Shown here piece after piece: positions 1 to 64,000 of a stretch of DNA of 64,000 nucleotides. Numbering within the stretch: position 1 is the stretch's first letter; each line of letters starts with the position of its first letter. Position numbers and translations under genes: made by a program. The stretch comes from Rhodocytophaga rosea (GTDB lineage: Bacteria > Bacteroidota > Bacteroidia > Cytophagales > 172606-1). The stretch is taken from the NCBI RefSeq assembly GCF_010119975.1, contig NZ_CP048222.1:4606501-4670500 (forward strand). The letters run 5' to 3'. The notes under the pieces are model-generated. The model made no database searches. It was not told the DNA's origin and saw only the letters and a program-made list of their open reading frames with translations.

Positions 1-464
1 TACAAGCCCATCCGGAAGGAGGTTATTTTGCAGAAACCTACCGCAGTCCTGAAGAGGTGCAGGCAGCGCATTTGCCGGAAAGATATGGAGGCAGGCGTAG
101 TTTTTCTACGGCCATTTACTTTCTTCTGGAACACCCTGAATTTTCAGCCCTGCACCGAATTAAATCAGATGAAGTATGGCACTTTTATGCAGGAAGCACT
201 TTGCTGGTATATGTCATTGATCCCGGCGGGAAGCTGGAAATTATCAGGCTCGGAAATAATCTGGAGGCAGGCGAGCAATTCCAGGCGGTGGTAAAAGCAG
301 GCTGCTGGTTTGGTTCAAGACTGGAAAAAGAAAATATCTATGCGTTGGTAGGATGTACAGTAGCACCAGGCTTCGATTTTGCTGATTTTGAGATGGCAGA
401 CCGCAAGGAATTACTACAGCAATTTCCGCAACACCAGTCAATTATTGAACTGCTTACCCATTAA
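1..464 (+). CDS. DUF985 (cupin_5) family protein, 5' end outside window
   Basis: The reading frame is open from base 3 and begins mid-protein with QAHPEGGYFAETYRS, the conserved opening block of the DUF985/cupin_5 family, so the start codon lies upstream of the window. The first in-frame ATG (base 57) is internal and should not be used as the start. Further family blocks follow: STAIYFLL, HRIKSDEVWHFYAG and the late VAPGFDFADFE. The fold is a small beta-barrel cupin. Members are often annotated as cupins or as sugar-isomerase-like, but no reaction is firmly assigned. Ends 59 bp before the first FAD oxidoreductase gene on the same strand; shared transcription is possible. Confidence 0.88.
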   Translation, partial: QAHPEGGYFAETYRSPEEVQAAHLPERYGGRRSFSTAIYFLLEHPEFSALHRIKSDEVWHFYAGSTLLVYVIDPGGKLEIIRLGNNLEAGEQFQAVVKAGCWFGSRLEKENIYALVGCTVAPGFDFADFEMADRKELLQQFPQHQSIIELLTH

Positions 465-523
465 GAATTTATAGTTAAGCCCGAAAAGAGAGTAAACCAT
501 TCAACAGAAGTTAATTCCACCTC

Positions 524-2581
524 ATGATGAACCGAATCCTAATAAAGAAGTACCATCTCCCGAATTTAATTATGCTATTGCTTTCGGTGTGTATACTCTC
601 ATTTCCTGTACAGGCACAGCAAACCTCGCCCACAGAAGTTGATATTTGTATTTATGGAGGTACCGCCGCTGGAGTAATTGCTGCCTATACAGCCAGGAAA
701 ATGGGGAAAACCGTATTGCTCATTGAGCCTGGAAAAAACCTGGGCGGTATGAGTTCGGGAGGTCTGGGCTATACTGATATCGGAAATAAATATGCAGTTA
801 CAGGTTTGGCTAGGGATTTCTACCGGCGTATCGGGCAGCACTATGGCAAGTTTGAACAATGGACCTTCGAACCGCATGTAGCCGAAAATTTATTCAAAGA
901 CTATGTAAAACGAGCCGGTTACCAGGTAGTATATGAAAACCGTCTGTTTGCTGTGAAGAAAGAAGGGATTGTGATTAAAGAAATCACCCTGGAAAATTCA
1001 GTAAATCCATCTGCTGCCACCAACCGGACGATCCGGGCAAAAATCTTTATGGATTGCACTTACGAAGGCGATCTGATGGCAAAAGCAGGAGTGTCTTATA
1101 CCGTAGGACGGGAAGCCAATAGCCAGTACAACGAAACGTTTAATGGTGTCCAGCTGATGAAAGGCCATCAGTTTCCGGATGGCATTGATCCATATATTGT
1201 TCCTGGCAAACCTGAAAGCGGCTTGGTATGGGGAGTAAGCAACCAGCCACTGTTGCCAGCCGGTTCAGGAGATAAAAAAGTACAGGCCTATAATTTCCGC
1301 ATCTGCCTCACTAACAACAAAGATAATTTGGAGCCCATTACCCAGCCGGAAAACTACGATCCTAAGAAATACGAACTGGTATTGCGCCTGATGGAAAAAA
1401 CGCCCTGGAAATCTTTGCAAAGCGGTTTTATCTGGAGTTTGATGCCCAATGGAAAAACAGATATTAACAACCGGAATGGCTTTAGTACGGATATGATCGG
1501 CATGAACTGGGACTATCCGGAAGCAGATTATGCCACCAGAGCCAAAATCTGGAAAGAACATGTAGCGTATACCAAAGGTTTGCTCTACTTTGTTGGCCAC
1601 GATCCACGGGTGCCCGAACATATACGTACAGAAATGCTATCCTGGGGCTATCCTAAAGATGAGTATACCGACAATGGTAACTGGACGCACCAGTTATATG
1701 TCCGGGAAGCCAGACGGATGGTGGGCGAACTCGTAATGACACAGCACCATTGCCAGGGAAAGGAGGTGGTTACGGATGGGATTGGAATGGCTGCCTACAC
1801 CATGGATTCACATAATTGCGACCGTATTGTAGTAGATGGCATGGTAAAAAATGAAGGCAATGTAGAAGAAGGCGGATTTGGCCCGTATCCAATTTCGTAC
1901 CGGGCTATTGTTCCTAAGTCCATTGAATGCACCAACCTGCTGGTACCGGTATGTTTATCTGCTACGCACATTGCCTATGGCTCTATCCGCATGGAGCCTG
2001 TATTTATGGTGCTGGGGCAATCTGCGGCTGTGGCAGCCAGTTTAGCCATTGATCAGAAGCAAACCCTGCAAAAAGTTGACATCCAGAAAGTACAGCAGAT
2101 TCTGAAAGCCAATCCCCTGTCTGATGGCAGTACGCCAGAAATTCTGGTAGATAATGAAGCTAAAGCGAATGTAAAACTCACCGGCAATTGGAAAACAGAA
2201 AATAAAGGCGGCTATGGCCCTACTTTCTTTACCGATGATTCGAAAGGCACTGCCGGAAAGTCAATTCAATTTGCTCCGGCTGTAAACCAGGCTGGTTCTT
2301 ATGCGGCTTACCTATATTTCCCCAAACTGGCAACGGCATCTTCTACCACCCAGGTAAAAGTGTTTGATGGAAAAAATATTAAAACGCTATCTTTCAGTAA
2401 AGATGATGTACAGGTAGTCGGGCAAACTTCCGGTGAATGGGTATTTCTGGGAAACTATACCTTGCCCAAAGGAAACAAAGCTTATGTAGAAGTAAGCAAC
2501 CAAGGGGCAGACGGAGTGGTAGTAGCCGATGCAGTGCTGTTTGTGCCAGTTGAACAGAATTCAGGAAACAAATCAAAATAA
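524..2581 (+). CDS. Exported FAD-dependent oxidoreductase with C-terminal golvesin-like domain
   Basis: A 685-residue protein with an N-terminal signal peptide (hydrophobic 14-30, cleavage probably near VQAQ). The FAD_oxidored dinucleotide-binding fold starts at residue 39 with GGTAAG at 45-50, an acidic strand end (LLIEP) and the block GGMSSGGLGYTD. The flavoprotein core runs to about residue 535 and ends with the conserved SIRMEPVFMVLGQSAA. Residues from about 545 to 680 form a beta-rich extra domain of the type found at the C-terminus of golvesin/xanthan-lyase-like proteins, perhaps carbohydrate-binding. Its neighbour at 2594 is a tandem paralog lacking this domain. The protein probably acts in the periplasm or outside; the substrate is unknown and the older name 'xanthan lyase' for such proteins is not supported here. 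Confidence 0.88.
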   Translation: MMNRILIKKYHLPNLIMLLLSVCILSFPVQAQQTSPTEVDICIYGGTAAGVIAAYTARKMGKTVLLIEPGKNLGGMSSGGLGYTDIGNKYAVTGLARDFYRRIGQHYGKFEQWTFEPHVAENLFKDYVKRAGYQVVYENRLFAVKKEGIVIKEITLENSVNPSAATNRTIRAKIFMDCTYEGDLMAKAGVSYTVGREANSQYNETFNGVQLMKGHQFPDGIDPYIVPGKPESGLVWGVSNQPLLPAGSGDKKVQAYNFRICLTNNKDNLEPITQPENYDPKKYELVLRLMEKTPWKSLQSGFIWSLMPNGKTDINNRNGFSTDMIGMNWDYPEADYATRAKIWKEHVAYTKGLLYFVGHDPRVPEHIRTEMLSWGYPKDEYTDNGNWTHQLYVREARRMVGELVMTQHHCQGKEVVTDGIGMAAYTMDSHNCDRIVVDGMVKNEGNVEEGGFGPYPISYRAIVPKSIECTNLLVPVCLSATHIAYGSIRMEPVFMVLGQSAAVAASLAIDQKQTLQKVDIQKVQQILKANPLSDGSTPEILVDNEAKANVKLTGNWKTENKGGYGPTFFTDDSKGTAGKSIQFAPAVNQAGSYAAYLYFPKLATASSTTQVKVFDGKNIKTLSFSKDDVQVVGQTSGEWVFLGNYTLPKGNKAYVEVSNQGADGVVVADAVLFVPVEQNSGNKSK

Positions 2582-2593
2582 TAAAACTGACAT

Positions 2594-4282
2594 ATGAGAA
2601 AAAATACTTGTCCTTTTTTACTGCTTCTGTTAGTAATTAATCTCTGGTCATGTTCCGGCGAACAAAAATCTACCACTGCTACTGAAAATTCAACGGAGTA
2701 CCAGGCGGATATTATTGTATATGGAGGCACGTCAGCCGCTATTACAGCTGCTGTTCAAGCCATACGCATGGGTAAATCAGTATTGGTGGTTTCGCCAGAT
2801 ACACATCTGGGTGGCTTGTCGTCTGGTGGACTGGGATTTACCGATACCGGCAAAAAAGAAGTAATCGGAGGATTGGCTCGTGAATTTTACCACCGCATTT
2901 ATCTGCATTACCAGAATGACTCTTCCTGGCAATGGCAAAAGAAGGAGGAATATGGGAACAAAGGCCAGGGAACACCTGCGATAGACGGAACCGAACGTAC
3001 CATGTGGATTTTTGAGCCGCATGCCGCAGAGAAAGTATTTGAAGATTTTGTAAAGGAGAATAACATTCAGGTATTCCGGGATGAGTGGCTTAACCGGCAG
3101 AGCGGGGTAAAAAAAGAAAATGGAAAAATTGTGTCTATACAAACCTTAAGCGGTAAGACCTTCAGCGGAAAAATGTTTATTGATGCTACGTATGAAGGCG
3201 ACTTAATGGCAGCGGCTGGGGTAAGCTACCATGTAGGCCGGGAAGCCAGTAGTGTATATGGGGAAGAGTGGAATGGCATCCAGGTGGGTGTGCTGCATCA
3301 TGGCCATCATTTCAAAACCAATATCAGTCCTTACAAAATTCCCAGAGATTCTACCAGTGGCTTACTTCCCCGTATTTCAGCAGAAGATCCAGGAAAAAGG
3401 GGAGAAGCTGACAAGAAAGTACAGGCATATTGTTTCCGGATGTGCCTCACCAATCATCCGGATAACCGTATACCCTTTGCCAGACCTGAAGGCTATGATT
3501 CTACCCAGTATGAACTGCTGGTGCGGGTGTTTAACGCTGGCTGGCGGGAGTTATTCGATAAATTTGATCCGGTTCCCAACCGGAAAACCGATACCAATAA
3601 TCATGGGCCTTTCAGTACAGATAACATTGGCATGAACTACGACTATCCAGAGGCTTCTTATGAGCGGAGAAAGGAAATTATTAAGGAACATGAAGTCTAC
3701 CAGAAGGGTCTAATGTATTTCATGGCTAACGACCCCAGGATTCCGGCTGATGTGCAAAAAGAATTTGCCACCTGGGGTTTACCCAAAGACGAGTTTACCG
3801 ATAATAGCCACTGGCCTCATCAGATATATGTACGGGAAGCCAGGCGCATGATCGGGGAATTTGTAATGACTGAACATGAAACGCTGGGTAAAAAGCCTGT
3901 TCCAAAACCTATTGGCATGGGTTCCTATACCCTGGATTCGCATAATATTCAGCGCTATGTAAAGCCGGATGGCTATGTGCAGAATGAAGGAGATATTGGT
4001 GTACACATCGCAGAGCCTTACCAGATTGCCTACGGCTCGCTGGTACCTAAAAAAGAAGAATGTGTAAACTTGTTTGTGCCAGTTTGTGCGTCCAGTTCGC
4101 ATATTGCGTTTGGCTCTATCCGCATGGAGCCAGTTTTTATGATTTTAGGCCAGAGTGCGACTACCGCAGCCGTGCAGGCAATAGATAAAGGAATAACTGT
4201 ACAGGAAGTAAATTATGAGCAATTAAAAGCGCAACTGATCAAAGACAAACAGGTAGTGAATGCTCCCAAAAGCGCTTTATAG
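2594..4282 (+). CDS. FAD-dependent oxidoreductase, predicted lipoprotein
   Basis: A 562-residue paralog of the preceding gene, 12 bp downstream and very likely in the same operon. It has a lipoprotein signal: hydrophobic residues 8-17 followed by the lipobox LWSC, with Cys20 as the lipid-modified residue. The FAD-binding motif GGTSAA is at 44-49, followed by GGLSSGGLGFTDTG. The core is collinear with the upstream protein through IRMEPVFMILGQSA near the C-terminus, but the extra C-terminal domain is missing. Because it is lipid-anchored it probably sits on the outer or inner membrane facing the periplasm. The natural electron acceptor and substrate are not evident. The pair looks like a tandem duplication followed by divergence in localisation. 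Confidence 0.88.
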   Translation: MRKNTCPFLLLLLVINLWSCSGEQKSTTATENSTEYQADIIVYGGTSAAITAAVQAIRMGKSVLVVSPDTHLGGLSSGGLGFTDTGKKEVIGGLAREFYHRIYLHYQNDSSWQWQKKEEYGNKGQGTPAIDGTERTMWIFEPHAAEKVFEDFVKENNIQVFRDEWLNRQSGVKKENGKIVSIQTLSGKTFSGKMFIDATYEGDLMAAAGVSYHVGREASSVYGEEWNGIQVGVLHHGHHFKTNISPYKIPRDSTSGLLPRISAEDPGKRGEADKKVQAYCFRMCLTNHPDNRIPFARPEGYDSTQYELLVRVFNAGWRELFDKFDPVPNRKTDTNNHGPFSTDNIGMNYDYPEASYERRKEIIKEHEVYQKGLMYFMANDPRIPADVQKEFATWGLPKDEFTDNSHWPHQIYVREARRMIGEFVMTEHETLGKKPVPKPIGMGSYTLDSHNIQRYVKPDGYVQNEGDIGVHIAEPYQIAYGSLVPKKEECVNLFVPVCASSSHIAFGSIRMEPVFMILGQSATTAAVQAIDKGITVQEVNYEQLKAQLIKDKQVVNAPKSAL

Positions 4283-4302
4283 TAATTCATTGTTAGCTGT
4301 TC

Positions 4303-4387
4303 GTTATTAGTTGTCAGTTTAAAGGTTAATCAAACCGATATCACAATATAAAAACTTAATCATAAAGATGTACTAACAACCAATAAC
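4303..4387. repeat. Imperfect inverted repeat between convergent genes
   Basis: Arms at 4303-4318 and 4372-4387 are complementary at 13 of 16 positions, with a long AT-rich loop between them. The repeat sits in the 108 bp between the convergent FAD oxidoreductase and T9SS-protein genes. It could be a weak bidirectional terminator, but no clear T-run follows either arm. Confidence 0.3.
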
Positions 4388-4390
4388 CAT

Positions 4391-6352
4391 TTACAAAACT
4401 TGCCATTTAATGATTTTGAACGACTTGCCGCTTCGCACATGTACCAGATAGGTTCCTGCACTTAACTGTCCGGAAGGAATCTCTATACTGGTTGTGCCAG
4501 CCTGAATCGTTTGTGTGCTGGTAAACAGAGATTCACCCAATAAACTAGTCACCTGGATTTGTACGGTTTCTGCCTCTGGTGAAAGAATCTGTAAAAAGGC
4601 GCTTCTCTTTGCCTGGCTTGGATTGGGATATAGGGTGATAGAGAATGAGCTTGCCTTGTTTTCAACAGAAACTGTTTTTGAGTAAGCAAACTTACCGTCT
4701 ATATCTACCTGCCGTAGCCGGTAATATGAAATACCAGTAAACGGATGTGCATCTATAAACTGGTAAGTGCTGAACACAGCAACCGTTCCTTTACCTAATA
4801 TTCTGCCTATTTCGTTGAAGTGGATGCCATCCTGCGAACGCTCGATGCCAAAATAGTCATTGTTGGTTTCACTGGCTGTAATCCATTCTATCAATACTTT
4901 ACCAGATTGTAACTCAGCTGTAAAGCTGAAAAAATCCACAGGCAAAGGACTACAACTACCAGTAGCCGCTGTAGTACTCTCAGGCATAATTACATCTGTA
5001 AGTACAGTTCCAGCACCTCCGGTAGCAGCACCATTAGTACTGCCATTGCATCCATTTCTGCTATTGGTGACAGTTCCAGGAATTCCTCCAGATATGATTC
5101 TTTCTACATCATTTGGAAAATTTTCTGCATTAATTGCTATCAAGCCGCCTGCGCCTCCACCGCCAGGCCCAAAACAACGATTTCCATCACTTCTTGCTTG
5201 TCCTCCGTTTCCTCCTGTTGCTTGTACAGTTAAATCAGTAGGAGTGAAAGCATTTACTCTTAAAAGTACTGTTCCTCCAGCGCCTCCGCCCCCTGCGCCA
5301 TCACCAGTACTTTGAAGAGCGCTTGCCCCATTAGTGCTTATTAAATATCCATTTCCATTAAATTCATTAGCACTTATATAAATGATACCCCCTCCATTTC
5401 CACCAGGAGTTCCGGCAGGCCGACCTGTAGCCCTAATAATATTATTAGTATGTCCGCCACCTCCTCCTCCACCCATAAATATTCTATCGTTCGTTACAAG
5501 TGCCTTTCCTCCAAGTCCTGGGTCATAACCTTTACAGTTTAAAATCCAAGGCTCATTATTTTTACCTCCTATTCCACCCTGACCAATATGTCCACCACCA
5601 CCTCCTCCTGAATTATGATCATTACCGCCACCACCACCATTTGCCTGAGGCCCTTTACCTAATTCTTTTCCCGCTATAATTTTAGCTATACCTTCTCCTT
5701 TAAATGCAGAATACAAACTAGTTCTTCCATAATAATAATCAGATCTTGTATCAAAAGGTCCACAGTTATTCTGTTCATTAGGATCATTAGTAACAGCCCC
5801 ACCACGAAAACCAACGCCATTGGCATTTATATCTGCATTCAAAGTAACAGTACCAGAAGCCTCAAATGCAATAATTCCGCCTTTTTCACTATCCCAAGGT
5901 AAAGCGGTTATCATACCTGAAATTGTTACATCTGTGTATTGCGGAATAGTAACAACTTGTACACTACCTGTAGTATAATTGTAGAAATTGGCATTCACAA
6001 GGTCGTTGTATAAGGTAAGTTCATTGCTGCCGATAGCGGCAATGGTGGCTTTTTCATATAGACCGGCTCCATTTACACTGGTAACATTTCCGAAAATAGA
6101 GGATGGAGAATCATCAATATCGGCACCCTGCATTTGTATAATGAGTACTTTTCCATTCACCTGGAAACCAGCCGTAGTACTGACTGTAAGTTTATTGGTA
6201 CAAGCATTAGGACCAGTTACCGCTGCATAGCGATTAATTTGCCCGGAAATATTTATCTGGGAAAAGGCAATTTGATAAAAAACTAAAAGACAGGGCAACA
6301 GAAAAAAATAGACCCGCTTTGGAACAGAAGAGGATTTTGTAAAAACGGACAT
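4391..6352 (-). CDS. Gly-rich secreted protein with type IX sorting domain
   Basis: A 653-residue protein with an N-terminal signal peptide (hydrophobic 14-30) and a C-terminal type A T9SS sorting domain over the last ~75 residues, opening with ITLYPNPSQ and ending in a TYLVHV...FKIIKW strand pattern. The region from about residue 180 to 440 is very Gly-rich (runs such as GGGGGN and GGGGGGH), interspersed with Asn, like surface proteins that form glycine-rich beta-structures. Residues ~470-570 form the FN3-like linker (LPVDFFSFTAEL, VLIEWITASE) usual before such sorting domains in Bacteroidota. It is expected to cross the outer membrane by T9SS and be attached to the surface or released. No catalytic domain is recognised. 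Transcribed alone, convergent with the FAD genes. Confidence 0.85.
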   Translation of the reverse strand: MSVFTKSSSVPKRVYFFLLPCLLVFYQIAFSQINISGQINRYAAVTGPNACTNKLTVSTTAGFQVNGKVLIIQMQGADIDDSPSSIFGNVTSVNGAGLYEKATIAAIGSNELTLYNDLVNANFYNYTTGSVQVVTIPQYTDVTISGMITALPWDSEKGGIIAFEASGTVTLNADINANGVGFRGGAVTNDPNEQNNCGPFDTRSDYYYGRTSLYSAFKGEGIAKIIAGKELGKGPQANGGGGGNDHNSGGGGGGHIGQGGIGGKNNEPWILNCKGYDPGLGGKALVTNDRIFMGGGGGGGHTNNIIRATGRPAGTPGGNGGGIIYISANEFNGNGYLISTNGASALQSTGDGAGGGGAGGTVLLRVNAFTPTDLTVQATGGNGGQARSDGNRCFGPGGGGAGGLIAINAENFPNDVERIISGGIPGTVTNSRNGCNGSTNGAATGGAGTVLTDVIMPESTTAATGSCSPLPVDFFSFTAELQSGKVLIEWITASETNNDYFGIERSQDGIHFNEIGRILGKGTVAVFSTYQFIDAHPFTGISYYRLRQVDIDGKFAYSKTVSVENKASSFSITLYPNPSQAKRSAFLQILSPEAETVQIQVTSLLGESLFTSTQTIQAGTTSIEIPSGQLSAGTYLVHVRSGKSFKIIKWQVL

Positions 6353-6492
6353 ACTGCATGTTTTACTATTTCTACGGAAAATTCATTAAAAAGAATACAC
6401 CCTGTTCTTGTTTTTAGATTTCTGTAGGAGAAATCCTTGCTTAATAAATCTACTAAGAAAACCTGACCTATCCAACTGCTTTTACGCAGCAA

Positions 6493-6540
6493 AGCCGGTT
6501 ATATTCGATTAATATCAAATACAACCGGCTCAAAATGAGT
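6493..6540 (-). repeat. Inverted repeat downstream of leuS
   Basis: The 8-bp perfect arms agccggtt (6493-6500) and aaccggct (6533-6540) lie 46-93 bp beyond the leuS stop on the minus strand. The loop is 32 nt and no T-run follows, so it is at best a weak terminator. Confidence 0.3.
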
Positions 6541-6585
6541 ATTCATCCGCTTGAGTAGTGTGACCGTTGAGAAAAATGGATAGGC

Positions 6586-9500
6586 TTATATGACCACATT
6601 CACAATCTTCTTCGGAACTACAATCACCTTTTTGGGCGATTTGCCTTCCATCCATTTCTGTACCTGCTCGGAAGCCAGTACTGATTTTTCAATGTCTGCT
6701 GCAGTAGTATCCAGAGAAAAAGTCATTTTAGCCCGCAGCTTTCCATTAATAGAAATGGGGTATTCAAAAGCTTCTTCTGCCAGATAATCATTGTTGAACT
6801 TTGGATAACTGGCTTTAAATATGCTTTCTGAATTGCCCAGCAATTGCCATAATTCTTCAGCCATATGTGGTGCATAAGGCGCTACTACAATAGCTAAGTC
6901 ACGTAAAATCGCTTTTTTATTGCACTTCAGGGCTGAGAGTTCGTTCACACAAATCATAAAGGTACTCACAGAGGTATTGAAAGAAAACTTCTCAATATCT
7001 TCCTGCACTTTTTTAATGGTTTTATGTAACGATTTTAGTTCTTCTTTCATCGGCTCGGCATCCGATAAGTTCAGGTTGCCCATATCATCGTGAAACAAGC
7101 GCCAGAGTTTACGCAGGAAATTATGTACGCCGCTGATACCATTGGTATTCCAGGGCTTGAATTGCTCCAGCGGACCCAAAAACATTTCATACAAACGTAG
7201 CGTATCTGCGCCATACCTTTCCACTACATCATCTGGATTCACTACATTTCCATACCGTTTAGACATTTTTTCGATTTCCCAACCACATATATATTTGCCC
7301 TCTTCCAGCAGAAAAGTGGCTTCTTTAAAATCAGGGCGTTGTTTACGCAGGGCTTCCACATCCAGAATGTCGTTTTCCACAATATTCACATCTACGTGCA
7401 GCGCTGTTACCGGCACGTTTCTAATCAGATTTTTGGAAACAAACAAGGAAGAGATAGAAACACCATAGTCGAACTCCGGATCGGCAATTTGTCTTTGCAG
7501 GGCTTTTTCAATTTTGGCAATGGCTACTTCGGTATTAGTAATGACTTCCTCATGCGATAACAGCAGCATTTCATACTCACTATGTTTGATATAGTTGTAA
7601 TTGAAATCATAAAACTCCTGCATCGATTTGAGTCCCTTGATCTCTACCACCAGTCTTTTTTGCACACACAGGAAATCAAATTTGTGCTTTCCATCATAAC
7701 ATTTCCGGCTGAATTCTACACCCAGCTTCTTATCTTTCAGCCGTTCCCACATCAATTCTTCTGCATAGGCTTCTATATCATTTACCCGGTATACAAAATT
7801 CGACCGTCCCTGAATCATGCCCTGGTTAATAAGCTTTTTGAAAGGCTCCTCTACGGTAACATATCCCAGGTCATACAAAAACTTGGTCCAGAAGCGGGAA
7901 TACAATAAATGGCCGGTGGCATGTTCAGAACCACCAATGTATAAATCTACATTTTGCCAGTAGGCCTGGGCATCTTTGCTGCAAAACTCCTGCTGGTTGT
8001 GGGCATCCATATAGCGGAAGAAATACCAGCTGGAACCGGCCCAGCCCGGCATGGTGCTCAACTCATATTCATACCTGCCTTTATATTTCCAGTTATGGGC
8101 ACGTCCCAACGGCGGCTCACCGGTTTCGGTTGGCAAATACGCATCTACCTCCGGAAGCAACAAAGGCAAATCTTTTTCATCAATCAAATGAGGCATGCCA
8201 TTATCAAAGTATACCGGCACTGGTTCGCCCCAGTAGCGCTGACGGCTGAAAATAGCATCCCGCATCCGGTAGTTTATCTTGCCTGTGCCAATTTCCATTT
8301 CTTCCAGCTTATTAACTGCTGCCTGCATAGCCTCTTTTACTTCCATGCCATCGAGAAAACCGGAGTTTACCATTTTGCCTTCTTTGGCATCATTGGCTTC
8401 CACTTCCAGATTTCCGCCTTCAATCACTTGGCGGATGGGCAGGCTGAAATGTTTGGCAAAGGCATAATCCCTGGAATCAGAAGCAGGCACTGCCATAACA
8501 GCACCAGTTCCGTAGCCAGCCAGTACATAATCTGCAATCCAGATGGGAATTTGCTCCCCGGAAAAAGGATTGACGGCAAAGCTTCCGGTAAAGGTACCAG
8601 AAATGGTTTTTACATCACTCATCCTGTCCCGTTCGGAGCGGTTTTTAGCGGCTTCTACATAGGTTTCTACGTCATATTTGCGCTCTGGAGTAGTCAGTTT
8701 GGGCAGATCTTCGTATTCCGGAGCCAGAGCCAGATAAGTAACGCCGAAAATAGTATCTATCCTGGTGGTAAATACTTTTATTTTCAGGTCAGAATTGGCT
8801 ACGGCAAAATCAAACTCAGCTCCGATAGATTTTCCGATCCAGTTGCGCTGCATTTCTTTCAATGGTTCCGGCCAGTCGATTTCTTCCAGCCCTTGCAACA
8901 AACGTTCAGCATAGGAGGTAATGCGCATGCTCCATTGCTGCATTTGTTTGCGTATCACCGGATAACCTCCCCTCTCCGATAAGCCATCTTTAACTTCTTC
9001 ATTAGCCAGTACCGTACCCAGTTGGGGGCACCAGTTCACGATGGTTTCTGCCAGGAAGGTCAGGCGGTATTTCAGCAGAATTTCCTGCTGCCGGGTGGAA
9101 GAAAAAGCCTGCCATTCTGTGGCTGTAAAGGCTGGTGTGTCATCATCGCATACGGCATTCACTTTCGCATTTCCATTCTTTTCAAACGTGTGGATGAGGC
9201 TTTCTATAGATTCTGCTTTATCGGCATCTTTATTATACCAGGCATTGAACAGCTTCATAAAAATCCACTGTGTCCATTTATAAAAATCTGGCGCAGAAGT
9301 ACGTACTTCTTTACTCCAGTCGTAGGCAAAGCCAATATTTTTAAGCTGCGATATATAGCGGCTGATGTTCTGTTCGGTAGTAATGGCCGGATGTTGACCG
9401 GTTTGAATGGCATATTGTTCGGCAGGCAAGCCAAAGGAATCAAATCCCATCGGGTGCAGCACATTATGTCCGGTAAGCCGTTTGAACCTGGCTACAATAT

Positions 9501-9678
9501 CGGAGGCAATATAACCTAATGGATGGCCTACGTGCAAACCTGCACCTGAAGGATACGGAAACATATCCAGTACATAATATTTAGGTTTAGCCGAGTTAAC
9601 TTCTGCCCGGTACAACTGCTGGTTTTCCCATTGCTGTTGCCATTTTTTTTCTATTTCCCGGAAATTATATTGAGCCAT
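6586..9678 (-). CDS. leuS: Leucyl-tRNA synthetase with inserted DUF559-type domain
   Basis: Charges tRNA-Leu in the cytoplasm. The 1030-residue protein has the class I signature HVGH (49-52) in [12 protein letters not shown], the CP1 editing domain (roughly 290-470, [16 protein letters not shown] and [11 protein letters not shown]), the tRNA-synt block [11 protein letters not shown], and an anticodon-binding/C-terminal region ending in [10 protein letters not shown]. It is about 100 residues longer than usual Bacteroidota LeuRS because residues ~633-750 hold an extra DUF559-like domain (separate entry). The KMSKS loop reads KMSKR (804-808), and the editing-site HDxRD block reads SDSRD (401-404 region). 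All other LeuRS blocks are in frame, so the gene looks functional. A TAnnTTTG promoter motif lies 63 bp upstream. It is the only aminoacyl-tRNA synthetase in the window. Confidence 0.96.
7429..7782 (-). other. DUF559 / PD-(D/E)xK-like domain inserted in LeuRS (residues ~633-750)
   Basis: The segment lies between the LeuRS blocks [14 protein letters not shown] and [11 protein letters not shown], which are normally much closer together. It contains the DUF559 signature: an acidic helix [15 protein letters not shown], then [21 protein letters not shown] and a late helix pair around [19 protein letters not shown]. Asp668, Glu679 and Lys681 are spaced as in a PD-(D/E)xK nuclease core (D-x10-E-x-K), so the active site may be intact. 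There are no stops and the frame continues on both sides. Its place corresponds to the leucine-specific domain region just before the KMSKS loop. Recognition of the family is from motif memory, not a search. Confidence 0.75.
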
Positions 9679-9740
9679 ATTGCTTTTGAAAGATTTAAGG
9701 ATGGCAAATTACGGATATTATCAAAACTATTTTTTGACAG

Positions 9741-9748
9741 CAAAGGTA
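9741..9748 (-). promoter_or_regulatory. Probable leuS promoter -7 element
   Basis: On the minus strand this reads TACCTTTG followed by C, an exact match to the Bacteroidota -7 consensus TAnnTTTG, 62 bp before the leuS ATG. No convincing -33 TTG at the usual spacing was seen. Confidence 0.5.
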
Positions 9749-9815
9749 CACATTTTCAATTTTGATAGAATAGGCGGCACAATTAACATCCGTCCAGGAG
9801 AGATGGTACAGCAAT

Positions 9816-9879
9816 AAAAAGAGAAAGAATCTATGCAGTTTCCAGAATCAGACTGGTTTTACTGCAAGGATTCTTTCTC
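9816..9879 (-). terminator. Nested-hairpin terminator after the acyltransferase gene
   Basis: The 11-bp outer stem (gagaaagaatc, 9821-9831, with 9869-9879) encloses a 6-bp stem (9834-9839 with 9861-9866) and a 4-bp inner stem (9842-9845 with 9853-9856). On the minus strand it is followed by TTTTTATTG, as expected for an intrinsic terminator of the gene ending at 9924. It lies upstream of the leuS promoter motif, so it need not be a leuS leader. Confidence 0.7.
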
Positions 9880-9923
9880 CGTGCTTATTATTAAACTGCA
9901 GAAAGCAGTATAAACAATCTCTT

Positions 9924-11138
9924 TTATGCCACTTTTTGTGTCTGTGGGCTTATTATCATCTTATCTTTTTCTGCCACTTTTGTTCTCAGGCCAAACAAAA
10001 GGCGGGTAACGGCAGTCCTTTTAATGAGGAACTCATAGATCAGTAAGGTGTTCATAAAGGTAAGAGCCATAATAACTATATATTTCAACAGAGGCATCAT
10101 TTGCCATTGTACCACAAAATAGGCAATAAAAACCATAACAGTCTGGTGAAGAATATAGAATGGATAAACCGCTTCACTCGTGTAATTCAGAAAATTATTC
10201 CTGAACCTGAGGTATTTTTGGGCAAATCCCAGAATACACAGCAGCCAGCAGCCTGTATTGAGTACTCTTAAAAATTTATATCCGATAAAAGCCGGAGAGA
10301 CTTCCCCTATCTGTATAAAGGCAGTTGCTTGTCCGGGTTTAAAAAGAAGAGCCATGGCAATAAAGCAGCAAATGCCCAGGATTAGAAAAACGGTGCGGTA
10401 TTTCATGATCATGGCACGGATACCACTATGGGAATAGAGTAAATAGCCGTATATAAAAAACAAAATAGTAGTAGTAAAATTATCCCAGTCGCTGATCAGA
10501 TTTCTTTTCGTTGGCCAGTCGAGTTGCAGTAAAATACCCGATATAAAAGGAGGCAGGATCAATAACAAGAGCATTCCTCTTCTGGTAAAGAAATCACCTA
10601 TTTTCTGCAATATTTCAGGGTTTTTCTTAAAGAAATGGAACATGGGGATCAGAATAATGGAGAATACAAAAATGTATACCAGATACCACAAGTGATTCCA
10701 TTTAAGGGCTTCACCTGATCCAAAATGAATATTGGCAAGTGATTCTGCATAATAAGACGGATAGTATGGAAAACTTCCTTCTTTAAAGCCTTTGGCTATA
10801 TAACTCTGTGGCGGATTTATAATTAGGACACCAAAAACTAATGGGACCAGAATACGGGTTAATCTTGAATTGACAAATTCTCCGGTAGATGATTTTTTAT
10901 AAAGAAATGCTACACTTGCCCCTGAAATAAAAAAAAGTAAAGGCAGCCTCCATTGGCTGATAAAGGTCATTAACGTGCTTAAGAAGGGTATATTCGCAGA
11001 GTTGGATACATAGAAGCCACCTGAAAAAATAAAACTCCCGTGATAAAACACCAATAGAGAGAATGCCATTACTCGTAACCAGTCAAGTTCATGCAATCGC
11101 TCTTTCTTGAGCGGAATCTGAGAAGTAGATACATTCAT
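9924..11138 (-). CDS. Membrane acyltransferase (acyltransferase family 3)
   Basis: A 404-residue integral membrane protein with about ten hydrophobic segments. The N-terminal block RLHELDWLRVMAFSLLVFYH is the opening signature of acyltransferase-3/OpgC-like proteins, which move acyl groups onto sugars or membrane-linked carbohydrates using cytoplasmic donors. Further family features are the short PLLFFISGAS segment and HLWYLVYIFVF. The C-terminus (from about residue 385) is a charged cytoplasmic tail. Transcribed alone on the minus strand with its own terminator. The acceptor cannot be told from sequence; related genes are often called acyltransferase or glucan-modifying protein. Confidence 0.85.
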   Translation of the reverse strand: MNVSTSQIPLKKERLHELDWLRVMAFSLLVFYHGSFIFSGGFYVSNSANIPFLSTLMTFISQWRLPLLFFISGASVAFLYKKSSTGEFVNSRLTRILVPLVFGVLIINPPQSYIAKGFKEGSFPYYPSYYAESLANIHFGSGEALKWNHLWYLVYIFVFSIILIPMFHFFKKNPEILQKIGDFFTRRGMLLLLILPPFISGILLQLDWPTKRNLISDWDNFTTTILFFIYGYLLYSHSGIRAMIMKYRTVFLILGICCFIAMALLFKPGQATAFIQIGEVSPAFIGYKFLRVLNTGCWLLCILGFAQKYLRFRNNFLNYTSEAVYPFYILHQTVMVFIAYFVVQWQMMPLLKYIVIMALTFMNTLLIYEFLIKRTAVTRLLFGLRTKVAEKDKMIISPQTQKVA

Positions 11139-11532
11139 GGTGGTATAGGGGTTGTTAGAATTTCTTCAGGGTTTCAGTTTGTGAATTTGTTAAAATTATG
11201 TATCAACTCAAAAACAATAACGGAATTATACAGACAAATACTATTTATTTATTCGAAAAAGCGAGAAATTATTATAATAGTTAAATAAAATCAACAATTT
11301 GTAATATCTTCTTAGGTTAGTATAAACACTAAAAATGTTTATGGTATATTTTATACTGAACAGAATAGAGAGGCATTATTTTAAATTGGCAATTATTATT
11401 CGATGAGGGTTATACGGTTTACCTCTTATAAGGTTTGCTTCTAGAATTACGTTTATCTGATCTATTTTCTTAATTATTTACTACTAATTGTAGGGGCTAT
11501 CCAGAAAATAAAATGCTGTGTTTTCTTTATTA
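11139..11532. other. AT-rich intergenic region
   Basis: About 390 bp between the divergent acyltransferase gene and the small broken gene at 11533. It is AT-rich, and the only longer open frame (plus strand, 11091-11288) overlaps the acyltransferase start and lacks protein-like features. The promoter of the acyltransferase gene must lie at its left edge, but I see no clear TAnnTTTG motif. Confidence 0.4.
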
Positions 11533-11726
11533 CTACTCCCTGATTATATATTTAGTTCTATCTGCTTCAATTCTAACTTGATAGGTGCTTCCATCTGATT
11601 TTCTGTAGAATAATTTCCATTCCTCAATTTCTTGAACTAGATCAATTTTTTCCAGTCTGCTTCTGTGCAATTTTGTTTCATCAACCAGGCGATAAGGCGA
11701 TGAAAGTAAAATCTATGGCTGATCAT
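11533..11726 (-). pseudogene. Small frameshifted or remnant gene, family unknown
   Basis: Two overlapping minus-strand frames look like one broken coding sequence. The upstream frame starts at ATG 11726 (MISHRFYFHRL...) and reads to a TAG just after an A6 tract (T6 at 11646-11651 on the plus strand). The other frame reads through the same point as KIDLVQEIEEWKLFYRK and continues to YIIRE and a stop at 11533. Joining them by a one-base slip at the A6 run gives a small protein of about 64 residues with hydrophilic, Trp-rich composition. Both halves have protein-like composition, unlike the rest of this gap. I do not recognise the family. It may be a real decayed gene, a programmed slip, or a homopolymer sequencing error. 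Confidence 0.35.
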
Positions 11727-11800
11727 AGCCTTAACGCGGCTGACTGATACATTATATTTTTTTAAAACTCAATTATTCCATTTATTAAAATCTAACAACC

Positions 11801-12160
11801 ATGACACAATTAGAAATCAAACAAGCACTCGAAGACCTGAATGCTTTGGTGCTGCAAGGAAAATCTATTGAAGCTTTCCAGAAATATTACCATGAAGAGG
11901 TAGTTATGCAGGAAAATGAGAATGTACCTACCATTGGCAAAGAAGCCAACCTGCAACGGGAACTTGATTTTTACGGAAATGTAACCCAGTTCCGGGGTGC
12001 CCATCCGCTGAAGGTAGCTGTCGGAAACGACTATTCGATGGTAGAATGGCATTATGACTATACACACAAAGACTGGGGCATAAAAAACTATACCCAGATT
12101 TCGGTGCAGGAATGGAAAGATGGTAAAATCATCAAAGAAAAGTTCTATTACAACAACTAG
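11801..12160 (+). CDS. SnoaL/NTF2-like fold protein
   Basis: A 119-residue protein of the nuclear transport factor 2 / SnoaL-like fold: an N-terminal helix pair (LEDLNALVLQGKSIEAFQKYY), then EVVMQENENVPTIGKEA and beta-strands with YSMVEWHYDYTHK and VQEWKDGKIIKEKFYY. No signal peptide, so cytoplasmic. Such proteins are small ligand-binding or ring-modifying enzymes, or have no known activity; the ligand is not evident. It is followed after 93 bp by a DoxX gene on the same strand and precedes several other small stress-type genes. Confidence 0.8.
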   Translation: MTQLEIKQALEDLNALVLQGKSIEAFQKYYHEEVVMQENENVPTIGKEANLQRELDFYGNVTQFRGAHPLKVAVGNDYSMVEWHYDYTHKDWGIKNYTQISVQEWKDGKIIKEKFYYNN

Positions 12161-12169
12161 CTAACTACA

Positions 12170-12195
12170 GGCTTACTGCCCGTAAGTGGTAAGCC
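12170..12195 (+). terminator. Short inverted repeat after the NTF2-like gene
   Basis: Arms ggcttac (12170-12176) and gtaagcc (12189-12195) with a 12-nt loop lie just beyond the stop codon. No T-run follows, so termination is uncertain. Confidence 0.3.
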
Positions 12196-12253
12196 CTATC
12201 CTTACAACTTTAGTACACTTATCTCTACTCACATTTTAACTACACTTACGATT

Positions 12254-12721
12254 ATGATCAAGAATATCTTTTCTGCCCACAGCGACTATACCGGGCTAAT
12301 TCTCCGCTTAAGTCTTGGACTGGTAGTATTGCCACATGGTGCACAAAAATTAATGGGGTGGTTTGGCGGCTATGGATTTACAAATACGATGCATTTCTTC
12401 ACTGAAACCATGCATTTACCCTGGCTGATTGGGTTTGCTGTCATTATCCTTGAAACGCTGGGCGCAATGTTATTAATTGCAGGCTTTGGCAGCCGCATAA
12501 TTGGTGTGCTGATGGCTATACTAATGACTGGTATTATCTTCAGCGTACATATAGAAAATGGCTTTTTTATGAACTGGTTTGGCAATCAGAAAGGTGAAGG
12601 CATAGAGTACTGCCTGCTGGCGATTGGCCTTGCCTTAAGTATTGTGAGTAATGGGGCAGGTATCTTCTCTGTGGATGGATTGCTTTCCAGGCAAAAACGG
12701 GAAGTAAAAACGTACGCTTGA
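12254..12721 (+). CDS. DoxX family membrane protein
   Basis: A 155-residue inner-membrane protein with four hydrophobic segments. Residues 10-35 carry the family opening (GLILRLSLGLVVLPHGAQKLMGWFGG), followed by MHLPWLIGFAVIILETLGAMLLIAGF, both typical of DoxX/DoxD-like proteins. Family members are linked in other bacteria to thiosulfate oxidation or, in mycobacteria, to a membrane oxidoreductase complex in oxidative-stress defence; here the role is inferred only loosely. The gene following it encodes a thioredoxin, which fits a redox theme. Confidence 0.87.
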   Translation: MIKNIFSAHSDYTGLILRLSLGLVVLPHGAQKLMGWFGGYGFTNTMHFFTETMHLPWLIGFAVIILETLGAMLLIAGFGSRIIGVLMAILMTGIIFSVHIENGFFMNWFGNQKGEGIEYCLLAIGLALSIVSNGAGIFSVDGLLSRQKREVKTYA

Positions 12722-12826
12722 ATTGGCAAGCAACATACGATCCTTTAAAATTATATAAATCATACTGGCTAATGTGTAAACTGCTTTAACAAGTGGCAGA
12801 CTACCTTTGAAGCAAACAATACAACA

Positions 12827-13162
12827 ATGATAACTACATATAAAAAAGCGGTCAGGGTTACAGATGCGAATTTTGACCTGGAAGTATTGCAATCGAAAGA
12901 ACTGGTGATGGTAGATTTTGGTGCCGACTGGTGTCCCCCTTGCAACGCCATAAGTCCCATTGTAGAAATACTGGCTACAGAATTTGCCGGTAAAGCCAAA
13001 ATTGCCAAACTGGATGTAGATGAAAATCCTGAGATAACTTCCAGATTCAAGGTGAGAAACCTTCCTACGCTGCTGTTTTTTAAAGATGGAAAAGTAGTAG
13101 ATAAAATCGTAGGCGCCGTAGGCAAAAAGGCAATGACTGAAAAACTGAATCAGTATTTATGA
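12827..13162 (+). CDS. Thioredoxin with a CPPC active site
   Basis: A 111-residue cytoplasmic thioredoxin-fold protein: MVDFGADWCPPCNAISPIVE with redox Cys36 and Cys39, the VDENPEITSRFKV helix-strand, and the cis-Pro loop NLPTLLFF, then VGAVGKKAMTEKL. Length and layout match a normal thioredoxin, but the active site is WCPPC instead of WCGPC. Changing the residue between the cysteines alters the redox potential in studied thioredoxins, so this is likely a specialised paralog and not the main cellular thioredoxin. It lies between DoxX and an ester-cyclase-like gene on the same strand. Confidence 0.9.
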   Translation: MITTYKKAVRVTDANFDLEVLQSKELVMVDFGADWCPPCNAISPIVEILATEFAGKAKIAKLDVDENPEITSRFKVRNLPTLLFFKDGKVVDKIVGAVGKKAMTEKLNQYL

Positions 13163-13297
13163 TTCAAATTTCGGCCCTGTAAAACAAAACACACTCTTAT
13201 ACAGAACATGATACTTTTCTTCTTTATTTTACAGTTTACCCTGACAGTGATGTTAGGGTTGATCACTGAAACCAATTCTATTTACCGTAACCTTTCA

Positions 13298-13732
13298 ATG
13301 CGTACTACCCACACTTCTGAGCAGATAGTAAGAGAGTTTCTATTGACTGTCCGCTCAGGAAAAAATCCGGATAAAGCCAGAGACTTTATGGCGGGCAAAG
13401 TACTGGCGCACCAGATGAATTCTGAAAATCCGCAGACGGTAGAAAGAACGCCACAAAACTATGCAGCACATGTAAAGGAATTTGTAGAGATGTATGGCCA
13501 GTTTGAATTCGAAATTACAGAACTCATTGCCCAGGAAAATAAAGTATATGCCAGGTGGAAACAAACCGGAAAACACCTCACCGAAATAGATGGATACTCA
13601 CCTACCGGATTGCCCCTCACTGAGATAGCCAGTGCCGTATACCGGCTCGAAAACGGTAAAATTGTAGAGTATTGGATTCAGATCGACCGGGCAGGCTTTG
13701 ATAAACAACTGCAACAGGCGAACAAAAATTAA
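13298..13732 (+). CDS. Ester-cyclase / SnoaL-like protein
   Basis: A 144-residue SnoaL-like (polyketide-cyclase/ester-cyclase) protein when started at ATG 13298 (MRTTHTSEQIVREF). Recognisable parts are the helix IVREFLLTVRSGKNPDKARDF, the strand-turn VYARWKQTGKHL with a central His, and the closing EIASAVYRLENGKIVEYW. An upstream in-frame ATG at 13208 would add 30 residues (a hydrophobic segment ILFFFILQFTLTVM); this could be a membrane anchor, but the family normally begins near the chosen start. Cytoplasmic and catalytic function unproven. Second NTF2-fold gene in this cluster. Confidence 0.75.
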   Translation: MRTTHTSEQIVREFLLTVRSGKNPDKARDFMAGKVLAHQMNSENPQTVERTPQNYAAHVKEFVEMYGQFEFEITELIAQENKVYARWKQTGKHLTEIDGYSPTGLPLTEIASAVYRLENGKIVEYWIQIDRAGFDKQLQQANKN

Positions 13733-13810
13733 TAAGCGGACTTTCAAATTAATCTTCTGGTATTCAATCGAATAGCTGCTAAAAAATCAGAAAATACATA
13801 TATAAGGAGT

Positions 13811-14680
13811 ATGGAGGTAAAAGTTCAGATTGTAAATGCGTTTGTAGATGGTGATCATGGCGGTAATCCTGCTGGAGTCGTGCTGGATGCCGATAGCTTA
13901 ACCAGCGAACAAAAGCTACAAATAGCTGCACAAGTGGGATTATCAGAAACAGCTTTTGTTTCCAGATCAGCGCTGGCTGATTTTAAACTGGATTTTTTTA
14001 CACCTGCCAAACAAATTCCCCATTGCGGACATGCTACTATTGCTACTTTTTCTTATCTGCAAAGCCTGGGTAGAATTCCATCTGCACATACGTCGAAAGA
14101 AACCATAGATGGGTCCAGGCAGATATGGATGCGAGGCGAACAGGCTTTTATGGAGCAAAAACCGCCGCAGTATCAAAGTGTTCCGGAACTGGAAGAGAGG
14201 ATCTTTCAATCATTAGGTATTTCGAAAGATGATCTGATTGAAGGAAAATCTCCGATTGTAGTAAATACAGGCAATTCCTTTCTCATCATTCCACTTCAGA
14301 ATCAGCATATTTTGCGTGAGTTAAAACCGCAGCTTGCAGAAATAGAATCTATTAGTCAGCAATTACATCTGATCGGATTTTATCCGTTTAGCCTCCAGAC
14401 ACAGCGAGCGCAACGGGATGCCACAACCAGAATGTTTGGACCTCTGTATGGCATACCTGAAGAATCGGCTACTGGTATGGCTGCCGGACCCCTGGCCTGC
14501 TACATGCATGATATAATGAGTATAAAAAAAGATTCATACCTCATCGAACAAGGATATCTGATGAATCCGCCTTCTCCAAGCCTGATTACAGTAGAACTGG
14601 AAAAAAACGAAGGTGCTATTCAAAAACTGATGGCCGGCGGCAAAGGTATAGTGATGCAGCAGAAAACAGTTGTGCTGTAA
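13811..14680 (+). CDS. PhzF family isomerase-like protein
   Basis: A 289-residue protein of the PhzF / diaminopimelate-epimerase-fold family. The family blocks are present: VDGDHGGNPAGVV, the active-site segment QVGLSETAFV with catalytic-type Glu46, the FTPAKQIPHCGHAT block, and GIPEESATGMAAGPLA in the C-terminal half. Named after the phenazine enzyme, but most genomic members are of unknown substrate; no phenazine genes are nearby. A good Shine-Dalgarno, aaggag, sits just before the ATG. A hairpin terminator follows, separating it from the metal island. Confidence 0.92.
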   Translation: MEVKVQIVNAFVDGDHGGNPAGVVLDADSLTSEQKLQIAAQVGLSETAFVSRSALADFKLDFFTPAKQIPHCGHATIATFSYLQSLGRIPSAHTSKETIDGSRQIWMRGEQAFMEQKPPQYQSVPELEERIFQSLGISKDDLIEGKSPIVVNTGNSFLIIPLQNQHILRELKPQLAEIESISQQLHLIGFYPFSLQTQRAQRDATTRMFGPLYGIPEESATGMAAGPLACYMHDIMSIKKDSYLIEQGYLMNPPSPSLITVELEKNEGAIQKLMAGGKGIVMQQKTVVL

Positions 14681-14727
14681 TCGCTGATTTATAAAACAGT
14701 TGACACTTTCAGAAAACTTACTGTCAG

Positions 14728-14771
14728 GGAATATCAATCCATTGTTAACACAACAATGGATATTCATTTTT
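14728..14771 (+). terminator. Intrinsic terminator after the PhzF gene
   Basis: A 10-bp perfect stem (14737-14746 with 14752-14761), a 5-nt loop, and the outer gaat/attc pairs are followed by TTTTT at 14767-14771. Confidence 0.75.
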
Positions 14772-14795
14772 CCACCTGATGCGTAGAAAATAACC

Positions 14796-14803
14796 TATTT
14801 TTG
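14796..14803 (+). promoter_or_regulatory. Probable promoter -7 element of the first HMA-AraC gene
   Basis: TATTTTTG matches the Bacteroidota TAnnTTTG consensus, 35 bp before the ATG of the regulator at 14839. A -33 element is not obvious. Confidence 0.45.
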
Positions 14804-14838
14804 TAAATTGATATACAAATCAGGTTAACCACTTTTTT

Positions 14839-15411
14839 ATGCCCATACAGCTTCATATTAAGAACATGGTTTGCGACAGATGTGTACTGTATGTGGAGAG
14901 TATATTAAAACAATTATCTATCCCTTTTCAAAAAGTACAGGTAGGCGAAATCCATCTACATGAAGATTTGCTGGAAACTCAAAAGCAATTATTACAGCAA
15001 CGTTTACAGGCAATTGGGCTCGAATTGATAGATAACCGGCTTAATCAGCTTATTGAGAAAGCAAAAACCCTGATTCTGGCCAGAGCCCGCAACGAAGTGC
15101 CCGAACAAGAGAAGCATCAAAAACTTTCGGTGTATCTGTCTGAACGCTTGCACCTGGATTATTTTTACCTGAGTACCTTATTTTCGTCGGTAGAAGGCCG
15201 CACCATTGAAAATTATTTAATTGAACAGCGTATAGAAAAAGCGAAAGAACTCCTGGTATATGGCGAACTATCGCTTTCAGAAATAGCCTATCAGCTCGAT
15301 TATAGCAGTGTAGCCCACCTTTCCGGGCAGTTCAAGAAAACTACTGGTCTTACCCCCTCCCATTTTAAACAGATCGGCACTAATAAGCTCAAATCCTTGG
15401 ATAAAATATAA
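14839..15411 (+). CDS. HMA-like / AraC fusion regulator 1
   Basis: A 190-residue protein with two parts. Residues 1-~65 resemble a heavy-metal-associated (ferredoxin-like) domain: IQLHIKNMVCDRC with Cys12 and Cys15 in the CxxC loop, then LEDLLETQ-type helices and a closing strand IGLELIDN. Residues ~105-185 are an AraC helix-turn-helix pair (IENYLIEQRIEKAKELL, LSLSEIAYQLDYSSVAHLSGQF and LTPSHFKQ). It has no usual AraC sugar-binding domain. The inferred role is a one-component metal, probably Cu(I), sensor-regulator. A second copy lies at 17228, and a Cys-rich peptide gene, a multicopper oxidase and copA sit between or next to them. Has its own TAnnTTTG motif. Confidence 0.85.
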   Translation: MPIQLHIKNMVCDRCVLYVESILKQLSIPFQKVQVGEIHLHEDLLETQKQLLQQRLQAIGLELIDNRLNQLIEKAKTLILARARNEVPEQEKHQKLSVYLSERLHLDYFYLSTLFSSVEGRTIENYLIEQRIEKAKELLVYGELSLSEIAYQLDYSSVAHLSGQFKKTTGLTPSHFKQIGTNKLKSLDKI

Positions 15412-15505
15412 ACCGCCTGTTCTTTTATAACCTTCTAAGTGAAAGATCAAATAATTATATAAATCTATCACAAGATTATAGAATAGCCAGCCTACTCCCT
15501 CCCTG

Positions 15506-15513
15506 TATCTTTG
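15506..15513 (+). promoter_or_regulatory. Probable promoter -7 element of the Cys-rich peptide gene
   Basis: TATCTTTG, a match to TAnnTTTG followed by C, lies 31 bp before the ATG at 15545. This supports independent transcription of the short gene. Confidence 0.45.
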
Positions 15514-15544
15514 CATAGTTATCAAACACAAACACACAATAACT

Positions 15545-15685
15545 ATGAAAAATACATCTGTAGAATTTCAGAATACCGATCTGGCATGTAATTGCGCTAG
15601 TCCTTCTTGTACCTGTGACAACTGTACCTGTGGAGATTCCTGCGGTGGCGACCATTGTTCCTGCGGCTGCGATTGCTGCCGTTAA
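15545..15685 (+). CDS. Metallothionein-like Cys-rich peptide (46 residues)
   Basis: A 46-residue ORF, too short for usual gene calling, that reads ATG to TAA with a normal start and its own promoter motif. The first 13 residues are ordinary (MKNTSVEFQNTDL); residues 15-45 are packed with 12 cysteines in CxC and CxxC spacing (CNC, CTCDNCTC, CSCGCDCC) together with one His and several Asp. The pattern is that of small metal-thiolate clusters such as metallothioneins. Located between two HMA-AraC regulators and before a multicopper oxidase and copA, it probably binds Cu(I) or another soft metal in the cytoplasm. I do not recognise a named family. A hairpin terminator directly follows. Confidence 0.75.
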   Translation: MKNTSVEFQNTDLACNCASPSCTCDNCTCGDSCGGDHCSCGCDCCR

Positions 15686-15693
15686 TGCTGATG

Positions 15694-15725
15694 AATGCAG
15701 CTTGTCTGTATAGGCAAGCTGCATT
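15694..15725 (+). terminator. Hairpin after the Cys-rich peptide gene
   Basis: A perfect 11-bp stem (15694-15704 with 15715-15725), 10-nt loop, starts 9 bp after the stop codon. Only a short T stretch follows, so it could either end transcription or stabilise the mRNA end. Confidence 0.55.
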
Positions 15726-15812
15726 TCCAAACCTTCTCTACAATTCGTCATTCCTGTCATAATACACAACTACTATCTAACATTCTACTCATATTATTAA
15801 TCCTTTAACACG

Positions 15813-17153
15813 ATGAAAAGCCATCACCACCCTACCAGTCAAGTTATATCCTACGAATTAGAAGCAAGCATTTTTTCATGGGAAATAGCCGAAGGAAAAA
15901 CAGTAGAAGCCTGGGGTTTTAACAATCAATTGCCAGGACCTTTGTTACGCGCCAGAAAAGGAGATACGCTGGAAGTAAAAGTGAAAAACAACCTGCCGGA
16001 ACCTACTATGATCCACTGGCATGGAATTCGCCTGCCCGCCAGCATGGATGGCACAGGAGAAGTGCAAAAACCCATTGAGCCAGGTGAAGAATTTACTTAC
16101 CGCTTTGTAGTACCCGATGCAGGCACGTTCTGGTATCATTCCCACGCCAACGAAACGTTTCAAATGGAAAGAGGCATGTATGGAGGATTGATCGTGGAAG
16201 AAGGAACAGCACTGGTTACCGATGGAGAAAAAGTGTTCCTGCTGGATGATATGAAGCTTACCGCTGAAAATGAATTTACCAAACCGGGCTGGTTTATCCC
16301 TCGGATTATGGAAAGGCACGATGGCCGGGAAGGAGATACGCTTCTGATAAATGGAAAAGAAAATCCCACTATTTCAATAGCTGGCGGACAAGCCGAAAGA
16401 TGGCGCTTTATAAATGCCTCCAGTGCCAGATATATTCAGTTATATTTGGGTGGAAAAGAGTTTAAGATCATTGGAACAGATGGCGGCTTGCTGGAACATC
16501 CCCAAACGGTAACCCAGGTACTACTTACGCCGGGAGAACGTATAGAAATAATAGCCGGACCTTTTACAGAAGGCGAAAGCTTCCTGATAGAAACACTGCC
16601 CTATAACCGCATGACTTTCCTGAAAGCAAAACGGCAGACGTTTGCCACCATACAAGTAGGTGCACAGAAACCTTCCGTGGCCTATATTCCGCAAATACTC
16701 CGTAAGATTGAGCCTTTGGCTGAAAAAGAGGCTCCGGTTTCCAGAAAACTAAAGTTATCAGTAGGCCCTAGTTTAAAGCATGGAATGGATTTTCTGGTAA
16801 ACGGTGATGTACATACCAGCGACCAGCCGGTAAAAGTAGGCGAACTCCAGGTGTGGGAAGTAGCGAATAGCAGTTTGATGGATCATCCGTTTCACTTGCA
16901 TGGTTTCTTCTTTCAGGTGATCGAAGAAAATGGAGAAGCCCCTGACTATATTGCCTGGAAAGATACCTACAATCTTCCGCCCAGAAGCAGGATAAAAATT
17001 GCCTGGATGCCAGATGACCGTCCTGGCGAGTGGATGTATCATTGTCATATTTTAGAACACCATGCCGCCGGTATGATGGCACATTTTGAAGTAGTAAATC
17101 CAGACCGTCCATCTGAAGCAGCATATGCAAGTGACCATTCTTGCAAACACTAA
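15813..17153 (+). CDS. Multicopper oxidase without a signal peptide
   Basis: A 446-residue three-cupredoxin oxidase. All four copper-ligand blocks are present: HWHG (His68, His70), WYHSH (His109, His111), HPFHLHG (358-363) and HCHILEHHAAGM (His410, Cys411, His412, His416, Met421). Type 1 and trinuclear copper sites therefore look complete. The N-terminus (MKSHHHPTSQ) has neither a Sec nor a Tat signal, and no upstream in-frame start adds one, so the enzyme may be cytoplasmic. Most copper-resistance oxidases of this kind are exported. It may oxidise Cu(I) or phenolic substrates. It lies 88 bp from the terminator after the Cys-rich peptide and 75 bp before the second regulator. Confidence 0.93.
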   Translation: MKSHHHPTSQVISYELEASIFSWEIAEGKTVEAWGFNNQLPGPLLRARKGDTLEVKVKNNLPEPTMIHWHGIRLPASMDGTGEVQKPIEPGEEFTYRFVVPDAGTFWYHSHANETFQMERGMYGGLIVEEGTALVTDGEKVFLLDDMKLTAENEFTKPGWFIPRIMERHDGREGDTLLINGKENPTISIAGGQAERWRFINASSARYIQLYLGGKEFKIIGTDGGLLEHPQTVTQVLLTPGERIEIIAGPFTEGESFLIETLPYNRMTFLKAKRQTFATIQVGAQKPSVAYIPQILRKIEPLAEKEAPVSRKLKLSVGPSLKHGMDFLVNGDVHTSDQPVKVGELQVWEVANSSLMDHPFHLHGFFFQVIEENGEAPDYIAWKDTYNLPPRSRIKIAWMPDDRPGEWMYHCHILEHHAAGMMAHFEVVNPDRPSEAAYASDHSCKH

Positions 17154-17227
17154 TACATATTTATAATTGTTCAACTCATTTAGTTGATATTCTTTCAGCA
17201 AAAACGAACGAAATTTCTGGAACGCAT

Positions 17228-17773
17228 ATGGAGAAGACAGTAAAAATAAAAGGAATGGTATGCAGGCGTTGCATAGAAATAGTAAAAGAGATTTTTGAAA
17301 GCCAGGGCTTGCCTGTACACGAGGTTAAACTCGGCGAAGTGACATACCAGGAAAATGATGCCCAGGCCCTTGAAGCCGCAATCAGGCTGCTGGAAAAGGA
17401 GGGATTTGAACTCTTAACCGATAAACAATCGCTGACCATTGCCAAAGTAAAAGAACTGGTAGAACAGGAATTGAATACTACTAAAGCGCATAGCAGAAAT
17501 TTTGCCCAATTGCTTACAGAATCGTTACCTATGGATTACGATACGATCAGCGCTTTGTTTTCACATACAGAAGGCATTACCCTGGAACAATACTTGATTC
17601 ATAGGCGGGTACAAAAAGTACAGCAATTACTAAAATATACCTCACTTACCTTAACAGATATTGCCTTTGATCTGGGCTATAGCAGTGTACACCACCTATC
17701 TAATCAATTTAAAAAAATCACCGGAATGTCGCCTTCCCAGTTCAGAGAATTGCAGGCTGGAGTAGAGAAATAG
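17228..17773 (+). CDS. HMA-like / AraC fusion regulator 2
   Basis: A 181-residue paralog of the regulator at 14839. Start ATG 17228 (MEKTVKIKGMVCRRC) is chosen because it puts the strand and CxxC (Cys12, Cys15) exactly where they are in the first copy; a longer frame from 17141 would overlap the oxidase gene and has no metal-domain residues in the added part. Residues 1-~65 are HMA-like. The C-terminal AraC part has LEQYLIHRRVQKVQQLL, LTLTDIAFDLGYSSVHHLSNQF and MSPSQFRELQ. The two paralogs differ over most positions yet keep the CxxC and the HTH, suggesting different metals or targets. Transcribed alone, followed by a strong terminator. Confidence 0.83.
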   Translation: MEKTVKIKGMVCRRCIEIVKEIFESQGLPVHEVKLGEVTYQENDAQALEAAIRLLEKEGFELLTDKQSLTIAKVKELVEQELNTTKAHSRNFAQLLTESLPMDYDTISALFSHTEGITLEQYLIHRRVQKVQQLLKYTSLTLTDIAFDLGYSSVHHLSNQFKKITGMSPSQFRELQAGVEK

Positions 17774-17800
17774 TGTAGTATCAGCTTATGGATGGCATTT

Positions 17801-17841
17801 AAGTAAAGCTAAACTTTTATCAGTTTAGCTTTACTTTTTAA
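17801..17841. terminator. Strong intrinsic terminator after regulator 2
   Basis: A perfect 14-bp stem (17801-17814 with 17823-17836), 8-nt loop, is followed by TTT up to 17839. It isolates the upstream metal genes from the copA promoter. Confidence 0.8.
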
Positions 17842-17921
17842 ACAATTGATTTTTAAACCTTTTCTATAGCTGGCAATTGTATGTTAGTTATACCTAAAAA
17901 TCATATACATCCTTTCTGGAA

Positions 17922-17959
17922 TTGTGTAAAAGAGATGGCACTAAGAAGCCGTAACTTTG
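17922..17959 (+). promoter_or_regulatory. copA promoter with TTGTGTAAA upstream box
   Basis: TTGTGTAAA (17922-17930) precedes TAACTTTG (17952-17959) by 21 bases, 36 bp before the copA ATG. The same arrangement, identical in spacing, occurs upstream of the His-rich protein at 22923, which suggests a shared promoter or operator. Confidence 0.55.
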
Positions 17960-17995
17960 TTTCGTTAATTAAATAAGAGCTTAAATAATAGAGCC

Positions 17996-20260
17996 ATGAA
18001 CGCAGAAAGCATAACCTTGACCAAAAAAGCAAGGCTGGATTCAAAAAACAAAGAAACGAAAATAACCCTGCCAGTCACTGGAATGACCTGTGCGGCTTGT
18101 GCCGTGAGTGTAGAATCTATGCTCAAATCGCAGGAAGGCGTAGCCGATGCGGGTGTTAATTTTGCCAACCAGACAGCCTGGGTAGATTATATTCCTTCGC
18201 AGACTTCTCTTCCCAAATTGCAGCAAGCCATACAATCCATTGGTTACGATCTGATTATTGATGAGGAAAATGCAGTTGAAAAACAGCAGGAAGCACAATT
18301 AAACCATTATCAGGAATTGAAACGCAAAACCATCTGGGCAGGTATTTTATCTGCGCCTGTGGTAGCAATTGGGATGTTCGGAATGGAAGTACCCTATGCC
18401 AACTGGATCATGCTGATTCTTTCCCTGCCGGTATTGTGGATCGGACGTAATTTCTATATCAATGCCAGAAAACAAGCGAAACATGGCAAAGCCAATATGG
18501 ATACGCTGGTAGCTATGAGTACCGGAATTGCCTTTTTGTTCAGCTTATTTAATACCTTAAATCCGAATTTTTTTCATGAGCGGGGGTTACATGCCCATGT
18601 GTACTACGAAGCCGCTATTATGATTATTGCCTTTATCTTACTGGGCAAATTATTGGAAGAAAGGGCAAAATCTAATACTTCTTCAGCTATGAAAAAACTG
18701 ATGGGACTACAGCCCAAAACGGTAAGACTGATAGAAGATGGCGTCGAAAAAGAAATTCCTATTGCCCAGGTAAGCATTGGAAATATACTGGTGGTAAAAC
18801 CTGGTGAAAAAATTCCGGTGGATGGCAAAGTAACTTCCGGAAGTTCGTATGTGGATGAAAGTATGATCAGTGGGGAACCCTTGCCAATGGAGAAACAAGC
18901 AGGCGCCCAGGTATTTGCCGGAACCGTAAACCAGAAAGGCAGTTTCCGGTTTGAAGCGGAAAAAGTAGGAGGGGATACGATTTTATCACAGATTATTAAA
19001 ATGGTGCAGCAGGCCCAGGGAAGCAAAGCTCCGGTAGAAAAACTGGTTAATAAAGTGACTGCCATATTTGTGCCGGTAGTCATTGGGATTGCTTTACTTA
19101 GTGCGGTTGTATGGATGATTTTTGGAGGCGATAATGCTTTTACACATGCTTTATTGGCTTTTGTAACCGTGATGGTCATTGCTTGTCCATGTGCTTTGGG
19201 TTTGGCAACACCAACAGCGATTATGGTAGGTGTGGGCAAAGGAGCTGAGAATAACATTTTAATTAAAGATGCTGAAAGTCTGGAATTAGGCTATAAAGTA
19301 AATGCCATTGTGCTGGATAAAACTGGTACCATTACAGAGGGTAAACCTGAGGTAACGGATGAGCTATGGTTTACAAAAGAAAGTGATAAAATGCAGAACA
19401 GGTCTATTTTGTTAGAAATAGAATCCCGTTCGGAACACCCGTTGGCTGAGGCAGTGGTTCGGAAACTTAGAGGTGAACAAACACAGGCTATAAATTTATC
19501 TTCTTTTGAAAGCCTTACCGGAAAAGGAGTAAAAGCTAGTTATGACAATGAAATTTATCTGGTAGGAAATCAGAAATTACTGGCGGATAACCATGTTTCT
19601 GTAAGTGAAGCCGTAACTGCCCAGGCAAAATCCCTACAAGCTGAAGCCAAAACTGTAATCTATTTTGCGTCAGGCAAAGAGGTAGTAGCCATATTAGCCA
19701 TCGCCGACCGGATCAAAGCTACGTCTAAGCAAGCTGTACAAACCTTGCAAAACCAGGGGATCGATGTATACATGCTTACGGGGGATAATGAACAAACCGC
19801 CAAGGCAGTGGCAATACAGGTAGGCTTGCAGCACTACAAAGCCGAAGTATTACCTTCTGAAAAAGCTGAATTTATCAAGCAATTGCAAAACCAGGGCAAA
19901 GTAGTAGCCATGGTAGGCGATGGTATCAATGACTCTCATGCGTTGGCTGAGGCAGATGTAAGTATTGCGATGGGCAAAGGTTCGGACATTGCAATGGATG
20001 TAGCTAAAATGACTCTGATCACTTCTGACCTCAACCAGATTCCCAAAGCCTTAAAACTCTCCCGCAAAACGGTGCAAGCTATTAGGCAGAACCTATTCTG
20101 GGCGTTTATTTACAATATCATAGGTATTCCCATTGCGGCAGGAGTATTGTATCCTTTCTTTGGTTTCCTGCTCGATCCAATGATTGCTGGAGCAGCCATG
20201 GCCTTGAGTTCAGTATCAGTTGTAAGCAATAGCCTACGCTTACGGAGTGCAAAATTGTGA
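17996..20260 (+). CDS. copA: Copper-translocating P1B-type ATPase
   Basis: A 754-residue integral membrane pump exporting Cu(I) with ATP hydrolysis. An N-terminal HMA domain has [12 protein letters not shown] (Cys32, Cys35). There are eight expected transmembrane segments, with the intramembrane metal site ACPC (397-399) in [15 protein letters not shown]. The phosphorylation site is DKTGTIT with Asp441; other motifs are the SEHPLAEA motif of P1B pumps, and the hinge GDGIND with Asp642. Length and motif order are normal. The N-terminal 20 residues before the HMA domain are charged and variable. Following a dedicated promoter it is transcribed alone, and it belongs with the metal island just upstream (regulators, Cys-rich peptide, oxidase). 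Confidence 0.96.
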
Positions 20261-20312
20261 TTTGGTTCTTATAGAAAATTGAAAAGAGGCTTTAATGATA
20301 TATGAATCGAGG

Positions 20313-21296
20313 TTAGGAAGCTTTACGTGTCCAGTTTTTATAGGCACGTTGGAAACTACTTAAATCAGCATACCCAAGTAATTGCGCCACATCTGCTTTT
20401 TTGGAGTGGCGCTTATCCATTAAAGAAAGAGCTAGTTCTTTGCGGAGGTCATTTGTAATCTGGCGAAAAGTAATTTTTTCCTCAGCCAGCCTTCTTTGAA
20501 AGGTTCGCAGGCTCATATTCATCCTGGCAGCCACTACTTCAATAGGGGGTATCTGGCCTCCAAATCCACTCAAGAGTACATCTTTGATCTGGTCAGAAAA
20601 TGATTTTTGCAAGGATAAGGTTTGTTGTTTCTCGGTAAGCAGCAAATTGAAGAAAGAATACAGAGATTTGTCATACGAAATAATAGGCAGGCTCATGTCT
20701 TCCGCCCGGCATACCACGCAATTACTCTCGGCATCAAATATCACTTTTGTTTGTAAAATCCGCTCATATTCAGGTACATTTCTTTTGGGATAGGCCAGAT
20801 GCGCCCGAAGCGGAGAAACTTTTTTGCCGGTCAAAAAATAAAAAACCCGTATCAGGGAAGACATCATTAGTTCAACCGCCTGCCGGGAGCTTTCCGGGAA
20901 TTTATTCCGGTATTGAGGAACAGGATTAAAATGAAAAATATACTCTTGCCGGCCCTTTTGTGTTGAGAAATGAAAAACATCAGTAAGCGTATTATTGTAT
21001 CTGACAATAAATTCAAACGCCTCTTCCAGGGTGGAACAGCTCTGCACCAGATAGCCGAGCATGCCGAATGCCGACAAGTTGTTTTCTTCACCCATATGCA
21101 GCGCCAGAAGCGGATCGCCACTCATTTCTACCGCATAATCCCAGGCAACAGACGAAACTTCCCAGTCTAATAGCTTTTCTGCATCATTCAGTTCGGTGGG
21201 ATCAACACCAATTCGCTGGCATAATGGCCCGAATGGAGCGCCATGCTTAACGGCTCCGTAAATGATAGTTCTCAAAATGGAGTTCTGCACCTTCAT
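20313..21296 (-). CDS. AraC-family regulator with N-terminal ligand-binding domain
   Basis: A 327-residue transcription regulator. Residues ~1-200 match the 'arabinose-binding domain of AraC' type found in OruR-like regulators (VDPTELNDAEKLLDW, MSGDPLLALHMGEEN). Residues ~235-325 form the AraC HTH pair (AARMNMSLRTFQRRLAEEKITF and KADVAQLLGYADLSSFQRAYKNW). Unlike the two HMA-AraC proteins it is a full-length ligand-sensing type. It is divergent from the di-heme cytochrome gene (153 bp between starts), so it may control that gene and itself; the ligand is unknown. Confidence 0.9.
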   Translation of the reverse strand: MKVQNSILRTIIYGAVKHGAPFGPLCQRIGVDPTELNDAEKLLDWEVSSVAWDYAVEMSGDPLLALHMGEENNLSAFGMLGYLVQSCSTLEEAFEFIVRYNNTLTDVFHFSTQKGRQEYIFHFNPVPQYRNKFPESSRQAVELMMSSLIRVFYFLTGKKVSPLRAHLAYPKRNVPEYERILQTKVIFDAESNCVVCRAEDMSLPIISYDKSLYSFFNLLLTEKQQTLSLQKSFSDQIKDVLLSGFGGQIPPIEVVAARMNMSLRTFQRRLAEEKITFRQITNDLRKELALSLMDKRHSKKADVAQLLGYADLSSFQRAYKNWTRKAS

Positions 21297-21364
21297 GGCA
21301 TGAAACTGTTGAAAATTGGCGTAATCTGCTTACCGCTGCTGTGCGGCAACAGACGAAATTTACG

Positions 21365-21372
21365 CAAAAATA
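21365..21372 (-). promoter_or_regulatory. Probable promoter -7 element of the AraC-type gene
   Basis: On the minus strand TATTTTTG followed by C, a match to TAnnTTTG, 68 bp before the ATG at 21296. Confidence 0.4.
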
Positions 21373-21449
21373 AGGAAAAGCCGGAGAAATAATTTCTGCC
21401 GGATTTTAACATTCAACCATCATCTGATCAACATAAATATAAGTGAGCC

Positions 21450-22406
21450 ATGAAAAAAGCAGGTAAAATACTAGCAGTAATCACCGGAATTGTGTTGGCC
21501 TTTCTACTGTATGTACAATTAACCTATCAGCAAACCTATGAAGTGCCGGTAACCGGATTAAAAGCAAGTACAGATTTAACAATTATCGCAAGAGGAAAAT
21601 ACCTGGCTATGGGGCCTGCCCATTGCTGGACCTGCCATGTAGAAGACCCATCTTCAGTAGATCTAATAAAGGAAACTCCGGCTATGAGTGGAGGACTGTT
21701 ATTAGATTTGCCATGGATCGCCACACTGCGTACGCCCAATATCACTTCTGATAAAAAAACAGGGATTGGCCGGTATAGCGATGACCAGCTGGCGCAGGTA
21801 ATCCGCTACAACCGTACACCCAAAGGACATGCCCTCGTTCCCTTTATGACTTACAATGCCATGTCGGATGCTGATATTGTAGCCATCCTTTCTTACCTGA
21901 GATCCACTAAACCGATAGAAAAAGCTATTCCGGAACATAATTTCACCATGCTTGGTAAATTATTGATGCGCTTTGTAATAAAGCCCGATGTGACAGAAAC
22001 CCATCAACAGTTTGCGGCACTTAAGCCTGATACCACAGCCGGGTATGGAAAGTATCTGGCATACACGGTTACCAACTGCAATGGCTGCCATACAGAAAGG
22101 GGACCTGCCGGCGAATTTGTGGGCGAGCCGTTTGCCGGTGGGCATAAAAGGGAGTTACAAACAGGTACTTTTGTAGTGCCCAACCTTACGCCTGATCCGC
22201 AAACCGGAAGAATTTACCACTGGAATCAACAAACTTTTATCAACCGCTTCCGGATGGGTAAGGTTTATCAGGAAGATTTTATGCCCTGGAGAGCTTATCA
22301 GCAAATGAATGATAATGATCTGAAAGCAATTTATAATTTTCTGCAAACCTTAAAACCAGTTACTAACAAGATAGAGCAAACGTATATACCCCTCGCGGAG
22401 AATTGA
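21450..22406 (+). CDS. Membrane-anchored di-heme cytochrome c
   Basis: A 318-residue protein with an N-terminal hydrophobic segment (6-25), likely an uncleaved anchor or signal, followed by periplasmic parts. Two c-type heme sites are present: CWTCH (59-63) and CNGCH (210-214), each followed by the usual methionine-ligand region. Layout resembles the cytochrome subunit of membrane dehydrogenases, which pass electrons from a periplasmic dehydrogenase to the respiratory chain. No partner dehydrogenase gene is next to it. Its divergent neighbour is an AraC regulator. A terminator follows. It depends on the cytochrome c maturation genes at 44-49 kb. Confidence 0.88.
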   Translation: MKKAGKILAVITGIVLAFLLYVQLTYQQTYEVPVTGLKASTDLTIIARGKYLAMGPAHCWTCHVEDPSSVDLIKETPAMSGGLLLDLPWIATLRTPNITSDKKTGIGRYSDDQLAQVIRYNRTPKGHALVPFMTYNAMSDADIVAILSYLRSTKPIEKAIPEHNFTMLGKLLMRFVIKPDVTETHQQFAALKPDTTAGYGKYLAYTVTNCNGCHTERGPAGEFVGEPFAGGHKRELQTGTFVVPNLTPDPQTGRIYHWNQQTFINRFRMGKVYQEDFMPWRAYQQMNDNDLKAIYNFLQTLKPVTNKIEQTYIPLAEN

Positions 22407-22464
22407 AATAAGTCTACCTGTTAAGCCTGAATAACAGCCTGCTACATCATACATATAAATTATT

Positions 22465-22502
22465 TGCCTGAAAACCAACCTTGTTTTCGGGCATTTTTTA
22501 TT
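22465..22502 (+). terminator. Terminator after the cytochrome gene
   Basis: A stem of 11 bp with one G-T pair (tgcctgaaaac with gttttcgggca, 7-nt loop) is followed by TTTTTT. Confidence 0.75.
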
Positions 22503-22922
22503 TAATGGTATTTGCCGGTATTGTTACTTAAGATAATTTACCTGGGAAGTAATATCTGCAGATATACAATCCCGGGGTCGTATGCCTTTGCGCAAGTATG
22601 TGCCGCCTCTATAACTGCCAACTTAAGTTTTCATCAACCGAAATGGTTAAAGAGCACGAATAGCCTGCCTGAAATTATATGAATGATTCCGGTTTTTGTG
22701 TAAAGCCTTCCAGGGGCAGGTAAAGTAACTTTGTATAAAGAAAGGAACGTAAATATATGTTCATGAAACTTGGCTTTTTAAAGTATAGCTGATGGAATGT
22801 GCTAAAAGCTCTTACCGGAAAATCCAGGGCAGTTTATATCATAGAATACTTGTAAAAGAGAAATGAATAGAAACTCCGATGCTGTCCTTTCTGAACGGAT
22901 TGTATAACGAAATAAAGAAGAT
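22503..22922 (+). other. Intergenic region with promoter of the His-rich protein
   Basis: 420 bp between a terminator and the gene at 22923. Apart from the promoter box (22696-22733), I see nothing but short, unconvincing frames. The distance from the promoter motif to the start codon (about 190 nt) gives an unusually long leader. Confidence 0.4.
22696..22733 (+). promoter_or_regulatory. Promoter with copA-like TTGTGTAAA box
   Basis: TTGTGTAAA (22696-22704), 21 bases, then TAACTTTG (22726-22733). Sequence of both elements and their spacing are identical to those of the copA promoter at 17922-17959. Confidence 0.5.
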
Positions 22923-24332
22923 ATGAAAAAAATACACACCTTTTTATGGATGATAGGGTTGCTAGTGGCAACTCAGGTCGCCTCTGCCCAAAATGAACAC
23001 CACCATCATACACCACCACCAGATAGTATTTCGCATCAGCAGCCTCATGCTGGGCATACAACTGAAAAGCCTGTACAGGAAACGAGTTCCGGACATTCTA
23101 TGCATGGAGCACCTATGTCTCATGCTTTTTCCCTGAATCTGCCCATGAACCGCAATGGCTCCGGTACTGGCTGGTTGCCTGACGCCGCTCCTATGTATGG
23201 CTATATGGTTCATTCTAAAAAATGGATGTATATGTTTCATGGTAACCTGTTTTTACGCTATACCAATCATGATATCAGCAACAAAGGCTCCAGGGGAGGC
23301 TCTAGGTTCGATGCCCCCAACTGGGTTATGGGTATGGGACAAAGAAGGGTAGGAGAAAAGGGTTTGTTCCGGTTTAGTGCCATGCTTTCCCTGGACCGTT
23401 TAACGGTAGAAGGAGGTGGATATCCGCTGCTGTTCCAATCAGGAGAAACCTGGAAAGGCAAATCTCTGGTAGATAAACAACACCCACATGACCTGTTTTC
23501 TGAACTTTCGGTAGCGTATACGCATGCTTTTTCACCGGATGTAGATGCTTTTGTGTATGTTGGCTTTCCGGGAGAACCAGCCTTTGGTCCGGTGGCATTT
23601 ATGCACCGTCCGTCCAGCTTATATAATCCGGATGCACCTATCGGGCATCACTGGCAGGATGCTACCCATATTACTTTTGGGGTAAGTACATTAGGATTAC
23701 GGTATAAGAATTTCAAAATAGAAGGTTCTAATTTTACCGGCCGTGAGCCTAATGAAGAACGATTCGGATTTGATACGCCCAGGTTTGATTCCTGGTCAGC
23801 CAGAGTATCGTATAATCCTACTCCAGAATGGGCTTTACAAGTATCTCAGGCCTGGGTGAAAGATGTACATGAATTAGGTCCGAGGGAAGATGTAAATAAA
23901 ACCACAGCTTCTGTGGTTCATGCTAAAAAGCTGGGTGCAAAAACTTCCATCAATTCGGCTGCTGTCTGGGGATACAACAAAGCCGTAAAAGGCCACCATG
24001 ATCCCCAACATTCTGCTCTGGTAGAAAGCGCGCTGAATTTAAACAAAACGGCTATTTACGGTAAATATGAATGGGTACAAAAGTCGGCCGAAGAACTGTT
24101 GCTAGATGAAGAAATATTTGGACATGGCAAGCTTTTTCCGGTAAATGCACTTACCCTGGGTGTTAACCAGAACCTATTTAAGGTAGCGAATACCAATCTT
24201 GCTATTGGCGTACAAGGCACCTGGTATGGTGTGGATCATTCACTGCAAGGATTGTATGGCAAAAATCCGCTTTCTTTTGAGACCTATATCCGCCTGTTTC
24301 CGGGCCTGATGAGTGCTGGTTCCAGCCGTTAG
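22923..24332 (+). CDS. His-rich exported protein, probable outer-membrane beta-barrel
   Basis: A 469-residue protein with a Sec signal peptide (1-22, ending VASA). The mature N-terminus is His- and Met-rich (EHHHH at 25-29, further HAGH, HSMHGAPMSH), reminiscent of metal-binding tails in copper-handling proteins. The rest has the alternating hydrophobic strands and aromatic residues of an outer-membrane beta-barrel (YVGFPGEPAFGPVAF, LGLRYKNFKIEG, SWSARVSYNP). I recognise similar uncharacterised proteins in Bacteroidota with the block LPMNRNGSGTGW, but no function. The promoter matches that of copA, so a role in metal uptake or export across the outer membrane is a reasonable inference. Followed by a strong terminator. 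Confidence 0.75.
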   Translation: MKKIHTFLWMIGLLVATQVASAQNEHHHHTPPPDSISHQQPHAGHTTEKPVQETSSGHSMHGAPMSHAFSLNLPMNRNGSGTGWLPDAAPMYGYMVHSKKWMYMFHGNLFLRYTNHDISNKGSRGGSRFDAPNWVMGMGQRRVGEKGLFRFSAMLSLDRLTVEGGGYPLLFQSGETWKGKSLVDKQHPHDLFSELSVAYTHAFSPDVDAFVYVGFPGEPAFGPVAFMHRPSSLYNPDAPIGHHWQDATHITFGVSTLGLRYKNFKIEGSNFTGREPNEERFGFDTPRFDSWSARVSYNPTPEWALQVSQAWVKDVHELGPREDVNKTTASVVHAKKLGAKTSINSAAVWGYNKAVKGHHDPQHSALVESALNLNKTAIYGKYEWVQKSAEELLLDEEIFGHGKLFPVNALTLGVNQNLFKVANTNLAIGVQGTWYGVDHSLQGLYGKNPLSFETYIRLFPGLMSAGSSR

Positions 24333-24362
24333 TAAAATTCCATATTATACCTTGATGTTCAC

Positions 24363-24398
24363 AAAAAAGACTTAGCCACAGAAGCTAAGTCTTTTTGT
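24363..24398. terminator. Bidirectional terminator
   Basis: A stem of about 13 bp (24364-24376 with 24384-24396), 7-nt loop, T-run on the plus strand and A-run (T-run on the minus strand) on the left. It lies between convergent genes 22923-24332 and 24512-25075. Confidence 0.8.
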
Positions 24399-24511
24399 GA
24401 ATGCTTTATAAACCATGCGCTAACAACAGCCCGGCTTTGTCATGGATATTATTCTGCAGAAGCAATAATCTGTTAAGCGTGTATCCAGATAAGCCAGGCA
24501 CTTTGTTTACA

Positions 24512-25075
24512 CTAATTTATAGTTTCTGCAACTTGTTCCAGGTTAAATTTATGTGGCGTCAGCCCTAAAGCAAGCTCTATATGTGCCTGGTGGTGTTCCA
24601 GATGCCAGACTGCCATATGTACAGCTTGTCTAAGATCAAACTGCATTTGCCTGACAGGATGATAATAGCTTTTGCTAAAGTCTTCCTCACTCATACTTTT
24701 CACTACATACACAAAACGCTTATTAATGCCTTCCAGCATCAAAAGTGAATAATCAACCGGTGCTGTCAGGGAATCACTGGTAAGCGCCCAGGCATTCATT
24801 TCTATGGTAGTAGCAATATAATTTTCTTCCGTCAGCGTCTTTTTGATCCGCAGAAAATTGAGCATATGCACATCTGCCACGTGATGTAGTAATTGTCTTA
24901 CTGTCCAGCTTCCGGAGCGGTAGGTTTTAGCTAATTCTTGTTCAGTAAGGGGTAATAAAAGTGTATGATACCTCTCGGGAGAACGCTCCATAGTGGTTAT
25001 AAGTGCTTGTATCTCTTTGGCAGTGTAGTTTGTTTGGGCTGAAAAACGCCCAATAGGATACTGTAAATGCTCCAT
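24512..25075 (-). CDS. DinB/YfiT-type putative metal-dependent protein
   Basis: A 187-residue DinB-superfamily four-helix-bundle protein closest in pattern to YfiT-like (bacillithiol-transferase-type) proteins: YRSGSWTVRQLLHHVADVHM near residues 52-71, LRIKKTLTEE, and the late WHLEHHQAHIELALG block, with several His that form the metal site. The family is used in thiol transfer or unknown metal-dependent hydrolysis. No signal peptide. Stands alone on the minus strand. Confidence 0.83.
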   Translation of the reverse strand: MEHLQYPIGRFSAQTNYTAKEIQALITTMERSPERYHTLLLPLTEQELAKTYRSGSWTVRQLLHHVADVHMLNFLRIKKTLTEENYIATTIEMNAWALTSDSLTAPVDYSLLMLEGINKRFVYVVKSMSEEDFSKSYYHPVRQMQFDLRQAVHMAVWHLEHHQAHIELALGLTPHKFNLEQVAETIN

Positions 25076-25441
25076 TTGTGGTGATGGTAAAGTTAGAAAT
25101 GCTAGTTATACTGAATCCTTCACAAAGTCAATGAGACACAATTAATACTACCAGAAATAGCATTGCATATACGGCTTTCGATTTTACTATTAGCTATCTG
25201 ATAAAGAATACCGGTATATATGTAGTAGTCAGTTGTTCATCAGAAATTAATACATCAGGGTTTATGCTGTTATAATTTGCCTATGAAATAGAGTATAGAA
25301 TAGAGGACTGCTGATGGATTTACAGGTATATACGTATTGAAGGAATACTTAAAAAAATCAAGCAGAGGATGCATGACCTCTGCTTGATTGTATCAACTCG
25401 TTAGTAAAGAATTGAAAAAAAGCTATTCTAAACGGACTTAC
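25076..25441. other. Intergenic region holding a terminator
   Basis: 366 bp between two minus-strand genes. It holds the terminator at 25351-25389 for the upstream-read sensor gene's neighbour side, and otherwise nothing I can assign; the promoter of the DinB-type gene must lie near 25100. Confidence 0.35.
25351..25389 (-). terminator. Intrinsic terminator of the GAF/PAS sensor gene
   Basis: A perfect 13-bp stem (25356-25368 with 25377-25389), 8-nt loop, followed on the minus strand by a T-run (A-run 25351-25357). It lies 53 bp beyond the stop of the gene at 25442-27346. Confidence 0.85.
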
Positions 25442-27346
25442 TTAACTACGGAGAATCTCAGGACCATCAAAGATCATCAGGTATTTACCATCCATTTCAT
25501 CATCGGAAATAATTCCGGCGGAAGCCTTGGCCTGTATTTTTTCTCCGTTTTTATTTTTTAACTGCACAATTTCACTCCATATATTTCCAATCTCGAGTAA
25601 TTGTTTGGCATTATCAATATAATTTGTGTCCAGCAGTACTTGAATGGGCTTGCCGAGGATCTCTCTTGATTCTACATGCAGGAACGACTGTAAAGGCTGA
25701 TTGGCATACGTAATCTTAAACTGATTATCAAATTCCACAATAAACTGGGTTTTATCAAAAATGATCTCACGGGCTTTTGCATCTTTCTGTGCCCGTTCCA
25801 TTTCTTCCTGGGTTGCCTGCAGTTCTTCCATATTCTGGCGCATTTCTTCTTCCTGTGCCCGCATCTGTTCGGTCAGCATGGTAGAATCCTGCAACAACCG
25901 CTGAGTCTGCTCATTAATTTTAACAGTGGAGATAGTAGAAGCAATACTTTCAGCAATTTTTTCGATAAATTCTACCTCAAATTCAGCAAACTCATTAAAG
26001 GAAGCAAGTTCAATTACACCAAATATCTGCTCATTTACTTTCAATGGTACGATGAGGATACTTCTGGGATTGGATTCACCCAAACCGGATGTAATGCTGA
26101 TATAATTCTGGGGCACTTCTGTCAGATAGATGCTTTCCTTCTCCTGCCAGGCTTGTCCGGTCAGGCCTTCTCCTTCGTAGATTTTCTGTTCGAGGTACTT
26201 CTTTTTATCCCAGGCGTAGCAAGCTTTCAGTTCCAGATAATGGTCTTGTTCAGTATCATTAATAATGAATAATCCTCCCTGGTTGGCTTTTACATACTTT
26301 ACAAGATTAGAGATAATATCATCTGAAAGCTTGGAGAGCGTATCGTTATTACTCCGGAGAATTTCGCTGAACTTAGCAATTCCTTCTGTAGTCCAGTTTC
26401 TCTGTTTATCATCTTCTGCTACTTTTTCCAGGTTATTACGCATGTTAATTAAGGCATTACCCAGTACGTCATTATTACTCAAAGGGGCAAAATCAGCCTG
26501 GTAGTGACCATTTCCAATATTCTCGGCAAACAGAGAAGTAGAACGTAAGCCGGTTACCAGTTTGTTTACCGCTTCGGCCATTTCGCCAATCTCGTCATTG
26601 CCAAATTTCTTTTTCTGGTCTTGCGGTAACTCTCCTTTACCTAATTGCTGAATAATATCGCGTATATAGTTGATGGGGGAAGTAATATTTCTGGTAAGCA
26701 TAAAAGCCGCCAGAATGCCTACTACAATACACAATAAACCAGAGCCCAGAATAGCCATACGCAGATTATCAAAGGAACTTAGCAAAGCTGCATCTGACCT
26801 GGTTATTTCATTCTTCTGGCTTTTAATAATATCATTCAGTTGCAGGGAAATCTGTTTACTTTTGGGAAGAACCTCATCATCTATCCTCATCTGGTTACTG
26901 AATTTTTTAGCTTCATCTTCGTAATCCTCAAAAGAAGCCAGATCGGTCATAATCTCTGCTTCTACTAACAAGAGTGAATCGAATTTAGAAAACACAGCAT
27001 CTATTTTTTGTTGCTGTTTCTTTTCCCAGGAAGCTTTCAGGGCATTTATTCTGCCTTTCAGCGCTGCGTATTCCGTCTGGTGAATTTTTTTCAGGGCTGT
27101 TTTGTCCTCCTCATTTGCCCGAAGATACACCCAATTGGTGATGTACATCCGTGAATTGATGCTGAGCAAGTTAAAGTCATTTAATGCTTCTTTAGATGGG
27201 TCAACAATCTGGGAAGTTTCCTGAAGAATATCACTGCTCTTTTTGAGCGAAAACAAGCCAATTACAGCATTGAGAATGAAAATAAATATGATAGCCAAAA
27301 AACCACCCATTATTTTCTGACTGATACGAATGTTTACTTTTTTCAT
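25442..27346 (-). CDS. Membrane sensor: HAMP, GAF, coiled coil, PAS, no kinase
   Basis: A 634-residue protein. The parts in order are TM1 (about 12-32), a ~160-residue periplasmic helical sensor of 4-helix-bundle type, TM2 (~195-214, ending in AFMLTRNITSPINY), a HAMP linker (~215-270), a GAF domain (~330-480), a coiled coil rich in EEEMRQNMEELQATQEE (~485-525) and a PAS domain (~525-630) ending at the stop. There is no histidine kinase, GGDEF, receiver or methyl-accepting signalling tip. Stop follows the PAS domain directly and a proper terminator is present, so it is probably complete. The output is unknown. The GAF-coiled-coil half is shared with the next gene upstream. Confidence 0.87.
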   Translation of the reverse strand: MKKVNIRISQKIMGGFLAIIFIFILNAVIGLFSLKKSSDILQETSQIVDPSKEALNDFNLLSINSRMYITNWVYLRANEEDKTALKKIHQTEYAALKGRINALKASWEKKQQQKIDAVFSKFDSLLLVEAEIMTDLASFEDYEDEAKKFSNQMRIDDEVLPKSKQISLQLNDIIKSQKNEITRSDAALLSSFDNLRMAILGSGLLCIVVGILAAFMLTRNITSPINYIRDIIQQLGKGELPQDQKKKFGNDEIGEMAEAVNKLVTGLRSTSLFAENIGNGHYQADFAPLSNNDVLGNALINMRNNLEKVAEDDKQRNWTTEGIAKFSEILRSNNDTLSKLSDDIISNLVKYVKANQGGLFIINDTEQDHYLELKACYAWDKKKYLEQKIYEGEGLTGQAWQEKESIYLTEVPQNYISITSGLGESNPRSILIVPLKVNEQIFGVIELASFNEFAEFEVEFIEKIAESIASTISTVKINEQTQRLLQDSTMLTEQMRAQEEEMRQNMEELQATQEEMERAQKDAKAREIIFDKTQFIVEFDNQFKITYANQPLQSFLHVESREILGKPIQVLLDTNYIDNAKQLLEIGNIWSEIVQLKNKNGEKIQAKASAGIISDDEMDGKYLMIFDGPEILRS

Positions 27347-27776
27347 AGCGTAATCAAAAACGATTAATTAAAAAATTGGCTTTTATGTGTAATGCGAATA
27401 AAAAACTGATACTATATGTTACCTTAAAGTTTGAATTTAAAATATAATCTGTTTGATTGGTTTTGGTAAAATGGAGGAAGGCATGAAAAAAACAGCATTT
27501 TGCTTTACTTTAAAACAGAAAATTGAGAATACAGAAAAATATAACATTACAACCATCCCTATTTAAAACTGCAGTAAACCCATATTGCCCGTATAAATTG
27601 AATAATGGCTATCGGAATATTGTTAATAGCTGGCTTTACAGTAGTCAGAATGCTGATATAATCCCGGTTTTATACCTGTTTTCATCATAACCAGGAATGG
27701 CAGCCTAAAAAGGGTATAATGTATAGTTTTACCTTACATCCGTAGCTTTCCTGCCGCTATATCAGAAAAGTATCTG
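27347..27776. other. Intergenic region between sensor genes
   Basis: 430 bp between the two minus-strand sensor genes. No open frame with protein-like features, no hairpin with a T-run and no exact TAnnTTTG on the minus strand were found. The promoter of the 25442-27346 gene presumably lies near 27400. Confidence 0.35.
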
Positions 27777-29207
27777 TCAGGAATTTAATTTGCCTTCCAG
27801 CGATTTTATCCTCCTGTCTTTTTCATGCATACGCTCATTGTACTCTTCTACCTTGCGCTGTAACTCTTCCTGGGTTGCCTGTAGTTCTTCCATATTCTGG
27901 CGCATTTCCTCTTCCTGTGACCTCATTTGTTCATTCATCACCTGGAATTCATCGAGTAATTTGGTTGTTTGTTGATTTACCCTGGCAGAAACAATCGTAG
28001 CTGCTATACTTTCACCAATTTTTTCCAGGAAACTAATTTTGTAAGCAGGGATTTCTGTAAATGAAGCCATTTCTATAGCACCTACTATGGTGTCATTGGT
28101 TTTTAGCGGAATAATCAGAATACAGGTTGGATTTGCTTTTCCCAGTCCGGAAGTAATCTGGATGTACTCAGCAGGCAGCTCTGTAATATATATGGTGTCT
28201 TTTTCTAACAGTACTTGTCCGAGTAATCCTTCTCCGGCTTCTATGGTTTTTTTGAGGTGTTTTACCCGGTCATAGGCATAACAACCGCTTAACACAAGTT
28301 GTGGCTGTTCAGGATTTTCTACAATGAACAAACCACCCTGGTTAACTCCTATGTATTTTACCAGTTTGGAGATGAGCTGGATGGAAAGTTCTTGCGTATT
28401 CAAGCCTGAGTTCCGGAGCATTTCACTAATTTCAGCAAGCCCTACATTCGTAAACCGGTCTTGTTCTTCTTTTTGCCTGGCTTGCAACAAACTGCTGCGC
28501 ATTTGTGATAATGCTATCCCCAATTTATCTTCTGCTGTAAAATTATGTTCAGCCTCCTGGTTTCCTTTACTTATAAATTCTGCAAAGGCAATATTTTGTT
28601 CCATATTCCGAAGCTGGTGACGTAATTGCAGGGTATTACTGGCGTTTTCTAAAGTTGACCGGTGGAGCTGAAATGCCCATAGCCCACAAATAAACACAAT
28701 AGCGGCTGCCAGGGCTGCATGGAACAGAAAAGCCTCCAGAGTCATATAATCGAGCTGGGTAAAATATACTTCTTTGAAACCAGCATATTGTAAATAAGCA
28801 AAGCCTGCGTGGTGAACTACAATAAGTAGAATTAAAGGAATTTGTAATTTCCAGTTTTGATAGGTTATTAGTAATACAGCGCCCAGGAATGCAAAAAAGT
28901 GCATTTCAAACATACCATGCATCTGGTAAATAAATTGCGCCATAAACACGGCCAGTATAGCACTTATTACATACTGGTAGAGGGTATGTGCTGGCAATAA
29001 GATTTTGCTCAGGTAGCAGGCCGCCAGGCAAAGCCCGCCCACACTAATGGCAATAAACCAGGTATCATAAAAAAAAGCCAGAAATAAGCCAAAACAGAAA
29101 TAAGCCACCAGAACCAGATTAATCACTGTGCCTGCCTTCTTATAAATTGTTTCAATAAAAGGTTTCATTTCCTGAGACGAAGATGAAAGAGTAGAAGTAT
29201 TTGTCAT
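27777..29207 (-). CDS. Six-helix membrane sensor with GAF and coiled coil, no output domain
   Basis: A 476-residue protein. The N-terminal ~190 residues hold about six transmembrane helices with conserved His positions (QMHGMFEMHFFAFLG, VVHHAGFAYL), a pattern also seen in some membrane chemoreceptors with integral sensors. A GAF domain (~245-395) and a coiled coil (QEEEMRQNMEELQATQEELQ) follow to the end. The GAF and coiled coil are closely similar to the 25442-27346 protein, so they are paralogs with exchanged input modules. Again there is no kinase or cyclase. It is 22 bp from the upstream thioredoxin-like gene on the same strand, so they probably form an operon. A heme or redox signal for the His-containing membrane part is only speculation. 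Confidence 0.83.
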   Translation of the reverse strand: MTNTSTLSSSSQEMKPFIETIYKKAGTVINLVLVAYFCFGLFLAFFYDTWFIAISVGGLCLAACYLSKILLPAHTLYQYVISAILAVFMAQFIYQMHGMFEMHFFAFLGAVLLITYQNWKLQIPLILLIVVHHAGFAYLQYAGFKEVYFTQLDYMTLEAFLFHAALAAAIVFICGLWAFQLHRSTLENASNTLQLRHQLRNMEQNIAFAEFISKGNQEAEHNFTAEDKLGIALSQMRSSLLQARQKEEQDRFTNVGLAEISEMLRNSGLNTQELSIQLISKLVKYIGVNQGGLFIVENPEQPQLVLSGCYAYDRVKHLKKTIEAGEGLLGQVLLEKDTIYITELPAEYIQITSGLGKANPTCILIIPLKTNDTIVGAIEMASFTEIPAYKISFLEKIGESIAATIVSARVNQQTTKLLDEFQVMNEQMRSQEEEMRQNMEELQATQEELQRKVEEYNERMHEKDRRIKSLEGKLNS

Positions 29208-29229
29208 TTGTACAACCCGTTGTAGTATA

Positions 29230-29874
29230 TTAATTGAATATATTTATGAATGATATTGCCTGAGTGGAATCCGGTAACTCACAGCCATATGCTTTTGAAG
29301 CTAGCTCAATAAATTCAGGAGTATGATTGCCAGCCAGTAAAGAGTCGATAGCCATCTGGGCAAAATTGGAGTTCTTGTTTGTGCAATACCTCGACTTATT
29401 ATAATTGCCTCTGTAATAAATACTGTTGTTTTTAGTTATTAAAACCGCTTGTGGCGTAGCATACACACCATAAGCTTTAGCGATTTGTTTATTGGTATCC
29501 ACTACAACTGGTATATGCAGATCATACTTCCCTTCAAAATGCGCACTGGCATTTATATCATCTTCCGTTTGGATAACAGCAATGAAAGTGAGTTGCTGTC
29601 CATAGGTTTTTACCAAGCTACTGAAATGCTCTATATTAAATCTCGAACACGGACAATGAGGATTGAAGAAATGCAGGAATACAGGTTTGCCTGACTGAAA
29701 ATACGGCAATAGTTGATCTTCTGTAGTAATGCTTTGGCCAATAGCTACCGGATGATAATTTCTTGGCACAGGTGTAGGTAACAGATACTGGCTTTCCTGA
29801 TACCAGAATATAGCACCTATTGAACCAAAGATAATGACCAAAAGCGAACTTGCGAGTAAGATGCGCTTTTTCAT
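29230..29874 (-). CDS. Membrane-anchored thioredoxin-like protein (DUF6436 type), CxC motif
   Basis: A 214-residue protein with one N-terminal transmembrane segment (4-24) and a periplasmic thioredoxin fold. The block VFLHFFNPHCPCSRFN puts Cys74 and Cys76 as a C-P-C motif instead of CxxC, followed by the Trx strand FIAVIQTEDD and the cis-Pro loop ATPQAVLI. It matches what I know as DUF6436. A CxC site is unusual for a disulphide reductase and may instead bind metal or form a very strained disulphide. It is the first gene of a two-gene operon with the membrane GAF sensor, which suggests a periplasmic redox or metal cue feeding that sensor. No RNA processing sites were seen. Confidence 0.8.
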   Translation of the reverse strand: MKKRILLASSLLVIIFGSIGAIFWYQESQYLLPTPVPRNYHPVAIGQSITTEDQLLPYFQSGKPVFLHFFNPHCPCSRFNIEHFSSLVKTYGQQLTFIAVIQTEDDINASAHFEGKYDLHIPVVVDTNKQIAKAYGVYATPQAVLITKNNSIYYRGNYNKSRYCTNKNSNFAQMAIDSLLAGNHTPEFIELASKAYGCELPDSTQAISFINIFN

Positions 29875-30141
29875 ACTCCTTAATAATTAAATATGAGAAA
29901 CTTAAATGACGGAGAGCTGGCTGGTATATTAAATTAACAGGTGGCCAGATGATTTCCTATTTCTACAGAATTGGCCTTGTTTAGCGGATGTAATAAAACT
30001 GATATGCGTAAGGGTAAAATCGTTTATATCAAACCGTTAAACCCATAAGAATATAAAATAATAGGTATACATATGTATAATGGAAATGCCGCTACGTTGT
30101 AATTCCAGCGAAACTACGGTACCTTTACCAAAAACAGATGT

Positions 30142-31020
30142 ATGCGCATTTCCCGCAGGTCGAAGGCTAAACTTATACTCTTGCTGGGCTTTATCAAGCT
30201 GGTGCGCCTGCCCAATCTGCTGATTATTGTACTCACCCAGTATATTACCCGTATCTTCCTGATTGGCCCCAAAGAAAACTGGTGGCAACATATCACCGAC
30301 ATGAAATTGATGCTGCTATCATTGTCTACCGTACTGGTTGCCGCCGCCGGATATATTATTAATGATTATTACGATATTAAAATAGACACCATCAACAAAC
30401 CAAAACGGGTAGTAGTAGGCAGATTGCTCCGGCGGCGCAAAGCACTGGCTGCTCATATTATTTTGAATATAATAGGTGTACTTATTGCTTTTGGCATCAG
30501 CCTGAAAATCGGGGCTATTACTTTTGTTTCCGGGTTTCTCTTATGGCTGTATTCCAACCAACTGAAACGGCTGCCTTTTACCGGTAATTTTGTGATAGCT
30601 TCCTTAACTGCAGTTTCAGTCATGGTAATATATGTGTATGCTCCCAGAAATGAGTTTATGGTATACATTTTTGCTTTCTTCGCTTTCTTTATTTCCTTGA
30701 TCCGTGAGATTATTAAAGATATGGAAGACGTGAAAGGCGATGCTACTTTTGGCTGCCAGACTTTGCCGATCATCTGGGGAATCCGCCGCACCAAAACATT
30801 ACTATACCTGCTGATCGCTTCTTTTCTGCTGGTTTTATTTGTGCTTTCTATCTACCTGGATCATATACTTATTACCTACTTTTGTTTCTTTATACTCCTT
30901 CCGGTGAGCTGGCTTACTTTTAAACTCATCCGGGCAGATACTAAAAAAGATTTTGCCTACCTCAGCAGTCTATGTAAAGTAATTATGCTGAGTGGCGTGC
31001 TAAGTATGGTATGGGTGTAA
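30142..31020 (+). CDS. UbiA-family prenyltransferase
   Basis: A 292-residue integral membrane protein with about nine helices. The first Asp-rich motif is NDYYDIKIDTINKPKR, and a second acidic motif follows in REIIKDMEDVKGD, both binding Mg2+-diphosphate. Family members join a prenyl chain to an aromatic ring or to glycerol phosphate. The archaeal-like geranylgeranylglyceryl-phosphate synthase branch common in Bacteroidota is the closest memory match, but the substrate is not provable here. The stop overlaps the next gene (purN) by 10 bp, suggesting one transcript. Confidence 0.9.
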   Translation: MRISRRSKAKLILLLGFIKLVRLPNLLIIVLTQYITRIFLIGPKENWWQHITDMKLMLLSLSTVLVAAAGYIINDYYDIKIDTINKPKRVVVGRLLRRRKALAAHIILNIIGVLIAFGISLKIGAITFVSGFLLWLYSNQLKRLPFTGNFVIASLTAVSVMVIYVYAPRNEFMVYIFAFFAFFISLIREIIKDMEDVKGDATFGCQTLPIIWGIRRTKTLLYLLIASFLLVLFVLSIYLDHILITYFCFFILLPVSWLTFKLIRADTKKDFAYLSSLCKVIMLSGVLSMVWV

Positions 31021-31625
31021 AAGGAATAGACTACTATAAACAAACCAACGTGATCCATATAGCTATTTTCGCTTCCGGTACTGGCAGCAATGCCCGCAAA
31101 ATTATTAACTATTTTGCTGCACATCCTCAGATACAGGTTACTCTGATACTAACAAATAATCCAAGTGCGCTGGTAACTGAGGTCGCTACCCAGGCAGGAA
31201 TTCCGGTAAGTGTATTTACCCGGGAAGAATTTTATCAAAGCGGTAAAGTGTTAGAGACGCTTCAGCAACATCATATACAGTGGGTGATACTGGCTGGTTT
31301 TTTATGGCTGGTGCCTCATAACCTAATACAACAGTATGCCAACCGCATCATTAATATTCATCCGGCACTATTACCCAAATTTGGGGGAAAAGGAATGTAT
31401 GGCATGCGGGTACACCAGGCCGTAGTAGAAAATAAAGAAACCCATACCGGCATTACCATTCACCTGGTAAACGAAAAATACGACGAAGGAGAAGTTCTTT
31501 TTCAGGCCACTTGTGCCGTAGAGCCAGGCGATACAGCAGAAGAAGTAGCCCACAAAGTTCAAATTTTAGAACATATGCACTTTGCGGAAGTGATAGAAAA
31601 AGTAATTCTAAAAAATGTATATTGA
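31011..31625 (+). CDS. purN: Phosphoribosylglycinamide formyltransferase
   Basis: A 204-residue enzyme of purine biosynthesis, transferring formyl from 10-formyl-THF to GAR. The key blocks are IAIFASGTGSNARKII at the start, the Asn/His catalytic region INIHPALLPKFGGKGMYG, HTGITIHLVNEKYDEG and the Asp that follows. The given ATG overlaps the UbiA gene by 10 bp; a GTG 13 codons later (base 31050), giving VIHIAIFASG, is an alternative that fits other PurN N-termini. purH follows in the same direction 116 bp later. Confidence 0.94.
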   Translation: MGVKGIDYYKQTNVIHIAIFASGTGSNARKIINYFAAHPQIQVTLILTNNPSALVTEVATQAGIPVSVFTREEFYQSGKVLETLQQHHIQWVILAGFLWLVPHNLIQQYANRIINIHPALLPKFGGKGMYGMRVHQAVVENKETHTGITIHLVNEKYDEGEVLFQATCAVEPGDTAEEVAHKVQILEHMHFAEVIEKVILKNVY

Positions 31626-31741
31626 CAGATAAAGATGTAATTTCGCGCAAAATCACAACAGCGCATAATTACATATCAAAAGGCTGCAACCACGCCAGAA
31701 ATTTTTCTATTTGTTACCTAAAATCACCGATTTATACATCA

Positions 31742-33271
31742 ATGTCTTCCAAAAAAATTAAATCAGCCCTTATTTCCGTATTTTATAAAGATGGCCTCGA
31801 ACCCATTGCCCGTTTGCTGCACGAGCAAGGCGTACAATTGTATTCTACTGGTGGTACCCAGACTTTTCTCGAAAAATTAAACATTCCGGTAACGGCGGTA
31901 GAAGATTTAACCGGATATCCCTCTATTCTGGGAGGCCGGGTAAAAACCCTGCATCCGAAAGTATTTGGAGGAATATTATCCCGTCGCGAAGACCACTCCG
32001 ATCAGGAGCAGGTGGCGACTTATGAAATTCCTCCAATTGATCTGGTAATTGTAGATTTATATCCTTTTGAAGAGACAGTAGCTTCCGGTGCTGGCGAAGA
32101 AGATATCATCGAAAAAATTGATATTGGAGGTATTTCCCTGATACGGGCGGCAGCTAAAAACTTTGGGGATGTAGTAATTGTCTCTTCCAGAACACAGTAT
32201 GCCGCTTTGGAAAATCTGCTCCGGGAGAAAAATGGAGCAACTTCCCTGGTTGAACGCAAACATTTTGCTGCCCAGGCTTTTGATATCACCTCTCATTACG
32301 ACTCAGCTATTTTCAGTTATTTTAATGCTGATTCTGCTATTTCTTCTTATAAACTGAGTTTGCAAAGTGCCAAAAAACTCCGCTACGGCGAAAACCCACA
32401 CCAGGCCGGATATTTTCATGGCGACCTGGAAGCTATGTTTGAGCAATTGAACGGAAAAGAATTATCCTATAATAATTTAGTGGACATTGACGCCGCTGTT
32501 ATGCTGATCGATGAGTTTACTGGCGAAACAGCATTTGCCATTTTGAAACATACCAATGCCTGCGGTGCAGCTACTGGCGTTTCTGTGAAAGAAGCGTATC
32601 TGAAATCCCTGGTTGCAGATCCTGTTTCAGCCTTTGGTGGTGTATTGATTACAAATAGTGAGGTAGATGTAGCAGCGGCTGACGAATTGAATAAACTATT
32701 TTTTGAAGTATTAATAGCTCCCTCTTATCAGCCGGAAGCTTTATCTCTGTTAACAAAGGGTAAAAAAAATAGAATTGTTTTAAAACGAAAACAGGTGAGC
32801 TTACCGGCTGTTTCTGTTAAAACCTTACTTAACGGCATAATCCGGCAAGACATTGATAAACACACCGAGACTTTGGATGAACTTCGCCCGGTAACCAAGC
32901 GGCAGGTAACCCCAGAGGAGAAAGAAGCGCTTGTTTTTGCAATAAAACTGGCGAAACATACCAAGTCAAATACAATAGTTTTGGCTAAAAACGGACAACT
33001 TCTGGCAAGCGGGGTAGGCCAGACTTCACGGGTAGATGCCTTAAAACAGGCTATTGAAAAAGCACGGAATTTCGGTTTTGATTTAGAAGGTTCAGTAATG
33101 GCTTCTGATGCTTTTTTTCCTTTTCCGGACTGCGTAGAAATTGCTCATAAGGTTGGTGTTCAGGTAGTTGTACAGCCAGGTGGGTCTATCAAAGATCAGG
33201 ATTCCATTGCTTACTGTGATGCCAATGGAATGGCAATGGCTTTCACTGGTATCCGGCATTTCAAACATTAA
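31742..33271 (+). CDS. purH: AICAR transformylase / IMP cyclohydrolase
   Basis: A 509-residue bifunctional enzyme doing the last two steps to IMP. The ATG at 31742 (MSSKKIKSALISVFYKDGLE) is chosen because it begins the MGS-like cyclohydrolase domain; a frame open from 31511 overlaps purN and adds nothing. N-terminal cyclohydrolase blocks include LYSTGGTQTFLEKL and GGRVKTLHPKVFGGIL. The transformylase part has KLRYGENPHQAGYFH, LKHTNACGAATG and PDCVEIAHKVGVQVVVQPGGSIKD. Normal length. Confidence 0.96.
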   Translation: MSSKKIKSALISVFYKDGLEPIARLLHEQGVQLYSTGGTQTFLEKLNIPVTAVEDLTGYPSILGGRVKTLHPKVFGGILSRREDHSDQEQVATYEIPPIDLVIVDLYPFEETVASGAGEEDIIEKIDIGGISLIRAAAKNFGDVVIVSSRTQYAALENLLREKNGATSLVERKHFAAQAFDITSHYDSAIFSYFNADSAISSYKLSLQSAKKLRYGENPHQAGYFHGDLEAMFEQLNGKELSYNNLVDIDAAVMLIDEFTGETAFAILKHTNACGAATGVSVKEAYLKSLVADPVSAFGGVLITNSEVDVAAADELNKLFFEVLIAPSYQPEALSLLTKGKKNRIVLKRKQVSLPAVSVKTLLNGIIRQDIDKHTETLDELRPVTKRQVTPEEKEALVFAIKLAKHTKSNTIVLAKNGQLLASGVGQTSRVDALKQAIEKARNFGFDLEGSVMASDAFFPFPDCVEIAHKVGVQVVVQPGGSIKDQDSIAYCDANGMAMAFTGIRHFKH

Positions 33272-33519
33272 CAGGATACTTGCCGGCGGAATATGTGCTA
33301 TATTGCTGAATATGTTATCAGTGTAATATTTTTTTCATTTAAAAACATATTTAAAATAATAATTAGAGTGATATTGCATAAAAATTATTCAGCGCTTTTG
33401 GCGTTTAACAATAGCAAAACGCAAACAAAAAAGCTTTTCCAGCCGACAAAATATATACAATTAATTACTAAATTTCGTGATTCTGAAGAATCACTTTAAA
33501 CAGGAGAATTTAAACGAAT

Positions 33520-34548
33520 ATGGGATTATTCAGTTTTCTTACCAGCGACATTGCCATTGATCTTGGAACAGCTAACACCCTCATTATTTATAAAGATAAG
33601 ATTGTAGTTGACGAGCCTTCTATTATTGCCATCGACAGAAATGTTCCCAGCCGGGTATTAGCCATTGGTAAGGAGGCCATGCAGATGCATGAAAAAACCC
33701 ATGAGAATATTAAAACCATTCGTCCGCTGAAAGATGGTGTAATAGCCGACTTTACAGCCGCCGAACAGATGATCCGGGGGATGATTAAGATGATCAATAC
33801 CGGCAGCCGCTTTTTTACTCCTTCTCACCGCATGGTAATTTGTATTCCATCTGGTATTACAGAGGTAGAAAAACGGGCGGTAAAAGATTCTGCTGAACAT
33901 GCTGGTGCCAAAGAAGTATACATGATTCATGAGCCTATTGCCGCTGCCATTGGTATCGGAATTGATATCGAACAGCCGATGGGTTCTATGATTGTGGATA
34001 TTGGAGGAGGTACTACAGAAATTGCCGTCATTGCCCTGTCAGGTATTGTATGTGAGCAGTCGATCCGGATTGCCGGTGATGTATTTACCAAAGACATTCT
34101 CGATTATATGCGCCGCCAGCATAATCTGCTGATCGGTGAGCGTTCTGCCGAGAAAGTAAAAATTGAAGTAGGCGCTGCATTAACAGAACTCGAAAATCCT
34201 CCACCTGACTATGAGATCCGTGGACGGGATTTAATGACTGGTATTCCAAAGGTAATAAAAGTTACTTACGGAGAGATTGCATTTGCACTGGATAAATCTG
34301 TTTCTAAAATAGAAGAAGCTGTATTGAAAGCCCTTGAAATGTCGCCGCCGGAATTATCTGCAGATATTTATGTGAACGGCATTCACCTGACTGGTGGAGG
34401 CGCATTGCTCCGTGGCCTGGATAAAAGACTGGCTGTAAAAACCAAACTTCCCATCCATATCGCCGATGACCCATTACGGGCGGTTGTAAGAGGTACAGGC
34501 GTTGCCCTGAAAAACCTGAAGAATTTCAAAGCTGTTTTAATTACCTAA
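33520..34548 (+). CDS. mreB: Rod shape-determining protein MreB
   Basis: A 342-residue actin homolog that polymerises on the inner membrane and guides the elongation machinery. It has the ATPase motifs IAIDLGTANTLIIYKD, DIGGGTTEIAVIAL and LTGGGALLRGLDKRL, plus the N-terminal amphipathic start MGLFSFLTS that anchors it to the membrane. A good Shine-Dalgarno (caggag) precedes the ATG. First gene of the mreBCD set. Confidence 0.97.
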   Translation: MGLFSFLTSDIAIDLGTANTLIIYKDKIVVDEPSIIAIDRNVPSRVLAIGKEAMQMHEKTHENIKTIRPLKDGVIADFTAAEQMIRGMIKMINTGSRFFTPSHRMVICIPSGITEVEKRAVKDSAEHAGAKEVYMIHEPIAAAIGIGIDIEQPMGSMIVDIGGGTTEIAVIALSGIVCEQSIRIAGDVFTKDILDYMRRQHNLLIGERSAEKVKIEVGAALTELENPPPDYEIRGRDLMTGIPKVIKVTYGEIAFALDKSVSKIEEAVLKALEMSPPELSADIYVNGIHLTGGGALLRGLDKRLAVKTKLPIHIADDPLRAVVRGTGVALKNLKNFKAVLIT

Positions 34549-34568
34549 TTTTAGTTTATGAGTTGACA

Positions 34569-34616
34569 GTGTATAAGTAAATGAGTGACAAAACACATAC
34601 TTATTTACTTATGCAC
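34569..34616 (+). repeat. Inverted repeat between mreB and mreC
   Basis: A 14-bp stem with one G-T pair (34569-34582 with 34603-34616), 20-nt loop with an inner gtg/cac pair, lies in the 100-bp gap between mreB and mreC. No T-run follows, so it may be a processing or translation-coupling element that sets mreB above mreC. Confidence 0.5.
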
Positions 34617-34648
34617 TCGTTCATTTATAGACACAAACCTTCCTGCCC

Positions 34649-35503
34649 ATGCAAAGGTTATTTCTTTTCTTTTATCAATTCAGAGCCTTCATCTTTTTTG
34701 TGTTGCTGGAAATAGCGAGTGTCTGGCTTATTGTAAAAAATAACAGATTTCAGAGTGCAGCTTTCTTTAATTCCACCAATAAATATGCGGCAAAAGCCAT
34801 GAGTGTTTCTAACTCTGTCGTAGAGTTTGTTAATCTCAGGAAAGTAAATGAAGACCTGGCACAGGAAAATGCAAGATTGAATTTTCTCTATACACAGCTG
34901 CAACATCAAAAAGATGATTCTATAGCTGGACCTTACCAGCTTGATTCAGCCGTCTCCGGCCGCTTTCAATTCCAGGTGGCTAAGGTTATTAATAATTCTA
35001 CCAGCAAATTTAATAATTACCTGACCTTAGATAAAGGTACAGCCGATGGTATTCAACCCCGGATGGGTGTGATTTCGCCGGAAGGAGTAGTAGGCCGGGT
35101 ATTGTATTGCTCAGAACACTTTTCTACGGTGGCTTCTATCTTGCACCTCAAAATGCAGTTCTCCATTAAATTCAAAAAGACTGGTGAGATTGGCAGTGCC
35201 AAATGGAGCGGATACAATGCCCGCGAAATAGACCTGATAGATGTGCCTCCGCATATTAATCTGCAAAAAGGAGATACCATTGTAACTTCCAGTTATAACC
35301 CTTTCTATCCGGAAGGCATCATGGTAGGTACAGTGAAGGATTTCTCCCAAAAGAGCGGTAGTTCAGGGTTTTATGAAAATGTAGATGTAGCCCTTGCTAC
35401 AGATTTCTATAAGTTGTCATACGTGTATATAGTTTCAAATAAGCTGATTGCCGAGCAGGATTCTCTGGAGCAGCATACCGAAACTGCAGTAGTACCAGAT
35501 TAA
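34649..35503 (+). CDS. mreC: Rod shape-determining protein MreC
   Basis: A 284-residue periplasmic scaffold with one N-terminal transmembrane segment (12-28), a coiled coil (~55-95, VNLRKVNEDLAQENARLN) and the two beta-barrel MreC core (FQVAKVINNSTSKFNNYLTLDKGTADGIQPRMGV, then GDTIVTSSYNPFYPEGIMVG). Normal layout for Bacteroidota. The stop is 1 bp from the mreD start, so translation is probably coupled. Confidence 0.94.
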   Translation: MQRLFLFFYQFRAFIFFVLLEIASVWLIVKNNRFQSAAFFNSTNKYAAKAMSVSNSVVEFVNLRKVNEDLAQENARLNFLYTQLQHQKDDSIAGPYQLDSAVSGRFQFQVAKVINNSTSKFNNYLTLDKGTADGIQPRMGVISPEGVVGRVLYCSEHFSTVASILHLKMQFSIKFKKTGEIGSAKWSGYNAREIDLIDVPPHINLQKGDTIVTSSYNPFYPEGIMVGTVKDFSQKSGSSGFYENVDVALATDFYKLSYVYIVSNKLIAEQDSLEQHTETAVVPD

Positions 35504-35504
35504 T

Positions 35505-36029
35505 ATGAATTCAAGAGACGTTATTCTAAGTATATTTTATTTTATTATTTATCTGGCACTGCAGGTATTTCTGATGCGGAATATGGTGCTGTTTGATGTA
35601 GGGTTCTGCTTTATATACATTGCATTTTTACTATTGCTTCCTTTTGATACCAATTCAGTATTACTTCTTTTACTAGGTTTTGGCACAGGTCTGCTGGTGG
35701 ATATTTTTTACGATACCATGGGCATTCATGCAGCGGCCAGTACGTTTATTATGTATCTGCGGCCCTATGTAATTATGTTTATCACGCCTCGCGGTGGGTA
35801 CGAACAAAACATGCGCCTGAACATGCAGAGTATGGGCCTGGAATGGTTTTTACCATATATGCTGTCTCTGACTTTTATTCATCATACTATTTTATTCTTT
35901 GTAGAAGCCAGCCAGTTAAGCTTGTTTCTGTTTACGCTGCTGAAAGTAGTGTGCAGCACTGTTTTTACCTGTGTCATTATCATTCTGATACAATACCTTT
36001 TCTATACCTCGAAAAGCCGCTCCTTCTAA
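35505..36029 (+). CDS. mreD: Rod shape-determining protein MreD
   Basis: A 174-residue inner-membrane protein with about five helices, in position immediately after mreC. Sequence is weakly conserved as always; the block GFGTGLLVDIFYDTMGIHAAASTFIMYLRPY resembles Bacteroidota MreD. Its stop overlaps the stop of the TonB-receptor gene on the opposite strand by 4 bp, the left edge of the insertion splitting this shape cluster. Confidence 0.9.
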   Translation: MNSRDVILSIFYFIIYLALQVFLMRNMVLFDVGFCFIYIAFLLLLPFDTNSVLLLLLGFGTGLLVDIFYDTMGIHAAASTFIMYLRPYVIMFITPRGGYEQNMRLNMQSMGLEWFLPYMLSLTFIHHTILFFVEASQLSLFLFTLLKVVCSTVFTCVIIILIQYLFYTSKSRSF

Positions 36030-38422
36030 AAATCAACTTTGTAGTAAAATAAAGGCAAAAAGCCCAGCTGATACTCTTCTCTCAACCGGCTCAGGCTGGG
36101 ATTATAGCGGTTATAAGTATACGTGAGTGAAAGTACGTTTTTAACATTCAGCACATTTACCAGGTCAACAGCGATTTCATGGGTGAGTTTGCGGCTATTG
36201 AGTTTGAAACCCAGTTTAATGTCAGCCCGGAAATAGTCGTCAAATTGCTGAGAATTCCTTTGGGAATCTATATACACGATATCTGTTGATTTTACGGTAG
36301 AAATAGTATCCACAGGCGAATAACGCCTTCCGCCAGCCCAGGTAATTTTACCACCAAAGGTAAATGTTTTATTTTTGATAGCATATTCAGTACCTGCCAG
36401 TAGATTCATGGCAAAATTGCCATTAAAATCTGTATTCCGTTTAACCTTATCACTGCCTGTATATTTGGAGTCGAACAGAGATCCGGTAACCATAAAAAAG
36501 TAATGGTTGCTGAAAAATTTCTCCAGGGTTAGTTCAATGCCATAATTTTTTCCGGTACCTGCATTGGTAAGCGTATCAGGAAAGAACCGCTCAAAGGTTG
36601 AACCCTGGTTAAGCAAGGAAAAAGAAGAAGGCTTAATGCTTATCGGTACGTCCCACAACGATTGATAATACGTTTCTGCTTTCAGGCGAACGTGCGGCGA
36701 AAAAGTATGATCATACGATAGTACCAGATGATGACTTCTGGTAAAACCTAAATTCTTGTTGTGCATCACAAATCCATTAGCAACCGGCAGATGATAAAAA
36801 TAAATATACGTAGGCTGCATCTGGCTGTGAATCCCATATCCTGCACTTAATGCCTGAGTGGGAGAGAATTTCCATTTTAAGCCAACCCTGGGTTCCAGTG
36901 AAAAACTATTATTAAGTGTTAGAAACTGGCTATGTAACCCTGCATTCAGCGTCAGATCTTCAGTGAGGCGGTGTCTGGTTTGCACATAAGGTTGCAGTAA
37001 AAAGGTGCTTCCCCTATAATCAAAGCGGTTGATGAATGTATCTGACGGCTCTTTTATGGATACACTGTCTATAAAATTGAACTGATATCGGTCTATAAAG
37101 AAGCCAGCTTTTACTGTATTGCGTACCGAAAACTTGTGATTGATATACCAGGCTAAGGTGCTTTTTCCCTGCAAAAAGGTATAGCCCAAAATGGGTGTCA
37201 AACCTATAACTTTAAGTGTAGTATCTCGGTCTACCAGATCGTGGTGAGCATTACTTTTAGAAACGGAAGTGGATAAGGTCAGCTTGGTAAAAGTGGAAGA
37301 ACTCATAGAACGACTAAATGAAGCACCCACCACACCCATGGTAGAACCAAAATACTGGTCCCGGTCGGTATCGCCGTAAATGTCTCTGGGGGGCTCAGCG
37401 AATTTGCTTACAATAATATCAATCTGGCTGGTGCCGCCAATGCCGAATACAGAAAAGTTGCTTTTCTTGCCCACCGGAAAATTGAGTTTGAACGAAGCAT
37501 CCTGGTAATTAGGTACGGCAGTAGTTCCGATTTCAATACCCAGTGCCTGAAATATCCGTAAGGTAGAATACCGGTAGGTAGCCAGATACGAAGATTTGGC
37601 AGTTTTAGAAATAGGCCCTTCTGCTGATAATTCTACCCCCAAAATTCCAAATTGCCCGGTAAATTCATGCGTTGAATTATTGCCATTGCGCATTTTTAAG
37701 TCGAATACACCAGCCAGAGCATTGCCATATTCTGCCGGGAACGCACCAGTCATAAAATCAGATGTACCAATTACTTTATTATTCAGAATGCTCACTGGTC
37801 CTCCGGTAGTACCTGCAATAGCAAAATGGTTGGGATTGGGAATATCTACATCTTCCAACCTATACAATAAACCAGCTGGTGAATTTCCCCGGATTACTAT
37901 GTCATTGCGTGAATCATTCGTGCCTTGAACACCTGCAAAATTAGAAGCCATACGGGCAGGATCTTGCCGGCTTCCGGCGTAGCGCTCAGTTTCTTCCACC
38001 GAAAAAGTGCGGGTACTCACACTGGCCATTTCATTGATGGTGCCTTCCTTATTATTTGCTCTTACCACTACCTCATTCATGTTAACCACTGCTTCTTCCA
38101 GCTCTATAGATAACACCACCTCTTTACCTGAATTTACAATAATGCCCGGCAGACTCAACTTCTGGTAGCCTACATAACTTACTTCAATGGTATGTTTTCC
38201 CAGGGGTATATTATCTAACCGGAAATAACCATCGGCATCGGTAGAGGTTCCTTTAAGCAGGCTGTCTTTTTGCATGAGGGCAATAGCTGCACCAGGTAAG
38301 GCGGTTTTTGATTCTTTATCTGTTATCCGCCCTTTAACAGTTTGTGTAAAGGTCTGGCCATTAATGAGATAGGGAAATAAAAGCAATACTGGAAGTAAAA
38401 AAATCTGGTAAAACTGTCTCAT
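36026..38422 (-). CDS. TonB-dependent receptor with CarboxypepD-regulatory-like domain
   Basis: A 798-residue outer-membrane receptor. Signal peptide (1-22), then a CarboxypepD_reg-like domain (~24-110, TVKGRITDKESKTALPGAAI...GYQKLSLPG), a plug domain with NDIVIRGNSPAGLLYRLEDV and FPAEYGNALAGVFDL, and a 22-strand-type barrel to the C-terminal YKVDF. No SusD-like partner follows, so it is a stand-alone receptor and its cargo is unknown. Its orientation is opposite to mreBCD and mrdA-rodA, between which it lies. Confidence 0.92.
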   Translation of the reverse strand: MRQFYQIFLLPVLLLFPYLINGQTFTQTVKGRITDKESKTALPGAAIALMQKDSLLKGTSTDADGYFRLDNIPLGKHTIEVSYVGYQKLSLPGIIVNSGKEVVLSIELEEAVVNMNEVVVRANNKEGTINEMASVSTRTFSVEETERYAGSRQDPARMASNFAGVQGTNDSRNDIVIRGNSPAGLLYRLEDVDIPNPNHFAIAGTTGGPVSILNNKVIGTSDFMTGAFPAEYGNALAGVFDLKMRNGNNSTHEFTGQFGILGVELSAEGPISKTAKSSYLATYRYSTLRIFQALGIEIGTTAVPNYQDASFKLNFPVGKKSNFSVFGIGGTSQIDIIVSKFAEPPRDIYGDTDRDQYFGSTMGVVGASFSRSMSSSTFTKLTLSTSVSKSNAHHDLVDRDTTLKVIGLTPILGYTFLQGKSTLAWYINHKFSVRNTVKAGFFIDRYQFNFIDSVSIKEPSDTFINRFDYRGSTFLLQPYVQTRHRLTEDLTLNAGLHSQFLTLNNSFSLEPRVGLKWKFSPTQALSAGYGIHSQMQPTYIYFYHLPVANGFVMHNKNLGFTRSHHLVLSYDHTFSPHVRLKAETYYQSLWDVPISIKPSSFSLLNQGSTFERFFPDTLTNAGTGKNYGIELTLEKFFSNHYFFMVTGSLFDSKYTGSDKVKRNTDFNGNFAMNLLAGTEYAIKNKTFTFGGKITWAGGRRYSPVDTISTVKSTDIVYIDSQRNSQQFDDYFRADIKLGFKLNSRKLTHEIAVDLVNVLNVKNVLSLTYTYNRYNPSLSRLREEYQLGFLPLFYYKVDF

Positions 38423-39006
38423 AAGATTCCCAGGTAAAAGAGTATAAACCGTAATTAATGAGATAAATTAAACATAAATTGATAATAAATCCATATGCTG
38501 GCTTTTTTCATGAAACCATACATTACCTAATAAAAATTCAATTTTATAAGGCAGACTTCCGAGCAACCATTTTTTGCTGATAAAGCTGTTGTTTGTTAGC
38601 AACCGCTCAGTACGTTGAATCCGGTAAAAGCTGTTTACACCATGAAAAATTTCTCGAAATAAGGCAGACTTTATATTCAGGAAGCGCCTCAATAGCTATT
38701 TTCTGAAAAGGTAAACGGCAAAAACTGATGCTGCACTTTATGGAAATGATAGGAACCAGGCAGATGTTTCATGAAGACTGTTTCAATAGCCGCTTTTGGG
38801 CCAAAACATACATAGAAACGCGAAAAAAGAATCTTTTTTTTGAAAAACCTTGTTGTGTATGTGGTAACTAATTTGGACTTTTGATGTATAATTTGATAAG
38901 GCTGATTCGTAACATATTTTCACTAAAAACCTCCGGAAATTTATATTTCAAGTTCCTTTGCGAGCTTCACTGCCAAATTGATTCATACTACCCAATCTGC
39001 TGACCA
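38423..39006. other. Intergenic region between TonB receptor and mrdA
   Basis: 584 bp between divergent genes. It should contain promoters for the receptor (leftward) and for mrdA-rodA (rightward). I found no exact TAnnTTTG on either strand, no hairpin with T-run, and no protein-like small frame; one 74-codon minus frame (38468-38692) looks like chance. A high-A/T patch near 38825-38850 is present. Confidence 0.4.
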
Positions 39007-40968
39007 ATGAAAGAAGGAAGACAATACGTTGTTCAAGGTATTTTTATAGCGGTAGGCCTGGTATTCCTGGCCAGGCTTTTCTTTTTGCAGGTTGTAGCCG
39101 ATGATTATAGTTCGAAAGCTGAGAAGAACGTATTGCTCAAGGTAGTGCAGTATCCGCACAGAGGCCAGATTTATGACCGCAATGGCAAGCTTATCGTGAT
39201 CAATTCCCCGGTGTATGACATTATGATGATCCCCAAAAAAGTAAGGATTGCAGATACGCTTGCTTTTTGCCAGTTGATGGGCCTGACCAAAAATGGCCTT
39301 GATTCTGTTATGAGGGTAGCCAGGGCATCTAGGGCCTATTCTTCTGTTAAACCTTATCCTTTCCTGAAACAAGTATCTAATATAGATTTTGCCAGAATAC
39401 AAGGTGGCCTGATTGAATATCCTGGTTTTTATGCCACTGCCCGTACGATCCGTTCGTATCCTAGAAAGTTAATGGCCAATACATTAGGCTATATCGGGGA
39501 GATCAGCAAGAAAAAGCTGGAATCTCCCGGACAAAATTATTATAAGCAAGGCGATTATATTGGCATCAGTGGTATAGAGTCAAACTATGAAGAAGAACTT
39601 CGGGGCAAAAGGGGAGTAAAATATGTACTTGTTAATGTGCGGGGGGTAGAGAAAGGCTCATTCAAGAGTGGCTCTATGGACACTGCTTCTGTAGCAGGCG
39701 AAAACCTCATTTCCAGTGTTAATATTGATATTCAGCAGTATGCAGAATCGCTGATGATAAATAAGATAGGGAGTATCGTAGCTATTGAGCCTTCTACTGG
39801 TGAAATACTTACCATGGTATCCAACCCATCCTATGACCCTAATATGCTGACCGGCCGTGAATTCCCTGTTAATTTTGGCCCTTTGCAAAAAGATCCATTG
39901 ATTCCTTTGTATAACCGTCCGATTCAGGCCGTATACAGACCGGGTTCTATTTTTAAGCTGGTGCAATCGCTGGTTGGGTTACAGCAAGGTTCTATTAATC
40001 CTACGGTTCGCTTGCCAGATGTGGGACCTATGGCTTGTCACCATCACTCTGGGCTTCATAATGGATTACACAATGCGATTCAATATTCTTGTAACGTATA
40101 TTTCTACCAGGCTTTCCGCCAGTATATTTACCACAATGAAACAGGAAATACCTTTAAAGATTCAGAGAGAGGTTTAATGCGTTGGAGGGCAGCTGTTAAT
40201 AAATTTGGTTTCGGGCGGACACTGGGCATTGATCTTCCCAATGAAAAACGCGGTTTTGTACCGGATACTTCCTTTTTTAACAGGGTATATGGAAAAGGAA
40301 GCTGGAAGTTCTCTAACTGGTATTCGATGGCTATTGGAGAAGGTGAATTGGGCGTAGTACCCTTACAAATGGCAAATCTGGCCGCCATTATTGCTAACAG
40401 AGGCTATTATCTCACGCCTCACCTGGTAAAATCTATTGGCAGAGATGGTAAAATAGACCCTAAGTATACTACTCGTAATTATGTAGGCGTAGATAGTACC
40501 CATTTTAACGTAGTAATCAGTGGTATGGAAGATGTGGTTCGGGCGGGTACAGCAGGACTGGCCAGAATTGACAGTATCATCGTGTGCGGAAAGACTGGTA
40601 CTTCAGAAAATAAAAAAGGGAAAGACCACTCTGTGTTCATAGCGTTCGCACCAAAAGACAATCCAAAGATTGCTATTGCGGTGTATGTAGAGAATGCTGG
40701 TTTTGGCGGGGTTATAGCGGCTCCTATTGCTTCCCTCATTATGGAGAAATACATCAAAGGCAAAATTGGCAAGAGAAGAGAGTATCTGGAGAAATTCATT
40801 CTGGAAAAGAATTTTATGCCGGCTCCTATAGCACCCAAACCTCCTATACTAATGGCTAAAACGGATAGTACCATTACTACTACTGTTAAAACAGTAAAAA
40901 AAGTTATAGAAGCAAAACCAGCCGGAGATTCTATTCTGGTGAGAGATGTAAAGCCATCCAGACAATAA
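39007..40968 (+). CDS. mrdA: Penicillin-binding protein 2
   Basis: A 653-residue elongation transpeptidase for peptidoglycan. It has an N-terminal anchor (12-30), a dimerisation/pedestal region (residues ~60-240, with RGQIYDRNGKLIVIN in the PBP2 style) and a transpeptidase domain with the active site SxxK (Ser314, Lys317 in PGSIFKLVQ), the SxN motif in YSCNVYF, and KTG (529-531). The C-terminal ~55 residues are a Pro/Thr/Lys-rich tail (IAPKPPIL...), a common extension in this phylum. Followed by rodA after 29 bp. Confidence 0.96.
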   Translation: MKEGRQYVVQGIFIAVGLVFLARLFFLQVVADDYSSKAEKNVLLKVVQYPHRGQIYDRNGKLIVINSPVYDIMMIPKKVRIADTLAFCQLMGLTKNGLDSVMRVARASRAYSSVKPYPFLKQVSNIDFARIQGGLIEYPGFYATARTIRSYPRKLMANTLGYIGEISKKKLESPGQNYYKQGDYIGISGIESNYEEELRGKRGVKYVLVNVRGVEKGSFKSGSMDTASVAGENLISSVNIDIQQYAESLMINKIGSIVAIEPSTGEILTMVSNPSYDPNMLTGREFPVNFGPLQKDPLIPLYNRPIQAVYRPGSIFKLVQSLVGLQQGSINPTVRLPDVGPMACHHHSGLHNGLHNAIQYSCNVYFYQAFRQYIYHNETGNTFKDSERGLMRWRAAVNKFGFGRTLGIDLPNEKRGFVPDTSFFNRVYGKGSWKFSNWYSMAIGEGELGVVPLQMANLAAIIANRGYYLTPHLVKSIGRDGKIDPKYTTRNYVGVDSTHFNVVISGMEDVVRAGTAGLARIDSIIVCGKTGTSENKKGKDHSVFIAFAPKDNPKIAIAVYVENAGFGGVIAAPIASLIMEKYIKGKIGKRREYLEKFILEKNFMPAPIAPKPPILMAKTDSTITTTVKTVKKVIEAKPAGDSILVRDVKPSRQ

Positions 40969-40997
40969 GATTCAACTATTTATTTTTAGGCAATAAG

Positions 40998-42284
40998 ATG
41001 TACGGAGACAGAAACGAAAAGATATCTACAAACTTAGACTGGCTGACAGTGCTTTTATTCAGCACTTGTGTAATTCTGGGCTGGCTCAATATTTTTGCTG
41101 CCGTATACGATGTAGAAGCCAAACAGAATATATTTAGTTTTAGTATTAACTCCGGCCGCCAGCTGGTTTGGATAGGTTGTACGCTTTTTATCATTATTGT
41201 TATCCTGGTTATAGATTTTAAGTTCTATGAATTCTTTGCCTACATCATTTATGGCGTAATACTGATTGCCTTGTTTGGTGTATTATTTCTGGCAAGAGAT
41301 GTAAACGGTGCAAAATCTTGGTTTGAGATAGGCAGCATCCGTATCCAGCCTTCGGAATTTGCCAAATTTGCCACTTCCCTGGCATTAGCAAAATATTTAG
41401 GACGAGTGACTATAAAGTTCGATAACCTTCGTACACAACTTACCTGTGCTGCTATTATTGGTGTTCCAGCCATTCTGATTCTGATGCAAAATGACACTGG
41501 TTCTACTATGGTATTTGGTGCATTTATATTTGTGCTGTACCGGGAAGGTTTGTCGCAATGGGTTTTGATTATGGGTGCTTTTGGGCTATTTGTATTTATT
41601 ATGGCACTGGTGGTACCTCAGCTTTTTTTGTTGCTCGGAATTGGTGCAATAATGCTTATTATCATTGCCCTGCTTCCCCGTAAAACCGTCAAAAACGTTT
41701 TATTAGTCGTAGGCGGAAGTGCGATGATAGCAGGTGTAGCCGTGGGTGTAGAATATTTTGTGAATGACGTATTACAGCCTCACCAGAGCGCCAGGATCAT
41801 GGTTTTGTTTGACCCAGATAATCCTAAATTCCACAGTGGTGTAGGCTGGCAGGTTACCCAATCTAAAATTGCCATTGGCTCCGGTGGACTTACCGGAAAA
41901 GGATTTTTGGATGGTACCCAGACTAAGTTTGATTTCGTTCCCGAACAAAGTACTGACTTTATTTTTTGTACCATAGCTGAGGAGCATGGATGGGTAGGTA
42001 GTCTGCTGGTGATTAGTTTATTCATTGGGCTGCTTTGCCGGCTGATCTTCCTGGCTGAAAGGCAGAAAGACCGTTTTGCCCGTATTTATGGCTACGCTGT
42101 GGCTTCAATCATTTTCTTCCATTTTATGGTAAATATCGGGATGGCGATTGGCTTACTTCCGGTAATTGGTATTCCGCTGCCCTTCTTTAGTTATGGTGGT
42201 TCATCTTTATGGTCTTTCTCTATACTGCTGTTCATCTTTTTGAAACTGGATGCACACCGCAGCCAGATGGGAGCCAGATATTGA
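40998..42284 (+). CDS. rodA: Rod shape-determining SEDS glycosyltransferase RodA
   Basis: A 428-residue SEDS-family protein polymerising glycan strands of peptidoglycan with PBP2. About ten transmembrane helices; the conserved blocks GAKSWFEIGSIRIQPSEFAKFA, LPEQSTDFIFCTIAEE-like VPEQSTDFIFCTIAEEHGW and GIPLPFFSYGGSSLWS are all present. Same operon as mrdA; a terminator follows. Confidence 0.96.
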   Translation: MYGDRNEKISTNLDWLTVLLFSTCVILGWLNIFAAVYDVEAKQNIFSFSINSGRQLVWIGCTLFIIIVILVIDFKFYEFFAYIIYGVILIALFGVLFLARDVNGAKSWFEIGSIRIQPSEFAKFATSLALAKYLGRVTIKFDNLRTQLTCAAIIGVPAILILMQNDTGSTMVFGAFIFVLYREGLSQWVLIMGAFGLFVFIMALVVPQLFLLLGIGAIMLIIIALLPRKTVKNVLLVVGGSAMIAGVAVGVEYFVNDVLQPHQSARIMVLFDPDNPKFHSGVGWQVTQSKIAIGSGGLTGKGFLDGTQTKFDFVPEQSTDFIFCTIAEEHGWVGSLLVISLFIGLLCRLIFLAERQKDRFARIYGYAVASIIFFHFMVNIGMAIGLLPVIGIPLPFFSYGGSSLWSFSILLFIFLKLDAHRSQMGARY

Positions 42285-42324
42285 TCGAATGAATAATTGA
42301 GTGTTAAACAAATAGTTTTAGTAT

Positions 42325-42349
42325 AAAGGCCGCTGTAAAGCGGCTTTTT
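42325..42349 (+). terminator. Intrinsic terminator after rodA
   Basis: A GC-rich 6-bp stem (gccgct, 42329-42334, with agcggc, 42339-42344), 4-nt loop, followed by TTTTT. Confidence 0.85.
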
Positions 42350-42402
42350 ACTTTTCGTGAGATATTGAAAAACAATAATAACTCTGGTTGCGTAGCTTTA
42401 TT

Positions 42403-42410
42403 TACCTTTG
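42403..42410 (+). promoter_or_regulatory. Probable promoter -7 element of the ATP-grasp gene
   Basis: TACCTTTG, an exact TAnnTTTG match, 26 bp before the ATG at 42436. Confidence 0.45.
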
Positions 42411-42435
42411 ACCGTTAGCGAATGAATGTGTAAGT

Positions 42436-43458
42436 ATGCAAAGAAGTTTCTGGCTGCGTTTGAGTAAATGGGAATTTTTACCTTTCTGGCTTTTTTACTT
42501 TCCGGTTTATTTTTACTGGCTCTGGCTGGGTATACGTGCACGGTCTCTGGTATTTTTTAGTGCGGCAAATCCTTTAATGGAAATGGGCGGCTTTTGTGGC
42601 TATTCTAAATCAAATGTACTCAAGCATCTACCAGGCAAATTTATTCCACAAACTCAGATTCTGGAACTTACGGCTGATAATGTTTCTACTGTTGCCCATA
42701 CCATTGAAGAAAATTTCCTGTTTCCGCTCATTGTGAAACCAGATGTAGGCGAAAGAGGATGGAAAGTGGAAAAGATTCATACCAAAGAAGAACTTATCCT
42801 GTATCTTTCTCAAAACCAGGGTAAACTGATCGTACAGGAATACATAGATTATCCTCTGGAATTTGGTGTGATGTACAGCCGTTTGCCCGGACAAGCAAAG
42901 GGAAAGATCACTTCTATGGTGCAAAAAGAATTTCTGTCTGTGGTAGGTGATGGCAAGTCTACGCTTGCCGAATTATTCCATCATTCCAAGCGTACCCGGT
43001 ATTATGAAGATACGCTTCTGCATTTATACAAAGATGAGTTACACATCATATTGCCGGAACATAAAAAGAAAGAACTGGTGAGTATCGGAAATCATTGCCG
43101 GGGGACTACTTTTCTGAATGCCAATCATCTGATCACACCTGACTTATTATCTGTATTTGACCAGATAAGTAAGCAGATTTCTGGTTTCTACTTTGGCCGT
43201 TATGATCTCCGGGTACCTAGCCTGGAAGATTTATATGCCGGAAAAAATATTAAGATCTTAGAGCTGAATGGTGCCAATTCAGAACCTGCACATATTTATG
43301 ATCCGCAAATGTCTATTGTAAGTGCCTATAAACATTTATTTTCGCACTGGAATAACCTGTTTGAGATCAGTATCCGTAATCATAAAGAAGGTATTCCGTT
43401 TATGTCTTTCCGGGAGGGCTTAGACACAATCCGGAACAGAAAGCTTTACAATAAGTAG
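42436..43458 (+). CDS. ATP-grasp domain protein
   Basis: A 340-residue protein of the ATP-grasp fold. After an N-terminal hydrophobic segment (residues 15-35), which may anchor it to the membrane, come IVKPDVGERGWKVEKI (phosphate-binding lysine strand), LIVQEYIDYPLEFGVMYSRL, and the metal-site block IKILELNGANSEPAHIYDP. Pattern resembles the ATP-grasp part of D-alanine ligase/cyanophycin-type enzymes, which join an acid to an amine with ATP. Substrates unknown. No close functional neighbour; the following gene is a redoxin. Confidence 0.83.
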   Translation: MQRSFWLRLSKWEFLPFWLFYFPVYFYWLWLGIRARSLVFFSAANPLMEMGGFCGYSKSNVLKHLPGKFIPQTQILELTADNVSTVAHTIEENFLFPLIVKPDVGERGWKVEKIHTKEELILYLSQNQGKLIVQEYIDYPLEFGVMYSRLPGQAKGKITSMVQKEFLSVVGDGKSTLAELFHHSKRTRYYEDTLLHLYKDELHIILPEHKKKELVSIGNHCRGTTFLNANHLITPDLLSVFDQISKQISGFYFGRYDLRVPSLEDLYAGKNIKILELNGANSEPAHIYDPQMSIVSAYKHLFSHWNNLFEISIRNHKEGIPFMSFREGLDTIRNRKLYNK

Positions 43459-43507
43459 GCTGACTTGTATCTTTACAATCTGTTTTACCAACACAAACCA
43501 CTTTAAT

Positions 43508-44101
43508 ATGCCTGCCATCACCTCACATATGCTGCCATTAGGAACAGTCGCACCTGATTTTAAAATTCAGGATACTGTTTCTGGTAATCTTATTCAACTG
43601 CAACAAATCAGATCGGATATAGCTACGGTTATTATGTTCATCTGCAACCATTGCCCCTATGTAAAGCATGTGCAGCCGGAACTGGTACGTCTGGCAGAAG
43701 ACTATATTCCCAAAGGAGTAACCTTTGTAGCCATTAGCTCTAATGATGTAAGCCGCTATCCAGATGATGGCCCAGAGCAGATGAAAAAAGTGGCCATTAC
43801 AAATAAGTATCCCTTTCCATATCTCTATGACGAAACGCAGGAAGTAGCCATAGCCTATGATGCCGCCTGTACACCCGACTTTTATATTTTTGATAAAGAT
43901 ATGCAACTTGTGTACAGAGGTCAGTTAGACGATTCAAGGCCTAGCAATGGTATTTCTCTCACCGGACAAGACATCCGGAATGCCTTAGATCATGTACTTC
44001 TGGGAGAACAGGTAAGCCCGTTTCAGAAGCCTAGCATTGGCTGCAGCATTAAATGGAAGCCTGCCAGTAATAGTCAGTCACCCAGCGCTGCGATTCTCTG
44101 A
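43508..44101 (+). CDS. Thioredoxin-family redoxin, CNHC motif
   Basis: A 197-residue AhpC/TSA-like redoxin without signal peptide. The active site is FICNHCPYVKHV with Cys46 and Cys49 (C-N-H-C). The Trx strand VTFVAISSND follows, and the cis-Pro-like CTPDFYIFDKD. This subgroup is widespread in Bacteroidota and annotated as thioredoxin-family protein; role not established. It precedes the ccm genes by 142 bp, but its lack of a signal argues against being the periplasmic CcmG. Confidence 0.88.
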   Translation: MPAITSHMLPLGTVAPDFKIQDTVSGNLIQLQQIRSDIATVIMFICNHCPYVKHVQPELVRLAEDYIPKGVTFVAISSNDVSRYPDDGPEQMKKVAITNKYPFPYLYDETQEVAIAYDAACTPDFYIFDKDMQLVYRGQLDDSRPSNGISLTGQDIRNALDHVLLGEQVSPFQKPSIGCSIKWKPASNSQSPSAAIL

Positions 44102-44243
44102 TTGCTTATAACTACACCTCTATAAATAGGCAGGAAAAAATTATTTAGCTGGGAGATATTTATAAAAATATATCTTAAAACCAACAAAAATATACCTCTT
44201 CGCCTCTGAATCTGCCATCTCCAGTGTAACTTGCATCTTATTC

Positions 44244-44918
44244 ATGAGGCAGTTAATTAAGGAAGTTCAGGCATTGATCCGGAAAGAAATCGTACTGGAA
44301 TGGCGGCAACGCTACGCTTTAAATGGCATGCTACTCTACGTAATCAGTACGGTGCTGATCTGTTACATGAGTTTTAGCTTGAGTGCTGGCGGCATTGAAA
44401 AACCTACCTGGAATGCTTTGTACTGGATCATTCTGTTATTTGCGGCTGTAAATGCAGTAGCTAAAAGTTTTGTGCAGGAGCGTTACGGACGGTTTTTGTA
44501 TTATTATACCTTGGTGAGTCCGCAGGGAATTATTCTGTCGAAGATTGTGTACAATGCTATACTGATGGTTGTATTGTCACTGGTGGGATATGGGTTTTAT
44601 TCGCTGATGCTGGACAATCCGGTGGAAGATCATTTTTTGTTTGTACTCACTATTTTATTAGGCGCTGCTGGTTTCTCTACTACGCTTACGATGGTTTCCG
44701 GAATTGCTTCAAAAGCAGGAAATAATAGTGTACTGATGGCCATTTTAAGTTTTCCGGTAATTATACCGATGCTGTTAATGTTGATGAAAGTTTCCAAAAA
44801 TGCAATGGATGGGCTTGAAAGGGCAGCCAGTAGCGACGAAATACTCACCCTTGCATCGATTAATCTGATTGTAAGTACACTATCTTACATTCTGTTTCCG
44901 TATCTTTGGAGAAGCTAA
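44244..44918 (+). CDS. ccmB: Heme exporter permease CcmB
   Basis: A 224-residue inner-membrane protein with six helices, a component of the CcmABC transporter for cytochrome c maturation. Blocks typical of CcmB are IRKEIVLEWRQRYALNGMLLY, FVQERYGRFLYYYTLVSPQG and VIIPMLLMLMKVS. No ccmA (the ATPase) lies next to it in this window. Confidence 0.9.
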   Translation: MRQLIKEVQALIRKEIVLEWRQRYALNGMLLYVISTVLICYMSFSLSAGGIEKPTWNALYWIILLFAAVNAVAKSFVQERYGRFLYYYTLVSPQGIILSKIVYNAILMVVLSLVGYGFYSLMLDNPVEDHFLFVLTILLGAAGFSTTLTMVSGIASKAGNNSVLMAILSFPVIIPMLLMLMKVSKNAMDGLERAASSDEILTLASINLIVSTLSYILFPYLWRS

Positions 44919-45066
44919 CATTTGCTGCTATGCTTATAACCAGTTCAATATTGCATTATATTCATTCTAATTATAAGCATTCGGAGGAAAAAAACTATAT
45001 TTTTCTATATAACAAGCTTGGCCAAATCCTTATTTTTGGCCGGTCCATTACATAAATAACACACCT

Positions 45067-45750
45067 ATGAAAGCCGCCTGGTGGAAAATGATTTGTATTG
45101 TTTTATTGCTCTATACAGTAATAGCCGGTTTTTTAATGGAAGTTCCCCGTCTGGCTATTCTTAACGAAAGCATCCGGAACTTATATTTTCATGTGCCTAT
45201 GTGGTTTGGAATGCTCCTGATCCTGGGTATCTCAGTATTTTACTCCATCAAGTATCTGCAAAAACCTTCTATAGAATCAGACGATATGGCCGTATATGCC
45301 GCGCACACCGGTATTTTATTTGGTATGCTAGGACTGGCTACCGGGATGGCCTGGGCCAGATTTACCTGGGGTGCCTGGTGGGTGAATGATCCCAAATTAA
45401 ACGGAGCGGCTATTGCCATGCTTATTTATATGGCTTATCTGGTATTGAGAGGTTCTCTGGAAGATGAGCAGCAGCGGGCACGGATTTCTGCTATTTACAA
45501 TATTTTTGCATTTGCTACCCTTGTTCCTTTGCTGTTTATTCTGCCCAGGCTTACCGATTCTTTGCATCCTGGTAATGGAGGTAATCCTGGCTTTAGCAGC
45601 TATGATCTGGATAGCAGAATGCGGATGGTATTCTACCCGGCTGTGATTGGCTGGGGATTATTGTCCGTATGGATCACGCAACTGAGTGTGCGTTTGAAAA
45701 AATTACAACGCAGGAGCGAAGAGACGTTGCACCGGCAAGTTCAGGCGTAA
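45067..45750 (+). CDS. ccmC: Cytochrome c maturation protein CcmC
   Basis: A 227-residue six-helix inner-membrane protein that presents heme to CcmE. Periplasmic His positions and the tryptophan-rich block are present, the latter as FTWGAWWVNDPKLNGAAIAM, where the usual motif is WGxxWxWDxR; the Asn-Asp here is a variant. Follows ccmB by 148 bp and precedes a CcmD-like small gene. Confidence 0.92.
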   Translation: MKAAWWKMICIVLLLYTVIAGFLMEVPRLAILNESIRNLYFHVPMWFGMLLILGISVFYSIKYLQKPSIESDDMAVYAAHTGILFGMLGLATGMAWARFTWGAWWVNDPKLNGAAIAMLIYMAYLVLRGSLEDEQQRARISAIYNIFAFATLVPLLFILPRLTDSLHPGNGGNPGFSSYDLDSRMRMVFYPAVIGWGLLSVWITQLSVRLKKLQRRSEETLHRQVQA

Positions 45751-45813
45751 ATAGTTAGCACCGTTTTTCAGAAGGTAATTAATTTGCTAGTAACTATAAT
45801 AATAATGTGATCG

Positions 45814-46029
45814 ATGAGAAAAATATTGGCCTTTGTATTGACCTTATTCTCTTTAAACCTTCAGGCCCAGCAACAGATTGAAATGGCAGACCAGTTGAGA
45901 AGCGATGGAAAAATTTACGTAGTTGTGGCCGTTGTTAGCATTATTTTGCTCGGAATTTTGTTATACCTAATACGGTTAGATACCAAAATCAGCAAACTTG
46001 AAAAGGAATCCAGAAATGAAAATGAATAA
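45814..46029 (+). CDS. CcmD-like small membrane protein
   Basis: A 71-residue protein with a signal-like hydrophobic start (2-20), one central transmembrane helix (IYVVVAVVSIILLGILLYLI) and a charged cytoplasmic tail LDTKISKLEKES. Its size and position between ccmC and ccmE fit CcmD, which stabilises the CcmABC-CcmE complex. CcmE follows after 8 bp. Confidence 0.78.
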   Translation: MRKILAFVLTLFSLNLQAQQQIEMADQLRSDGKIYVVVAVVSIILLGILLYLIRLDTKISKLEKESRNENE

Positions 46030-46037
46030 AATCTGAT

Positions 46038-46490
46038 ATGAAAAAAGCACATATTTTCGGAATTGTTATTATTGCTGTAGCTATTGCTGTAATTGTTTCT
46101 ACAGCCGGAGATGCCAGTTCGTATGTTTCCTTTAAAGAAGCAGCTGAATTAGCAGCTGATGGAAAGGATAAAAAAGTTCACGTAGTAGGAACACTTAAAA
46201 AAGGAAATACCGGTGAGATCATAGGTATGCAATATCAGCCGCAGATAGATCCGAATTATTTCTCATTTCGCCTTATTGACCAGAATAATGAAGAAAGGGA
46301 AGTTATTTACAGCAGCCCTAAACCTCAGGATTTTGAACGCTCTGAGCAGATTGTGATCATCGGTAGTATGCAAAATGATCGCTTTGTTGCTGACAAAATT
46401 CTGATGAAATGCCCTTCCAAGTACCAGGAAAATGAAATCAAAGTAGATGGTGCAAAGAATGAGCAGGCGAAAGCACAACTGGGATCGTAA
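46038..46490 (+). CDS. ccmE: Heme chaperone CcmE, CxxxY variant
   Basis: A 150-residue periplasmic heme carrier with one N-terminal anchor (5-22) and an OB-fold barrel (VHVVGTLKKGNTGEIIGM, FRLIDQNNEEREVIY, QIVIIGSMQND). In the usual CcmE a His in HxxxY binds heme covalently; here the tail reads KCPSKYQEN, with Cys125 and Tyr129 in CxxxY. C-type CcmE proteins are known in archaea and some sulfate reducers, and often go with a simplified Ccm system. The gene is 8 bp after the CcmD-like gene and before ccmF. Confidence 0.93.
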   Translation: MKKAHIFGIVIIAVAIAVIVSTAGDASSYVSFKEAAELAADGKDKKVHVVGTLKKGNTGEIIGMQYQPQIDPNYFSFRLIDQNNEEREVIYSSPKPQDFERSEQIVIIGSMQNDRFVADKILMKCPSKYQENEIKVDGAKNEQAKAQLGS

Positions 46491-46590
46491 CGGAAGAAGA
46501 TTGTAGAACTGCTGATAGGCAGGATGAATAAGAAAACATCTGGCTGTGCCGGAAGTATTGAAATAAATTTTAATTAACAACCCATCTCTA

Positions 46591-49146
46591 ATGGTTCATA
46601 CATTCATCGGTAACTTAGGACATTTATTTATCATCATTACCTTTGTTACCGCCTTAGTTGCTACCTATTCCTATTTTCAGGCCGCACGGGTACCCGAACT
46701 AGCCGCTGCCTCCTGGTATCGTTTAGGAAGAATTACTTTTTACACACACCTGGCCGCTGTACTGGGTGTGATTGTTAGTTTGTATTTCATCATCAGCAAT
46801 CATTATTTTGAGTACCACTATGCCTGGAGCCATTCCTCGCGTAGTTTGCCTTCACACTATATTATTTCCTGTTTCTGGGAAGGGCAGGAGGGAAGTTTTC
46901 TGCTGTGGATATTCTGGAATGCTTTGCTGGGTATCATCCTGATTCATACCAATAAAGCGTGGGAAGCACCTGTAATGGTGATTTTTGCCTTGGTACAGGG
47001 ATTTCTGGCTTCTATGATTCTGGGTGTGGTAATTCCAGGCCTGGATATTAAGATTGGGAGTTCTCCTTTTATTTTGCTGCGTGATGCCATGCAGGATGCA
47101 CCCATATTTGCTTCTAATCCGAATTTTGTGCCTGAAGATGGTAACGGACTCAATCCACTCTTGCAGAACTACTGGATGGTGATTCACCCTCCAACTTTAT
47201 TCTTAGGATTTGCTACAACACTTATCCCGTTTGCCTATTGTATTGCCGGTTTATGGAAAAATAAATTTGCTGAATGGATTCGTCCGGCATTACCTTGGGC
47301 TTTGTTTTCGGCAGTAGTGCTGGGCGTAGGTATTCTGATGGGTGCCTATTGGGCGTATGAAACCTTGAATTTTGGTGGATACTGGAACTGGGACCCGGTA
47401 GAAAATGCGGTATACATCCCATGGCTGGTGCTGGTGGCTACGATCCACACCATGATCACTTATAAGAAAAGCGGCACCGCTTTACGTACATCAGTGGTAT
47501 TAGCGATTGCATCCTTTGTGCTGGTATTATATGCCACTTTTCTCACCAGAAGCGGTATCCTGGGCAATGCTTCCGTTCACTCCTTCACAGATTTAGGCTT
47601 ATCCGGACAGTTGTTAATTTATCTGCTTACTTTCACCATAGGGTCTATTGTGCTGAGTGTGGTGAAATGGAAAAATATTCCTTCCGATGAAAAAGAGGTT
47701 TCTACCTATTCCAGGGAATTCTGGATATTTATCGGAGCCACTACCTTGTGTCTAGCCGCTTTCCAGGTGCTGGCTTCTACTTCCATTCCGGTTTATAATT
47801 CTATTATTGAATCATTCGGTTTTCTTTCGAACCTGGCGCCGCCAGCCGACCAGATCAGCCATTATACTAAATTCCAGTTATGGTTTGCTGTGGTTATTAC
47901 CATACTTTCTGCGATTGGCCAGTTTTTCTGGTGGCAAAAAATCGATAAAAAAACGCTGCTCAATTCTCTCACAACGCCATTGCTGGTTACATTGCTAGTT
48001 TCTGCGCTGTTTATTGTGCTGGCTGGGGTAGATAATCTGATATATATTGTGCTGCTTACCACTTCTGTGTTTTCAGTAGCGGCCAATGCTAAAATTCTGT
48101 GGAAAGTAGCTAAAAACAATTACAAACTTTCCGGAGGTGCCATTGCTCATATTGGGGTTGCCATGATGCTGATTGGTATTTTGTTCTCTTCCGGCTATTC
48201 TGAGGTAGTTTCACTTAATACATCTGGGTTGATGATCTCTAATGATGAAACCTTCAAAAAAGACAATGACAAAGAGAACAAAGAAAATACATTGCTCTGG
48301 CTGAATAAACCTACCCGTATGAATGAGTATTGGGTAACCTACCGGGGCAGACGAATAGACGTACGCAATATGCCAGGGTATATTCACAAAGAATTATTAT
48401 TGCCCGGCGATGTGGAGTACCGCTCAGTAGCCAAAGAGGATATTGTATATGAGGGCAAAACCTATTTCAAAAAAGGCGATACCCTGGAAACGTATCCTGA
48501 AAATACCTACTATGAAGTAGAATACCGGGACGATAAAGGCAGAATATTCAATTTGTATCCGAGGGTCCAGATCAATGAACAGATGAATGGCATTGCGCCT
48601 TCACCTGATATTAAAAGAAGCCTTGGCAGCGATTTATACACGTATGTTAACGCTACTCCCGACCCCAGTGCTGAAAAAGACTGGAGTGAAATGGAAGAAC
48701 ATATTGTGAGCCTGCAGGATACTTTCTTTATAAACGACTATGTAGCCGTGCTCGATAATGTTGTACGGGCATCAGAAGTAGAAGGGATTGTGCTTACTTC
48801 GAATGATGCAGCCGTAAAAGCGAAAATCCGGGTATTGGGTGAAGGCAAAGATTATGAAGTAAATCCGGTATATGTGATTAAAGACCGAATGGTAGGCCGG
48901 GTGCCAGAAACCATTGAAGACCTGGGTTTAAAACTCACTTTTAATAACATTGATCCCAATACTGGCAAATTCACATTTGGCGTGAGCACTACTCAGAAGG
49001 ATTATATTATTATGAAAGCCTTTGAAAAGCCATTAATCAATGTGCTTTGGATAGGCACATTTGTATTAGTGATTGGTTTTACACTGGCTATTATTCGCCG
49101 TTACAGCGAATTTGTCAAAATGCGCAACAAAGGAATGGAAGTATAA
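46591..49146 (+). CDS. ccmF: Cytochrome c heme lyase CcmF
   Basis: An 851-residue large inner-membrane protein that ligates heme to apocytochromes. Heme-handling WWD-type block: GGYWNWDPVENAVYIPW; other CcmF blocks are HYIISCFWEGQEGSFLLWIFWN and QNYWMVIHPPTLFLGF. The C-terminal third holds a soluble domain (~545-820) and a last helix ending in TFVLVIGFTLAII. The length exceeds the usual ~650 residues because of this domain. No CcmH/CcmI is nearby. Confidence 0.92.
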   Translation: MVHTFIGNLGHLFIIITFVTALVATYSYFQAARVPELAAASWYRLGRITFYTHLAAVLGVIVSLYFIISNHYFEYHYAWSHSSRSLPSHYIISCFWEGQEGSFLLWIFWNALLGIILIHTNKAWEAPVMVIFALVQGFLASMILGVVIPGLDIKIGSSPFILLRDAMQDAPIFASNPNFVPEDGNGLNPLLQNYWMVIHPPTLFLGFATTLIPFAYCIAGLWKNKFAEWIRPALPWALFSAVVLGVGILMGAYWAYETLNFGGYWNWDPVENAVYIPWLVLVATIHTMITYKKSGTALRTSVVLAIASFVLVLYATFLTRSGILGNASVHSFTDLGLSGQLLIYLLTFTIGSIVLSVVKWKNIPSDEKEVSTYSREFWIFIGATTLCLAAFQVLASTSIPVYNSIIESFGFLSNLAPPADQISHYTKFQLWFAVVITILSAIGQFFWWQKIDKKTLLNSLTTPLLVTLLVSALFIVLAGVDNLIYIVLLTTSVFSVAANAKILWKVAKNNYKLSGGAIAHIGVAMMLIGILFSSGYSEVVSLNTSGLMISNDETFKKDNDKENKENTLLWLNKPTRMNEYWVTYRGRRIDVRNMPGYIHKELLLPGDVEYRSVAKEDIVYEGKTYFKKGDTLETYPENTYYEVEYRDDKGRIFNLYPRVQINEQMNGIAPSPDIKRSLGSDLYTYVNATPDPSAEKDWSEMEEHIVSLQDTFFINDYVAVLDNVVRASEVEGIVLTSNDAAVKAKIRVLGEGKDYEVNPVYVIKDRMVGRVPETIEDLGLKLTFNNIDPNTGKFTFGVSTTQKDYIIMKAFEKPLINVLWIGTFVLVIGFTLAIIRRYSEFVKMRNKGMEV

Positions 49147-49275
49147 AGTATGTCTGGAACCTGGATTTACAGGATTGGAAGATTAACCGGATTAAAAATA
49201 AAAATAATTTTAATCCGGTAACTCCTGGTTTCAGACAAATCAAATAATCTGCCAAAATCTGCTTCCAGACAAGAT

Positions 49276-50052
49276 ATGAATATCACGTTTATAGGCGCTG
49301 GCAATGTCGCCTGGCATCTGGCACAAGCCCTGGATAGTGCCGGACATACCGTGCAACAGGTATACAGCCGGCGTTTACAATCGGCTGTACAACTCGCAGA
49401 CCAGCTCTATAATGCAGAACCTACTCAATCTTTAGATTTTTCCAGAAGCAAGGCAAATGTTTTTTTTATTGCTGTACCTGACCAGGCAATTGCTTCTCTG
49501 GTGACCCGGCTACAATTGCCGGTTCATGCCATACTTGTGCATACCTCTGGTACCTTGCCCATAGAATTATTATCGGCTTTTGAAAATACAGGTGTGTTTT
49601 ATCCGCTGCAAACATTCAGTAAGGCAAAGGCTTTACAAATGCAGCAAGTGCCTTTTTGCATTGAAGCTTCCAATCCGGAAACGGAAGAAGTTCTGGTAAG
49701 TCTGGCACAGGATATAAGCCGCACCGTTTATCTGGTAAGTTCAGCTGAGCGTAAAGTATTGCATGTGGCTGCTGTATTCGCCTGTAATTTTACCAATCAT
49801 CTCCTGTCAATCGCTTATCAGATCACCTTGCAGGAGAATCTGGAATTTAGCCTGCTTGAACCACTCATCAGAGAAACAATTAACAAAGCCTTAGCTGGTG
49901 AAAATCCGGCAAGTGTACAAACAGGCCCTGCGGTGCGTAATGATACTAGCACCATGCAAAGCCACCTGGACTATCTCAGCCGTTCTCCCGCAGAAAAGGA
50001 AATCTACCAACTCATCAGCCAGAATATTCAGAAAGTAAGCCGCGAACTGTAA
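49276..50052 (+). CDS. Rossmann-fold DUF2520 protein
   Basis: A 258-residue cytoplasmic protein with an N-terminal NAD(P)-binding motif GAGNVAWHLAQAL (7-19) and a C-terminal helical DUF2520 domain (from ~140; GVFYPLQTFSKAK, FACNFTNHLLSIAYQI). Related to F420-dependent-reductase-like oxidoreductases; substrate unknown. Transcribed with the dehydrogenase downstream. Confidence 0.87.
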   Translation: MNITFIGAGNVAWHLAQALDSAGHTVQQVYSRRLQSAVQLADQLYNAEPTQSLDFSRSKANVFFIAVPDQAIASLVTRLQLPVHAILVHTSGTLPIELLSAFENTGVFYPLQTFSKAKALQMQQVPFCIEASNPETEEVLVSLAQDISRTVYLVSSAERKVLHVAAVFACNFTNHLLSIAYQITLQENLEFSLLEPLIRETINKALAGENPASVQTGPAVRNDTSTMQSHLDYLSRSPAEKEIYQLISQNIQKVSREL

Positions 50053-50131
50053 GATTAGCCCTGTATTCGCATTTTGTGCGATAACTTAAATGTTTATTTT
50101 GCACCTAATTTCTATAAGATCATAAGTCCGC

Positions 50132-51361
50132 ATGAAAGAACTGCTGAAGAAATTTGAGGACAAAAAGCCTGAAATTGTATTTGAATGGAAAGATCCGGAA
50201 ACTGAAGCGGAGGGCTGGGTGGTAATTAATTCATTGCGGGGCGGGGCAGCAGGTGGAGGTACCCGTATGCGTAAAGGGCTGGATAAGCGGGAAGTCGAAT
50301 CGCTGGCAAAAACCATGGAAGTAAAGTTTACGGTTTCAGGGCCGGCTATTGGAGGGGCGAAGTCAGGAATTAATTTCGATCCGGCAGATCCCAGGAAAAA
50401 AGGCGTATTGGAAAGGTGGTACAAAGCTGTTTTTCCTTTGCTGAAAAATTATTATGGTACCGGAGGCGACCTGAATGTAGATGAAATCCACGAAGTAATT
50501 CCCATTACAGAAGAATACGGCTTATGGCATCCGCAGGAAGGCATTGTAAACGGACATTTCCGGGCAACCGAACCACAAAAAATCAAAAAATTAGGACAAC
50601 TGAGGCAGGGTGTTTCCAAGGTGCTGGAAGACACGAATTATACACCTACTTCCAGACATAAAAAATATAGGGTTGCAGATATGATTACTGGCTTCGGCGT
50701 AGCAGAGGCCGTCCGGCAGTATTATACGATATGGGGCGGGGATATTTCTAAAAAACGGGCGATTATTCAGGGATGGGGCAATGTAGGCGCTGCAGCTACC
50801 TTATATCTGGCAAAGTACGGTGTAAAAATTGTAGGCATTATCGACAGAAATGGAGGCATTGTTTCCGAGAAAGGACTGGATCTGGCAGCAGCCAAACAAT
50901 TATTTTTTAACAAAACCGGCAACCAGCTAAATGAGCCAAATCTGATTCCTTTTGAGGAAATAAGTGAAAAAATATGGAACGTGCCTGCTGATATATTTAT
51001 TCCGGCAGCGGCTTCCCGTCTGGTTACAGCCCGGCAAATACAACAAATGGCTTCAAACGGCCTGGAGGTGATTTCTTGTGGGGCAAATGTTCCGTTTAAT
51101 GATTCTGAAATTTTCTATGGCCCGACCACCGAACTGGCAGATGGGCAAGTTTCCCTCATCCCGGATTTTGTGGCAAATTGTGGTATGGCCAGAGTGTTTG
51201 CGTATCTGATGAATACACAGGCGGAAATTACGGATGAGGCTATCTTTACCGATGTGTCACAAACGATAGGGAATGCTTTAAAACAGGCACACCATCACAA
51301 TCCGCAGAAAAATGGCATCGCACAAACACTATTCAGAATTGCCCTCGAACAGCTCGTATAA
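50132..51361 (+). CDS. Glu/Leu/Phe/Val dehydrogenase family protein
   Basis: A 409-residue NAD(P)-dependent amino-acid dehydrogenase. The catalytic lysine block is VSGPAIGGAKSGINFDP, with RGGAAGGGTRMRKGLDKREVESLA before it; the Rossmann motif is IIQGWGNVGAAATLYLAKYGVK. The C-terminal helix region has CGANVPFNDSEIF. Glutamate-type specificity is likely but the family is mixed, so no gene symbol is given. Cytoplasmic. Follows the DUF2520 gene by 79 bp and precedes mscS by 46 bp. Confidence 0.9.
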   Translation: MKELLKKFEDKKPEIVFEWKDPETEAEGWVVINSLRGGAAGGGTRMRKGLDKREVESLAKTMEVKFTVSGPAIGGAKSGINFDPADPRKKGVLERWYKAVFPLLKNYYGTGGDLNVDEIHEVIPITEEYGLWHPQEGIVNGHFRATEPQKIKKLGQLRQGVSKVLEDTNYTPTSRHKKYRVADMITGFGVAEAVRQYYTIWGGDISKKRAIIQGWGNVGAAATLYLAKYGVKIVGIIDRNGGIVSEKGLDLAAAKQLFFNKTGNQLNEPNLIPFEEISEKIWNVPADIFIPAAASRLVTARQIQQMASNGLEVISCGANVPFNDSEIFYGPTTELADGQVSLIPDFVANCGMARVFAYLMNTQAEITDEAIFTDVSQTIGNALKQAHHHNPQKNGIAQTLFRIALEQLV

Positions 51362-51407
51362 ATGTACAATTTGAGGATTTTATCAACGTATACAATCTTT
51401 TCTCCCT

Positions 51408-52541
51408 ATGAACTTCGAACAATATTTAAATCAGCGTTTCTGGGGAAACCGGCTTGAAAATATTTTGTGGTGCATTGGAATTCTGATTTTTGGCCTGTTA
51501 TTGAAACGGGCGATCTCCCTTTTGCTAAGCAATATTTTATTCAGGCTTGTGAAAAAGGAGTCAGAAAACCTGCCTCTTACCGATTTTTTGAAACTCATGC
51601 GTCAGCCAGTTGAAATGTTTATTTCACTGGTCGTAATTTATACTGCTTTCAGTTTCCTGGTATTTCCGCCCCAATGGCAACTGGTATCTGTCAGGCAATT
51701 CGGATTGCGGATGTTTTTGCTTAAAACCTATCAGTTGCTCATTATTATTGCCGTAACCTGGCTGGTGATGAACTGCTTTAATTTCTTTATGCTGGTAATG
51801 GCAAGGCGGGCAGTGCGTAAAGGTTCCGGGTTTAACGAACAACTGATTCCTTTTCTGAAGGAAGTATTTAAAGTATTTCTGGTCATTTTTGCTTTTTTCT
51901 TTGCCCTGGGTGCTTTATTCAGCCTGGATATTGGTTCGATCATCGCCGGGTTGGGTATTGGCGGTCTGGCAGTGGCACTGGCGGCCAAAGAAAGTCTGGA
52001 GAATTTGTTTGCTTCGTTCACTATATTTCTGGATAAACCTTTCGTAGCTGGCGATACTGTGCAGGTAGGTACCATTCAGGGAACGGTAGAAAAAGTAGGT
52101 TTCCGCAGTACACGCATTCGTACCTTAGACAAAAGTTTTCTCACCATTCCCAATAAAATGATGATAGATCAGCCGCTCGATAATCAGACACAACGCCGGT
52201 TTAGAAGAGCAAGATTTACTATTGGGCTCGATTATCAAACACCCACTGCTATCGTGCAATCCATTTGTGATGATATCAGAAAAGCCATTGCTGCCAATGA
52301 TCTTACCAAAAGCGAACCAGGTCAGGTACGGTTCACTGATTTTGGAGAAAGCTCGCTGAATGTGCTGGTGCTTTTTTTCGTGGAAACGGTAGATTTTAGT
52401 GAGTACAACCAGGTAAAGGAAGCGATAAATATCAAAATTATTGAAATAGTAAAAAAGCATCAGGCATCATTTGCCTTTCCTAGCCGTACTATTCATGTGA
52501 TTCAAGAACCGATAGCGAAGTCTGTTTCCAGTACTTTTTAA
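51408..52541 (+). CDS. Small-conductance mechanosensitive channel (MscS family)
   Basis: A 377-residue inner-membrane channel that opens when the membrane is stretched. It has four N-terminal helices, then the pore helix block (SIIAGLGIGGLAVALAAKESLENLFASFTIFLDKPF) and the cytoplasmic beta domain (GDTVQVGTIQGTVEKVGFRSTRIRTLDKSFLTIPN). C-terminal cage (RARFTIGLDYQTP...) is complete. Length is larger than E. coli MscS, as in YnaI/YbdG-type relatives. Confidence 0.93.
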   Translation: MNFEQYLNQRFWGNRLENILWCIGILIFGLLLKRAISLLLSNILFRLVKKESENLPLTDFLKLMRQPVEMFISLVVIYTAFSFLVFPPQWQLVSVRQFGLRMFLLKTYQLLIIIAVTWLVMNCFNFFMLVMARRAVRKGSGFNEQLIPFLKEVFKVFLVIFAFFFALGALFSLDIGSIIAGLGIGGLAVALAAKESLENLFASFTIFLDKPFVAGDTVQVGTIQGTVEKVGFRSTRIRTLDKSFLTIPNKMMIDQPLDNQTQRRFRRARFTIGLDYQTPTAIVQSICDDIRKAIAANDLTKSEPGQVRFTDFGESSLNVLVLFFVETVDFSEYNQVKEAINIKIIEIVKKHQASFAFPSRTIHVIQEPIAKSVSSTF

Positions 52542-53138
52542 TATATATCTGGTTCCATAAGGAGACTACAAAATATAAAAACTATAAATTCGACACCTGA
52601 TTATTTATTTTGTTGTAAATTACTGCCAGAAGTAAATTTTGACCGTATAGATATCAGGAATAAAGTGAGCTTGAGATTAAAAGATAATTTGTTTTTAAGT
52701 GTTGATATTGTCAACATGCCCGAAAAGTGAAATAATATTTATCCCATAATTTTTTGTGGTTTGCGAACTATTTTATTCACAAACCGTATGAAATAATAAC
52801 ATATTATTTGTGAAATTCACGATAGAATGTATATATTTGCTACTTCTGCTAGTAAGGTATATCCACATCCGTTTTTGAAATAAGTTTTTCCGGCTATAAT
52901 TAATACCAGTTTATTCCAGTGATAAAGGTAAAACGATCAGTTTACCGCTTTAGCGATTTGATGTCTACCACCTATTCATCTATCCATTGCGGCATATAAC
53001 ATACTTGAATATTATCGTCAATTTGTTTCATCTCTTAGGATTTGTTTTTCTTACAAACATCAAAACAAAATAATTTAACAAACTTTTTATTCGCCCACAG
53101 CGAATACATCATTTTTATTAATCAACACTACCCCACTT
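52542..53138 (+). other. Intergenic region upstream of rho with promoter
   Basis: 597 bp. A promoter-like pair TTTG (52807-52810) and TATATTTG (52832-52839), separated by 21 bases, lies 300 bp before the rho ATG, so the mRNA would have a long leader, which could serve autoregulation of Rho. No other gene was seen in the region. Confidence 0.5.
52807..52839 (+). promoter_or_regulatory. Probable rho promoter
   Basis: TTTG at -33 position (52807-52810) and the -7 element TATATTTG (52832-52839), 21 bases apart, then C, match the Bacteroidota promoter consensus. Confidence 0.55.
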
Positions 53139-55013
53139 ATGTACAATATTGAAGACTTAAATATGAGGCTCCTCTCTGAGTTAAAGGAAATAGCTGAAAA
53201 ATTAGGAGTCAAAAACTTCAGAAAATTCGCCAAGAAAGAATTGATCTACAAAATTCTTGACCAGCAGGCAATCATGCCAGACGCTGCCACCATCCCTGAT
53301 GTAGCCGAAGCAAGTCCCCGCGTAGAAGAAAAAAGACCAGTACCTGTAGAAGAAAAAAAACCTGGTGGCGAAGAAGAAAGAAGAAGACACCGCGTAAAAC
53401 GCGAAAATGTGAAAGAAGTACCTGTTGAGCAACTAAGCCTTATAAATGGCCTGCATGCCAACGGTGGCAACGGAACGCCAGTATTACCAGAGCCTGTAAT
53501 CGAAACCCCGGTTTTTGAAGAAGAACCACCTGTGGTATATGAAACTGAAATTATCGAACCTGTTGCAGAGAAAATTGTAGAGCAGAAAGAATTCCGGGAA
53601 CGCGAACCCAAAGAATTTGTAAACCGCGAAAACACCACTAATCCACAAACCCCTATAATTCGCGAACGAGAAAATATCCGCAACGACCGCGAAAATCCTA
53701 ATCGTGAGATTAACAACCGGGATAATAATAATAAAAATAACCGGGAACGCGAAAACCGGGATATTGGCAACCGCGATAATAGCAATCGGGACAACAATAA
53801 CCGCGAAAATAATAATCGTGAGATTAACAACCGGGATAATAATAACCGCGAAAATAGCAATCAGCGCAAACCAAACAATAATTATAGTGTCCGTGAATTT
53901 GATGGCCTGATCGAGAATGAAGGAGTGCTGGAAATTATGCAGGATGGATATGGGTTCCTTCGTTCAGCAGATTATAACTACTTAGCCAGTCCGGATGATA
54001 TTTATGTATCTCCATCGCAGATTAAATTATTCGGCTTAAAAACCGGAGATACGGTAAAAGGACAAATTCGTCCGCCAAAAGAAGGCGAAAAATACTTCGC
54101 TTTATTACGGGTAGAAACTATCAATGGTAAAACTACCGAAGAAATCCGCGACCGCATTCCTTTTGAATACCTCACTCCACTATTCCCTGAAGAAAGATTA
54201 AACCTGAGCACTAAGCACGACCAGTTTTCTACCCGTATTCTGGATTTGTTTGCGCCTATCGGAAAAGGCCAGAGAGGTATGATTGTGGCCCAGCCGAAAA
54301 CAGGTAAAACTGTATTGCTCAAACAAATAGCCAATGCCATTGCCGAAAATCATCCGGAAGTATACCTGATTGTATTACTGATAGACGAACGTCCGGAAGA
54401 AGTGACTGATATGGCCCGCAGTGTAAAAGGAGAAGTGATTTCTTCTACGTTCGATGAACAGGCAGAACGCCATGTAAAAGTTGCCAGTATAGTGCTGGAA
54501 AAAGCCAAACGGATGGTAGAATGTGGCCATGATGTAGTAATTCTGCTTGATTCTATTACCAGGTTAGCCCGTGCCTATAATACCGTGGTTCCTTCCTCCG
54601 GTAAAATTTTATCTGGTGGTGTGGATGCCAATGCCTTACATAAACCTAAACGTTTTTTTGGCGCAGCCCGGAATGTAGAAAATGGCGGTTCGCTTACCAT
54701 TATTGCTACAGCTCTAATTGAAACCGGTTCTAAGATGGATGAGGTGATCTTTGAAGAATTCAAAGGTACTGGTAATATGGAACTGCAACTCGACCGCAAA
54801 CTTTCTAACAAGCGTATCTATCCGGCTATCGATGTACCTGCTTCCGGAACCAGAAGAGAAGACCTGCTGATCAACGAAGACGAACTTTCCAGGGTATGGA
54901 TTCTGCGCAAACATATGGCCGACATGACTTCCAACGAAGCCATGGAGTTCCTGCTTGATAAAATGAAAGGTACACGCAATAACGAAGAGTTCCTGATATC
55001 AATGAACAGGTAA
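53139..55013 (+). CDS. rho: Transcription termination factor Rho with long Asn/Arg-rich insert
   Basis: A 624-residue helicase-type terminator that binds nascent RNA and releases RNA polymerase. Residues ~1-45 are the Rho N-terminal helical domain ([18 protein letters not shown]). Residues ~50-245 are a disordered insert, ending in an Asn/Arg/Glu low-complexity run ([14 protein letters not shown]...). The RNA-binding fold starts near 255 ([15 protein letters not shown]), and the ATPase follows with Walker [12 protein letters not shown] and Walker [17 protein letters not shown]. The insert is absent from E. coli Rho; a similar insert in Bacteroides Rho drives condensate formation. Long leader and its own promoter; a strong terminator follows. 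Confidence 0.95.
53631..53873 (+). repeat. Asn/Arg codon-rich degenerate repeat in rho
   Basis: Imperfect repeats of units like aataataaccgcgaaaat code for NNREN and NNRDN steps over about 80 residues. The pattern suggests growth by slippage and drift. Confidence 0.7.
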
Positions 55014-55042
55014 TTTGTTTAGAATATTAATATTGTTACTAT

Positions 55043-55073
55043 AAAAAAGCGGTGCTCAACACACCGCTTTTTT
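55043..55073 (+). terminator. Intrinsic terminator after rho
   Basis: A perfect 12-bp stem (55043-55054 with 55062-55073), 7-nt loop, ending in a T-run. Confidence 0.9.
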
Positions 55074-55225
55074 ATTGCCTGCAACTCAGTAAATGTGCAG
55101 GCAGTATTTTGAATAAGATTCGATTTGCAAAATAATTCTCTTATTTTTCGTAACAGATTCATACCATCTTGAAGCCAGAATGAATGACCATTGGCCCGTA
55201 ATAAATTATTGTAAAAATTGAATGT

Positions 55226-56293
55226 ATGCGTAAACGATCGAAGAATATTAGTAAAAAAGTAGGCCAGTCTCCGGGTGCTCTGATCTATACCGGCGACAAA
55301 CCTCTGAAGGACGTTACTATTACTATTATTGAATACAATGCAAAAGAGTATAAAAAATTCATAGCAGCAACGCTGGAGGAGTGTCTGGCTTGCAAATTTT
55401 CGAGAAATATTAGCTGGATTAATATAGATGGTATACACAATATTGATATCATTAAAGCTCTGGGAGAACAGTATGACCTGCATCCCTTGCTGCTGGAAGA
55501 TGTACTGGATACACAGATCCGTCCAAAAATCGAGTTTTACGACAAATATGTGTTTGTTGTGCTGAAAATGCTGCGGTACAATAAAACTACTCTGGAAGTA
55601 GAAGCCGAACAGGTAAGCATGGTACTTGGTGATACTTATGTTATTTCATTGCAGGAAGAACGGGAAGGCGATGTATTTGATCCGATACGAACCAGACTTG
55701 AAACTGCCAGTGGGCGTACCAGGCGTTCAGATGCCGATTTTCTTTTTTACTCATTAATCGACACCATTGTAGATAATTATTTTCTGGTACTGGAAAAAAT
55801 AGGAGAAAGGGTAGAAGCACTGGAAGATGAAATTACAAGCCATCCTTCAGAAAATGCCCTCAAAACGCTCTACAAACTCAAACAGGAACTGGTTTTTATC
55901 CGCAAATCGGTCTGGCCGCTGCGGGAAGTAATCAGCAGTCTGGAACGGGAAGAAACGCCTTTGATTCACAAAGAAACCCGTAAATATATCCGGGATGCCT
56001 ACGATCATACCATACAGGTGATTGATACAACCGAATCATACAGGGACTCGATGGGAAGTTTACTGGATATTTATCTGACAAGTATCAGCAATCGCACTAA
56101 TGATGTGGTAAAAGTGCTCACTATTATTTCCACGATTTTTATGCCCCTCACCTTTATCGCTGGTGTATATGGAATGAATTTCGACTTTATGCCTGAACTC
56201 CGGTGGAAATACAGCTATTTTGTGGTACTTGGAATTATGTTGTTGAGTGCCCTGGCCATGCTCCTGTGGTTCCGCCGGAAAAAATGGATTTAG
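55226..56293 (+). CDS. corA: CorA-family Mg2+/Co2+ transporter
   Basis: A 355-residue channel protein, long cytoplasmic funnel then two C-terminal helices. Selectivity motif GMN is present in FIAGVYGMNFDFMPEL (residues ~310-325), followed by helix 2 and a basic tail RRKKWI. The N-terminal domain has the usual alpha/beta layout (LLLEDVLDTQIRPKIEFYD). Moves Mg2+ and possibly Co2+ or Ni2+ inward. Transcribed alone. Confidence 0.94.
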   Translation: MRKRSKNISKKVGQSPGALIYTGDKPLKDVTITIIEYNAKEYKKFIAATLEECLACKFSRNISWINIDGIHNIDIIKALGEQYDLHPLLLEDVLDTQIRPKIEFYDKYVFVVLKMLRYNKTTLEVEAEQVSMVLGDTYVISLQEEREGDVFDPIRTRLETASGRTRRSDADFLFYSLIDTIVDNYFLVLEKIGERVEALEDEITSHPSENALKTLYKLKQELVFIRKSVWPLREVISSLEREETPLIHKETRKYIRDAYDHTIQVIDTTESYRDSMGSLLDIYLTSISNRTNDVVKVLTIISTIFMPLTFIAGVYGMNFDFMPELRWKYSYFVVLGIMLLSALAMLLWFRRKKWI

Positions 56294-56327
56294 CGTTTTT
56301 CATGGACCTAGCTGTTGCGTTGTCGCC

Positions 56328-57380
56328 TTACAAAGCCGATTTACTGGCTGAGATTAATCCATAATCCAATAATGTGGGGATATTTTCGGATGTAGGTGTT
56401 AAACCTGCCTGTGAAAACCAATTCCGATACTCCTTACGGCTATATGCCCGGCCTTTCGTATGCATAAAAAGCATCCCCGAATAATCAGTTACAGCCAATG
56501 GTCCGTCTAAGTTATCATTCAGAAAAGCATCGTGTACCCACAACTCTCCTCCAGGACGAATAACATCAGCAAAACGTTTGGCCAATACCATACATGTTTC
56601 AGTAGGCCAATCGTGAAATACGCTGGCGGCTAACAGGATATCTGCCTGAGGTAATTCATCTATAAGCATATCACCAGCCTGGAAGCTTATGCGTTCCTTT
56701 ACACCCGCAGCTCCTTTCCGGTTGCTTTTGGAAAAGGTATCCAGAAATTCTTTAGCTACTGCTAATACAGCAGGGCGGTCAAAAATAGTAGCGGTAGCCT
56801 CAGGATTGGCCAGGAGCCATTCGTAGGTATAGAAACCTGTTCCAGCGCCTACATCCAGCAAATACGCTTTTTTCTGTGGTAATTTGCTGGCTACAATAGG
56901 TGATAAGTATTGGGCTCTGCCTGCCAGCGCCAAAGTAAAAAACCTGGCTGTTTCCTCTTCATCCATCACAGAAGGGGTATCTCCTTCTTTCACATAGGTT
57001 AATGCAGACTCATCTAATGGGCCATCGTTTTTCAGAAGTTGTGTCATCTCTAATACGCCTGCATTGTCTTTTTCCAGTCCTATATAGGAAATCAGATTGG
57101 GTTGAGTAGATTCAATGAGATGCTTGCCCATCTCAGTAATATATAGTTTATTTTCAGTATTGAAATTGAGCAGTTGCATGGCACAAAGAGCCGGAAATAA
57201 TACCATCGCAGGCCGTTCTTTTAATCCTAATTTCGCTTGTAACTCCTCTATAGAGCAAGGCTCTTTTTGTAAGTGTTCAAACATGTGAAAGTGATGCACC
57301 CCAGCAATTAATAACTGCGAACTGGCCATGGCACGTAAGTGTCTGGTGATGGGAGCAAGGTCAAGGAGTGACGTTTCCAT
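56328..57380 (-). CDS. SAM-dependent methyltransferase (O-methyltransferase type)
   Basis: A 350-residue protein. An N-terminal winged-helix dimerisation domain (~1-115, ITRHLRAMASSQLLIAG, LGLKERPAMVLF) is followed by a Rossmann methyltransferase with motif I LLDVGAGTGFYTYEWL (~174-189), then FQAGDMLIDELPQADILLAASVFHDW. The layout resembles plant-type or antibiotic O-methyltransferases acting on small aromatic or macrolide molecules. Substrate unknown. Minus strand, next to a subtilase gene in the same direction. Confidence 0.87.
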   Translation of the reverse strand: METSLLDLAPITRHLRAMASSQLLIAGVHHFHMFEHLQKEPCSIEELQAKLGLKERPAMVLFPALCAMQLLNFNTENKLYITEMGKHLIESTQPNLISYIGLEKDNAGVLEMTQLLKNDGPLDESALTYVKEGDTPSVMDEEETARFFTLALAGRAQYLSPIVASKLPQKKAYLLDVGAGTGFYTYEWLLANPEATATIFDRPAVLAVAKEFLDTFSKSNRKGAAGVKERISFQAGDMLIDELPQADILLAASVFHDWPTETCMVLAKRFADVIRPGGELWVHDAFLNDNLDGPLAVTDYSGMLFMHTKGRAYSRKEYRNWFSQAGLTPTSENIPTLLDYGLISASKSAL

Positions 57381-57433
57381 AATAATAGGTTAGATTAATA
57401 TAAGGCAAAATAGGTAAGCTGCTTCTGGTTTCC

Positions 57434-58951
57434 TTACTCCTCCCAGAACACTTCTATGATCTCATTTCCCAGATCAATGGTAGTTTTGGTTTCTTCAGAG
57501 TGCCGCTTGAAACTAAGTTTGCCTTTTGTTACACCTAGTAATTCCTGTTTGAGGACGAAATGCTGATTTTTCTTATGGAATACGACAGCTCGTTCAACCT
57601 TGTCATTTTCCATAGCAAGATTAAATACCGTGCCTTTCTGGCGGATGGTTGTGATCTTGTTGAGTGTAAGCGTAGAATCTTTGAGCAATTGAAGCGCCTT
57701 AGCTGCATTGGGTACGCCATAGCCTACATAATTATTGCCATACGGATACAAATGCCCTGATTTTTCTATAATGTGTTTAAGTTGTTTATTGGTGAGTTCC
57801 GGAGCCGCTTCCATCAGGCAGGCTGCAAACCCGGTAATAACAGGTGCAGAAAAAGAAGTACCGGAAGGGGAGAAACAAGTTACATTAGGTTTCAAATAGC
57901 TCAAAAATTCAGGGCCAATGCTGCTGTAGGAAATCTTATCTTTAGACTTTGCTTTAGTAGAACCCACCGATAATACGGCTTCTGCATCAGCTGGGGTAGA
58001 TACAATTTTCCAGTTGGGATCGTCGCCTTCATTACCGGCAGATACTATAATGAGCATGCCTTTTTCTTCAGTAGCAATCTGAGTAGCCCGGCTGATCATA
58101 CTGGTTTTGCCATCCATTTCTACTGGTTTGTAATTTTCTTTAGAATCTGTAAAACCCAGGGCATATCCAAGGGAAGTATTGATCAGCCTTACTCCCAGAC
58201 TATCCATGTGTTCCATGGCGGCTATCCAGTTGTCTTCTTCGCTGCGGGTTTCTCTGGTGCCATGATCAGTTCGGGCTAAGTAAAAAGTAGCGTTGGTCGC
58301 AAGTCCGTATTGTAACTTTTTTTCAGGTTCAAAACCGGCAATCATCTGCAATACTTCGTTCCCATGATAATCAGAATTAGTTTCCAGGTCAGTGAAATGG
58401 TCTCTTTTCTGAGGATTTACAAAATCTTTGATATCTGCAATTTTATTTCCTGTAATCAGGTGGCGCAGTGATTTATTGGCCGTAACTCCATAAAAACCCA
58501 CATCAATTACGCCTACTTTTACCCCTTTTCCACTCAGGTTTTTTAACACAAATGCTTCTGCCCCAATTTGAGAAAGTACTGTGCTATAATATTCAGGTTT
58601 AAAGTCAGCACCCGGAGCAGAACTGATGATAAGGTTGCGGTTGATGGGTACCAGTTCCTGTACAAAAGAAAATTGCTGTGCCTGTTTTACTTGCCTCTCA
58701 TCTAAAAAAGCGGATACTGCATTGAGCCATTTAGAAATCACAATAGGAGTAATCCCCTTGTTTTGCAAACTATCAATATATGGTTTATCAACTGGTATAT
58801 CAGTAAATAAAAGCTTAGTCGAAAGAAATGGATTTGTAAGATTTGAAGTAAATGCCGGATGTTTGTCTTTGAATACGATCCAGTATTTGTTTTGTGCCTG
58901 CAATTCACAAATCCACAGCGAAAACAGTAAGAATACATAAATTTTTTTCAT
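57434..58951 (-). CDS. Secreted subtilisin-like serine protease (S8)
   Basis: A 505-residue protease with a signal peptide (1-20, ELQAQ), a propeptide-like region (~20-115) and a subtilase domain with the triad Asp150 (VGVIDVG), His196 (SDYHGNEV) and Ser366 (GTSFSAP), plus oxyanion Asn307 (SAGNEGDD). The C-terminal ~80 residues after the catalytic domain are not a T9SS sorting domain, so it may be periplasmic or released by another path. Substrate unknown. Confidence 0.92.
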   Translation of the reverse strand: MKKIYVFLLFSLWICELQAQNKYWIVFKDKHPAFTSNLTNPFLSTKLLFTDIPVDKPYIDSLQNKGITPIVISKWLNAVSAFLDERQVKQAQQFSFVQELVPINRNLIISSAPGADFKPEYYSTVLSQIGAEAFVLKNLSGKGVKVGVIDVGFYGVTANKSLRHLITGNKIADIKDFVNPQKRDHFTDLETNSDYHGNEVLQMIAGFEPEKKLQYGLATNATFYLARTDHGTRETRSEEDNWIAAMEHMDSLGVRLINTSLGYALGFTDSKENYKPVEMDGKTSMISRATQIATEEKGMLIIVSAGNEGDDPNWKIVSTPADAEAVLSVGSTKAKSKDKISYSSIGPEFLSYLKPNVTCFSPSGTSFSAPVITGFAACLMEAAPELTNKQLKHIIEKSGHLYPYGNNYVGYGVPNAAKALQLLKDSTLTLNKITTIRQKGTVFNLAMENDKVERAVVFHKKNQHFVLKQELLGVTKGKLSFKRHSEETKTTIDLGNEIIEVFWEE

Positions 58952-59008
58952 ATTTGTCAGCCGTTTACAGACGCATTTTATAGGGAAACATAAGTAAATA
59001 TACGTAAT

Positions 59009-60301
59009 ATGAGATATCTGCCCATCGGAAAAGAGCTATTTATCCAGAACCGGCAAAACCTTGCCAAATTGTTGCCACCACACGCTATGGCTATATTTCA
59101 TTCCAATGATATTATGCCTACTAACGCAGATGGTACCATGGGTTTCCGTCAGAACAATGATTTATTTTATCTGTCTGGCATAGATCAGGAAGAAAGTATA
59201 TTGCTGTTGTTTCCGGATAGCCAGGAGCCTAAACACAGGGAAATATTATTCTTAAGGGAAACCAGCGAACATATTGCCATCTGGGAAGGACATAAATACA
59301 CTAAGGAAGAGGGGATGGAGACTTCAGGCATTACTTCCATTTTCTGGGCACAGGATTTTTCCAGAATTCTGCATGGCTTAATGACGGAATGCGAATATGT
59401 ATATCTGAATTCTAACGAGCATACCAGGGCTGTAATTGAAGTAGAAACCAGGGAGGCCAGGTTTATCCGCTTTATGAAGGAACACTATCCTTTGCATGAC
59501 TATAAACGGGTAGCTCCTTTGATGCACCAGTTACGGGCTATCAAATCAGAAAAAGAAGTAGAACTGATCAAAACGGCCTGTTCTATTACCGAAAAAGCTT
59601 TCCGCCGCTTACTCACTTTTGTAAAGCCAGGGGTAATGGAATATGAGATTGAAGCAGAGTTGTACCATGAATTTCTACGGAATCGTTCCAAAGGTCCGGC
59701 TTATACGCCGATTATTGCTTCCGGTGCCAATGCCTGCGTATTGCATTATATAGAGAATAACCAGTTTTGTAAAGATGGCGATGTATTGTTATTGGATGTG
59801 GCCGCCGAATATGCCAATTATGCCTCCGATATGACCAGAAGTATTCCTGTGAACGGACGTTTTACACCCAGGCAGAAGCAGGTGTACAATGCCGTATTAC
59901 GGGTAATGAAAGAAGCTACACAACTGCTGGTGACCGGCAATATCTGGGATGACTACCACAAAGAAGTAGGCAAAATAATGGAGAAGGAATTGATTGGCCT
60001 GGGCTTACTCGATGCCACTGCCGTAAAAAACCAGGACCCGGACAAGCCTTTGTATAGAAAATATTTCATGCATGGCACTTCACACTTTCTGGGCCTCGAT
60101 GTGCACGATGTGGGCAATAAATACCGCCGCTTTGAGCCAGGAATGGTGTTTACCTGCGAACCTGGCATATACATTCCGGAAGAATCTCTGGGAATCCGTC
60201 TTGAGAATAATATTTTAATTACAAAAGATGGCAACATTGATCTGATGGCCAGTATTCCGATTGAAGCCGAAGAAATTGAGGCGTTAATGAATAGTAAGTA
60301 A
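59009..60301 (+). CDS. Aminopeptidase P family (Xaa-Pro) protease
   Basis: A 430-residue cytoplasmic 'pita-bread' metallopeptidase removing N-terminal residues before proline. The dinuclear metal ligands are all visible: Asp263, Asp274, His359, Glu384 and Glu399 (blocks LLLDVAAEYANYASDMTRS, HGTSHFLGLDVHD, FTCEPGIYIP and GIRLENN). N-terminal creatinase-like domain covers ~1-170. Divergent from the subtilase gene (57 bp apart). Confidence 0.93.
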   Translation: MRYLPIGKELFIQNRQNLAKLLPPHAMAIFHSNDIMPTNADGTMGFRQNNDLFYLSGIDQEESILLLFPDSQEPKHREILFLRETSEHIAIWEGHKYTKEEGMETSGITSIFWAQDFSRILHGLMTECEYVYLNSNEHTRAVIEVETREARFIRFMKEHYPLHDYKRVAPLMHQLRAIKSEKEVELIKTACSITEKAFRRLLTFVKPGVMEYEIEAELYHEFLRNRSKGPAYTPIIASGANACVLHYIENNQFCKDGDVLLLDVAAEYANYASDMTRSIPVNGRFTPRQKQVYNAVLRVMKEATQLLVTGNIWDDYHKEVGKIMEKELIGLGLLDATAVKNQDPDKPLYRKYFMHGTSHFLGLDVHDVGNKYRRFEPGMVFTCEPGIYIPEESLGIRLENNILITKDGNIDLMASIPIEAEEIEALMNSK

Positions 60302-60397
60302 TATACCTGGTGCACCTTCATCTGTGGATTCACATATCTGCTTTGTACATCAATACCTGGGTGGCGTGCATAAAATTAGTGCTGAGAGCAAACAGCC

Positions 60398-61819
60398 TCA
60401 CTCCTTTACTGGAGAAAGTCCGATTTTCCGGCCGTTTTCCAGCATAAAGGCAAAAGCTTCCTCGTATTCATTGCGGATGTGGCCTTCCAGAATAGCTTCC
60501 CGTAACACAGATTTAATCTCACCTACTTCCTTGCAGGGTTTTAGTCCGAAGGTTTCCATAATGATCTCTCCGGTGATTACCGGCTGGAAATTGCGGAGTT
60601 TGTCTTTTTCTTCCAGGTCATGCAGTTTTTGTTCTACCTTATCAAAGTTCTGGATATAGCGTTTTACTTTGTCGTGGTTTTTGGAGGTAATATCTGCCCG
60701 GCAAAGCAGCATGAGCGCTTCCAGGTCGTCGCCAGCTTCAAACAGCAGGCGGCGCAGGGCAGAATCGGTAATATTTTCTTTCACCAGCGCAATCGGCCTC
60801 AGATGCAGCCGGACCAGTTTCTGCACAAAGCGCATTTTCTCATTCAAAGGCAGTTTAAAGCGCTTAAATAATTGGGGAGTCATTTTGGCTCCCAGGTCTT
60901 CATGCCCATGAAATGTCCAGCCTACCTTCTTGTCGTAGCGTTTAGTGGCTGGTTTGGCAATATCATGCAGAATAGCTGCCCACCGTAGCCACAAATCCTG
61001 AGAATGCTTGCTTACATTATCGAGTACCTGCAGGGTATGATAAAAATTATCTTTATGGCCTTTGCCATCCAGGGTTTCTACTCCCTGAAGTTCTACCATT
61101 TCCGGAAAAATAAGTTTGAGCAAGCCAGAATGATAGAGCAGTTTAAATCCATACGAAGGCAGCGGCGAAAGAATAATTTTATTCAGCTCCTCAATAATCC
61201 GTTCCATCGAAACTATTTCAATCCGGCCTTTTTCCTCCACAATTGCTTCAAAGGTGCCAGGCTCAATATCAAACGTAAGCTGGGAAGCAAAGCGGATGGC
61301 CCGCATCATACGCAGGGGGTCATCAGAAAAAGTGATTTTAGGCTCTAAGGGTGTCCGGATAATTTTTTTCTGCAGGTCTTTTAAGCCATTAAATGGATCA
61401 ATCAGTTCGCCAAAATCAGCTATATTCAAACTGATCGCCATTGCATTAATAGTAAAATCCCGGCGGTTCTGGTCATCTGATACAGTGCCTTCTTCCACAA
61501 TGGGTTTGCGGGAATGACGCTGATACGATTCTTTACGGGCTCCTACAAATTCCACCTCCCATTCGTCCAGTTGCAGCATGGCCGTACCGAAGTTTTTGAA
61601 ATACGATACATTGGTTTCCCGGTCGCTGTTTTTAGCCACTTGTTTTGCCAGGTCGATGCCACTGCCAATACACACAATATCAATATCTTTGGATGGCCGC
61701 CTCAGCAATAAATCCCGCACAAAACCTCCGATCACATAAGCTTCCACTCCGAGCTGTCTGGCGCTTTCGGCAACCAGCCCGAATACCGGATTTCGTTGGA
61801 GGGTTTCTGCAAAATTCAT
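60398..61819 (-). CDS. CCA tRNA nucleotidyltransferase / HD-domain protein
   Basis: A 473-residue class II nucleotidyltransferase adding or repairing the tRNA 3' CCA end. The head domain opens with AYVIGGFVRDLLLRRPSKDIDIV, supplying the metal-binding Asp pair, then the RRDFTINAM block and DPLRMMRAIRFASQLTF. The C-terminal half carries an HD-type domain (AAILHDIAKP), as in many bacterial CCA enzymes and poly(A) polymerases. Poly(A) polymerase is an alternative reading, which is why no symbol is given. Confidence 0.9.
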   Translation of the reverse strand: MNFAETLQRNPVFGLVAESARQLGVEAYVIGGFVRDLLLRRPSKDIDIVCIGSGIDLAKQVAKNSDRETNVSYFKNFGTAMLQLDEWEVEFVGARKESYQRHSRKPIVEEGTVSDDQNRRDFTINAMAISLNIADFGELIDPFNGLKDLQKKIIRTPLEPKITFSDDPLRMMRAIRFASQLTFDIEPGTFEAIVEEKGRIEIVSMERIIEELNKIILSPLPSYGFKLLYHSGLLKLIFPEMVELQGVETLDGKGHKDNFYHTLQVLDNVSKHSQDLWLRWAAILHDIAKPATKRYDKKVGWTFHGHEDLGAKMTPQLFKRFKLPLNEKMRFVQKLVRLHLRPIALVKENITDSALRRLLFEAGDDLEALMLLCRADITSKNHDKVKRYIQNFDKVEQKLHDLEEKDKLRNFQPVITGEIIMETFGLKPCKEVGEIKSVLREAILEGHIRNEYEEAFAFMLENGRKIGLSPVKE

Positions 61820-61929
61820 GATATGCTTGGTCTGTTCATTAAAAGAACCTGCAAGTAAAACAGATATTTTGAATACTTCACAGGTTCAGCCCATTTTTCA
61901 AATTCCGGGATAGCCTATTATACTACATT

Positions 61930-62508
61930 TTACTTCCGGAGGAAAGCTATTTGCCCGTTAAGTTCCAGCCTGATAATGGTAGAAAGCCTGACTGTATTTT
62001 TAGTTTTATCAACTACCGGCAGGTTCACTACATGATCTACGGCGTTTACTATATCGATTTCTACGTCGGGGAGGGTAGCAGGTTTGGGTTGCAGGTGCTG
62101 GCAGGCTGAAGTAAAGGTAATGGCTCTGCCACACTTTTGGATCAGTTTCTGGCAAAACTCATCCCGGTTGAGTTGTACCGCAATACTTCCATCAGAGGCC
62201 AGTAGGTTCGGCGCTACATTTTTTCCTTTCGGATAAATCACTGTCAGTGGTTTTTCGGCATATTCTACAATGTCCCAGGCAATGTCGGGCACTTTCTGCA
62301 CATAATCGTATAACTGGCCAATTTCAGCAATCATCACTACCAAAGGCTGACTGGCAGGACGCTTTTTTATAGATAAAATTTTATTAACAGCTTGCTGGTT
62401 ACGTACGTCGCATCCCATGCCCCAGACAGTATCAGTTGGATATAAAATTACTTCTCCATTTTTAATGGCTTCTGAGGCTGTTTTAATTTCTTCAGTCATG
62501 TATGGCAA
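61930..62508 (-). CDS. tsaC: Threonylcarbamoyl-AMP synthase (TsaC/Sua5)
   Basis: A 192-residue YrdC-type enzyme that makes threonylcarbamoyl-AMP for the t6A37 modification of tRNA. Visible blocks are ILYPTDTVWGMGCDVRNQQAV, KILSIKKRPASQPLVVMI and, near the end, VDKTKNTVRLSTIIRL. The protein lacks the extra C-terminal Sua5 domain, so it is the short TsaC type. Cytoplasmic, minus strand. Confidence 0.9.
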   Translation of the reverse strand: MPYMTEEIKTASEAIKNGEVILYPTDTVWGMGCDVRNQQAVNKILSIKKRPASQPLVVMIAEIGQLYDYVQKVPDIAWDIVEYAEKPLTVIYPKGKNVAPNLLASDGSIAVQLNRDEFCQKLIQKCGRAITFTSACQHLQPKPATLPDVEIDIVNAVDHVVNLPVVDKTKNTVRLSTIIRLELNGQIAFLRK

Positions 62509-62605
62509 TATAAAATTAATAGATTCTAAGATTAAAAAATATATCTGACTTATTGAACCAGATCGAAATTATATTAGATAATAAAAAGTTTTTAAGTCTA
62601 TACAT

Positions 62606-62992
62606 TCAATCTTCCTCCTCATAAAATTCCTGTAAAGCGCCGAAATAAGTCTGGTTCCAGCCATCGGTAATATCAGCAAAATCTTCATCGGGAATGTTGG
62701 TATGCCTCAATTCAACGGAAGTTCCTTTTTTATGCGGATGGAGTTTAATGGTGACGATAGATTCTGCCGACTGGTCGCCAAAATACCATTGCTGCACAAT
62801 CTTTTTGCCCTCTTCAAATTCCAGATTTCTGCCTACAATACTTCCATCCCACAGCGAAAATTCCGAACCTGGCTCTGTAGACATTTCTACTTTGTCGCCG
62901 GTCCATAATTGCAGGGTAAGCGGATGGGTTAAAGCCAGGTATACTTCTTCCGGGGTGGCTGGTATAATGTAATACTGTTTGAAATCTTTCAT
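62606..62992 (-). CDS. SRPBCC / AHSA1-like ligand-binding protein
   Basis: A 128-residue protein of the START-like SRPBCC fold. Start MKDFKQYYIIPATPEEVYLAL at 62992 is chosen because it opens the family fold; the longer frame to 63040 adds a short basic leader without family features. Other blocks are LWDGSIVGRNLEFEEGKKIVQQW and VELRHTNIPDEDFADITDGWN. Function unknown; the fold binds hydrophobic ligands or acts as a co-chaperone. Confidence 0.85.
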   Translation of the reverse strand: MKDFKQYYIIPATPEEVYLALTHPLTLQLWTGDKVEMSTEPGSEFSLWDGSIVGRNLEFEEGKKIVQQWYFGDQSAESIVTIKLHPHKKGTSVELRHTNIPDEDFADITDGWNQTYFGALQEFYEEED

Positions 62993-63287
62993 AAGCTTAG
63001 GAATCCGGTTACTCAGAAATTTTCGGTGAAGTAAATACAATTTTTTAAATGTTGTTACTCCGGAAAAAAGTATGTAGCAAATTGTTCACTGAATGTAAAC
63101 ATAACACCTGTTTACTGATCACATTTGATAGAATTCTGCGAAGTAAGGTAATACCTGCCTGGAGCAATAGTGCTCATCACTTCCGGGCGGAAAAGTAGTA
63201 AATTCTGGTAAATGAACGAACCAGTTTTAGCTGAAGAAAAGTAACTTGAAATAATCAGGCGTGAATGAGATGACCCTTTGAGCTGAC

Positions 63288-64000
63288 TCAGCGGTGGTTT
63301 TTTCTTTGCTGCAAAGCGGTGAGTGCTGCCTGTAGTGCAACCGTATTTTTTGACTGCTTCTCCAGGTTGTAAAGTTCTACTCTGCGAAATTCTACCGGAT
63401 GGCTTTCGCTTTGCAGGGCAATGTATCCTTCTGTAAGTAATTTGCCATCCATTTTAACAGCCGGGTCATGGCTACTTACATTGCCACCACCAATCTGGGG
63501 TTTTTCGTACGTCAATACCGTGTCTCCTTCCACGATATGTTTCACAAGAGAATCGCCTAATACCAGCACATCTGCCCGAACCCACTGGTCGCCATGATAG
63601 GTTTTAGAATTAGAGTCAATACAATGCGGCGTAAATAGCTTGCCATTCAGTACTACATTGGTGCCGGGGGTACATAAATTGGCTGTATGCCGTTCGTCTT
63701 TGCCATTGCCACCCAGAAATTGTACTTCAATGGAAATGGGAAAATCCTGATCCAGGCCCATGGTAGCAGGTGGCTGGCAGTGCAGCATAGCGCCACTATT
63801 GCGGATCGCCCATCCCGGACCACCTTTGGCCTGTTCGCCTGTAAACCTATATTCCAGAGAGAGCAGGTAATAAGAATATTTCTGTTTGTAGAAAATATGC
63901 CCAAACTTTTCATCAAAGTTCTGATACTGGCTGTAATCTACTTTCATGACTCCATTTTCTACCTGGAAAGTATTGCCGTAATTTTCATTCAGAGGATAGT
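63288..64000 (-). CDS. DUF1080 (3-keto-disaccharide hydrolase-like) protein, 5' end outside window
   Basis: The frame continues past the first ATG (63947) to the window edge, reading YPLNENYGNTFQVENGVM, which is part of the DUF1080 fold, so the true start is beyond 64000. The domain is a concanavalin-like beta-sandwich found in proteins that act on sugars; recent naming is 3-keto-disaccharide hydrolase. Blocks seen are GGPGWAIRNSGAMLHCQ, SIEVQFLGGNGKDERHTANLC and YIALQSESHPVEFRRVEL. It is probably exported, but the signal peptide lies outside the window. Oxidoreductases that make 3-keto sugars are common partners of this family. Confidence 0.9.
   Translation of the reverse strand, partial: YPLNENYGNTFQVENGVMKVDYSQYQNFDEKFGHIFYKQKYSYYLLSLEYRFTGEQAKGGPGWAIRNSGAMLHCQPPATMGLDQDFPISIEVQFLGGNGKDERHTANLCTPGTNVVLNGKLFTPHCIDSNSKTYHGDQWVRADVLVLGDSLVKHIVEGDTVLTYEKPQIGGGNVSSHDPAVKMDGKLLTEGYIALQSESHPVEFRRVELYNLEKQSKNTVALQAALTALQQRKNHR

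Follow-up and report, generated by a model that had tools for sequence, protein, structure and literature searches.

Metallothioneins are rare in bacteria, and as of 2020 only SmtA and MymT had been functionally investigated (PMC7558416, PMC7387436). SmtA has a zinc-finger fold and sequesters zinc and cadmium (PMC7558416), and the RicR regulon of Mycobacterium tuberculosis comprises, besides MymT, genes for a putative lipoprotein and for a putative multicopper oxidase (PMC10141476, PMC7558416). As to the Bacteroidota, the copper systems credited to them in a 2023 survey of marine bacteria are of the two-component and ECF types only (PMC10141476). Here we analysed a short Cys-rich peptide encoded in a 64-kb stretch of DNA (hereafter, the window) which very probably represents a new bacterial metallothionein family that mops up copper in excess. 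Specifically, we consider it likely that this peptide acts in the cytosol as a metallothionein that buffers Cu(I), is induced by copper and is controlled by an HMA-AraC sensor of its own.

The peptide gene occupies positions 15545-15685 of the forward strand, and its assignment as metallothionein-like draws on translation, Cys motif, relatives, profile search and dN/dS. Its translation, MKNTSVEFQNTDLACNCASPSCTCDNCTCGDSCGGDHCSCGCDCCR followed by a stop codon, comprises 46 residues with 12 cysteines, all within residues 15-46, just as the original prediction had described it (12 Cys in the last 32 residues). With a single Phe, neither Trp nor Tyr and a wealth of CxC/CxxC clusters, the composition fits the broad, functional sequence criteria for metallothioneins. 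No other ATG-initiated ORF of 25-100 amino acids in the window has at least 7 Cys at a content of at least 12% Cys, and the Cys motif of the peptide has 0 occurrences in three mononucleotide shuffles of ~1 Mb. Searches of Pfam, NCBIfam and PDB with the window peptide returned 0 matches, in agreement with the earlier statement that it fits no named family; HMMER composition filters can mask weak kinship among Cys-rich peptides. A 46-amino-acid copy in another member of the same genus, located directly downstream of the orthologous HMA-AraC gene, is 60% identical and keeps 11 of the 12 Cys. Comparison of these two genus copies gives a dN/dS of ~0.14, a rough value with dS near saturation, and most diverged peptide pairs fall at ~0.08-0.26, close pairs being uninformative. 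At the DNA level, the alignment of the two copies displays a block before the promoter box that has hardly changed, and downstream a hairpin of differing sequence. An ORF this short and without a named family could in principle have arisen by chance within a regulatory leader, but start, stop and Cys pattern are conserved, dN/dS is low in most informative pairs, and relatives occur across many lineages. We rejected a chance origin on the strength of these Cys-rich relatives, the shuffles without the motif and the dN/dS values, and give it a negligible probability; by the same measures, 15545-15685 is a real, conserved gene.

The HMA-AraC protein encoded upstream was scanned against 84,980 species genomes, which yielded 80 loci; the relatives of the host locus found through the regulator belong to the Bacteroidota. 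Peptide relatives of 37-59 amino acids with 7-14 Cys adjoin the HMA-AraC gene in about 35 Bacteroidota loci. A short Cys-rich ATG ORF lies near the regulator, on the same strand, in most of loci L006-L033 and in L046. After a relaxed motif scan had added L029, only L028 and L030 among L006-L033 (n=28) are without a peptide, and the more diverged regulators of L034-L085, except L046, have none and are often adjacent to CopA instead. The peptide usually follows ~100 bp downstream of the regulator, lies ~100-250 bp upstream of it in Flavobacterium, and is found at ~1.4 kb in L011. Its relatives share the core motif C-x-N-P-N-C-x-C-x-x-C-x-C-G-x-x-C-x-C, and the family alignment has the consensus C-x-N-P-N-C-T-C-x-N-C-x-C-G-x-x-C-T-C-x-x-C, in which C22, C24, C27 and C29 are invariant and C17, N19, P20 and C33 near-invariant. 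Members differ in tail length and in their number of Cys (7 to 14), so that metal stoichiometry does not appear to be conserved; the C-terminal CxCGCxCC form of the window peptide recurs in L097 and L099. The comparison suggested in the original prediction, a search for conserved short ORFs next to HMA-AraC genes, thus does find a common Cys pattern, and what had there been a lone peptide belongs to a family that has its own regulator and operator. Flavobacterium soyangense has a tandem duplication of the peptide gene together with its operator (L022:6572-7119).

Several weaker peptide matches were set aside. Two peptide-only matches in the order (L004, L005) were ascribed to chance, as no matching ORF lies in the match frame, and so was that of L003, which lies in a 234-amino-acid frame with 33% identity and without the motif. 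Weak matches of a two-sequence profile across the phylum (L086-L092) were rejected for want of the motif, and matches on Streptomyces plasmids because they lie inside polyketide synthases. Outside the phylum, an unannotated 33-amino-acid ORF of Tsukamurella tyrosinosolvens, MIQHDSFAPGCSNPNCTCENCSCGDSCTCGSDK (NZ_LR134461.1, ~96830-96931; L093:5971-6072), has the same Cys core and is located between a mycothione reductase and an alpha/beta hydrolase, without an HMA-AraC gene; it could be an actinobacterial branch of the family or a case of convergence.

The pairing of peptide and regulator also emerged when the neighbourhood was left out of the search. A peptide-only profile, run on 395 genomes of the class at a threshold of E<=1e-4, matched in 8 genomes (2%, the window's own included), and 8/8 matches lie immediately beside an HMA-AraC gene, though the peptides used to build the profile had themselves come from the vicinity of HMA-AraC. 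Two of them (L095, L098) have the same sequences as the profile members L029 and L027, which, with the window also excluded, leaves 5 independent matches. When 86 regulators are placed in a maximum-likelihood tree, 31 peptide-bearing loci group within a single clade of 33 rows (support 100/95), and peptide presence requires 5 label changes compared with 26.8 in shuffles; the peptide loci L099 and L101 fall outside this clade.

The regulator itself, HMA-AraC1 (14839-15411, forward strand, 190 amino acids), combines an N-terminal HMA domain carrying C12-x-x-C15 with a C-terminal AraC HTH, and thus has both features of an HMA-AraC regulator, an HMA fold with CxxC and an AraC HTH. Pfam detects the HTH, while the Pfam HMA model does not match the protein. 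However, a profile of 41 orthologs matches CopZ and the metal-binding domains of CopA/ATP7B (residues 2-67) as well as AraC HTHs, and an AF2 model (pLDDT 91) places the N-terminal domain in the order beta-alpha-beta-beta-alpha-beta. Superposition of this domain on CopZ/Atx1/HAH1 gives a Z of about 7, which is middling taken alone; it is the sequence profile, the modelled fold and the CxxC together that identify the N-terminus as a copper-chaperone (CopZ/Atx1-like) HMA fold. The likeness to CopZ/Atx1 chaperones and CopA metal-binding domains thus extends to both predicted fold and CxxC, the difference from the chaperones being that in HMA-AraC1 the domain is fused to an AraC DNA-binding domain. 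Across 41 regulator sequences, C12, R14 and C15 (CxRC) are invariant, and this metal site next door strengthens the earlier suggestion, made from the copper island, that the peptide is a Cu(I) buffer. We predict that HMA-AraC1 senses Cu(I) and activates the peptide gene. The constant presence of a regulator with a metal-chaperone domain also speaks against the idea that the peptide is a redox or oxidative-stress thiol peptide to which metals are incidental. Its many cysteines would suit such a role, and the bacterial metallothionein PmtA is linked to oxidative stress as well (PMC11237414); the CxC/CxxC spacing, however, is typical of metal clusters, and we regard this explanation as improbable. 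Three other HMA-AraC paralogs are encoded in the host genome. One (L105, contig position 179402-179947) reads MVSQRC in place of the usual MVCxRC and has lost one metal-site Cys.

Between regulator and peptide gene lies the putative operator, a direct repeat with a period of 21 bp at 15448-15486 on the forward strand (half-sites 15448-15462 and 15469-15486). Derived from a gapless upstream alignment, the 39-bp element takes the form CCCAAAATTATRTAA-N6-CCCAAAGTARTRTAAC, also written CCCAAAATTATRTAA-N6-CCCAAAGTARTRTAACA. A period of 21 bp corresponds to two turns of DNA, as in AraC-family half-sites. Relatives of the clade have the element at an equivalent distance from the peptide, 90-99 bp before the ATG in the loci aligned (133 in L009, ~95 bp in the window), and its end is separated from the TAnnTTT(G) box by 18-19 bp in 26/28 measured loci; this would be the position of a -33 element, as might be expected of a polymerase-touching activator. 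When the operator matrix is derived from loci other than the window and its genus neighbour, 15448 ranks top of the whole 64 kb on both strands, at 10.8 bits against 3.4 for the next site and 8.9 bits for the highest score in shuffled loci. The window site is diverged from the consensus, given that operators beside the peptide in relatives reach 35-55 bits. The site of the genus neighbour scores 15.5 bits. Allowing <=3 mismatches to the genus version, the window site is the only one in the 8.98 Mb single-contig genome. The co-conservation of regulator and operator leads us to infer that HMA-AraC1 binds 15448-15486. No convincing operator was found at L099 and L101, and a candidate before the window CopA (17894, -3.3 bits) was rejected as not above noise. 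In relatives, the same operator type also precedes copper genes: a further copy lies before CopA in L054, and in L028, where no intact peptide is left, it precedes a multicopper oxidase, which supports the copper reading. In L030, of the same regulator clade and without a peptide, the operator precedes a lipoprotein-like gene (L030:6563). Operators are also found before a DJ-1/PfpI protein (L011:6556) and before putative esterases with lipoprotein-like N-termini (L022:8038, L028:3212). Together, the sites at L011, L022, L028 and L030 suggest a wider HMA-AraC regulon.

Downstream of the operator, at a distance of 19 bp, the Bacteroidota-type -7 promoter box TATCTTTG (15506-15513, forward strand) lies 39 nt before the ATG, and the claim that the gene has its own TAnnTTTG motif is thereby borne out; a scan for sigma-70-type promoters at the peptide gene found none. 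On the 3' side of the stop codon, folding reveals a hairpin at 15693-15726 (forward strand) with a 15-bp stem and -22.3 kcal/mol (z -4.75; 0/200 shuffles as good). Nearly all relatives have a hairpin at this position, differing in sequence. Only TTTCC follows the window hairpin, a weak T-run, which is why a generic terminator scan omitted it. The proposed hairpin terminator is upheld as far as the strong hairpin goes, but with so short a T-run its role as terminator is only probable, and it might terminate partially, leaking into the multicopper oxidase gene downstream; by eye, there is no TAnnTTTG box between the hairpin and that gene. Expression signals are present on both sides, a TAnnTTTG at a fixed operator distance and a hairpin downstream, where the original prediction had taken their absence as an argument against the gene.

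The neighbouring genes point to copper. A CueO-like multicopper oxidase with the full set of Cu motifs (15813-17153, forward strand; Pfam) follows the peptide gene, as it does in several relatives. It is succeeded by a second HMA-AraC regulator (17228-17773, forward strand), 36-38% identical to the first and located immediately before a CopA-type copper-exporting P1B ATPase with an N-terminal HMA domain (17996-20260, forward strand; family matches). Elsewhere in the window, a leucyl-tRNA synthetase gene (6586-9678, reverse strand, 1030 amino acids) has a DUF559 domain inserted into its product at residues 637-727, a Pfam match above the cutoff (E 3.5e-9). Since neither the window oxidase nor its relatives have a signal peptide, the enzyme is probably cytosolic, and it is conceivable that the peptide serves chiefly to carry Cu(I) to this adjacent oxidase and metallate it, rather than as a general buffer. 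Such an enzyme would be loaded in the cytosol, and oxidases of this type, 65-72% identical, were encountered nowhere but in loci with the peptide-type regulator. However, most peptide loci have no such oxidase in the stretch examined, which implies that the peptide works without it, and we consider a carrier role unlikely as its main function.

The choice of metal deserves separate attention, since the domains involved are not specific by themselves: HMA-type CxxC domains can also bind Zn, Cd, Ag and Au, and Cys-rich peptides any thiophilic metal. The peptide might thus serve Ag, Au, Cd, Zn or Hg, the copper genes being part of a broader metal island. Thiolate clusters lack metal specificity, GolB, which binds gold, is among the HMA folds related to the sensor, and SmtA, one of the bacterial metallothioneins whose function is known, serves zinc (PMC7558416, PMC7387436). 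We nevertheless prefer copper because of the CopA and multicopper oxidase neighbours, in the window and in relatives (whose neighbourhoods are partly annotated), and because it is copper chaperones and copper ATPases that the sensor domain matches by sequence in PDB; another metal seems to us rather unlikely. For copper buffering, a mechanism can be outlined in which rising cytosolic Cu(I) would load the CxRC site in the HMA domain of HMA-AraC1, and the loaded regulator would bind the 21-bp-period direct repeat and activate transcription from the TATCTTTG promoter. The 46-residue peptide would then be made, and its CxC/CxxC thiolates could enclose several Cu(I) ions as a cluster. Free copper would fall in this way, pending export by the adjacent CopA and oxidation or use by the multicopper oxidase. 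With somewhat less assurance, we propose that the separate metallothionein family, the one-component HMA-AraC sensor and the 39-bp operator form a stand-alone copper-buffering regulon of the Bacteroidota, in which the sensor clade has split from the HMA-AraC clades serving CopA and the peptide may load the cytosolic oxidase.

How does this family relate to the metallothioneins described to date? In NCBIfam, no member of the peptide family has a match. SmtA/BmtA (Metallothio_Pro, PF02069) are likewise small multi-Cys bacterial proteins beside a metal-responsive regulator, in the case of SmtA the regulator SmtB. Neither 30 family members at E<=1 nor the window peptide matched PF02069, and a family profile retrieved no SmtA or other bacterial metallothionein structure from PDB, short Cys-rich profiles being weak; by sequence, the peptide is not an SmtA/BmtA member. 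Dense CxC/CxxC arrays are shared with plant and eukaryotic metallothioneins (wheat Ec-1, PF12749), but the matches are weak and patchy (Ec-1 at E=0.3; PF12749 in 3/30 members, best E=6e-4, weak and composition-like), and convergent composition would be the simpler reading. We found no description of the peptide family or of its HMA-AraC pairing in the literature covered, which takes in few subscription journals. A sequence-distinct Bacteroidota family would extend copper buffering to a phylum whose copper control is little described; its regulator and operator are open to direct testing, and the operator can serve to locate unrecognised, very short ORFs in metal islands. The likeness to MymT lies in a small Cys-rich copper ORF that was unannotated when found (PMC10141476, PMC7558416), and that to the RicR regulon in the common operator which, in relatives here, stands before multicopper oxidase and lipoprotein-like genes. 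MymT, however, belongs to another phylum and RicR is a CsoR homolog, whereas the conserved neighbour here is an HMA-AraC protein. The Cys spacing of MymT also appears to differ from that of the peptide family. By analogy the peptide seems functionally MymT-like, but it apparently represents a separate sequence family. Metallothioneins as a kind are already known; what appears to be new is a family absent from the searched libraries and its pairing with HMA-AraC, a regulator type different from those of both MymT and SmtA/BmtA.
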